This document shows, piece after piece, positions 1 to 28,671 of a stretch of 28,671 nucleotides of DNA. Position numbers and translations under genes: made by a program. Position 1 is the first letter of the stretch, and each line of letters begins with the position of its first letter. Origin of the DNA: a virus; IMG/VR virus record IMGVR_UViG_3300042565_001473, positions 1 to 28,671 of that record. One strand, given 5' to 3'. Below the pieces are notes generated by a model. The model was not told the origin of the DNA. It saw only the letters and a program-made list of their open reading frames with translations, and did not search any database.

Positions 1-150
1 TGTGCGTTTCGTAACATCAAACGACCTGATAAAGCCGTTAAACATATCGAGTTGAATCGTTGGCGGTGGTATCTCTTCCATCTTGCTCAGAAGCCATTGG
101 TCTACGGTGGCTTGCCCGTACAATTTTACGCAGATTTGGTAGGTGGTCAT
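1..150 (-). CDS. Hypothetical protein, C-terminus cut by window edge
   Basis: This leftward frame is open for 50 codons from an ATG at 150 to the window edge, so only the N-terminal part is visible. The start is well supported: a strong Shine-Dalgarno-like GGAGGAG lies about 6 nt upstream, and the ATG overlaps the TGA of the zinc-ribbon-like gene upstream (ATGA), which indicates translational coupling. The visible protein begins MTTYQICVKLYGQATVDQWL and reads like a small soluble protein with no signal peptide or membrane segment. I do not recognise the family. It is the last visible gene of the early leftward operon. Confidence 0.6.
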   Translation of the reverse strand, partial: MTTYQICVKLYGQATVDQWLLSKMEEIPPPTIQLDMFNGFIRSFDVTKRT

Positions 151-335
151 TTGTTCTCCTCCCTACATTCACCACACCGCCCCATATCGTCAATGTCGTC
201 TGTCTCCCAAACCAACTCGCACTCGCCACAAGTGCATTCGCGTAGTCCTGATTCGCCATAGTCCACATTTGGGTCTGGCTGTTTCGGGTAGGGTTTAAGG
301 TTTTGCATATCCATATTCTTTTTTGATTTGTTCAA
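147..335 (-). CDS. Small zinc-ribbon-like protein
   Basis: The longest form is 62 residues. The C-terminal half carries a CTCGEC motif and, about 18 residues later, a CGEC motif, an arrangement fitting a small treble-clef or zinc-ribbon Zn site. The intervening and flanking stretch is acidic (ETDDIDDMG). Such mini zinc proteins are common in phage early operons, but no function can be assigned. The start is uncertain. The ATG at 335 gives a 41-nt overlap with the upstream alpha-CTD-like gene; in-frame ATGs at 314 and 308 reduce this to 20 or 14 nt, and 14 nt is the overlap seen for two other gene pairs here. The stop overlaps the next ATG as ATGA. Confidence 0.6.
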   Translation of the reverse strand: MNKSKKNMDMQNLKPYPKQPDPNVDYGESGLRECTCGECELVWETDDIDDMGRCGECREENK

Positions 336-552
336 GTTCGTTTATCGTGCCTTTGCCTGCGATGCTTTTCAGTTCGGGAATGAATCGCAGTTCCTCCAAG
401 TCAAACGAGACAAGGTCATACAATGTTACAAGGTTCAGGTCTGAAATTATCCGCTTTGCCCTGCTCGACAGCAAAACGCTATCGAGCAGGACTTTTTTTT
501 GCAGACGGACGATTACAGCCTTGTTGTGTCGGTGTATTTCGTAGGATGTCAT
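295..552 (-). CDS. RNA polymerase alpha-CTD-like protein (early module)
   Basis: This 85-residue protein has, from about residue 27 to 80, the layout of the RNA polymerase alpha C-terminal domain, a compact helix-hairpin-helix fold. It shows an S-S-R-A-K-R-I-I helix, then T-L-Y-DLV, then EEL, then a G-K-G loop followed by N-E-L-E-Q-I. E. coli RpoA has the same order (RSANCL, IGDLV, VELL, GKKSLTEI). Arg31 falls where RpoA Arg265, the main UP-element contact, would be. The assembly domains of RpoA are absent, so this is a stand-alone domain. By inference it could bind promoter DNA or bridge host sigma or activators. It starts 1 nt after the stop of the SSB-like gene. A second, different alpha-CTD-like protein lies at 9435-9758. 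A generic HhH DNA-binding protein is the alternative. Confidence 0.65.
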   Translation of the reverse strand: MTSYEIHRHNKAVIVRLQKKVLLDSVLLSSRAKRIISDLNLVTLYDLVSFDLEELRFIPELKSIAGKGTINELEQIKKEYGYAKP

Positions 553-553
553 A

Positions 554-907
554 TTAGAATGGAAGTGAGTCGCCTTCTATTTGTGATTGTGTCGGCTGAA
601 CTGGTGTTGTCGGTGCAGTCGCCTTAACTTTGACCTCAACTTTCCAGATTGACAAGGTGTTGAACACCTTGACCACATCGTACTGCCCCGACCACTCACG
701 ACCACGCAGGTTGATTTCGAATGATACGATGTCGTTCGGGTTGATGCCATCGAGCAGACTTACTTTCTCGCCCTGTGCTTCCAGACCGATGACTTGCGGG
801 TACTTTGACTCTGAGTCAATCTCAACATGGATTTCACGCTTTTGAAATCCTTTTTCGCCTACCGTCTGAGTCGGTAGGACTCGTACTACTTTACCTTGAA
901 TATTCAT
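554..907 (-). CDS. DUF3127 OB-fold protein, probable phage ssDNA-binding protein
   Basis: The 117-residue protein (start chosen at ATG 907, MNIQGKVVRVLP) has the DUF3127 pattern: an N-terminal GKVVRVLPTQTVGEKG, a KREIHVEI strand, KYPQVIGLEAQGEKVSLLD, and a FEINLRGREWSG strand. DUF3127 proteins are Bacteroidota OB-fold proteins. The C-terminus is a Pro/Thr/Gln linker ending in GDSLPF, which resembles the acidic-aromatic tip of bacterial SSB proteins (DDDIPF) that recruits partner enzymes. The gene sits directly after the YqaJ exonuclease, 5 nt apart, which fits a single-strand-binding partner for recombination and replication. The frame is open further upstream to 1075, but that part lies inside the exonuclease gene and is not expected to be coding. 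Confidence 0.75.
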   Translation of the reverse strand: MNIQGKVVRVLPTQTVGEKGFQKREIHVEIDSESKYPQVIGLEAQGEKVSLLDGINPNDIVSFEINLRGREWSGQYDVVKVFNTLSIWKVEVKVKATAPTTPVQPTQSQIEGDSLPF

Positions 908-912
908 AAAAA

Positions 913-1539
913 TTAAAATGTTACTTGTTGATGATACTTCTCGAATTTTGCCCAGAACTTGAGCAGGGCGTCCATTGTGGCTTTCAACTCCTCGATGATT
1001 TCGTTCCGCTCGACTCGGTAGATGTATAACGGCTTCGGTGCGAATCTGGGGTCGTAACTGATGAAATCCAACCACTGCAACTTCTCATTGACCAAAAAGT
1101 ATTGGTACACCTGCCATTTGTGGTCGTTTGGTAGTCCACCCATGCGAATCGTGCGTACATGCGTCTTGGTGCTGGGGCATTTGACTTCGACCGCACCGAT
1201 ATGGTCGGCAGTTAATCCATCTGGAGACATCCCTAACCAATCCAATTCATCGTGAATGCAAAACGCCACATCAATTAATTCTATGCCGGTCTGTGCGGTA
1301 TATTTCGCCTTGGCTTCGGGTTCTTGCTCAGTCCCCCACTTCATCGCCTCGGATTCGTAGTTGTTCTCGAGAGCGTCCCAAAGATGGTCGTCAAAACATT
1401 CCCGCTCGGCAATGAGTGCGTCCACTACGGGCAAGTTGTCTGACTTCATGATGTCTTTGGTTCGGCTTGAAGTTACCCGTCCGATACGCAAGGCATGCCA
1501 CTCCCGACTGCCCTGCTGTGTGTTGTCAATTACTTTCAT
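913..1539 (-). CDS. YqaJ-type phage recombination exonuclease
   Basis: This 208-residue protein is a lambda exonuclease/YqaJ-family nuclease of the PD-(D/E)XK fold. Visible motifs are the conserved acidic stretch GTEQEPEAKAKY (69-80), GMSPDG with the metal ligand Asp107, EVK (118-120) with the second acidic ligand and catalytic lysine, and WQVYQY (142-147) whose Gln143 matches the conserved glutamine of the family. These enzymes resect double-stranded DNA 5' to 3' and leave a 3' strand for an annealing protein. The length is usual for the family. Its start overlaps the upstream 170-residue gene by 14 nt, and the SSB-like DUF3127 gene follows, so the three probably form a recombination cassette. 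Confidence 0.9.
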   Translation of the reverse strand: MKVIDNTQQGSREWHALRIGRVTSSRTKDIMKSDNLPVVDALIAERECFDDHLWDALENNYESEAMKWGTEQEPEAKAKYTAQTGIELIDVAFCIHDELDWLGMSPDGLTADHIGAVEVKCPSTKTHVRTIRMGGLPNDHKWQVYQYFLVNEKLQWLDFISYDPRFAPKPLYIYRVERNEIIEELKATMDALLKFWAKFEKYHQQVTF

Positions 1540-2038
1540 TTTCTATTTTGGTTTTGCGTGAATCCTTATACGATAACATTGCCGATTTTGTTTCGGCATC
1601 AAACGACTGCCACAGAGCGACCAGAGACGGCATATCTGCACAGGCGTTAATCGCCTCGATTTGCTTTGTCCAGTCCTTTGGCTTTTCCGGTGTCGGCTTG
1701 GTCGCCTTTACCCGAATTGCGTCCGTTACATCGCCAAACGCTTTGACTCGTTCAACGCCTACGATAATTTTTTGACCTGCCCAGCGTTCAATTATGGGCG
1801 TACCTAATACCTTTGTGATGGTCTTGCAGTTGGTACGGTTTAAGATTATCGGCTTAGTTTCCTGCGTTCTGGCTACGATACAGAGCGAATCTTTTCCGTC
1901 CGAACCTTTGACCTTCTCCTGTGCAACGGATGCAATGGTGACGATGATTTGACCATAACTGCCATCGTTCTGAACGAGGTCGTGCGACCCGAAATAATCT
2001 GGGTTGGTCATTTTTTTCCAGTGTGTTGATGTTGTCAT
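1526..2038 (-). CDS. Conserved phage protein of recombination cassette, unknown function
   Basis: The 170-residue protein begins MTTSTHWKKMTNPDYFGSHD and has a beta-rich core with the pattern IIVTIASVAQEKV, KPIILNRTNCKTI and WAGQKIIVGVERVKAFG. This pattern (K-N/M-PDY-G-x-D, then PxILNxTNxKTI, then WxGxKI) recurs, from memory, in Bacteroidota phages and prophages next to recombination nucleases, with no established function. A C-terminal helical segment (WTKQIEAINACADMPSLVALW) follows a Pro/Lys linker. It overlaps the start of the exonuclease by 14 nt and is itself coupled by ATGA to the 37-residue gene upstream. No RecT, Erf or Redbeta signature is visible elsewhere in the window, so this is a candidate annealing partner or DNA-binding accessory; that role is inference only. 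Confidence 0.7.
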   Translation of the reverse strand: MTTSTHWKKMTNPDYFGSHDLVQNDGSYGQIIVTIASVAQEKVKGSDGKDSLCIVARTQETKPIILNRTNCKTITKVLGTPIIERWAGQKIIVGVERVKAFGDVTDAIRVKATKPTPEKPKDWTKQIEAINACADMPSLVALWQSFDAETKSAMLSYKDSRKTKIENESN

Positions 2039-2148
2039 TGTCCGAAGTGAATTAAGATGTTGTGAAAGATAAGCATGCCGATTCCCATCAGAATCGCTAC
2101 GAGCATGAAGGCACTGACCTTCTCGAAAAAGTTTGGTTGTTGTTTCAT
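2035..2148 (-). CDS. 37-residue single-span membrane microprotein
   Basis: A 37-codon ORF starts MKQQPNFFEKVSAFMLVAIL. An amphipathic or charged N-terminus (about 13 residues) is followed by one hydrophobic span of about 20 residues rich in Met, Leu, Ile and Gly, then a short tail ending HFGQ. Its stop overlaps the start of the conserved 170-residue gene (ATGA), and its start overlaps the stop of the 25-residue gene upstream in the same manner, so its place in the translationally coupled chain is strong support that it is real. No family is recognised. Small inner-membrane proteins in phage early operons can act in superinfection exclusion or host take-over, but nothing in the sequence fixes the role. 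Confidence 0.6.
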   Translation of the reverse strand: MKQQPNFFEKVSAFMLVAILMGIGMLIFHNILIHFGQ

Positions 2149-2222
2149 TTTTCTTTGTAAAATATAAGTGGAAGATAAACGGTTGTGATGAAGAGCCAGA
2201 TAACTTTGATGTAGCGTGTCAT
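2145..2222 (-). CDS. 25-residue membrane microprotein
   Basis: A 25-codon ORF (MTRYIKVIWLFITTVYLPLI, then FYKEK) consists of a short basic N-terminus, one hydrophobic span and a basic tail. It starts 4 nt after the stop of the 67-residue gene upstream, and its TGA overlaps the ATG of the next microprotein as ATGA. It fills a gap that would otherwise be the only empty space in this part of the operon. Two consecutive single-span microproteins could form a complex, but this is speculation. The small size keeps the call moderate. Confidence 0.5.
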   Translation of the reverse strand: MTRYIKVIWLFITTVYLPLIFYKEK

Positions 2223-2226
2223 AGTG

Positions 2227-2430
2227 TTAAGCGATTTCAACATACACGATGTAGTCACGGCAGTCGAAGAATTGACCATTTTCGAGTTGTTCAGGAACTT
2301 CTGCGTCAAATTCTAATTTGTCGAGCCATTCCAAAAGGTACTGGCGTGCTTGTTTGTCGCTGATGAACGATTCGGTACAATTGTACTGGCTGATGTGGCT
2401 TTGCTGGCTTTGAATTTTGATTGTTGTCAT
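2227..2430 (-). CDS. Hypothetical early protein (67 residues)
   Basis: The protein begins MTTIKIQSQQSHISQYNCTE, has a predicted helical middle (DKQARQYLLEWLDKLEFDAE) and ends with a short beta-like stretch (CRDYIVYVEIA). It is acidic and soluble, with no signal or membrane segment. I do not recognise the family. It is followed 4 nt later by the membrane microprotein ORF and preceded by about 59 nt of non-coding DNA containing a weak hairpin. The nearest upstream promoter candidate is the one at 2668-2700. Confidence 0.6.
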   Translation of the reverse strand: MTTIKIQSQQSHISQYNCTESFISDKQARQYLLEWLDKLEFDAEVPEQLENGQFFDCRDYIVYVEIA

Positions 2431-2489
2431 TGTCTGATGTGTTTAAGTTTTTTTTTGTGCGTACCGGATGCGCACCCCCCGTTTGAATG

Positions 2490-2642
2490 TTATGCGGTCA
2501 TGTATAACGCCTTTTCTCTTGCTGTTTTCAAGTATTCGACTTGATTCCAAAATTTAGCGATAAGCGTCTTAGCCTGCTCAACTGAATAACCCATTTTAGT
2601 TAATTCATTTTCTGTTCTTGTTTGCATTGTTGTCGTTGTCAT
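2490..2642 (-). CDS. Hypothetical small early protein (50 residues)
   Basis: The frame is open from 2699, but a candidate promoter (-7 box at 2668-2675) lies inside the upstream part, so the start is set at ATG 2642 (MTTTTMQTRTENELTKMGYS). A further in-frame ATG lies at 2627. The product is a short, helical, soluble protein with the segment SVEQAKTLIAKFWNQVEYLK. I do not recognise a family. It is the first gene downstream of that promoter and would head the distal early transcript. Confidence 0.5.
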   Translation of the reverse strand: MTTTTMQTRTENELTKMGYSVEQAKTLIAKFWNQVEYLKTAREKALYMTA

Positions 2643-2667
2643 ATCGTGTTGTTTAAATTTGATGAAG

Positions 2668-2700
2668 CAAAGATACAGCATTGTTTTGTTCCAATGCAAA
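2668..2700 (-). promoter_or_regulatory. Candidate Bacteroidota-type early promoter (leftward)
   Basis: On the minus strand the -7 box TATCTTTG occupies 2675-2668. Upstream there is TTTG at 2700-2697 with a spacer of 21 nt, and a TTG at 2694-2692 with a spacer of 16 nt; the consensus is TTTG-N19-TAnnTTTG. The box is exact and the spacing is off. It sits between the gene at 2735-3043 and the one at 2490-2642 and would drive the distal early genes. Confidence 0.5.
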
Positions 2701-2734
2701 TATTTTTTTTACTTTTCTCATAACTCGCTGATTT

Positions 2735-3043
2735 TCACAGAGAAATTTTTTTGTAGCAACCGAATAAAAAGCGTGTAACCTGCCTATCTATCCAGCGTTT
2801 CGCCTCGTCTCGCCCGGTTATTTCGATTGAATATGTGGCAATATTGACCATGTTCACCTTAAATAAATCAGGCGTGTCGGTTCTGGATACAATGGCTACC
2901 ATCAATCCGTTCAGGGTTACGCTGGTTCGACCGGTGTCTTGGTTGTGATTGTAGTCGTAATTCAAGCCAATGATGGCGGGGGCGGATGGTTCGAGTGCGT
3001 TTATGACGCTGTTTAAATCGGCTATTCGTGCGTTCTGTTTCAT
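2735..3043 (-). CDS. Hypothetical protein downstream of dnaB (102 residues)
   Basis: The start is set at ATG 3043 (MKQNARIADLNSVINALEPS), 1 nt after the DnaB stop; a longer frame to 3079 would overlap DnaB and is less likely. The protein has an N-terminal helix, a beta-rich middle (TSVTLNGLMVAIVSRTD, VNIATYSIEITG) and a basic C-terminal helix (KRWIDRQVTRFLFGCYKKIS). It is soluble. No family is recognised. Its tight junction with the helicase gene suggests a replication accessory role, which is inference from position only. About 90 nt of non-coding DNA follows, containing the promoter at 2668-2700. Confidence 0.6.
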   Translation of the reverse strand: MKQNARIADLNSVINALEPSAPAIIGLNYDYNHNQDTGRTSVTLNGLMVAIVSRTDTPDLFKVNMVNIATYSIEITGRDEAKRWIDRQVTRFLFGCYKKISL

Positions 3044-3044
3044 G

Positions 3045-4547
3045 TTAGAATGGTGCTTTGGTGTTGTCTTGGTTTTCAAAATCTAATCTTGGTGATGGCA
3101 GGTAGTTTGTTTTCGGCTCAGGCATTGGTGGTTGTGCTTGATAAGTCCTAAATGGGGTGTAAGGTGCAAATCTCGTATAAGCCTTCTCAAATCGCACCAT
3201 TATCGCCCCTAATCGCCCGTTCCTATGCTTGGAGATATGTATCTCCGCCATGTCGAGCGATGGTGTGCTTCCGTCCGTCATAAGTTCCTCTTTGTAGTAT
3301 TCAGGGCGGTGCGGAAAAATAACCATATCCGCATCCTGCTCAATCGCACCTGACTCCCTCAAATCCGACAGCATCGGAATACTTCCGCCCTTTCCTCTCG
3401 TTTCGACCGAGCGGTTCAACTGGCTCAAAAGCATTACGGGAATGTCGCATTCCTTTGCTATGCCCTTACATGCTCGGCTTATGCTTGATATTTCCTGCTC
3501 ACGATTGCCCGAAAATCCATCCCCTGCGTTCATGAGTTGCAAATAGTCGATAATTAGCATCTTGATCCCATGTTCCTGAACCATTCGAAGTACCTTTGCT
3601 TTGAGTTCCAACACGCTGATATTTGCCGAATCGTCAATGTATAACGGCAGGTCTTTTATCGCCAAACTGCTTTCCCTGAACTGGTGAAACTCATTCATCT
3701 GGACACGCCCAGACCGAATCTTCTCGCCCTCGATTTCAGCCTCCATAGATTGCAAACGGAAGACCAACTCATGACAACTCATTTCAAGCGAAAAAAACGC
3801 CACTGGATAGCCTTGTTTTGAGGCAGTGATAGCAAAGTATAGGGCAAGTGCTGTTTTGCCCATAGCGGGTCTCGCACCGATAACTATCAATGCCTGCTTC
3901 TGCCAACCTGATGTAAGTTCATCAAGTTGATAAAATCCAGTAGGAACGCCCGTAACGCCTTTTTTGGAATCCATCCGCTTTGATAATTCCACAATGTTTT
4001 CGAGTGCCAGACGCTCAAAAGATACCGCATGTTTCCTGAATATCGACTGGGTCAGATTGTACGCCTGTTCCTGAACATAGTTGAGCAGTTCGAACGCATC
4101 GGTAGTCGGGTCAAATCCTTTCAACTTTACATCGTTTGCAATGCGAATCAGGTCACGGGCGACATAGTGCTGATGAATAATCTTGATGTGATACGGAAGA
4201 TTGGCTGAACTAAACAGGCTATCTTTCATCATGGACAACTCGACCACATGCGAAATAAAATAGTTTTCCTCTTTGCTCTTCAACTCGCTGTAAACGGTTA
4301 TCAAGTCAATCGGCTTCTCTTCCATGTACATCTGCTCGATTAACTCGTAGATAAACTTGTTTTTGCTGATGAAGAACCAGTCCGATTTGCAGTTAGCAAA
4401 TATGTTTGGTAGTTCGTTTGTTTCGTACAGCATCGAGGATATTATCGCCTTTTCCGCTTCCTCGCTGTAAGGTGGCGTAACGCCCGGCATAAATCCGCTC
4501 TGGTCGATTTGCGGTTTCTCTTCGTACTTCTTTTTTCGTGTTGCCAT
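3045..4547 (-). CDS. dnaB: Replicative DNA helicase, DnaB family
   Basis: This 500-residue protein is a full-length DnaB-type hexameric replicative helicase. The N-terminal primase-interacting domain (about 25-130) has the typical EEAEKAIISSML start. The RecA-like motor follows a linker at 170-200 and contains Walker A GARPAMGKT (224-232), the FFSLEMS element (251-257), Walker B MLIIDYLQLM (330-339), and the DLRESGAIEQDAD segment with downstream KHRNG motif. It unwinds the phage replication fork. The start overlaps the stop of the initiator gene by 1 nt. A phage-encoded helicase next to an initiator is the classic initiator/helicase pair, so the phage probably directs its own origin opening and helicase loading. 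A Pro-rich tail ends the protein. Confidence 0.97.
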   Translation of the reverse strand: MATRKKKYEEKPQIDQSGFMPGVTPPYSEEAEKAIISSMLYETNELPNIFANCKSDWFFISKNKFIYELIEQMYMEEKPIDLITVYSELKSKEENYFISHVVELSMMKDSLFSSANLPYHIKIIHQHYVARDLIRIANDVKLKGFDPTTDAFELLNYVQEQAYNLTQSIFRKHAVSFERLALENIVELSKRMDSKKGVTGVPTGFYQLDELTSGWQKQALIVIGARPAMGKTALALYFAITASKQGYPVAFFSLEMSCHELVFRLQSMEAEIEGEKIRSGRVQMNEFHQFRESSLAIKDLPLYIDDSANISVLELKAKVLRMVQEHGIKMLIIDYLQLMNAGDGFSGNREQEISSISRACKGIAKECDIPVMLLSQLNRSVETRGKGGSIPMLSDLRESGAIEQDADMVIFPHRPEYYKEELMTDGSTPSLDMAEIHISKHRNGRLGAIMVRFEKAYTRFAPYTPFRTYQAQPPMPEPKTNYLPSPRLDFENQDNTKAPF

Positions 4548-5401
4548 TATTCTTGTGGTTCGGGGTTGTAAAATTGTGTTGTTCCTAATTGGTTTGACTT
4601 GTTAAATTCATCTGCCATCAATTGCTGTTTTCTCATTTTGTCATAGGTGAATGAGTTTTTTGCGTTCAAAATTTTCATAGCATTATCAACCACCCATCCC
4701 TCCTGAACGCCAGAAAAATCATTTACATAAGCCTTTACACCACCTTTTTTCAATTTCCAATTATTGTAGACCTTAATCATTTCAATCAATAGTCCTTCAA
4801 CGGGAAATCTCTTTTTAAGTTGCTCCCAATGGTCAAGGCTAAGCAATACGAGTGGAGAATCAAATTTAACGCAAGGCATTATTCCCTTTTTTGCCATTTC
4901 TTGAACAAACTCTTCGTCTGTTAATTTTTTGGCTAATTCAGTACGCTTTGGTTTTTTAGGCTTGGTACTTTTTTCATCAGGAACATTATTCGTAGGTAGC
5001 GAACTTTGTTCACCCAATAAGACTATACTATTATTAGTATTATTATGTATAGTATTATCTATATTATTATTGGGTGAACTTAGTTCATCTCTTTGTGGAA
5101 CTTTGTTCATCATCGGTGAACTTTGTTCATCACTTATTAGGCATTTCATCCATCCGTTTTCACTAATTTCAAGAATACCTGCATCAACTAAACGCTGAAT
5201 GCATTTCTGAATTCCTCGCTTTGTTATGTTCAACTCCTTTGCAAGTGTGCCACGAGAAGCGTAGCACCAACCCGGACATTTACTATCTGGGTTGGTTGCA
5301 AAAAAGTTGATACGCTCGATTAATACAGCCTCGAATACGGATAAATTATACTTTTGAATAATCCATAACCGAAGAATTATGTATTGGTCAGGATTGTTCA
5401 T
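4547..5401 (-). CDS. Replication initiator-like winged-helix protein
   Basis: The 284-residue protein has an N-terminal winged-helix domain (about 10-95): a helix-turn-helix SRGTLAKELNITKRGIQKCI and wing LVDAGILEISENG, as in phage replication proteins of the lambda O / DnaD-like type. An Asn/Ser-rich, low-complexity linker (about 96-155) follows, with repeated EQSS / ELSS peptides, then a basic patch and a C-terminal helical domain (about 155-284, ending in a QQLMADEFN helix) that could contact the helicase. The gene overlaps dnaB by 1 nt. The DNA encoding the linker is a set of iteron-like repeats around an A+T-rich core, so the gene probably contains its own origin, as lambda O does. The initiator role rests on domain layout and context, not on a confident family match. 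Confidence 0.75.
   Translation of the reverse strand: MNNPDQYIILRLWIIQKYNLSVFEAVLIERINFFATNPDSKCPGWCYASRGTLAKELNITKRGIQKCIQRLVDAGILEISENGWMKCLISDEQSSPMMNKVPQRDELSSPNNNIDNTIHNNTNNSIVLLGEQSSLPTNNVPDEKSTKPKKPKRTELAKKLTDEEFVQEMAKKGIMPCVKFDSPLVLLSLDHWEQLKKRFPVEGLLIEMIKVYNNWKLKKGGVKAYVNDFSGVQEGWVVDNAMKILNAKNSFTYDKMRKQQLMADEFNKSNQLGTTQFYNPEPQE
4981..5129. repeat. Iteron-like repeats and A+T-rich core: candidate replication origin
   Basis: Three exact copies of GAACTTTGTTCA (5001-5012, 5098-5109, 5118-5129), a variant GAACTTAGTTCA (5076-5087, centre of a perfect 13-nt palindrome) and a degenerate copy at 4981-4992 are present. Start-to-start spacing is 20, 75, 22 and 20 nt, so neighbours are about two helical turns apart. 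Two 20-nt arms (5001-5020 and 5067-5086, 18 of 20 complementary) flank a 46-nt core (5021-5066) with only 7 G/C bases. The whole lies inside the initiator gene. This fits an origin with initiator-binding iterons and a DNA unwinding element. Confidence 0.7.
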
Positions 5402-5597
5402 TTGTTGAATTTAATTCAATTATAGCCTTACATTCCACAAAACTTATACATCCGGGTTCATCAATAGTAATTTCATTCATCATTTTAAGATGAGTATCTA
5501 ACAATTCATCTGAACATATAAAAACACCTAAAATGTTTTCATAATCTGGATGGCTTTGAATTACAACCCGTGCATCAACTACTTGTACTTTTTTCAT
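5388..5597 (-). CDS. Hypothetical early protein (69 residues) with structured leader
   Basis: The start is set at ATG 5597 (MKKVQVVDARVVIQSHPDYE); the frame extends to 5645 but into the structured leader. The protein is small and acidic with a beta-alpha-beta feel (VVIQSHP, ILGVFICSDELLDTHLKMMN, SFVECKAIIELN). No family is recognised. It overlaps the initiator start by 14 nt. It is the first gene after the strongest early promoter, and its roughly 120-nt leader contains several potential helices, so its expression may be controlled after transcription starts. A regulatory role is possible but unproven. Confidence 0.55.
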   Translation of the reverse strand: MKKVQVVDARVVIQSHPDYENILGVFICSDELLDTHLKMMNEITIDEPGCISFVECKAIIELNSTNEQS

Positions 5598-5718
5598 TTT
5601 ACTTAAAATTAAAAACCCCCGAAACAAGCGGTGAGAGTCGCTCATTTCAAGGGGTTTGGTTTCCGTTAAGGAAGTTTTTCGTATCCGCTCTCACCCGGAT
5701 ATCCTGACTGATTCAGGA
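5598..5718 (-). promoter_or_regulatory. Structured 5' leader with two crossing helices
   Basis: In the leftward transcript, helix A pairs GGTGAGAG (5695-5688) with CTCTCACC (5637-5630). Helix B pairs AAACCCC (5657-5651) with GGGGTTT (5619-5613). The order A-B-A'-B' means the two either form a pseudoknot or exclude each other. A 6-bp hairpin TCCTGA/TCAGGA (5718-5702) starts 5 nt after the -7 box, and a small TTCC/GGAA hairpin sits at 5673-5661. B' lies about 15 nt before the start codon and is followed by a T-rich run, so attenuation or translational control is plausible. No known riboswitch class is recognised. Confidence 0.45.
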
Positions 5719-5722
5719 ACTG

Positions 5723-5753
5723 CAAATATACAAATTAATTCACGACCTTCAAA
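5723..5753 (-). promoter_or_regulatory. Bacteroidota-type promoter, exact consensus (leftward)
   Basis: On the minus strand TTTG (5753-5750) is followed by exactly 19 nt and then TATATTTG (5730-5723), matching the Bacteroidota consensus TTTG-N19-TAnnTTTG at every defined position. It overlaps the 3' end of the RusA-like gene and points into the early replication genes (initiator, DnaB). Transcription would start near 5717, at the foot of the hairpin 5702-5718. Confidence 0.75.
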
Positions 5754-6103
5754 ATTATCTTGCCATCCTTGCCCCAAATCTTGCGGGCGTAAAACTCATG
5801 AACTCCGCTGTCATCCTTGCCAAAACAATCCATGAACCCTTTGACTAAGTTGTCCAAATCTGGCTTGTATCGGTGTGGCTGACCCTCCAACTCCTTGCGT
5901 TGCTTCTGGGTGTAACTAATCGGGAACGGCATGACAAAGGTTATTTCAAACCGCTCTGGGCATTCCTTCACGCCTACACCACGCAGGAACATTCGTAACG
6001 CTGTCTTATACCTCGCATACCTCTGGAACGGCTCGCTGAACTTCGCCCTTTGCGTAGTTCGAACCGCACCCATTCCGATAATGTCAAATTCGAATTCCTG
6101 CAT
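5735..6103 (-). CDS. rusA: RusA-family Holliday junction resolvase
   Basis: This 122-residue protein has the RusA core: KPDLDNLVKGFMD (80-92) followed by GKDDSGV (96-101), giving the acidic residues (Asp82, Asp84, Asp98 region) that bind Mg2+ in this family. RusA enzymes form dimers that cut four-way DNA junctions, which phages use to resolve recombination or replication intermediates before packaging. The length is close to the usual 120 residues. It is the first gene of the leftward early module and faces the rightward lipoprotein gene across a 66-nt divergent spacer. The main early promoter lies across its last codons. Confidence 0.92.
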   Translation of the reverse strand: MQEFEFDIIGMGAVRTTQRAKFSEPFQRYARYKTALRMFLRGVGVKECPERFEITFVMPFPISYTQKQRKELEGQPHRYKPDLDNLVKGFMDCFGKDDSGVHEFYARKIWGKDGKIILKVVN

Positions 6104-6169
6104 AATGTAAAATTAAACGGAATCGGTGTAACAAAGTTTCATCAAGTCCGTTAAAACTGAAAAAATATT

Positions 6170-6559
6170 ATGAAAAAAACACTTTTAATCATCGCTCTGG
6201 CAACGCTTACGAGTTGTGCCACAATCACTTCCAGCATGAAGCAGGAAGTAACTATCAATGTTAAACCTGACCATGCTAAAGTTTATGTGAACGGCAACAA
6301 GGTCGGAGAAGGGTCATGCGTTGCGGAAGTACCCGTAAAAAAACGCAACACTATTGTAGTCAAGGCTGAGGGATACGAAAACGCTCAAATCAAAACTAAC
6401 CGCCAAATCCGACCCGGCTACCTTATCGGGAATATCGGGATGTGTTTCGTGCCGTATGTAAACTTCTTTGGCTTACCAAGTTTGATTGTTGATGCGTGTA
6501 CGGGTGCGTGGTACAAGCAGGAAGAATCGGATTATTATTTTGATTTGGATAAAAAATAA
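6170..6559 (+). CDS. PEGA-domain-like lipoprotein, possible moron
   Basis: The 129-residue protein begins with a lipoprotein signal peptide MKKTLLIIALATLTSC with lipobox LTSC and acylated Cys16. Residues 27-75 look like a PEGA domain (TINVKPDHAKVYVNGNKVGEG, then VPVKKRNTIVVKAEGYE). A glycine-rich hydrophobic segment (RPGYLIGNIGMCFVPYVNFFGLPSLIV) follows. Proteins of this layout are common in Bacteroidota envelopes. It stands alone between the divergent early and late modules and is closed off by a strong terminator, the layout of a moron: an accessory gene expressed separately from phage functions. Superinfection exclusion or envelope modification is plausible but inferred. Confidence 0.75.
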   Translation: MKKTLLIIALATLTSCATITSSMKQEVTINVKPDHAKVYVNGNKVGEGSCVAEVPVKKRNTIVVKAEGYENAQIKTNRQIRPGYLIGNIGMCFVPYVNFFGLPSLIVDACTGAWYKQEESDYYFDLDKK

Positions 6560-6624
6560 TATAAATTGTCCCACATAGGTTTTTTTGATTCTACCATTTT
6601 TTTTCAAGAGTTTAGAGTAACAAC

Positions 6625-6655
6625 ACCCAGTCTCCCCGACTGGGTTTGTTTTTTT
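6625..6655 (+). terminator. Rho-independent terminator
   Basis: A perfect 8-bp stem (ACCCAGTC 6625-6632 with GACTGGGT 6638-6645) with a 5-nt loop is followed by a T-rich run to 6655. It lies downstream of the lipoprotein gene and immediately before the late promoter box, so it separates the two transcription units. Confidence 0.9.
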
Positions 6656-6657
6656 CG

Positions 6658-6665
6658 TATATTTG
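6658..6665 (+). promoter_or_regulatory. Late promoter -7 box before the terminase genes
   Basis: TATATTTG matches the TAnnTTTG -7 box. No TTTG lies 19 nt upstream; that position is occupied by the terminator stem, so the -33 element is weak or replaced by an activator site. The surrounding TTTTTTCGTAT(A/C)TTTGC is repeated before the tape measure gene (9761-9775), suggesting a shared late-promoter variant. A small AGTT/AACT stem (6669-6681) starts 4 nt after the box. Confidence 0.55.
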
Positions 6666-6686
6666 CATAGTTAGCACAACTGAACT

Positions 6687-7211
6687 ATGGCAAAAACGAA
6701 AAAGCCAATAGGTCAAGCCGAGACCGAAACAGAGGCAAAACCAAAGCACGCAGGAGGCAGACCGACTATTTATACCCCAGAACTTGCAAAGCGGATTTGT
6801 ACCGAAATTGGGCAGTCCGAAAAAGGTCTGCATAGGCTTCATCGGGAGTTAGATTGGTTTCCTGACCCATCAACAATAATGGATTGGATTGACGACAAGC
6901 CAGAGTTTTCCTTACAATACGCACGGGCAAAGGCACTTCAAGCGGATTTTATGGGAGACAATGTGCTTATAATTTCAGACGATTCGAGCCAAGACGAAAT
7001 ATTCTCTCCCAACGGAAACCGAATCGAAAATCGGGAATTTACGAGTCGTTCAAAATTGCGTGTCGAAACTCGAATGTGGCTAATGGAAAGACTCGCCCCG
7101 AAAAAGTACGGCAAGCAGGTTGATGCAGATACGGAACAAAAAGACTACCAACCGCCTCAAATTAACCTGCATATTTCGCCCGAAGCAATCCGCAAAGCAT
7201 CGGAGGAATAA
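6687..7211 (+). CDS. terS: Terminase small subunit
   Basis: The 174-residue protein has a GRPTIYTPELAKRICTEIG motif at about 24-42, the N-terminal DNA-binding helix-turn-helix typical of phage terminase small subunits, followed by STIMDWIDDKPEFSLQYARA and a helical oligomerisation part with KLRVETRMWLMERLAPKKYG. TerS recognises the packaging site and recruits the large subunit. It is the first gene of the late module and overlaps terL by 1 nt. The N-terminal 20 residues are a charged, Lys/Glu-rich tail. A pac or cos site is often within or next to terS, but no clear repeats marking one were found here. Confidence 0.9.
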   Translation: MAKTKKPIGQAETETEAKPKHAGGRPTIYTPELAKRICTEIGQSEKGLHRLHRELDWFPDPSTIMDWIDDKPEFSLQYARAKALQADFMGDNVLIISDDSSQDEIFSPNGNRIENREFTSRSKLRVETRMWLMERLAPKKYGKQVDADTEQKDYQPPQINLHISPEAIRKASEE

Positions 7212-8539
7212 TGCCCGAACTGAACGAAGCACAGCAGATAGCATACTACTCCAGCCATCACCTCGAAGCGGAAGAGATACACATGCTGACGGGCGTTGGA
7301 GTGGGCAAGACCTACTGGCTTGCGGTCGATTTGATTCCAGACCTATCAGTCCCCAACTCAAAGCATTTGATATGCTCGCCCACATTCGCAATGATGAAGA
7401 CCGCCACATTCAAAAAGGTTCAAGAGGCTTGGGAAGAGTGGGGACTTCGTGAGGGCGTGGACTATGTCGTGAATAAGCGGATGTCGGGCGTCAAACCATA
7501 TTCGGGCATATCTTCGGACAAAGTAATTACATTCCGATGGGGGTCTTATGTTGTCCTGACCCACCTCGATAACTACAATGTTGTGAACGGCTCAGAGTGG
7601 GACACTATCAGCATTGACGAAACAAGAGATGTGCGGAACTTTCAGGAGGCTTTGGACAAGTGCCGAGCAAGGACGAGAGGCACGACTTTCAAGAAGTTAG
7701 GTTTACGCCACCGAATTAAGACCGCCACAACACCGCCCGATAATGTCGCCTATTATCGGGAATTGGAAAGCCAAGCCAAGACCAGCAACGGACGAATTAA
7801 ATTAATCCGAGCCGAATCGTATGCGAATCAACACAATTTAAGACCCGGCTACATCGAGCAGTTAGAACGCACCCTCGACCCGAACTCATTCAAGCGTGAG
7901 GTGTTGGGTATGCTCGTCACCAAGCAGGAGACGGTCTGGGCGTACTGCTTCGAGCATAAAAAGCATGTGGCGGATATTCAGGAAAGACCCGACCTGCCTA
8001 TATTCGTATCAATGGACTTTAATGTTAGTCCAATGACCTGCATTTACGCACAGCACGACCCAAGCCGAAATAGAATCAGGATATTAGGCGAAGAACGAAT
8101 CATGAACTCGGATGTGTACGAACTATGCGAACGCATCCGCACCAGATACCCCGATACTGCTCGCCTCATCCTGACTGGTGACGCATCAGGTCGCAACCGC
8201 TCAGCCACGATGAAAGGCGTCACGAACTGGAAAGCGGTTAAGGGTGCGTTGAAACTATCGGACGCCCAGATACGCCTGCTCTCGTCCAATCCTGATAGCA
8301 AAGACACGATTGTATTGATTAACTCGATGCTATCGAAGCATCCTGACATTGTCATTAACCGAGCGTGCAAATATCTGGTCGAGGATTGCGAAATGATGCA
8401 GAGGGGTGATGATGGCAAGAAGATTGCCACGACCAATATGCACGGACACTTGTTTGACTGCTTTATTTACTACCTCTGGACATTTCACAGGTCATTTTTG
8501 GATAGGTTCGCAAAATCGGGTAACTTTGCCAGCGTATGA
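7211..8539 (+). CDS. terL: Terminase large subunit (ATPase/nuclease)
   Basis: The 442-residue protein has the two-domain layout of TerL. In the N-terminal ATPase, TGVGVGKT (27-34) is a Walker A with Thr in place of the first Gly, CSPTFAMMKT is the adenine-motif region, and DTISIDE (131-137) is Walker B with catalytic Glu137; CRARTRG lies shortly after. In the C-terminal RNase H-like nuclease, SMDF (Asp269), TGDASG (Asp324) and HGHLFDCF (Asp416) supply the metal-binding acidic triad. It pumps DNA into the prohead and cuts the concatemer. A GGAGGA sequence in the end of terS serves as ribosome binding site. The last 4 nt overlap the next gene. Confidence 0.97.
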   Translation: MPELNEAQQIAYYSSHHLEAEEIHMLTGVGVGKTYWLAVDLIPDLSVPNSKHLICSPTFAMMKTATFKKVQEAWEEWGLREGVDYVVNKRMSGVKPYSGISSDKVITFRWGSYVVLTHLDNYNVVNGSEWDTISIDETRDVRNFQEALDKCRARTRGTTFKKLGLRHRIKTATTPPDNVAYYRELESQAKTSNGRIKLIRAESYANQHNLRPGYIEQLERTLDPNSFKREVLGMLVTKQETVWAYCFEHKKHVADIQERPDLPIFVSMDFNVSPMTCIYAQHDPSRNRIRILGEERIMNSDVYELCERIRTRYPDTARLILTGDASGRNRSATMKGVTNWKAVKGALKLSDAQIRLLSSNPDSKDTIVLINSMLSKHPDIVINRACKYLVEDCEMMQRGDDGKKIATTNMHGHLFDCFIYYLWTFHRSFLDRFAKSGNFASV

Positions 8540-9078
8540 GCAACTTAAAACCAATTTACACTGACGCAAACGGCATCGAGTGGCGGACATTCGAGACTTG
8601 GGGCGATATACCTGCGAATCGGGTAATTCCTGCCGACCTTGCCGTTCGCAGGGCATCAATGGGACTAACTCCCGACCGACTCGTTAAAGCGTTCAAGGAA
8701 ATCAAAGACGACCTGAACAGGGGCGATATTGTCGGTGGCTTCTCCAAGTTCGACCAACTTGAAAGGCGGATTGCTGACATTCCTGATGAAATGCTTCTGC
8801 AAGATTTGGCTTGCGTATTCGTGGTCCATCCCGATGAAGAACCGATGGATTTCGACCCCAAGATGCAACGGGTAAAACTCGAACTCTGGGCAAAAGATGA
8901 CGATGCTCGGTTTTTTTTTATTCAGTTGGCAGTACGCTATACAATGGACTTATCGGACATCTCCGACGCTTATATCCGTTCGCTTATCCTTCAAAGGACT
9001 TTGATGGAGTCGAGCGACCCAAGCACGAGTATCTTTCCCTTGGAAGAAACTGGGCTGACGAGTTCAGCACTTTCGTGA
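8536..9078 (+). CDS. Tail assembly chaperone, short (gpG-like) product
   Basis: The 180-residue zero-frame product has an N-terminal part (about 1-125) resembling, from memory, a Bacteroidota phage family found just upstream of the tape measure gene: IYTDANGIEW, then ADLAVRRASMGLT, then LNRGDIVGGFSKFDQLERRI, then LLQDLACVFVVHPDEEP, then ELWAKDDDARFFF. By analogy with lambda gpG it would coat the tape measure protein during tail assembly. Codon 126-128 are TTT TTT TTT inside a run of nine T's. Beyond this run, the -1 frame continues open to 9227 and gives a protein-like extension, so this reading frame's last 52 residues may be the minor or even the less important product. It overlaps terL by 4 nt. 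Confidence 0.7.
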   Translation: MSNLKPIYTDANGIEWRTFETWGDIPANRVIPADLAVRRASMGLTPDRLVKAFKEIKDDLNRGDIVGGFSKFDQLERRIADIPDEMLLQDLACVFVVHPDEEPMDFDPKMQRVKLELWAKDDDARFFFIQLAVRYTMDLSDISDAYIRSLILQRTLMESSDPSTSIFPLEETGLTSSALS

Positions 9079-9227
9079 CCGAGGTGAATCTTATGCACCG
9101 GATGCTTTGTAACGGGTCATTGACCGAAATTAAAATGCTCGAAAAGATGGGAATCGAGGAGTACGCTTCGACCGTGAACGCATGGAAGTACGAACTTCAC
9201 CTGAAACAAAAAAGCGTCAAAGTATGA
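8536..9227 (+). CDS. Tail assembly chaperone, -1 frameshift fusion (gpGT-like)
   Basis: Slipping back one nucleotide on the T9 run (8911-8919) joins the first 128 codons to a 102-codon extension, giving a 230-residue fusion. The extension is charged and well-formed (for example GRNWADEFSTFVTEVN and KMGIEEYASTVNAWKYELHL). It ends at TGA 9225-9227, overlapping the next ATG. The canonical heptamer T TTT TTT is in the correct phase. A 5-bp TCGGA/TCCGA hairpin lies about 33 nt downstream, further than usual for a stimulator. Lambda G/GT and most siphophages make a low percentage of such a fusion from the gene just before the tape measure. A sequencing error in the homopolymer would also join the frames. 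Confidence 0.65.
8911..8919 (+). promoter_or_regulatory. Candidate -1 ribosomal frameshift slippery site
   Basis: Nine consecutive T's follow CGG and precede ATT. In the zero frame they are TTT TTT TTT, so a T_TTT_TTT heptamer in the correct phase exists, and both tRNAs can re-pair fully after a one-base slip backward. Confidence 0.65.
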
Positions 9228-9292
9228 TAGTTCTGGTCTTTCTAATTGGCGTCATTTGTGGTATTGCATTAAGGGAATCTGTAAAGGATTGA
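9224..9292 (+). CDS. 22-residue membrane peptide
   Basis: An ATG overlapping the stop of the chaperone fusion frame (ATGA) opens a 22-codon ORF, MIVLVFLIGVICGIALRESV then KD. It is one hydrophobic segment with a short charged end. Coupling to the preceding stop supports translation, but only of the frameshifted frame, which is itself support for that frame. The small size leaves real doubt. Confidence 0.35.
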   Translation: MIVLVFLIGVICGIALRESVKD

Positions 9293-9293
9293 T

Positions 9294-9413
9294 ATGGGTA
9301 TAGGACGCAAATTAAGAAGAGGAACATTACGACCTGTTGTGGATGAAAACGGGAATGTGCTGTTTTTTATCGACAAAAAAGGCAGGCGGATTGACCCGCT
9401 GAAACAAATATAA
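9294..9413 (+). CDS. 39-residue basic hypothetical protein
   Basis: The ORF starts 1 nt after the stop of the 22-residue peptide (MGIGRKLRRGTLRPVVDENG) and contains a short beta-hairpin-like stretch VLFFIDKKGRRIDPL. It is strongly basic at the N-terminus. No family is recognised. A GGAGG lies just after its stop and could support translation of the next gene. Confidence 0.45.
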   Translation: MGIGRKLRRGTLRPVVDENGNVLFFIDKKGRRIDPLKQI

Positions 9414-9434
9414 GGAGGTTGCGTTTAAGGGGGT

Positions 9435-9758
9435 ATGATAACAAGAACCGAATACGAAAAAGCATTAAAAATTGTCAAAGAATATAATAGGCAATCTATT
9501 TTTGAAAAGACAATTGGTCATTATGACAATGACAAAGAATTAATAAAAAAATCCCCTTTGCATGAATTTTTGTCTATTAGGGTTGCAAATGCTTTGTTTT
9601 CTCAAAACGGCATTTATATTAGTAGGTGGGATTCAAAAGTTGAAGATTTATCAAAATTATCTCGAGCCGAATTGTTTAGAATCAGGGGTATAAGACATAA
9701 GGCAATTATAGAATTAGAGGCTTTGTGCGAATTGGCTGGGATTAGTTTATTGCCGTAA
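9435..9758 (+). CDS. RNA polymerase alpha-CTD-like protein (late module)
   Basis: The 107-residue protein has an N-terminal helical segment (TEYEKALKIVKEYNRQ) and a C-terminal domain (about 41-105) closely resembling RpoA alpha-CTD. LSIRVANAL matches LTVRSANCL of E. coli RpoA, with Arg49 and Asn52 at the places of the UP-element contacts Arg265 and Asn268. VEDLSKLSRAELFRIRGI then matches the IGDLV...VELL segment, and IIELEALCELAGISL the last helix. A loop of about 8 extra residues lies between the first two helices. A purine-rich AAGGGGG precedes the start. The gene is visibly more A+T-rich than its neighbours, a hint of separate origin. A role in recruiting or redirecting host polymerase is inference. 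Confidence 0.7.
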   Translation: MITRTEYEKALKIVKEYNRQSIFEKTIGHYDNDKELIKKSPLHEFLSIRVANALFSQNGIYISRWDSKVEDLSKLSRAELFRIRGIRHKAIIELEALCELAGISLLP

Positions 9759-9766
9759 TTTTTTCG

Positions 9767-9832
9767 TATCTTTGCCCTGACCGCCCCGGTCATTAGGCGA
9801 ATCGCCATACAAAGGATAATAATCGAATTGAT
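9767..9832 (+). promoter_or_regulatory. Late promoter -7 box and double-hairpin leader before the tape measure gene
   Basis: TATCTTTG (9767-9774) matches the -7 box; a clear TTTG at -33 is missing. Four nt later comes a perfect 6-bp hairpin, TGACCG (9778-9783) with CGGTCA (9787-9792), then a second hairpin from the palindrome GGCGAATCGCC (9796-9806). The untranslated leader would be about 50 nt. Hairpins at the very 5' end often protect mRNA from decay. Confidence 0.55.
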
Positions 9833-12136
9833 ATGGCTCAAAATATAATATTCCGTGTAGTTGCCGACACCCAGCCAGCAGTGGATGGGATGAACAAACT
9901 CGGCAACGCTACCGACAAGACCAAGAAGGATGTTAGCCAATTAGACCAAGCACTTGGCAAAATCGGTACGATGGTCGCTGGTGCGTTTGCCATTGATAAG
10001 ATAATTGAGTTTGGCAAGGCAGTATTGAAAGCCACTGCTGAGATGCAGAACTTGGAGGTCAGAATGAAAGACCTTGCTGGGTCAAATGACGAGGCTGTAA
10101 AAACATTTGGCGACCTCAAGCAAATGGCGAACGATTTGGGGTTGTCATACAAGTCGCTTACTACTAATTATATTCAATTTACCAGTGCTGCAAAAGCATC
10201 TGGCATGGAGGTCGATAAGGCATCAAGGATATTCAAATCGATGACCATTGCACTGGCTGGTACGGGAGCCAGTTCAGAGCAGACCAAGAATGCAATGACC
10301 GCACTTACTCAAATGATTGGGAAACAGAAGATTAGTGCCGAAGAATTGCGACAACAACTTGGGGAAGCCATGCCGTCTGCGTTTGGTATCATGGCTAAAG
10401 CATTAGGGGTAACAACTAAGGAACTTGACAAGATGATGGCGTCTGGGCAACTACTTGCCAATGAAGTTCTACCCAAGTTTGCAGAGGAGGCAGAGCGTGC
10501 ATTTGGTGGCAATACGGAAAAGATGGCAGGTAATATTCAGGCTAACTTGATGCGATTACAAAACGCTTGGGAGGGTTATATGACAAGCCTCGGAGAGCGG
10601 TTTTATGGTAGTGGAGGCGGTGCTGAGGTGCTTGCTGATATGCTAAATTGGTGGACTAATATCAACCAAACACAAGAGCAATATATTCAAAATGAAAGAA
10701 TGCGTTTGCTTGCTGACTACAAGCAACAAGACCAAGTCAAAGAGCAAATAGCAAACCTTGAAAAAGAAAAAAAGAGCGAGGAAGAAATTATTCAGGTATT
10801 AGAAGCGAAAATAAAAGAGCAGGAAAAGATTGCGAGAGGGTATGAAAATATTGGCGGTTATCAGTTTCTAACAGGTGTTGAACTTACCGCAGAAGAAAAG
10901 GTCGAAACGCTAAAACTTATCAACGCAATGAAGCAAAAAGTGCAGTTGATGAAGGATGAGATTAAAGAGCGAAACAAGCCGAAGCCACTAACAAAAGAAG
11001 AAATAAAAGAGGCGGAAAAGGCACGAAAGGCAAGAGAAAAGGAACTTGCAGAAAAGAAGAAGTTAGAAGACCAAGAGTTTGAGGATAACCAGAAGCGGAG
11101 GGAAGGTGAATTTAAAGTTGATAGAGAAACTGAAGCGGCTTATGATAAATTTGAGATAGAAAGGCAAAAGGATAAGCAAAGTAAGGCTGAGGAATTAGCA
11201 AAGAAAGGGGCAAAGCAACTCGAAATTGACAAAGAGGCGGAAAGGGTCATAAATCAATATTTCTACAATGAGGACTTAGCACTGCTTGACGAAAAGCATA
11301 AGCAGGGATTATCAAGCGAGGAACAATACCTACAAGACCTACTCGAACTACGCAAAAAGTACGGGATGGATGTTGGCGATGTTGAAAAAAATATTACCAC
11401 AAGCGATGTCGATAAAAAGAAATTACAAAAAGCACAGATAACCAAATTAGCAGGCGAGACAGCACAAGGCGTTACCGATACCGTGCTTGCATATAAGCAA
11501 AAGGAAATAGATGGGGAAAGAGATATGGTTGAAAAGCAACGGCAGGCAGGGTTAATAAGTGAAGAGCAGTACGACCAACAGATGCGAGCCATTAAACGGA
11601 AGCAAGCCATTGCAGACCGAATCGCTGCGATTGCTCAGATTGCGATTAACACAGCGATAGCATTGACCAACCCGACCAACATAGCATCATTCGGGGCAAT
11701 ATCGCCATTCATCATCGCATCGGGTGCAATCCAAGCCGGTATCGTCCTCGCCCAGCCTCTTCCGTACAACAAAGGAACGAAACGAGTCCCAATGATGCGA
11801 GGTGCGGTTCGTGGTCGTGATTCTGTTCATGCCATCCTGACTCCAGACGAGCGAGTCGTACCGGCTGACATTAATATGCAGCCCGGTTATTCTGCTTTGC
11901 TTGACTTGGCTCAGGACAAAAAGATTAGCGACAAAGAGGCTGGATTCTTGGCGGAGTTGGCAACATCAGGCATGAGGCGAACAGGAACGCAACAAAGTAT
12001 TGACCCAGACATAATCGGGAAAGCAATAGCCAAACATATTCCTCACACGAATGTGGCTATAAACGACCGAGGCATTGCGGTTATTACCGAGCGCAGCCAA
12101 ACCGAAATACGCAGACTTAGGAGGAGGATAGGCTAA
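9833..12136 (+). CDS. Tape measure protein
   Basis: The 767-residue protein is a tail-length ruler. The N-terminal part (about 1-260) matches the lambda-type tape measure N-terminal domain: MKDLAGSNDEAVKTFGDLKQ, then ALTQMIGKQKISAEELRQQL, GEAMPSAFGIMAKALGV, then LPKFAEEAERAFGG. Residues about 280-560 are a long, highly charged coiled coil (Glu/Lys-rich). A hydrophobic segment (about 590-640, AAIAQIAINTAIALTNP...) could insert into the host membrane. The C-terminal VHAILTPDERVVPA resembles the common tape measure end motif. Length implies a tail of roughly 100 nm if most of it acts as ruler. It abuts the next tail gene with a 1-nt overlap. Confidence 0.95.
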   Translation: MAQNIIFRVVADTQPAVDGMNKLGNATDKTKKDVSQLDQALGKIGTMVAGAFAIDKIIEFGKAVLKATAEMQNLEVRMKDLAGSNDEAVKTFGDLKQMANDLGLSYKSLTTNYIQFTSAAKASGMEVDKASRIFKSMTIALAGTGASSEQTKNAMTALTQMIGKQKISAEELRQQLGEAMPSAFGIMAKALGVTTKELDKMMASGQLLANEVLPKFAEEAERAFGGNTEKMAGNIQANLMRLQNAWEGYMTSLGERFYGSGGGAEVLADMLNWWTNINQTQEQYIQNERMRLLADYKQQDQVKEQIANLEKEKKSEEEIIQVLEAKIKEQEKIARGYENIGGYQFLTGVELTAEEKVETLKLINAMKQKVQLMKDEIKERNKPKPLTKEEIKEAEKARKAREKELAEKKKLEDQEFEDNQKRREGEFKVDRETEAAYDKFEIERQKDKQSKAEELAKKGAKQLEIDKEAERVINQYFYNEDLALLDEKHKQGLSSEEQYLQDLLELRKKYGMDVGDVEKNITTSDVDKKKLQKAQITKLAGETAQGVTDTVLAYKQKEIDGERDMVEKQRQAGLISEEQYDQQMRAIKRKQAIADRIAAIAQIAINTAIALTNPTNIASFGAISPFIIASGAIQAGIVLAQPLPYNKGTKRVPMMRGAVRGRDSVHAILTPDERVVPADINMQPGYSALLDLAQDKKISDKEAGFLAELATSGMRRTGTQQSIDPDIIGKAIAKHIPHTNVAINDRGIAVITERSQTEIRRLRRRIG

Positions 12137-13887
12137 TGTTACAGGTCAAGATTAACGGCACACCGATACAGGGCAGGATTGAGGGATTGGAAGACTTTAC
12201 GCTGAATTACTCCCGTGATTCCGAAACGGGTCGGACGCAAAAGTCATACACCAATCAGTTGAAGTTCTACGATGATGCGTTCAACATAATTTACCCCTTG
12301 ATGGTAGCCAATCCAAACGGGTTAAATCAATCTGCTAATGTCGAGGTATGGGACGACTGCTGTAATGCCCCCGTATATCGCGACCTTATCATTCGTGGCG
12401 ATATGGTTGACTTTTGTACGGGAGATTGCTTCGTAACGGCACGATTGACCCGCCAAGACCCAGACGAGTTGATTTATCAATGTTTGAATAAAAATGAGAT
12501 AAGTTCAAACAAGAATGGGTACTTCAATTATCCATATACCGACCCGATAACAGGTCAGACTAATTCAAATCCACGATTCCCCCTCGTTGTATATTGCAAC
12601 GAATTACGCCCGAACTGGTTGATGGCGTACATATTGGCATTGACACTTTTAAATTTATATCTATCTTATTTTGCACTGCCACTTCTCATTGGCATAATTG
12701 TAACTATTACAATTTGGCTTTATTCAGTGTGCCAATTTATGCGTGGCGTTGAGAATTTATTAAACTCATTTTTCCCGGGCAATCCCGTTAATATTACTCC
12801 CCCAATTTGTGATAGTTTAATTGATGACCCATTTTTCATAATCAACGAATTGAAAAGGTTTATGGATAGGGTCTTAGAAAATGTCATCGGTTGCGGTCGT
12901 AAACACCCGACTCCATTGTATCGCCAATATGTCGAGAACGCTTGTCAGATATGTGGCATCAACCAATTCAATTCATCAATATTAAACGACCCGAACAGCG
13001 AGTATTACAACGCATTATACTTCAACGCCCCAGCCGATGCAGGTAGTCGTTCAGCCGTTGGCTACATTAGCGAGAATAGACCAACCGCCACGATGTCAAG
13101 TTGGCTCGATACGATTGCCAAAGACTTCAACGCTCGATGGTGGATTAGTCAAGGGCAATTATACTTTGAGCGAAAAGATTATTTTTTGAACCAGCCTGTA
13201 ATTTATGACGCTGATATAAACCAAGAAACAGGCGATATATTGGAAGGCGTTTGCTTCACATACAACGAGGGCAAATTATTCTCCTCAATCAAAATAGAAT
13301 CGACGATGGACGCCTTAGACGATGTAGGCAACGAGGATAGGAATAGATACACGGTTTATTTCGATTACGGCTCAAATCCGAATTGGGAGGGGGCGAATAA
13401 GAAGATGTTGTCCTATTCACCAAGCCGTTATCGTAACGATGGCATCGAAGCGGATATATTGACATTTTTCAGCACACTGCCATTCGCAAACCAATTATTC
13501 TTGGGCAACTTCGCACAATACTCCCGTGCCTTGCTTATGGCGAAAGGCACTGCGTCAAACCCGAAGATGTTAATCTGGGACGGGCAGAGTTATACGGATG
13601 CCTATGTTAAAATTTACAACGGCGTTCAGAATATGCCTGCAATGGTTAATTCGGGGCAGTCTGATTTATACGATAAATTCCACCGCATTGACGACCCAAA
13701 CATTAACCCATTCCGATTCTGGAACGCTGAACTTACGGTAAGAGCCAACTGCCAACTCGTACAGCAACTCGATGTAAACAGAACCGTGCGACTACGCACA
13801 CCATACGGGGCGATTGTGAATGCCCGAATCAATCAAATCAACGCTAACTTAGGCGAAAGAACAATTCAATTTACTTGTGAATTCTAA
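12136..13887 (+). CDS. Tail tip / baseplate hub-like protein with membrane hairpin
   Basis: The 583-residue protein follows the tape measure gene, where distal tail and hub proteins sit. Residues about 320-360 contain SSWLDTIAKDFNARWWISQG and LYFERKDYF, similar in style to the hub domain of gp27/gpD-like late control proteins. The C-terminal part (PYGAIVNARINQINANL) also fits a hub beta-domain. Unusually, residues 162-202 are a strongly hydrophobic stretch of about 40 residues, long enough for two membrane spans, flanked by cysteines and prolines. This part of the gene is locally A+T-rich. It may be buried in the tip and released to help DNA cross the inner membrane; that role is inferred. 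Several cysteines (CC at 75-76) are present. Confidence 0.7.
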   Translation: MLQVKINGTPIQGRIEGLEDFTLNYSRDSETGRTQKSYTNQLKFYDDAFNIIYPLMVANPNGLNQSANVEVWDDCCNAPVYRDLIIRGDMVDFCTGDCFVTARLTRQDPDELIYQCLNKNEISSNKNGYFNYPYTDPITGQTNSNPRFPLVVYCNELRPNWLMAYILALTLLNLYLSYFALPLLIGIIVTITIWLYSVCQFMRGVENLLNSFFPGNPVNITPPICDSLIDDPFFIINELKRFMDRVLENVIGCGRKHPTPLYRQYVENACQICGINQFNSSILNDPNSEYYNALYFNAPADAGSRSAVGYISENRPTATMSSWLDTIAKDFNARWWISQGQLYFERKDYFLNQPVIYDADINQETGDILEGVCFTYNEGKLFSSIKIESTMDALDDVGNEDRNRYTVYFDYGSNPNWEGANKKMLSYSPSRYRNDGIEADILTFFSTLPFANQLFLGNFAQYSRALLMAKGTASNPKMLIWDGQSYTDAYVKIYNGVQNMPAMVNSGQSDLYDKFHRIDDPNINPFRFWNAELTVRANCQLVQQLDVNRTVRLRTPYGAIVNARINQINANLGERTIQFTCEF

Positions 13888-16800
13888 TGGCAAATAATCA
13901 AACTATCACGGTCGGGATAGACCGCAACTGGAACATAAACTTCGGTAACTTATGCGATGGCGACACAGTTGAATTGCGTCTGTGCAACTATGACGGAGGC
14001 ACGCATACTGGCTCACTTCGAATTTGTGGGTGCGAGGCGTTTACATTTGTACCTACTACATTCACGCTTGCCCCGTGCCAATGCACCACGATAACAGCGA
14101 CATTCAACGGCAACGGCTATCCCGGAACTGGCAACTGCTTTATCGAAGTTGATTTTAACAACCGCAAGAGTTTTGTCAATCTGAATTGGAACGAAGTATA
14201 TTGCGACATTGAAGAACTTGACTGGACATTTGGCGACCTGAATAGTTCAATAATATTACAAAGAAGAACATTTAATGCCGAGTGCGACACAACGGACAAT
14301 TACGCATTTGCCCAAGCCGTTTATTTGCAGAGAGATTTACGAGTCGCTCAGCCACTTGTTGCAGGCGATGAGTTATTTCTTAGTCAGTGGTTATTCGCTC
14401 AGATAGTTGATTGGTCGTATCAAAGCTATCCGGTCGCAGGATGGAAGACCCGTATCTGCTTACAACCAGCAGGAGAGGGCGAAGACCCAAGCGTTGATGG
14501 TACTTATCAAATGGAGTGGTACGGACAGCAACCAAGCGAAGAGAACAGCCAAGACACGCCTTATGTTTATGCAACCGTATCAGGCAACGGCTCGCAAGTA
14601 ATTTATCGGGTTGAGTTCAATTTACCCGAGGACAGCCTGAACCCACCGAGCAACTTCCCACTTGCCAACCATCGGATACTTTTAGCCAACTCGACACGGA
14701 ATGAAGTTGAGTTGAACAACCAAAGCGAGAACTCGATATACCGCAACTTGAAGTATATGAGTTGGGCGTTTGTCGTGTATCGCTCAATCGGCTCGGTTTA
14801 TCAGGATGACATCTTTTCGATTCGTGGTAAATTCCCATTCGAGAAAGAGGGCGTTGGGGCAAGTGCAGTCAGTTTCTTTTTGCTATCAACGAGCCTTACA
14901 ACGCCAACGGGTCAGCCTACTCAATACCTTTCGACCATACGCCAGACTAAGGTGCGTGTGGACTTCCAATTTGCCGATAACAATGTGACCGGCACACCAC
15001 CTACCGATATGTGGGTGTATCTGATACGCAACGATTCGCAGAACAACCAACTCGACTACTACGAGAACTACGAGTACGACCAAGCCGACTTGACCAACTC
15101 AGTGGCAGGTAATGTTATTACACCCGTAACGCCTCCGACCAACATCACCTCGAATGAGTTCTTTGCCGAGTTTGATGTGTTGAATCTAAGGCAGGATTTG
15201 ACGGGCGTTGAAAATATATCCAACAATTACCGATTTATATTCATAACGACCAGTGCATTAGACAGACAGAGTCGGTCTTGGATAACCGAACCGATTCAAC
15301 TAATCAACTACGATGACCAAGACCTAACACTAACGGGTGTTGAGGCTAAGTTCAGGACGGTTGAACAGGAATACGCAGGTACGGTCGGAACGCTGTTAGG
15401 TACTTGCGTCAATATGAATTTGGAAACGGTACTACAAGCCAATTTGCCACTATTAGACGCAGAAGTACAAGCCAAGACGGGCGGATTAATTACGACCGCA
15501 TTCGAGGCGTATCGTGGTGCGACATTGAGCATTTACGAGCAATCACCTTTGACTGGCTCGACTTTGCTCAACACGCAATACTTCGGTGCAAAAGGTCAGT
15601 TAATTTGCGACAAGGTAACCGACAACGGACTTGACCCGATAGTAAACAACTCGCAAGGGGCAAATATAGATTTGGTCTTTCCATTTACCATACCCGACAA
15701 TGTTTACCGCAAGATAGGCAGAGAGGGGTTGTATCAATCGGATATAAACAACTCGAACTCTTGGTCTACATTAAGCCTTGCCTCGCTCAGTTGCGTTCAG
15801 AATCGGACAAGCGACCAGTGCGATGTGTTGTTTGCTTTGCCGGATATTTCGGGTGCAGACAATCCCGAATACATGACATACATACCCGATACAAATGAGG
15901 TGTGGGTGTGTAATTTTGCAAACCATACAATATCAATTATTGATGTTGCAACTCTTGCCATAACAGCCACCATAACACTAACAGCAGGCGATGCCCCTGA
16001 GGGTATTGTTTATGTGCCTCAAAAGGGGTGCTATGCAACATTAAGAGGAGCAAACACAACCGTATTAATTAACATCTACACAAGGTCAATAACGGCAACA
16101 ATAGCAACACCAACAGCACCAAGACAAATAATTTACGCACCAAGCATAGATAAACTTTTTGTTTTTTGTGCAAGTGCAAATCTTTACGAAATTGACCCAC
16201 AGACCAACACAATTACAAACGGATTAAACACATTCCAGACAAATGGTCAAAGCATAACATACTACGCAGGTAACGATTCGCTTTATACCGTTGCAAATGG
16301 CTCAAGTGACTTTGTAATAACACCTCGCAGTACATTTGTTCCAAGCGCCCCTATATCCGTTCCTGCTCAGCCATTTTCGGTATTTGCCTCAGCCAATAAT
16401 TTATGGATTGCCACCAGCAACACGATTGAGGTTTACGACTACACCAATACGCTCATAACTTCATTATCATATCCTGCATTAGCAGGTCGCTCAATAATCG
16501 AAAACGCAGGTATAATCTATGTTGGCGATGCAGGAAGCAATGTAGTTAGGTTGATTGACAACACCACATTCAGCGAAATTGCAACATATCCTGCCGTAAA
16601 CAATCCAAGACGCTTGTTATTCGGTGGCGGTCATTTGTGGCTATCTCAATTTACTTCCGATTCCGTCCGCCCCTACCTGCTCGACTGCAACGACTCGCTT
16701 CCCCCGTTCACGATGGTCAATCGCAACATCAACCTGAATTGGGACTTGGAGTTTGAGTTCTTCGACAACACCGAAATTTACACCATCACGCAGGAATTGA

Positions 16801-17180
16801 ACAGGCCAAGTCCGAGCAAGGTAGCCGACTTCATTAATGACTTTGTTGATATTATTATCGAGGAAGAACCGAACGATGGCACACCAACACCGATACCAAT
16901 CGACAACCTTTGCCCAACAACGGGTCAGGTCATTGTAACTGCAAACTTTTTCACACCAAAAAGAGTCATGTCGGTTGGAATTGAATTACAGCCAGTGCGA
17001 GGCGGTATGGTTAGTTCCGAGTCGTCTGCTTCGCCTATATCAATACCAAGCGATTCGCCTTACATCTATGACCTCACACCTGCATACGGCACGACAAGTT
17101 CGGTTCAGTTCAAGATTGATACGCCATCTTTGAACTTGACAGGCGATTATGAAATAGTACTTCACTTTATTACACAATAA
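13887..17180 (+). CDS. Large cysteine-rich tail protein with internal YVTN-type beta-propeller
   Basis: The 1097-residue protein is probably a tail tip or receptor-contact protein by size and position. Residues 1-105 look like an Ig-like domain rich in Cys (ICGCEAFTFVPTTFTLAPCQ). The middle (about 105-650) is beta-rich with no recognised family. Residues about 654-931 contain about seven repeats of the YVTN/NHL beta-propeller type, with blade motifs such as MTYIPDTNEVWVCNF, TISIIDVATLAITATI, GIIYVGDAGSNVVRLID and GGHLWLSQF. The protein then returns to a tail-like domain (FTMVNRNINLNWDLEFEFFD to the end). The propeller DNA is more A+T-rich than both flanks, which suggests an inserted module, perhaps for receptor binding. 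The start overlaps the previous stop by 1 nt. Confidence 0.7.
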   Translation: MANNQTITVGIDRNWNINFGNLCDGDTVELRLCNYDGGTHTGSLRICGCEAFTFVPTTFTLAPCQCTTITATFNGNGYPGTGNCFIEVDFNNRKSFVNLNWNEVYCDIEELDWTFGDLNSSIILQRRTFNAECDTTDNYAFAQAVYLQRDLRVAQPLVAGDELFLSQWLFAQIVDWSYQSYPVAGWKTRICLQPAGEGEDPSVDGTYQMEWYGQQPSEENSQDTPYVYATVSGNGSQVIYRVEFNLPEDSLNPPSNFPLANHRILLANSTRNEVELNNQSENSIYRNLKYMSWAFVVYRSIGSVYQDDIFSIRGKFPFEKEGVGASAVSFFLLSTSLTTPTGQPTQYLSTIRQTKVRVDFQFADNNVTGTPPTDMWVYLIRNDSQNNQLDYYENYEYDQADLTNSVAGNVITPVTPPTNITSNEFFAEFDVLNLRQDLTGVENISNNYRFIFITTSALDRQSRSWITEPIQLINYDDQDLTLTGVEAKFRTVEQEYAGTVGTLLGTCVNMNLETVLQANLPLLDAEVQAKTGGLITTAFEAYRGATLSIYEQSPLTGSTLLNTQYFGAKGQLICDKVTDNGLDPIVNNSQGANIDLVFPFTIPDNVYRKIGREGLYQSDINNSNSWSTLSLASLSCVQNRTSDQCDVLFALPDISGADNPEYMTYIPDTNEVWVCNFANHTISIIDVATLAITATITLTAGDAPEGIVYVPQKGCYATLRGANTTVLINIYTRSITATIATPTAPRQIIYAPSIDKLFVFCASANLYEIDPQTNTITNGLNTFQTNGQSITYYAGNDSLYTVANGSSDFVITPRSTFVPSAPISVPAQPFSVFASANNLWIATSNTIEVYDYTNTLITSLSYPALAGRSIIENAGIIYVGDAGSNVVRLIDNTTFSEIATYPAVNNPRRLLFGGGHLWLSQFTSDSVRPYLLDCNDSLPPFTMVNRNINLNWDLEFEFFDNTEIYTITQELNRPSPSKVADFINDFVDIIIEEEPNDGTPTPIPIDNLCPTTGQVIVTANFFTPKRVMSVGIELQPVRGGMVSSESSASPISIPSDSPYIYDLTPAYGTTSSVQFKIDTPSLNLTGDYEIVLHFITQ

Positions 17181-17182
17181 CA

Positions 17183-18319
17183 ATGGGAATCATTAGAAAT
17201 GTTGATGTCGTCTTAAATCCGGGTAACGGGACAGTCAATGCGGAAGATATAGTTTGGCAAGTACCCGTGACGCCTAACTGCGGGCAACTTTGCGAAGAGA
17301 TAATTCAGGAAGAAATTATATGCAACCAAGCCGATGCGTGGAATAATAATCTTTGTCCAAACGACTTTTGCTACTCTGCCCCAGTCGTGCCGGGTGATTG
17401 CTTACATTTTCAGTTTCAGTTCCAGAACACACGCAACGCAAAGACCACTATCAGTTACTCGCAATTCCTGCAACGACCGAACCCGAAAATCAGGTACAAC
17501 TGGTATCATCCGACCATTAACCCAACCGACTGGACGATACGGGCGAGGATGTTCAATGCTTGTACGAATGCCGAGTACAAAGACCCGGTTAATAATTACA
17601 ACTATGCCGATATATTCATGCGTCAGGCTGGAATTTTTTTGAGCCAAGACCGCAAAGCATCGAGCAAGACCCTACCAATTAACTCTTGGTACAGATGGAC
17701 ACAAAACGCTCAAATCTGCATACCAACCCAACTGCCTGCCAACTTCCCGAGTCAGTTCTATTTCACATTTGAGGTACGCAACTTTTCCAATGCTGGGTCA
17801 ACCGTTTACAGCCAACTTTATGAGATTGATACTTGCTCGAACACAATCTATTTAGAGGGGTCGTACAGCCTCAAAGATTGTTTTGGGTATGACTACTCCA
17901 TACCGACCGACAATCTGCTGACAGAACGCAGTTATAGCCCATTTGACCAAGTTCTATTCAGTTCGGCTCTGTTCCAAAATGTATCAAACCAATACCGCAA
18001 CGCTCACAGACTGAGAGGAACGGCTTCGTATGTAGGTCGAATGATTGAGAAAGACATACCCGAGCGTCAGTGTTTATCAATCAAAACGAGCATAAAAGAG
18101 CAGTACAATGTCAAATTGAAGCCAATACCGCCATATGTTGCCGAGATTGTGAACAACAACCTATCTGGCAAGGTAGCGTATTTGTCAGGCGTTCCGGGCA
18201 AAGGTGCAATCGAAGTCCAGCCGAATGGGGGTGCAGAGAAAGCAAACGATATATCCAATATGTGGGTGGTCGATTTGACATTAAACGGGTGCGAATGTTT
18301 GGATTATCACCAATGTTAA
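17183..18319 (+). CDS. Cysteine-rich tail protein, unknown
   Basis: The 378-residue protein follows the large tail protein after 2 nt and is presumably another tail tip or fibre component. It carries 14 cysteines, several in pairs (NCGQLC, CPNDFC, CEC and a C-terminal HQC), an unusual density for a cytoplasmically assembled protein. They could form metal sites or disulphides after release. The rest is beta-rich with many Asn, Tyr and Pro residues. No family is recognised. Its last codons overlap the -33 element of the promoter at 18298-18328. Confidence 0.6.
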   Translation: MGIIRNVDVVLNPGNGTVNAEDIVWQVPVTPNCGQLCEEIIQEEIICNQADAWNNNLCPNDFCYSAPVVPGDCLHFQFQFQNTRNAKTTISYSQFLQRPNPKIRYNWYHPTINPTDWTIRARMFNACTNAEYKDPVNNYNYADIFMRQAGIFLSQDRKASSKTLPINSWYRWTQNAQICIPTQLPANFPSQFYFTFEVRNFSNAGSTVYSQLYEIDTCSNTIYLEGSYSLKDCFGYDYSIPTDNLLTERSYSPFDQVLFSSALFQNVSNQYRNAHRLRGTASYVGRMIEKDIPERQCLSIKTSIKEQYNVKLKPIPPYVAEIVNNNLSGKVAYLSGVPGKGAIEVQPNGGAEKANDISNMWVVDLTLNGCECLDYHQC

Positions 18320-18328
18320 TTATCTTTG
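18298..18328 (+). promoter_or_regulatory. Bacteroidota-type promoter, exact consensus (rightward)
   Basis: TTTG (18298-18301), exactly 19 nt, then TATCTTTG (18321-18328) match the Bacteroidota consensus fully. The -33 element is inside the end of the preceding tail gene. Transcription would start near 18333, only about 28 nt before a strong terminator hairpin. Confidence 0.75.
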
Positions 18329-18360
18329 TGCCGTTGTCATTTATTTAAGGTTTAAGTGGG

Positions 18361-18395
18361 ATGCAGGAGGGGTGATGTCCTCCTGCATTTTTTTT
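18361..18395 (+). terminator. Strong terminator / attenuator before the DUF1599-like gene
   Basis: A perfect 10-bp stem (ATGCAGGAGG 18361-18370 with CCTCCTGCAT 18379-18388), an 8-nt loop and eight T's form a textbook rho-independent terminator. It ends the tail transcript, and it also lies directly downstream of a promoter and 4 nt before the next start codon, so it may act as an attenuator or make a short RNA of about 60 nt. Confidence 0.85.
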
Positions 18396-18399
18396 ATTT

Positions 18400-18702
18400 A
18401 TGAACAATTCAGAATTAAGACGCTCAGTCCAAGAAGCACTCGTTCAAGTCGAAAAAACCTTGCTCAAAAAGAATGAGGAATACGCAACCGATAACGATGT
18501 GTTCAGGAATTTCCGTACCGGCATAAGCCTGCAATCTAAACCGCAGGCAGTCGCTTGGGAATACATGACCAAACACCTGCAATGGATTAAAGACGCCATC
18601 CAGACCGACCACAAGCCGACCCATGCCGAACTGGACGAGAAGTTTATCGATGCGATAAATTACTTACTTATCATTCGTGCAATGTATCAGGACAGGTCGT
18701 AA
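18400..18702 (+). CDS. MazG-like / DUF1599 family phage protein
   Basis: The 100-residue all-helical protein shows KKNEEYATDNDVFRNFRTG near residue 23-41, then WEYMTKHLQWIKDAI, then DEKFIDAINYLLIIRAMY. This resembles phage DUF1599 (nucleotide-modification-associated domain) proteins, which relate to all-alpha nucleotide pyrophosphohydrolases of the MazG type. Conserved E/D positions of such enzymes (EEY; DEKF.DA.NY) are present. A role in nucleotide metabolism or base modification is possible, but no modification enzymes are seen in this window. It lies among structural genes, directly after a terminator, and so appears to be controlled separately. Confidence 0.6.
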   Translation: MNNSELRRSVQEALVQVEKTLLKKNEEYATDNDVFRNFRTGISLQSKPQAVAWEYMTKHLQWIKDAIQTDHKPTHAELDEKFIDAINYLLIIRAMYQDRS

Positions 18703-18726
18703 TTTTTTTATTTGCAAATTTATTTT

Positions 18727-18734
18727 TATCTTTG
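18727..18734 (+). promoter_or_regulatory. Late promoter -7 box before the major tail protein
   Basis: TATCTTTG matches the -7 box; the place of the -33 element holds TTTT rather than TTTG (18704-18707), with another TTTG at 12-nt spacing. A 5-bp hairpin CCTCT/AGAGG (18740-18752) starts 6 nt after the box. The leader to the ATG at 18813 is about 75 nt. A dedicated promoter fits a highly expressed structural gene. Confidence 0.55.
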
Positions 18735-18812
18735 TACAACCTCTCCCAGAGGGTAGGCAGTTTGCCATATTTCGGGAACATAAAAATCGTTCTCACTACT
18801 AAACAAATCAAT

Positions 18813-19361
18813 ATGCCATTAACTTGCACCGGATGCTCAGTTAGCGTCCCTACCCTCTCCGCATCATGCGGAAAAAACAAGAAGCAAGGCGGTCTGCCAT
18901 ACCTTGCCATCGTTGCTTGTGATTACACCTTTACAAATCCAACTGACCCAGCAGAATGGGCAAGTGCCATCAGTGCCAACAACGCAAGAGTTGTTAAAGG
19001 TCTGCTCGGTTCACTTGCTGACCCGTCCAACACTACCAAGCGTATCGGTTCTTGCGACCCTGAAACTTTGTTAGGTCGTGTCTGGACGCTTAACTTCCAA
19101 GATTACAACTTCACCGAAACAGGCAGTCCGCTTGTGTTCGAGAAAGAAGCGTTCTACAACGATATTCAAGCCGACCCAAGTAAGTACTATTTATACTTTG
19201 GTTCTTGCGATGGCAGAATGTGGTTAGTTTCCGACTTCACATTAATGATGAATGTAATCGTTCCCGATAACAACCAAGATGCAAGATACATGAATGTTCA
19301 AGTCATGTATCAAGGATTGACAATGGGAACTCAATATGTTTTCGATTTAGGTACAGTTTAA
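18813..19361 (+). CDS. Probable major tail (tube) protein
   Basis: The start is placed at ATG 18813 (MPLTCTGCSVSVPTLSASCG), because the upstream frame runs through the promoter leader. The 182-residue protein has an N-terminal Cys-rich patch (CTGC), then SLADPSNTTKRIGSCDPETL, a beta-rich part (WTLNFQDYNFTETGSP, YYLYFGSCDGRMWLVSDF) and ends VMYQGLTMGTQYVFDLGTV. Size, compact beta-rich composition, its own promoter and long leader, and position between tail tip and portal genes fit a tube subunit. No clear family signature is visible, so a decoration protein remains possible. Confidence 0.55.
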   Translation: MPLTCTGCSVSVPTLSASCGKNKKQGGLPYLAIVACDYTFTNPTDPAEWASAISANNARVVKGLLGSLADPSNTTKRIGSCDPETLLGRVWTLNFQDYNFTETGSPLVFEKEAFYNDIQADPSKYYLYFGSCDGRMWLVSDFTLMMNVIVPDNNQDARYMNVQVMYQGLTMGTQYVFDLGTV

Positions 19362-19375
19362 TCCGCCCGTAAATC

Positions 19376-21214
19376 ATGGCATACGAGCCTATTGATACGG
19401 GTTTCGGGTTCTACTTTGACCCCGAGGAACGACCTGATGCGTACCTGCGCTGGGCAGAGCAGTATTACTCGATGATTGTGCATACGCAAGGACACAATCC
19501 GGGTAAACTGCTCTACCTACAACGCCCGAATGAAGCCGATGATATCTACCGATATCGTCTGGCTAACTTCGAGGCGATAACGAAAGGTGCAATTAGTCGG
19601 GCAAAGAACGAGGTGTTCAGTCCTATTGGGTCTGCTAAGTTCAGTTACAAGGTGGACGAGGACACGGAAGAGTTCATTGAACGCCCTGTGTTTGGCATGT
19701 CCGAGGGGTATGGAACGGGTTATGATTATTGGCAATATATTTTCAAAGTTGCTTGCGAACGAATCATTGACGACCCGAACGGCTATATCACTTGGATGCC
19801 ATTTGGAGAAGGCACGATTGACCCGACACAAAAGGTTGATGTTTATCCATACCAGATTTATTCGGTTTGTATAACCCGACTCACCAAGGACAGAATTACC
19901 TTTTACAAGCCCGAGGAAAGATTCTATCTTAACTCAGGCACAACAGGTCGTATATTTTACACGATAGACAGAGATGCTTATTATCGCCACTACGAGATTG
20001 AATTACCTGACGATAAGACCACATTCGGAACGGAGTTAATTTACCGCCACAACTTAGGCGAAATTCCTATCGTGTTGAATGGTGGGTTCAGGAAGTCGGC
20101 AATCGGTCAATTCGATTACAAGACACGCAAAGCGGTATGGGGAGAATCAACTTACATGGGTTGGTCGCCTTATTCATTCACAAGCGGTTCAGCCTTGTTG
20201 CAGAATACCTATCTGCCTCAATTTATCGACTATCTCGAATCGTTCTTTGTCGGGTTCGTTGGATATGCAAACGAAGCACTAAAGACCTTTGACGATTGGA
20301 AAGGTGCGAGGGTAATGACTTCCAACCCGATTCGAGTTGAGAAGCAGATGCCTTGTACTGCCGAGGGTTGCAACAATGGCTATGTCTGGGGGCATGATAG
20401 CGAGGGGAATGACTCAAGGCGTGCGTGTAATACCTGCAACGGTTCAGGCGTAATGGTTCGCAGTCCGTATGGTATTTATCAGGTCAAAGTACCCGATAGC
20501 ACAACGCTAGAAAACCAGACGCTTGTAGATGACCCCGTGTCATATGTATCGCCTCCCGTGGATGGCTTGGAGTACATGCAGAAAGCGTGGGAGACGCTGA
20601 TACACAAAGCCGAGTTGGAATTGTATCAACTCTTCACCGACTCGGCTCAATCAGGCGAGGCTAAAAAGGTGGACAGAGAGGGCAAGTATGCGATGATAAT
20701 GGCGATGTCTAATCACATCTTTGACCATATCATCTACAATCACCTGAACTTCCTGATTCGTTTAAGAAACATAGTCAATCCAGAGCCTGCAATCATCGTC
20801 AAGCCTACATCGTTTGCCATTCGTGACGAGGCTATGATTATCGAGGAATTGAAGCAACTGAACGAAGCAGACGCCCCGATTCCGGTAAAGGTCAAAGCAC
20901 AAAAAGACTTGATGAAAAAACGATTCTCAGGCAAAGCCGAGGCGAGTGAAGTCATTGAGTTAATGGTGCAGTTTGACCCGTTGTATGGTCAATCCATGGA
21001 AGACATCGAGCGTATGCAACGGATGGGGGCGATTGATACCAGAAGCGTTCAGAAGCATGCGTATTGTTACCATGTTTTGGAAAGGGTCATGGAGAAAGTC
21101 GATGACATGGAACACGAAATGGAAGAGCCGGAAATTCTCGCATTGATGGAGACCGAGTTCAATACTATCGTTCCTCCACCTGCCACGCAGATTCAGATTC
21201 CAGTATTTGAATAA
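19376..21214 (+). CDS. Portal protein with DnaJ-type zinc finger
   Basis: The 612-residue protein has the layout of a phage portal: an N-terminal region with LQRPNEADDIYRYRLANFEA, a long beta/alpha core, and a helical stem and crown with GLEYMQKAWETLIHKAELEL, SGEAKKVDREGKYAMIMAMS and a Glu/Met-rich C-terminal helix. The dodecameric portal is the DNA entry channel and terminase dock. An insertion at about 326-360 holds Cys327, Cys332, Cys351 and Cys354; the latter pair is in CNTCNGSG, a full DnaJ-type CxxCxGxG motif, so a zinc-binding finger is likely. It overlaps the Mu F-like gene by 1 nt, the usual portal/MuF order. Confidence 0.88.
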   Translation: MAYEPIDTGFGFYFDPEERPDAYLRWAEQYYSMIVHTQGHNPGKLLYLQRPNEADDIYRYRLANFEAITKGAISRAKNEVFSPIGSAKFSYKVDEDTEEFIERPVFGMSEGYGTGYDYWQYIFKVACERIIDDPNGYITWMPFGEGTIDPTQKVDVYPYQIYSVCITRLTKDRITFYKPEERFYLNSGTTGRIFYTIDRDAYYRHYEIELPDDKTTFGTELIYRHNLGEIPIVLNGGFRKSAIGQFDYKTRKAVWGESTYMGWSPYSFTSGSALLQNTYLPQFIDYLESFFVGFVGYANEALKTFDDWKGARVMTSNPIRVEKQMPCTAEGCNNGYVWGHDSEGNDSRRACNTCNGSGVMVRSPYGIYQVKVPDSTTLENQTLVDDPVSYVSPPVDGLEYMQKAWETLIHKAELELYQLFTDSAQSGEAKKVDREGKYAMIMAMSNHIFDHIIYNHLNFLIRLRNIVNPEPAIIVKPTSFAIRDEAMIIEELKQLNEADAPIPVKVKAQKDLMKKRFSGKAEASEVIELMVQFDPLYGQSMEDIERMQRMGAIDTRSVQKHAYCYHVLERVMEKVDDMEHEMEEPEILALMETEFNTIVPPPATQIQIPVFE

Positions 21215-22080
21215 TGGCAAAGCGTTCACCAGAAGATGAAATCGACCTGCTCATTGATAACTTGGTTGATAATGCCCGTAAAGGGGCAGACAATGCAACT
21301 GAGCGAATCATTAAGTTATTGGACAAGTACTTGGACGGTTTCCAGTTGTCTGATGGAACATTCGTTTTATCTGAGCAAAACAGCCGACTTCTCACTGGTC
21401 TGGACTCCGAAATCGCCAAAGCAATCAACGCAAGTACCTACCCATCCAGCGTGTCCGATATCGTCCGAAGCCTGCCCGAAATTGAACGATTGAGCGAGAT
21501 GGTACTGCGTCAATACAATAGCACCTTTGCATTTGATTTCGACCGATTGGGGGTATCTCAATTACGCCTGATGCAAACCGAAACAATCGTTCAGAACATG
21601 ACCGGCACTGGTTTGACTGCTGAGATTAGACAACCGATTCGTGATGCAATAAATCGAAATGTTTTTGCAGGGGCGAAAGTGACCGATACCAAAGCGAGAC
21701 TGCGTGACTTTTTATTGGCTTCCGAGTCGGATAAATTCAATCGCATGGCTCGTTATGCAAATGTTTGGGCGCAGGATGGCATCATGCAGTATGACGGCAT
21801 GATATACGATAGATTCCGCACAGAGTACGCACCAAACAGCATCAGGTATATCGGTAGTCTAATTGGCGATAGTCGTCCGCAGTGCGTTCGGTGGATAACG
21901 AAGTACAATGGTAAAATTCCAATGAACAAATTACAAAGTGAAATAAATTGGGCGTACAATTCAGGTTCAGGAATGAACCTTGCTACGACCAAAGAAACAT
22001 TCTGCACATATCGGGGCGGTTACAACTGCCGACACAAAGCAATTCCCGTATTTGAAAGTGAGGGCGAAGACAATGAGTGA
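21214..22080 (+). CDS. Minor head protein, Mu F-like
   Basis: The 288-residue protein carries the C-terminal Mu F head-protein signature: IGDSRPQCVRWI (217-228) and later ETFCTYRGGYNCRHKAIPVF (261-280), with conserved Cys, GGYNCRH and Pro. The N-terminal part is helical. MuF proteins sit in the capsid with the portal and may be ejected with the DNA. Gene order right after the portal agrees. It ends in an acidic tail and overlaps the next small membrane protein gene by 8 nt. Confidence 0.88.
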   Translation: MAKRSPEDEIDLLIDNLVDNARKGADNATERIIKLLDKYLDGFQLSDGTFVLSEQNSRLLTGLDSEIAKAINASTYPSSVSDIVRSLPEIERLSEMVLRQYNSTFAFDFDRLGVSQLRLMQTETIVQNMTGTGLTAEIRQPIRDAINRNVFAGAKVTDTKARLRDFLLASESDKFNRMARYANVWAQDGIMQYDGMIYDRFRTEYAPNSIRYIGSLIGDSRPQCVRWITKYNGKIPMNKLQSEINWAYNSGSGMNLATTKETFCTYRGGYNCRHKAIPVFESEGEDNE

Positions 22081-22282
22081 TAATCACGGGCAATCGGAAT
22101 CAATCGGGGGCATCTTGTCCTCCATATTGGGGTATATTATGGCACATTTTTTTTCTGTTGATGCTATTTTTTTCAAGGTAGTTATTGCCCCGGCAATCGG
22201 TGCGACTATCGGTTTTTTCGTAGTAAGATTTTGGAAAAAACTTTTCGACAAAAATGAAAAATCAGATAAAACAAATGAATAA
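22073..22282 (+). CDS. Small membrane protein, holin-like
   Basis: The start is set at ATG 22073, inside the MuF stop region. The 69-residue protein (MSDNHGQSESIGGILSSILG...) has a polar N-terminus, a long hydrophobic region of about 45 residues, probably two spans (IGGILSSILGYIMAHFF and FKVVIAPAIGATIGFFVVRF), and a Lys/Asp-rich charged tail. This is the general layout of a small holin, but it lies in the head gene cluster away from the lysis region, and another holin-like protein is at 27953. A different membrane role is therefore as likely. Confidence 0.55.
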   Translation: MSDNHGQSESIGGILSSILGYIMAHFFSVDAIFFKVVIAPAIGATIGFFVVRFWKKLFDKNEKSDKTNE

Positions 22283-23144
22283 ACACGACTGGATAATTAT
22301 CATCTTCTCGATGCTGATTGCCACGGCAACAGCCAATGCCCAAGACACGGTGTATATCGCCAATTCTGGAAGTAATGTAACTATCACCTACAAAGGCTCG
22401 GTCAAGTCCGTGCCTCGTAGTTTGATTAGTGCTAATAAGATTGTCAGTCCTATTCTGCCCACGCAAGTATCAATCTTTAACGGGGCGTCACAAGTTGATT
22501 CTTGGACATTTAACTTCTACCGATTTAAGGTAAACGCAACAGCCATCACCAATGTCGATAGTTTTGTTCCTGCGATAAACAACCTGAACACGGCTATGGT
22601 CGTATCGTACAAATTGCTCAGAGATATTCAAGTCGTTTCGGCTTTGCCAAGCAATCCAGACCCAACCGTTACATACTTAGTCGGGGCGCAGACGACCATA
22701 AGCATAACAGGATTGAACGGCAACACAGATGGGTATTACCGCATTCAAGGCACAACGATAAACGCAGGCAGTGCCGATACGCACACGATGCGATTTAATA
22801 CAATCAATACCAATGTTTACGATAGCCGTTATTCGTATGTCGGGTCTGCATCAAGCACTGGGTCAAACTTGCAGACGCATATCTTTATTGCACCAAACAA
22901 CGGGGCAAATTCGCTCACTATGTTTGATATAAACATTGACCCAGTTACGGGCAAGAATCGCACCGTTCAAGGCGTGGCGAATGTCTTTGGGGCGAATCAA
23001 ATCACCGCACCATTATACCCGACCTTTGGCGGTTTATGGCGTGACAATTCGACTAATATTACAAGCATTCAGTTAGGTTATGCTTCAATATCTAACGGGT
23101 ATGCCGTTGGCACAAGAATAAGAGTTTTCAGTTTACAGCAATGA
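22275..23144 (+). CDS. Secreted protein with Sec signal peptide, unknown
   Basis: The start is set at ATG 22275 (MNKHDWIIIIFSMLIATATA), overlapping the preceding stop by 8 nt; the frame extends to 22254 but the later start gives a clean signal peptide. A hydrophobic core followed by ANAQD is a good signal peptidase I site. The mature part of about 265 residues is beta-rich, polar and rich in Asn, Thr and Ser (for example ANSGSNVTITYKGS), resembling an envelope or surface protein. Phage structural proteins are not normally exported, so export to the periplasm or outer surface is unexpected here. No family is recognised. The stop overlaps the next start (ATGA). Confidence 0.6.
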   Translation: MNKHDWIIIIFSMLIATATANAQDTVYIANSGSNVTITYKGSVKSVPRSLISANKIVSPILPTQVSIFNGASQVDSWTFNFYRFKVNATAITNVDSFVPAINNLNTAMVVSYKLLRDIQVVSALPSNPDPTVTYLVGAQTTISITGLNGNTDGYYRIQGTTINAGSADTHTMRFNTINTNVYDSRYSYVGSASSTGSNLQTHIFIAPNNGANSLTMFDINIDPVTGKNRTVQGVANVFGANQITAPLYPTFGGLWRDNSTNITSIQLGYASISNGYAVGTRIRVFSLQQ

Positions 23145-23356
23145 TAGAAATAGGCAAATATTACCAGATTCAGACTGAGCAGGGTGAAAGGACTGCCAAA
23201 GCAATGCAATTAATCATGGAGGGCGTGTACGGCGTTTATTCTCCAAGTGATTATGCCGTTCCCGAAGATAATCAAGGTACAATCATTCCAGAGGGTTCGC
23301 CCGAATCTACGCCAGAAGAGGCGGAATTATGGAATGAGTGGTATTCCAATAATTAG
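23141..23356 (+). CDS. Hypothetical acidic protein (71 residues)
   Basis: The start overlaps the preceding stop (ATGA at 23141-23144). The N-terminal half is beta-like (IEIGKYYQIQTEQGERTAKA and LIMEGVYGVY) and the C-terminal part is acidic and Pro-rich (EGSPESTPEEAELWNEWYSN). It could be a small head decoration or accessory protein, but no family is recognised. A short non-coding gap follows before the next secreted protein. Confidence 0.55.
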   Translation: MIEIGKYYQIQTEQGERTAKAMQLIMEGVYGVYSPSDYAVPEDNQGTIIPEGSPESTPEEAELWNEWYSNN

Positions 23357-23364
23357 TAAATTTG
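23357..23364 (+). promoter_or_regulatory. Weak candidate -7 box
   Basis: TAAATTTG matches TAnnTTTG and lies 24 nt before the start of the second secreted protein, in a 31-nt gap between genes. No TTTG at the right distance is seen, so confidence is low. Confidence 0.25.
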
Positions 23365-23387
23365 TAACAATTAAAACCAATCATACA

Positions 23388-23876
23388 ATGAAAAAAGCAA
23401 TTTTCCTTTCCATCTGTTTGACGCTGTTCGCCTTTATCGGTTTGAGCGGTCAAACAAAAGACACCTTGACCGTGTCTCAAAGCAATTCAACTGGCGTCAT
23501 TACCGTGCGTAGTCAGAAGTCAGGCAACCTTGTTATCAATCCATTCGAGTACAATGGGTTCGGTAATATTGAAGCGGTTTATTCAACTGCCAATGCCGAC
23601 ACAATGGTATTTCTTCGCAATGTAAAGACCCAGACCGTCATTACTCGTTACCGCAAGACAGCATTCTATTTCGCAACTTATGGAATCACTGCGATGACTG
23701 CAACTTGGTTAAATGCTACCTATTTCAATCCTCCTAACTTGCGTCAATTAAATGTAACAAATGCCGTGCGTGACAGCCTCGTGTCTTGGGGTCTTGCTCC
23801 ATTGGGAACGATTATTTTTAACACAACTATTGATAGTCCGCAAGTACGCAGGACTTCCGCTTGGCGTTCATTCTAA
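23388..23876 (+). CDS. Second secreted protein with Sec signal peptide, unknown
   Basis: The start is set at ATG 23388 (MKKAIFLSICLTLFAFIGLS); the longer upstream frame runs through the preceding gene. The signal peptide has a basic start, a hydrophobic core and cleavage near GLSGQ. The mature part of about 140 residues is beta-rich (DTLTVSQSNSTGVITVRSQK) and contains VRDSLVSWGLAPLGTIIFNT. It is the second exported protein in this part of the head module, 243 nt after the first, and both begin their mature part with a similar D-T-(V/L)-(Y/T)-(I/V) stretch. They may be related or work together. No family is recognised. Confidence 0.6.
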   Translation: MKKAIFLSICLTLFAFIGLSGQTKDTLTVSQSNSTGVITVRSQKSGNLVINPFEYNGFGNIEAVYSTANADTMVFLRNVKTQTVITRYRKTAFYFATYGITAMTATWLNATYFNPPNLRQLNVTNAVRDSLVSWGLAPLGTIIFNTTIDSPQVRRTSAWRSF

Positions 23877-23888
23877 TCAATTTATACC

Positions 23889-24080
23889 ATGCAAAAGTTA
23901 AACGAAAAACAAGTTCTGGTGCAGAACACCAATACGGGCAAGCAGGTTATCTTATCTAAGCATTTCTTTGAGCGTCAAAAAGCACTCAAGAAAAACGGGT
24001 TCAGTGATTTCGAAATCGTGCCTCCTGTGTCAACGGCTACGGCTGAGAAACCAAAGAAATCCAAAGAAGTAACCGAGTAA
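23889..24080 (+). CDS. Hypothetical small basic protein (63 residues)
   Basis: The protein begins MQKLNEKQVLVQNTNTGKQV, has a helix HFFERQKALKKNGFSDFEIV and a Thr/Lys-rich tail. It sits 22 nt before the scaffold gene. Small proteins here are often head accessory proteins, but no family is recognised. Confidence 0.5.
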   Translation: MQKLNEKQVLVQNTNTGKQVILSKHFFERQKALKKNGFSDFEIVPPVSTATAEKPKKSKEVTE

Positions 24081-24102
24081 CAACCAAACCAAGTCAGCAA
24101 TC

Positions 24103-24927
24103 ATGAGTAAAGCAATCGAATTTCTAAAACTGATGGGAGTACCCGAAGATGTGGTTACTTCAATCGAATCTGCCGATGAGAACACAGACCTTTCCGGCTT
24201 TGTCGAATCGACCGAGACGCACTTCACTAATTACTACAAAGAGCGTGTTAAGGACGAGATACACAAGGCTGGAAAGGGTTCGGCTTATGCCGAGGCTAAG
24301 AACTTTGTTAAGAAGCAATTCGGCTTAACCGAAGCGGAAATTAAAGAACTCGACTTTCAAGGCGTGTTGAAATTAGTCAATGACCGCATCAGCGAGAAGT
24401 CCGGTAACAAAGAAGTGTTGGAACAACTGAACAACGCTAAGCAGACCATCATTGACTATGAAAACAAGGTCAAGGAGTTTGAGGAGAGCGTAATTCCCTC
24501 GATTAAATCCGAATCGGAAAACGCCATCAGGTCTTTCAAAGTAAATCAGGCAATTCAATCCGAGGTGAGCAAACATCCTTTGATTGGTGCGAGCCAGTAT
24601 GTCGTGCCGGGATTTACATCAGACTTCAACAAGAAGTACAAAGTCGATGTAGATGATTCAGGCAATGCCGTTGTAACTGATTTGAACGGGGCAAAGGTGT
24701 ACGACAAGAATAAAAAGGAATTGACCTTGTCTGAACTAATCGTTTTGGAGGGTAAAGAAGCCAAGATATTCAAAGAGTCGAATGGCGACCCACAGCCACC
24801 GAAGCCGGGCAATCCAACGCCACCTGCACCAACGCCTGCACCTGCGAAGAATCAGGTCAGCAAGTGGCAACAAGAGCAGGCAGAACGAGTCGCTCAGATG
24901 AAACAGCGTGCCGGGCTTGCTGGCTAA
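24103..24927 (+). CDS. Capsid scaffolding protein
   Basis: The 274-residue protein is highly charged, predominantly helical with a coiled coil at about 100-155 (EVLEQLNNAKQTIIDYENKV), followed by a beta segment (YKVDVDDSGNAVVTDLNGAK), a Pro-rich linker (PQPPKPGNPTPPAPTPAPAP) and a C-terminal basic helix (SKWQQEQAERVAQMKQRAGL), which resembles the capsid-binding tail of scaffolds. It lies directly upstream of the major capsid gene, the classic place. It directs prohead assembly and is then removed; no protease gene is visible in this window. Confidence 0.8.
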   Translation: MSKAIEFLKLMGVPEDVVTSIESADENTDLSGFVESTETHFTNYYKERVKDEIHKAGKGSAYAEAKNFVKKQFGLTEAEIKELDFQGVLKLVNDRISEKSGNKEVLEQLNNAKQTIIDYENKVKEFEESVIPSIKSESENAIRSFKVNQAIQSEVSKHPLIGASQYVVPGFTSDFNKKYKVDVDDSGNAVVTDLNGAKVYDKNKKELTLSELIVLEGKEAKIFKESNGDPQPPKPGNPTPPAPTPAPAKNQVSKWQQEQAERVAQMKQRAGLAG

Positions 24928-24952
24928 AATTGATTCTATTCATCTGCAACGA

Positions 24953-24976
24953 AACCCGGCTTATGTCGGGTTTTTT
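24953..24976 (+). terminator. Rho-independent terminator after the scaffold gene
   Basis: AACCCGGC (24953-24960) and GTCGGGTT (24965-24972) form an 8-bp stem with one G-T wobble and a TTAT loop, followed by six T's. It lies 26 nt after the scaffold stop and directly before the capsid promoter. Confidence 0.85.
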
Positions 24977-25004
24977 GTTTTATCGAATATTTTTTTTATC
25001 TTTG
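24974..25004 (+). promoter_or_regulatory. Bacteroidota-type promoter of the major capsid gene, exact consensus
   Basis: TTTG (24974-24977), exactly 19 nt, then TATCTTTG (24997-25004) match the consensus fully. The -33 TTTG overlaps the end of the terminator T-run. The leader of about 105 nt to the ATG at 25116 contains short stems: CGAT/ATCG (25012-25023, 8 nt after the box), AGGT/ACCT and AGGGT/ACCCT. A dedicated promoter for the capsid gene fits the need for high expression. Confidence 0.8.
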
Positions 25005-25115
25005 TTCCGTCCGATGCCAATCGAACTTAGGTGGCGACCTTCCGCATTAGGGTTATACCCTCGAACCCATAAATGACGAGGTATTTCAAACGCAAACAAT
25101 TCATTTTAATTTATC

Positions 25116-26147
25116 ATGTCATTTTCCGCAATTTGCCCGGCTATAAACGAGCAACTTCTTAATCTGGCTAACGAGCATACCCCAGCCCTGAAATCTTCTC
25201 AGGTTGGTACGCTCAGAGCCGTATCTGACCAGTACAACAGATACAATGTAAACATCGTACCTTTGAACCGCCAGAATGGTCAAATCAAAACAGTTCAGGT
25301 CATGTATCAGAAGCGTTCAACAATCAACGAGGTAACTTCCACCGTTGATTCTTGCTTGAACGGACCATTTGATGAGAGCGACAACTTCGCTGAGAACATC
25401 ACTATTGGCTTCCAAGCAGGTCAGCAATTTAAGTACACCGAAGAGAATATCCGCGAACTTTGCGAAGGTCGCAATTCTTGGGTTACTAAGGACATTGCAA
25501 ACAGACTTGATGCTATGCGTCAGTACATCAACAACGACATCATCACCGAGATGATTGCCAACGCTGGTAACTACGCAGGCGGTACTAACTCTGGTACAAC
25601 TCCTGCTGCACTTAACCTGTTAGACCCAATCGCAACAGGCGGTATCACCGTAGGTAACTACATCGGCGAGGCTACAATGTTAAACGCATTGAGCGATGCC
25701 CGTGTGTCTGGTCTGCCTATGGCTATCGGTAACGGTGACCTCCGTACCTACACCAAAATGCAAAAAATCGGATGCTGCAACAATGGCGGTATCGACATGA
25801 TGCAGGCTGGTCAGTTCGCATATTTCGAAGATGACCAATTAACTACTGCTCTTGCTAACAACAACTTCTATGTGTTAGAGGCTGGTGCATTGCAGTTCAT
25901 CCCCGTTCCGTTCTACTTGGGAGAGTACGAGACCTTGACCGAGACAGAAACTCGCTCAACTATCGTTGACCCATTGATTCCCGGACTGGTTTATGACTTC
26001 AAAATCTACAAGCCACAAGGTTGTGATGAGTGGAACGCTCAGTTGTCACTTCACTACGCTATCTCTGCCCTTTACAACAACAACTACCGCACAGGTGACC
26101 CATTGTTGGGTGTAAATGGTATCTTCCAATTTAATGCCGCTACCTAA
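25116..26147 (+). CDS. Major capsid protein
   Basis: The 343-residue protein is identified by size, position directly after the scaffold, and its own consensus promoter with a long leader. The sequence has an N-terminal helical arm (INEQLLNLANEHTPALKSSQ), a long helix with many Asn/Asp (RLDAMRQYINNDIITEMIAN), a glycine-rich loop (NAGNYAGGTNSGTTPAALNL) and a C-terminal beta part (FYVLEAGALQFIPVPFYLGE) that fits the HK97 fold. The codon use is the most even and highly expressed-looking in the window (for example frequent AAC, CGT, GGT and CTG). Family assignment by residue motifs alone is not possible, so a strong context call is made. Confidence 0.85.
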   Translation: MSFSAICPAINEQLLNLANEHTPALKSSQVGTLRAVSDQYNRYNVNIVPLNRQNGQIKTVQVMYQKRSTINEVTSTVDSCLNGPFDESDNFAENITIGFQAGQQFKYTEENIRELCEGRNSWVTKDIANRLDAMRQYINNDIITEMIANAGNYAGGTNSGTTPAALNLLDPIATGGITVGNYIGEATMLNALSDARVSGLPMAIGNGDLRTYTKMQKIGCCNNGGIDMMQAGQFAYFEDDQLTTALANNNFYVLEAGALQFIPVPFYLGEYETLTETETRSTIVDPLIPGLVYDFKIYKPQGCDEWNAQLSLHYAISALYNNNYRTGDPLLGVNGIFQFNAAT

Positions 26148-26153
26148 TCGGTA

Positions 26154-26594
26154 ATGGTTCTTAATTGGACAGACAAAACGGTAAACATCCGGGTGGCTTA
26201 TGTCACTCGGATGGTTGCTGACACACTCGAAGGGGCGGGGTATCATATTCGTATGCTACCTCTCCCCAACGAGGGTCAGTTTAAGGCGTTGTGCAAGGCG
26301 GGAAAGGATTTGAAGAAGTACAATGTCGCACGCATTGACGCTGGTATGTGGGCGGTATCATCTGAGTTCAATGTTCCGCAAGTTGATAAGACTTGGAAAG
26401 GGTTACACGATGGCTCAGGCGTTTATTTCACGCTACATTGGTACAACTCGATTCACATCAAAGAGTTCTTGCCTGACGAGTTGTTCGATAAGATATATGA
26501 GGTTGCAATGGCTCAGGGAAAATCAGTTGAGGTGTTGCACAATAAAGAATATTCCGTAATTTATTTATATGAACCTGATAAACTGCCTGCGTAA
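26154..26594 (+). CDS. Hypothetical protein after the capsid gene (146 residues)
   Basis: The protein begins MVLNWTDKTVNIRVAYVTRM and has alternating helix and beta elements (GAGYHIRMLPLPNEGQFKAL, GSGVYFTLHWYNSIHIKEFL, VEVLHNKEYSVIYLYEPDKL). It follows the capsid gene after 6 nt, where head-tail connector or completion proteins usually sit, but no family motif is visible. It overlaps the next gene by 26 nt. Confidence 0.6.
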   Translation: MVLNWTDKTVNIRVAYVTRMVADTLEGAGYHIRMLPLPNEGQFKALCKAGKDLKKYNVARIDAGMWAVSSEFNVPQVDKTWKGLHDGSGVYFTLHWYNSIHIKEFLPDELFDKIYEVAMAQGKSVEVLHNKEYSVIYLYEPDKLPA

Positions 26595-27564
26595 TATCAT
26601 CGGGAGTAACAACCCTGCGTGGAATGTACCGAGCGACTTCAATTTATATGTTGAGTCGTTGCCCGGCTTATCTCGTGCGGATATTGTTGCAATGGCAGAC
26701 AGCGACTATCAAACTACGGGCGACTTCATTCAGGACAAGGTTAGTTTTGCAATGAATATGGTCGTGGCGGAGTTGTCGCAATGGATTATTCAGGACTTTC
26801 GCCAAAACAGCGTATTAGACCGCATGAAAGCGGGCAAGTACCCGACTGGGGTGATTGCTTACAATACGCCCCAACCGCTTAACAGAGGCATCAAATTTAC
26901 CCGTAGGAAGAACGATGACTATGGGTTACTTGTAATTCCTTATGTCAAAGTATTAGTTAATAACTCAGGGCTAAACACCATAACAATAACCGACAATATC
27001 GGGCAGGTCAAGAGCGTTAATTTTACAGCAGTTGCAGGTATTCCAACCGAGGTAAATGTTGACTTCATCACCGATGGTGGCGAGGCGTATCTAACGCTTG
27101 ATAACGCAAGTCTTGCCACTGCTGAATTGAAAGTCGGCGGTTGTTGCAATCGCCCTTACAACGAATCGAATGTCGGCTTATGGCGTGTGTCTGGTTGGGA
27201 TGGTTCAGGAGAGGTCGATAATACATTCGGCTTCATTGCAGAGGCTCAATACCAATGCGACCAAAGCCAGATTGCTTGTATCTTCCGCAATAGCGTATCA
27301 TTTCAGCAAGCGTGCTTATATCGCTTGGGGGTGGACTTATTAGACGAGTTGATTAACACGGTTCGGGCAAACTCCAAGACCATTCACAATAAAGAAGAAA
27401 AAATCGAACTGCGTGCTAAGTTTGAAAACGACTACGAACGCAGGATGGAAATACTACGGGTTGAAGCGAGAACAATGCTATCACGCCCCAGAACGAATTG
27501 CATCGCATGTAACGGTACACGCTATGCAGAAACTCAAAGACAATCTAAAGGATATTACAGATGA
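26569..27564 (+). CDS. Hypothetical structural protein with C-terminal zinc-like motif (331 residues)
   Basis: The protein begins MNLINCLRNIIGSNNPAWNV. Its N-terminal part is helical with a DKVSFAMNMVVAELSQWIIQD segment, the middle beta-rich (TITITDNIGQVKSVNFTAVA), and the C-terminal third helical (ENDYERRMEILRVEARTML) before a final NCIACNGTRYAE. The CxxCNG motif echoes the portal's CxxCxGxG. Position after the capsid gene suggests a connector, adaptor or decoration role, but no family is recognised. The stop overlaps the next start (ATGA at 27561-27564). Confidence 0.55.
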   Translation: MNLINCLRNIIGSNNPAWNVPSDFNLYVESLPGLSRADIVAMADSDYQTTGDFIQDKVSFAMNMVVAELSQWIIQDFRQNSVLDRMKAGKYPTGVIAYNTPQPLNRGIKFTRRKNDDYGLLVIPYVKVLVNNSGLNTITITDNIGQVKSVNFTAVAGIPTEVNVDFITDGGEAYLTLDNASLATAELKVGGCCNRPYNESNVGLWRVSGWDGSGEVDNTFGFIAEAQYQCDQSQIACIFRNSVSFQQACLYRLGVDLLDELINTVRANSKTIHNKEEKIELRAKFENDYERRMEILRVEARTMLSRPRTNCIACNGTRYAETQRQSKGYYR

Positions 27565-27692
27565 TTAATCCAATGCTTCCAATGTATGCAGGTTGTTCAA
27601 CTTGCGGTGGCTCAAGACCACAACCAAGACCAAGTACAGGCAGACCTGCACCAAGACCGGGTACGGTTAGGATTCCCGGCATTAAACGCTAA
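27561..27692 (+). CDS. 43-residue Pro/Arg-rich microprotein
   Basis: Its ATG overlaps the stop of the 331-residue gene (ATGA), supporting translation. The sequence begins MINPMLPMYAGCSTCGGSRP, so it carries a CSTCGG motif near the N-terminus, then Pro/Arg repeats (PQPRPSTGRPAPRPGTVRIP). It is short, basic and disordered-looking. It may be a DNA- or RNA-binding or structural peptide. No family is recognised. Confidence 0.5.
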   Translation: MINPMLPMYAGCSTCGGSRPQPRPSTGRPAPRPGTVRIPGIKR

Positions 27693-27695
27693 GTC

Positions 27696-27947
27696 ATGGG
27701 CAAGATAAAACCAAGTTCAGCGAAAGGCAAGAAGTGGTCTGTCGAGGTTGGTGGTAAAGTATATCATGCCGGCGATGATAACGCTAAGGTAAGTCCCGGA
27801 ACGCCTCGAGGCGATGCGTATTGCGCCCGCTCGATGAAGATACCCGGCTCAGGCGTGCCGAATAAACTTGCTCGGCAGATGTGGGGTTGTGTTGGGTCGA
27901 AATCAGTGGCAAGCAAAGCGAAAAAAATTGGAGATAATTTTAAATAA
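27696..27947 (+). CDS. Small basic phage protein with GDAYCARS motif
   Basis: The 83-residue protein begins MGKIKPSSAKGKKWSVEVGG and contains PGTPRGDAYCARSMKIPGSG followed by NKLARQMWGC. A GD-x-YCARS pattern followed by a basic, Cys/Trp-containing helix recurs, as far as I recall, in small late phage proteins of unknown role. It is highly basic and might bind DNA or RNA. It lies 3 nt after the Pro/Arg-rich ORF and 5 nt before the holin-like gene. Confidence 0.6.
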   Translation: MGKIKPSSAKGKKWSVEVGGKVYHAGDDNAKVSPGTPRGDAYCARSMKIPGSGVPNKLARQMWGCVGSKSVASKAKKIGDNFK

Positions 27948-27952
27948 CGATT

Positions 27953-28210
27953 ATGAGCAAATTGACTTTTGGGCAAATGTCCGCCCCGACTCCGTTATGG
28001 GCGAAGAAAATCCGCAACACAGCATTGAAAGTGGGCGGTGCGTTAGTATTGATTGGCGGGGCGATTGTGGCTCTGCCTGTATCACTGCCGGCGTCAGTCG
28101 TGACGATTGCGACCAATGCGGTCATCTATGGGGGGAGTCTGACCACTCTTGTTAGTGCGATATCGCAGGCGTTTGGTGTTGAGGAAAAAACAAACGAAGA
28201 AATTATATAA
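27953..28210 (+). CDS. Putative holin (two-span membrane protein)
   Basis: The 85-residue protein begins MSKLTFGQMSAPTPLWAKKI. It has two hydrophobic spans (VGGALVLIGGAIVALPVSL and SVVTIATNAVIYGGSLTTLVSAI), a charged N-terminal region and an acidic tail (GVEEKTNEEII). The layout and position beside a DUF5675 gene fit a holin that makes membrane lesions at the end of infection. Similar proteins with the MxAPTPxWA start occur, from memory, in Bacteroidota phages. No endolysin is visible in the window. Confidence 0.6.
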   Translation: MSKLTFGQMSAPTPLWAKKIRNTALKVGGALVLIGGAIVALPVSLPASVVTIATNAVIYGGSLTTLVSAISQAFGVEEKTNEEII

Positions 28211-28213
28211 TCC

Positions 28214-28357
28214 ATGCCACTCAAAAAAGGTTACTCGCAAAAGACAATTTCGTCCAACATCAAATCTGAGATGAAAAGTGGAAAGCCACAAAAGCAAGCA
28301 GTTGCAATCGCTCTATCAAAGGCTGGGAAATCTAAGCCTAAAAGCAAGCGTAAATAA
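28214..28357 (+). CDS. Small basic conserved phage protein (47 residues)
   Basis: The ORF begins [20 protein letters not shown] and continues [20 protein letters not shown], ending in a basic KPKSKRK tail. The pattern K-K-G-x-S-Q-K-T-I-x-x-N-I then P[12 protein letters not shown] is a widespread small phage protein of unknown function. It starts 3 nt after the holin-like gene stop and ends 1 nt before the next start. Confidence 0.7.
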
Positions 28358-28358
28358 C

Positions 28359-28671
28359 ATGAAGAAAGACAACTTGGAATTACATCTCGAAAGGGATATG
28401 ATGCTACCCAATCGCACATTGGGCAAGTTGTCAATTAATGGAGTTCATGAATGCTTTATTTGTGAGGACGCGGTAAGACCAACTAAAATTCATGGTCAAA
28501 CCGCTATTCCAGCAGGGCGGTATGAGATTGTAATAACTCTATCAAACCGATTCAAACGGGAATTGCCACTGCTTTTGAATGTACCGAACTACGCAGGTAT
28601 TCGTATTCATTCAGGCAACACCGAGGCACATACAGAGGGTTGTTTATTACCCGGTCGCACTCGCAACGATA
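28359..28671 (+). CDS. DUF5675 family protein, C-terminus cut by window edge
   Basis: Only the first 104 residues are present. They match the DUF5675 pattern: LHLERDMMLPNRTLGKLSIN, then ECFICEDAVRPTKIHGQTAI, PAGRYEIVITLSNRF, PLLLNVPNYAGIRIHSGNTE, then EGCLLPG. DUF5675 proteins are found beside lysis genes in phages and prophages, mostly of Bacteroidota, and are proposed to act on or near the cell wall; conserved His and Cys residues (HSGN, EGCL) suggest a metal or catalytic centre related to L,D-transpeptidase-like folds, which is my inference. The gene continues beyond the window. Confidence 0.8.
   Translation, partial: MKKDNLELHLERDMMLPNRTLGKLSINGVHECFICEDAVRPTKIHGQTAIPAGRYEIVITLSNRFKRELPLLLNVPNYAGIRIHSGNTEAHTEGCLLPGRTRND

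Follow-up and report, generated by a model that had tools for sequence, protein, structure and literature searches.

Whether a phage can carry a free-standing version of the C-terminal domain (CTD) of the bacterial RNA polymerase alpha subunit, and what such a protein would do there, is the question raised by an 85-residue reading frame, P0001, at one end of a 28,671-base virus record, the whole of which is called the window here. An earlier note on this DNA had proposed that the protein is a stand-alone alpha-CTD-like domain without the assembly domain of RpoA, with the alpha-CTD layout at residues ~27 to 80 and an arginine (Arg31) at the position of the DNA-contacting Arg265 of Escherichia coli alpha.

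Homologues of P0001 are present in 14 IMG/VR contigs, 13 of them full-length (95-100% identity; alignment A1 holds all 13) and one truncated (L014, left out of A1). One of the full-length copies is identical to the window in DNA, and the remaining 12 differ from it by 12 to 18 synonymous and 3 to 7 nonsynonymous changes, mainly at third codon positions. Because homologues occur in 14 contigs and most of the change is synonymous, P0001 is a real gene and not a chance frame. It begins 1 nt after the gene of a single-stranded DNA-binding protein (SSB), which lies directly upstream on the same strand (Table 1), and it adjoins SSB in 14 of 15 contigs with a close SSB, the 15th contig stopping 29 nt past SSB. 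Judging from its neighbours, P0001 would be an early gene. A profile search found P0001 in 3 of the 28 records searched, all close kin, tblastn gave no match in phages at E ≤ 10 and only three chance-level matches in plasmids, and the genome contigs searched with P0001 and with the helicase gave no match. A two-family alignment used as query (A2, three of the 13 full-length homologues plus the L119 protein described below) returned the same 14 contigs and nothing further. The small Cys-rich ORF that overlaps P0001 at its end has a copy in the sibling contig L105 (86% identical), where it is followed by a gene for a 65-aa HTH_3 regulator (L105:14262-14459), two genes downstream of P0001. This HTH_3 gene is apparently missing from the window (positions 1-335), where, read by eye, a DnaA-C-like ORF seems to come next.

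Table 1. Positions of P0001, its predicted parts, its neighbours and a second alpha-CTD-like frame in the window.
Feature	Position	Strand	Basis
P0001, predicted alpha-CTD-like protein, 85 aa, ATG to TAA	295..552	-	Conservation in 14 IMG/VR contigs, purifying selection, AF2 model
P0001, predicted basic N-terminal helix, residues 3-20	493..546	-	DSSP of AF2 model and charge
P0001, predicted alpha-CTD-like helix-hairpin-helix domain, residues 27-80	313..474	-	HMM (27-81), hhalign (23-82), Foldseek and VIA matches
P0001, Arg31 codon, at E. coli alpha Arg265 position	460..462	-	HMM, pairwise and hhalign alignments
P0001, G66-K67-G68-T69, at alpha G296-K297-K298-S299, after 4-residue insertion	346..357	-	Alignments
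SSB, DUF3127 type, phrog_4932	554..910	-	Pfam E 1.3e-18, PHROG E 7.9e-24
YqaJ/RecE-like exonuclease	913..1539	-	Pfam E 2.2e-19, phrog_149 E 4e-28
phrog_21613 protein	1526-2038	-	PHROG
DnaB-type replicative helicase	3045-4547	-	Profile annotation
Small Cys-rich ORF overlapping P0001 end, weak zinc-ribbon resemblance	147..335	-	Pfam E 0.0071, below cut-off
P0002, second alpha-CTD-like ORF, 107 aa, before tape measure gene, in insertion cassette	9435..9758	+	HMM; identical in 10/10 carriers

Standard searches of P0001 against Pfam, NCBIfam, PHROGs and PDB sequences gave nothing relevant. The direct match to the Pfam alpha-CTD family (PF03118) that the earlier note had expected was not obtained: neither P0001 nor the whole contig matched it at E ≤ 10, the Pfam gathering cut-off was not reached, and PF03118 was reached by the relative L119 alone. 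With a permissive threshold this model finds matches in all 14 control genomes, archaea included (above cut-off in 9), so its weak matches are non-specific. Against a home-made alpha-CTD profile of 16 sequences (L110 was left out for its similarity to other members), P0001 scored 3.8 bits with HMMER, a value matched by 21 shuffles in a set of 3000 and 33 in a set of 5000, and it fared worse against shuffles when the HMM was augmented with phage sequences (148 of 5000 as high). Pairwise local alignment gave p 0.013 or better against seven of the 16 alpha-CTDs and not against the other nine.

The layout of alpha-CTD can nevertheless be made out. In the HMMER alignment, residues 27 to 81 are co-linear with profile positions 12 to 62, with R31 at the conserved arginine and GKGT at GkkS, and the motif order of alpha-CTD (LSxRA, then DL, then G-K-x-T/S, then EL) is kept. 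A profile-profile alignment of the P0001 family (hhalign, L119 protein left out) covers 56 columns in an unchanged register and puts 4 inserted residues in front of GKG; the proposed layout at residues ~27 to 80 is thus borne out by both methods. The hhalign comparison gave E 0.00066 (for a single comparison) and a probability of 27; none of 200 column shuffles reached the score of 22.2, by a narrow margin (best shuffle 21.7). When 174 real or chance ORFs of 70 to 200 aa from the window and eight chosen loci, P0001 included, were ranked in this way, P0001 came fourth, after an alpha-CTD-like ORF of L103, P0002 and one unrelated ORF, which outscores it by 0.24. From its sequence, the resemblance of P0001 to alpha-CTD is therefore rated marginal.

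A bridge to the family is provided by another phage, IMGVR_UViG_3300028569_000070 (G001), whose terminase is 80% identical to that of the window phage. Its 83-aa ORF L119:4001-4249 matches PF03118 (2.3e-6 in its record), passing the cut-off by 0.1 bit (23.9 vs 23.8 bits), and the L119 protein aligns with P0001 over most of its length at 22% identity (p about 0.01). A positional orthology of the two was not upheld. In G001 a zinc-ribbon-like ORF comes next after the SSB gene, P0001 being absent from that place, and the alpha-CTD ORF lies ~3.9 kb further along the same strand; because the gene position differs, the L119 protein is taken as a relative of the same kind, with orthology unproven.

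The predicted structure turns on this relative. Modeled without the L119 protein, P0001 gave an AF2 model of pLDDT 55 and pTM 0.34 and no meaningful structural match, and with the L119 protein and four P0001 variants aligned, pLDDT rose to 87.5 and pTM to 0.72 (four of five models above 82 pLDDT, one at 42). The confident predicted fold of P0001 is thus dependent on a single bridging sequence. Searched against the PDB with Foldseek, the model gave 177 matches under E 10 (best E 0.1, none at E ≤ 0.001), of which ranks 1 to 11 are without exception RNA polymerase structures containing an alpha chain (nine bacterial, two plastid), followed by RAD51C at rank 12 and Y-family polymerases. Isolated alpha-CTD domains superpose at 1.5 to 2.2 Å over 56 to 61 columns, for example 1z3e_B (1.9 Å, 61 columns) and 9zum_D, an alpha-CTD on AT-rich DNA (1.7 Å, 60 columns). 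In VIA, rows 1 to 40 are alpha subunits only (Z 7.7 to 6.2; top row 1z3e, a complex with Spx) and RAD51 is the first other family (Z 6.2); a Z below 8 can reflect a common arrangement, and the VIA list leaves room for families beyond it. The two outcomes that the earlier note had named as damaging to its proposal, a clearly better-fitting helix-hairpin-helix (HhH) family and a model without the alpha-CTD fold, did not show up here, although RAD51 and Y-family polymerases are present at lower rank. Among viral structures in BFVD the top row is nameless, proteins named as RNA polymerase alpha C-terminal from uncultured Caudovirales phages fill the other five of the top six places, and later rows include proteins of Rhodococcus phage Finch and Mycobacterium phage Mithril; as these matches have E 0.26 and above, they indicate a likeness to phage proteins by predicted fold, not a close one. 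Taking the models together with HMM and hhalign, P0001 very probably has an alpha-CTD-like fold, and the proposal of a stand-alone domain holds at the level of a prediction. P0001 is not an RpoA: its 85 residues comprise the CTD-like part only, without the N-terminal assembly domain.

What this surface would contact can be read in part from the alignments, for which we assume the E. coli residue numbering. R31, G66, T69 and E72 of P0001 correspond to R265, G296, S299 and E302 of E. coli alpha, and the placement of Arg31 opposite Arg265, as claimed before, is agreed on by the alignments. D259 and E261 are sigma-contact acids of E. coli alpha, and N268 is a DNA contact of its CTD. The two acids are replaced in P0001 (D259 by S25, E261 by L27), as are, by alignment, the other DNA contacts N268 (R34), K291 (F57), N294 (E60) and K298 (G68). 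According to one account, R265 and N294 of alpha-CTD enter the minor groove while K291 and K298 touch the backbone (PMC7822876). With R31 kept and the other contacts changed, P0001 therefore appears to have retained the key arginine on an otherwise remodelled surface. P0001 has a pI of 9.26 and a net charge of +4 over its first 22 residues; the L119 protein (pI 9.13) and P0002 (pI 9.07) are similarly basic, against a pI of 5.80 for the E. coli alpha-CTD segment used. The added N-terminal helix and this basic character suggest a domain adapted to stay on DNA when no polymerase tethers it, and we lean, by a little, toward P0001 binding DNA through its alpha-CTD face.

Compared with the CTD of bacterial alpha (PF03118), P0001 shares the predicted fold, the helix order, Arg at 265, Gly at 296, Glu at 302 and Ser/Thr at 299; it differs in having no alpha-NTD, in the 4-residue insertion before GKG and the added basic N-terminal helix, in the loss of N268, N294, K298 and the sigma-contact acids, and in escaping recognition by the Pfam model. 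It fits the phage stand-alone alpha-CTD kind, being small, with a recognizable part that is the predicted alpha-CTD fold and with no polymerase core domains. Proteins annotated as RNA polymerase alpha subunit C-terminal (domain-containing) in other phages (A0A6J5N2B9, 98 aa; A0A6J5M7I6; A0A6J5QDR9; A0A2P1JY10 of Finch; A0A5Q2WLP1 of Mithril) likewise have an alpha-CTD domain and are of small or medium size, with 17-28% identity to P0001 over the match (E 0.4 and above), and some are longer (Finch, 240 aa). The 'RNA polymerase subunit alpha' of Bacillus phage vB_BmeM-Goe8 (QDP42789.1) is also a phage-borne alpha-CTD without full-length RpoA, but is ~210 aa long, ends in a canonical alpha-CTD and comes from a phage with a Bacillus host. 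A small bacterial hypothetical protein, PRK07758/NF005841, matches P0002 weakly (E 0.11) and P0001 not at all. Phage-encoded alpha-CTD proteins are thus already annotated in several phages, and P0001 joins them as a divergent member. Alpha-CTD domains that are not part of RpoA occur here and there in phage genomes, labelled automatically, and no study of the function of the free phage proteins was found in the open-access literature. A different architecture was seen in record G017, where a 493-aa phage protein (L098:112-1593, minus strand) has an N-terminal alpha-CTD-like segment (PF03118 34.9 bits, above cut-off) joined to a phrog_15609 region.

How such a protein might act is a more speculative matter. 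Our first choice is that P0001, a predicted free-standing alpha-CTD-like HhH domain with a basic N-terminal helix, encoded with a phage SSB and a recombination exonuclease, would bind A/T-rich minor grooves by the same face as alpha, Arg31 entering the groove in the role of Arg265, and that the basic helix would supply the affinity which RpoA gains from polymerase tethering. Bound to A/T-rich upstream DNA, the protein could occupy or reshape the region upstream of promoters and so alter the promoter choice of host RNA polymerase. As an explanation this is tentative, and transcription as the target is likewise conceivable rather than probable, the effect on it being speculative. The take-over proposed in the earlier note, by competition with host alpha at promoters or by its replacement there, is so far unsupported. 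The lost sigma-contact acids and the position of the gene among those for recombination and replication count against a transcription role. In a sigma-70-type scan of positions 1 to 6200, promoter-like sites were no commoner than in shuffles (13 vs 12.3). If P0001 does act on promoters, it would represent a novel means of redirecting host transcription, and the protein is easy to test, with 85 residues and one obvious residue, Arg31, to change.

A close rival, itself possible but somewhat doubtful, makes P0001 an accessory of recombination or replication, whose HhH domain would bind DNA without sequence preference, or junctions, and aid the adjoining SSB and exonuclease; it would have no transcription role, and its alpha-CTD likeness would reflect a shared HhH-type fold. 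The genes that precede P0001 on the same strand (DnaB-type helicase, phrog_21613 protein, YqaJ exonuclease, SSB) suit this reading, as do the basic protein without sigma-contact acids and the RAD51 N-terminal domain and Y-family polymerases among the lower structural matches; the model, however, ranks alpha-CTD above other HhH folds, and the motif order of alpha-CTD is retained. P0001 might instead not be a strong DNA binder, using its alpha-CTD-like surface to capture and divert the usual contacts of alpha, be they host or phage activators or sigma. Alpha-CTD does serve as a contact surface for regulators such as Spx, whose complex tops the VIA rows, and the sibling contig has an HTH_3 regulator gene two genes downstream of P0001; the sigma-contact acids are lost, however, and the window keeps P0001 yet seems to be without the HTH gene, and we regard this adapter role as improbable.

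There is, finally, a small probability that P0001 is an unrelated small helical protein, with no likeness to alpha-CTD, whose model was led by the single bridging sequence. The pLDDT of 55 without the bridge, the marginal sequence scores and the mere 22% identity between bridge and P0001 all point this way. Against this, hhalign with the family's own profile and no bridge scores above all 200 column shuffles, if narrowly, and each method returns one and the same co-linear register of 56 columns.

As to the host in which binding to upstream DNA would take place, the element TAnnTTTG, presumably the -7 promoter element of Bacteroidota, occurs 37 times on both strands of the window, where shuffles average 23.7 ± 4.6 and none of 100 has as many; copies immediately precede the genes at 6687, 9833 and 25116. 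On account of this enrichment a Bacteroidota host is likely. Copies at 6658, 9767, 18321, 18727 and 24997 were noted at or near gene starts.

The second frame of the window, P0002, is more clearly alpha-CTD-like by sequence than P0001, with 13.2 bits against the alpha-CTD profile (0 of 3000 shuffles as high) and weak rpoA matches in NCBIfam and PDB. Descent of one of the two proteins from the other was considered and dropped, the pair having no detectable similarity (p 0.76). A wider proposal covers both: as free, basic, trans-acting binders of promoter-upstream DNA in probably Bacteroidota phages, P0001 from the replication/recombination block and P0002 from a mobile cassette in the virion region, they would take the place of host alpha-CTD or compete with it, and so shift polymerase between host and phage promoters. 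We consider this unlikely as a whole. It would differ from the strategies by which phages are known to remove (Rac) or block alpha-CTD; one source attributes a cleavage of alpha-CTD to Rac and also mentions Gp67 and Ogr (PMC7552054).

At the slot before the tape measure gene, the window and 23 aligned loci hold P0002 in 10 cases and another ORF in two, and the slot is empty in 12. The P0002 cassette (~9421-9759, 339 nt) has zero nucleotide differences among the 10 carriers, while the 345 columns upstream differ among them by 4.8% on average and by up to 7.8%; as the cassette is identical and its upstream flanks have diverged, this looks like a recent spread of the cassette. One carrier, L048, is probably the same phage as the window, since its flanks match too. 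With two unlike alpha-CTD versions, one of them apparently spread recently, this phage group is a useful one. L060 and L064 have a different stretch in the P0002 slot, which seems to hold a short ORF, and the slot therefore looks like a site for accessory genes.

Follow-up and report, generated by a model that had tools for sequence, protein, structure and literature searches.

The window, the whole 28,671-nucleotide stretch of viral DNA that was analysed, carries at 9435-9758 (+) an ATG-initiated ORF encoding a protein of 107 aa. The ORF precedes the tape measure gene (9833-12136, +; PHROG tape measure families, E 5e-48), as the initial annotation had stated, and no other gene lies between the promoter of that gene and a 39-aa ORF at 9295-9413 (+). 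Together with a 21-base leader, GGAGGTTGCGTTTAAGGGGGT, the 107-aa ORF makes up a 345-bp cassette (9414-9758, +). In the alignments of occupied and empty sites, the TAA stop codon that closes the 39-aa ORF marks the left border of the slot, and the cassette follows it directly. On the other side the cassette extends to just short of the tape measure promoter, whose -7 box TATCTTTG (9767-9774, +) is conserved in all slot states and forms the right border. When the 345-bp insert was shuffled 20,000 times, a 108-codon open frame survived in only 4 cases. The G+C content of the cassette is 32.8%, compared to 44.5% in the window, and the GC3 of the ORF is 27%, compared to 42-61% in the other genes checked. 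In consensus scans, the cassette showed no promoter-like or terminator-like site suitably positioned for the ORF; its matches to TAnnTTTG and to sigma-70-like promoters fall inside the ORF itself.

Related IMG/VR contigs were then grouped by the state of this slot, giving 10 occupied (window included), 12 empty and 3 alternative contigs. The 107-aa protein was present in 9 further contigs, invariably in the same slot and invariably 100% identical, and all 345 bp were base-for-base identical in every carrier, so that the known copies of the gene offer no covariation. For eight of these nine, the 200 bp upstream differed by 4-4.5% and the 200 bp downstream by 2-20%, with differences of up to about 40% in the DNA beyond; the ninth, L003, was nearly identical to the window throughout. 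The empty contigs (L014, L015, L017, L020, L021, L024-L028, L030 and L031; terminase 98-99% identical) run from position 9413 straight into 9759, with a few bases at the junction. In the three alternative contigs (L018, L019 and L023) the slot is taken by a 116-aa ORF that is unrelated but has a similar 21-base leader, which suggests a hotspot for gene swaps. The 39-aa ORF was retained across all three states in the close group. A more distant relative, L029 (80% in terminase), is also without the 107-aa gene. When the 1 kb upstream was used to build a tree, occupied, empty and alternative contigs were partly interspersed, with weak supports. Based on the comparison of occupied and empty sites, the identity of the copies and the G+C content, the 107-aa gene is a recently acquired, optional and horizontally moving insert. 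The 116-aa ORF (L018:12219-12566, +) showed weak matches to coiled-coil-type families, far below cut-off. The shared leader GTTNCGTNTAAGGGNGTATGA was considered as a general insertion signal and rejected, as it occurs in this slot only. When bacterial genomes were searched with the terminase, no host or prophage was found.

The resemblance of the 107-aa (late) protein to alpha-CTD was assessed by profile comparison. Aligned by hhalign to a profile of eight solved alpha-CTDs, residues 46-105 matched profile positions 7-59 with 28% identity and a probability of 83% (P 9e-6), and the probability was 87% with a wider alpha-CTD profile; two control proteins from the same phages gave 1.6% and 0.3%. 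When 1051 ORFs of this phage group were scanned profile against profile, only the late protein (83%), the alleles of a second, early protein (69-86%) and the early protein of an 80% relative (92%) exceeded 60%, and the next ORF reached 6%. The alpha-CTD likeness proposed in the initial annotation was therefore upheld at the profile level, with values of at most 6% outside the alpha-CTD-like set. A profile of seven solved alpha-CTDs scored the protein at 13.3 bits, a value that no shuffle out of 20,000 attained. The sole match in the whole PDB (E up to 10) was the P. gingivalis RpoA alpha-CTD (E 1.1), and the two NCBIfam matches were the RpoA model (E 0.043) and NF005841 (E 0.11, residues 40-104), the latter of which, when run on the whole window, found ORF 9435-9758 alone (E 0.0055); taken singly, the individual E-values of the alpha-CTD matches are weak. 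The Pfam search (E up to 10) gave no match to PF03118, leaving the protein below the gathering cut-off, the PHROGs scan gave no useful match, and no distant homologues were found in INPHARED phages, plasmids or GTDB genomes. The single-sequence AlphaFold2 model, made without homologues, had a pLDDT of 51, and such models of the late and early proteins were too poor for fold comparison. Judged by these alignments, the 107-aa protein is remotely similar to alpha-CTD, with a whole-domain similarity that is statistically sound and weaker per residue than first claimed.

The aligned residues 46-105 span the entire alpha-CTD (PF03118; for example P. gingivalis 8dkc chain A, 260-330), and helix 1 is followed by about 7 extra residues before the next segment. 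Residues 1-45 form an N-terminal extension, and unlike RpoA the protein has no alpha N-terminal dimerisation/assembly domain. The initial annotation had equated LSIRVANAL with LTVRSANCL of E. coli RpoA, and the hhalign alignment agrees, pairing L46-S-I-R49-V-A-N52-A-L54 with L262-T-V-R265-S-A-N268-C-L270. The motif by itself was rejected as sufficient evidence for alpha-CTD, since 5,022 of 100,000 shuffles were as good as this half alone, which is mildly better than chance; most of the signal came from the C-terminal half (residues 68-105). Further equivalents are L72 (L281), L80 (L289), K89 (K298), E93 (E302) and a counterpart of G311-x-S-L, and R82 stands in for K291. The DNA-contact residues Arg265 and Asn268, described earlier as conserved, thus have their equivalents in R49 and N52, joined by K89 for Lys298. 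Substitutions were found at A53 (C269), G85 (N294), R87 (G296) and A90 (S299), and the N-x-G-K-K-S hairpin/contact set (N294/G296/S299) is not kept. In place of the acids at 259 and 261, the sigma-contact determinant of alpha-CTD, the protein has H43 and F45. The DNA-binding face thus appears to be partly retained and the sigma-facing one lost. In E. coli, R265 and N294 enter the minor groove while K291 and K298 bind the backbone (PMC7822876), and DNA binding depends critically on R265 and N268 (PMC11434276). Because the equivalents of Asn294, Gly296, Cys269 and Ser299 are altered, the predicted DNA binding may be weakened or lost.

The early alpha-CTD-like protein (85 aa; 295-552, -) gave an hhalign probability of 84% (P 8e-6), so the late protein stands at the same profile-profile score level. 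No BLASTP alignment was obtained between the two, in keeping with the earlier description of the late protein as a different one with an N-terminal part and an inserted loop. Unlike the late gene, a mobile insert, the early gene belongs to the core of the close group and shows purifying selection (pN/pS 0.06; 95-100% aa identity among relatives); it is present in every close-group contig that covers its 554-1075 neighbour and the YqaJ gene. In the early protein the R265 equivalent is kept and that of N268 is Arg; the early protein of the 80% relative (L057:647-898, -) keeps both (STRAFN) and scored 23.9 bits with the Pfam alpha-CTD model against a cut-off of 23.8. By eye, the product of gene 554-1075 is SSB-like.

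Free-standing proteins of related type were collected by scanning IMG/VR with a degenerate motif and by searching INPHARED at the protein level. Phage proteins of 137 aa with an N-terminal extension and an alpha-CTD were found in L076, L077, L087 and L090, the gene of L077 lying a few genes upstream of terminase. Others combined the domain with a zinc-ribbon-like part (200 aa; L074, L084) or with HTH or sigma-region-4-like parts (L080; MT835636, 332 aa, which has both), or carried two alpha-CTDs in one protein (L075), and further examples were QDP42789.1 of Bacillus phage vB_BmeM-Goe8 (210 aa) and gp24 of Microbacterium phage Morrill (139 aa). Those of L076/L077, Goe8, Morrill and MT835636 are all free-standing with the alpha-CTD in the C-terminal part, and those of L076/L077, Goe8 and Morrill share the plan of the late protein, being small with an N-terminal extension and a C-terminal alpha-CTD. 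Unlike the late protein, the proteins of L076/L077, Goe8, Morrill and MT835636 pass the Pfam threshold (43-78 bits), and the late protein has no full-length sequence relation to them. NF005841 (PRK07758), a 95-aa uncharacterised family, we take to be a family of free-standing alpha-CTD-like proteins because the model also matches RpoA-bearing control genomes. The late protein is likewise small but, with 11.9-12.8 bits against a cut-off of 115, is not a member. Free alpha-CTD proteins thus recur in several unrelated phages, and on the best reading the late protein would be a diverged case. In the literature searched, no functional study of free-standing phage alpha-CTD proteins was found. The proteins of L075, L080, L074/L084 and L053, with tandem alpha-CTDs or with an alpha-CTD joined to a sigma-region-4-like HTH or a zinc-ribbon-like part, form a set of phage transcription factors that seem not to have been studied. 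Many copies of one prophage repressor (LIRIEGMKRKSLSEID) from the IMG/VR scan were discarded as chance motif matches that are not alpha-CTD.

The window contains 37 sites of the TAnnTTTG -7 box, which is typical of Bacteroidota, where 24 were expected. The late promoters at 6658, 9767 and 18727 were retained in the empty- and alternative-slot contigs covering them, at about 92-100% identity over 75-121 aligned bases and with unchanged -7 boxes. At promoter 9767 the three slot states have only TTTTTTCGTATCTTTG and the leader in common. All sequence lying more than about 9 bases before the -7 box differs between them, and the insertion replaces the upstream DNA. Since this upstream DNA is not conserved, there is no sign of an upstream element at this promoter.

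The initial annotation had suggested that the two alpha-CTD-like proteins form a stage-specific system, the late one possibly supplying the function of an alpha-CTD where late promoters have a weak -33 box. The alpha-CTD-like sequence, the position in the late block and the TAnnTTTG boxes at the late promoters are in its favour, and the presence of a second such protein in the early block was borne out. However, the same promoters persist, where the contigs cover them, in 12 close relatives without the gene and in 3 with a replacement, an observation that the initial annotation itself had named as refuting. Because many phages with these promoters do without the gene, the 107-aa protein is not required for them. 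The unconserved DNA upstream of promoter 9767 also speaks against such an activator, as does the missing alpha-NTD, the tether that brings alpha-CTD to the polymerase. The linkage of the two proteins did not stand either: the early and late genes are not an obligate pair, because contig IMGVR_UViG_3300031857_002968 carries the early gene alone. The late-activator reading is largely refuted by the gene-less relatives and we regard it as extremely improbable.

We place about half of our confidence in a different reading, namely that the insert is an optional moron cassette encoding a remote homologue or mimic of alpha-CTD with a conditional accessory role. From its slot between the tail-chaperone genes and the tape measure promoter, and apparently having no promoter of its own, the cassette would be expressed by late-operon read-through from promoter 6658. 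The domain may bind A+T-rich minor grooves via R49, N52, R82 and K89. Since it has no alpha N-terminal domain, the protein cannot be an ordinary RNA polymerase subunit, and would most likely act at host promoters late in infection, as an accessory factor or as a free competitor that binds DNA; the early promoters of the phage itself may be an alternative target. The gene would be of advantage under certain conditions and would not serve a core function. Its action on host transcription is a prediction.

Among the competing explanations, a generic helix-hairpin-helix DNA binder acting outside transcription, in DNA protection, packaging, recombination or superinfection exclusion, would suit a gene that sits among packaging and tail genes and escapes the Pfam alpha-CTD model, and alpha-CTD itself has a helix-hairpin-helix type fold. 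Both NCBIfam matches and the sole PDB match are, however, alpha-CTD families and not other families of this fold, and the first half of the domain, LSIRVANAL, shows the alpha-CTD pattern; we hold this to be a tentative possibility on the unlikely side. Less probable, and in our view plainly unlikely, is an alpha-CTD decoy that would target host activators or sigma instead of DNA and shut down host transcription. A small free alpha-CTD-like domain encoded by an accessory, horizontally moved gene would fit this, host-takeover genes often being of that kind, but the sigma-contact acids 259 and 261 are H43 and F45 and the DNA-contact set is better kept. Mere chance resemblance in a short helical protein, which the 28% identity and the restriction of homologues to identical copies would allow, is very unlikely given that 0 of 20,000 shuffles scored as well and that a clear gap separates the protein from all other ORFs in the profile-profile scan. 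A broader proposal is that free-standing alpha-CTD mimics form a recurring toolkit of phages of this group, in which the conserved early protein would retune host RNA polymerase and the movable late one would add or change promoter preference. We consider this plainly unlikely as well; if true, alpha-CTD domains would be exchangeable trans-acting promoter specificity factors.

Under the preferred reading of an optional moron cassette, the locus presents a very small, diverged alpha-CTD protein, and phages that naturally have or lack it at a single precise site offer a ready-made comparison for the role of such a protein. The case is also a caution that a gene missing from many close relatives should not be taken as a sign of a late regulatory system.

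Several other features of the window were recorded. The tail-chaperone-like gene (8536-9227, +) ends in frame 0 at 9078, and a conserved open -1 frame (...EYLSLGRNWADEF...) runs to 9227 and is matched in L029 (...PYLSLSTNWADEY...); this looks like a G/GT-type programmed frameshift near CTTTCCCTT, at about 9034-9042. The leaders of two late transcripts (9775-9840 and 18735-18790, +) have in common a hairpin followed by TAGGC-loop-GCCATA. The stem varies among relatives with partial compensation (GGCGAATCGCC, GGCATCACGCC, GGCGTAGTGCC), folding was not clearly better than that of shuffles, and Rfam gave no match for either leader. A large tail-region protein (13887-17180, +) had no Pfam match and shows by eye YVTN-like repeats (...IPDTNEVWVCNFANHTISIID...). 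Between the early and late blocks, 6170-6559 (+) encodes a putative lipoprotein with a PEGA domain (E 7e-7), possibly a surface or superinfection-exclusion protein.
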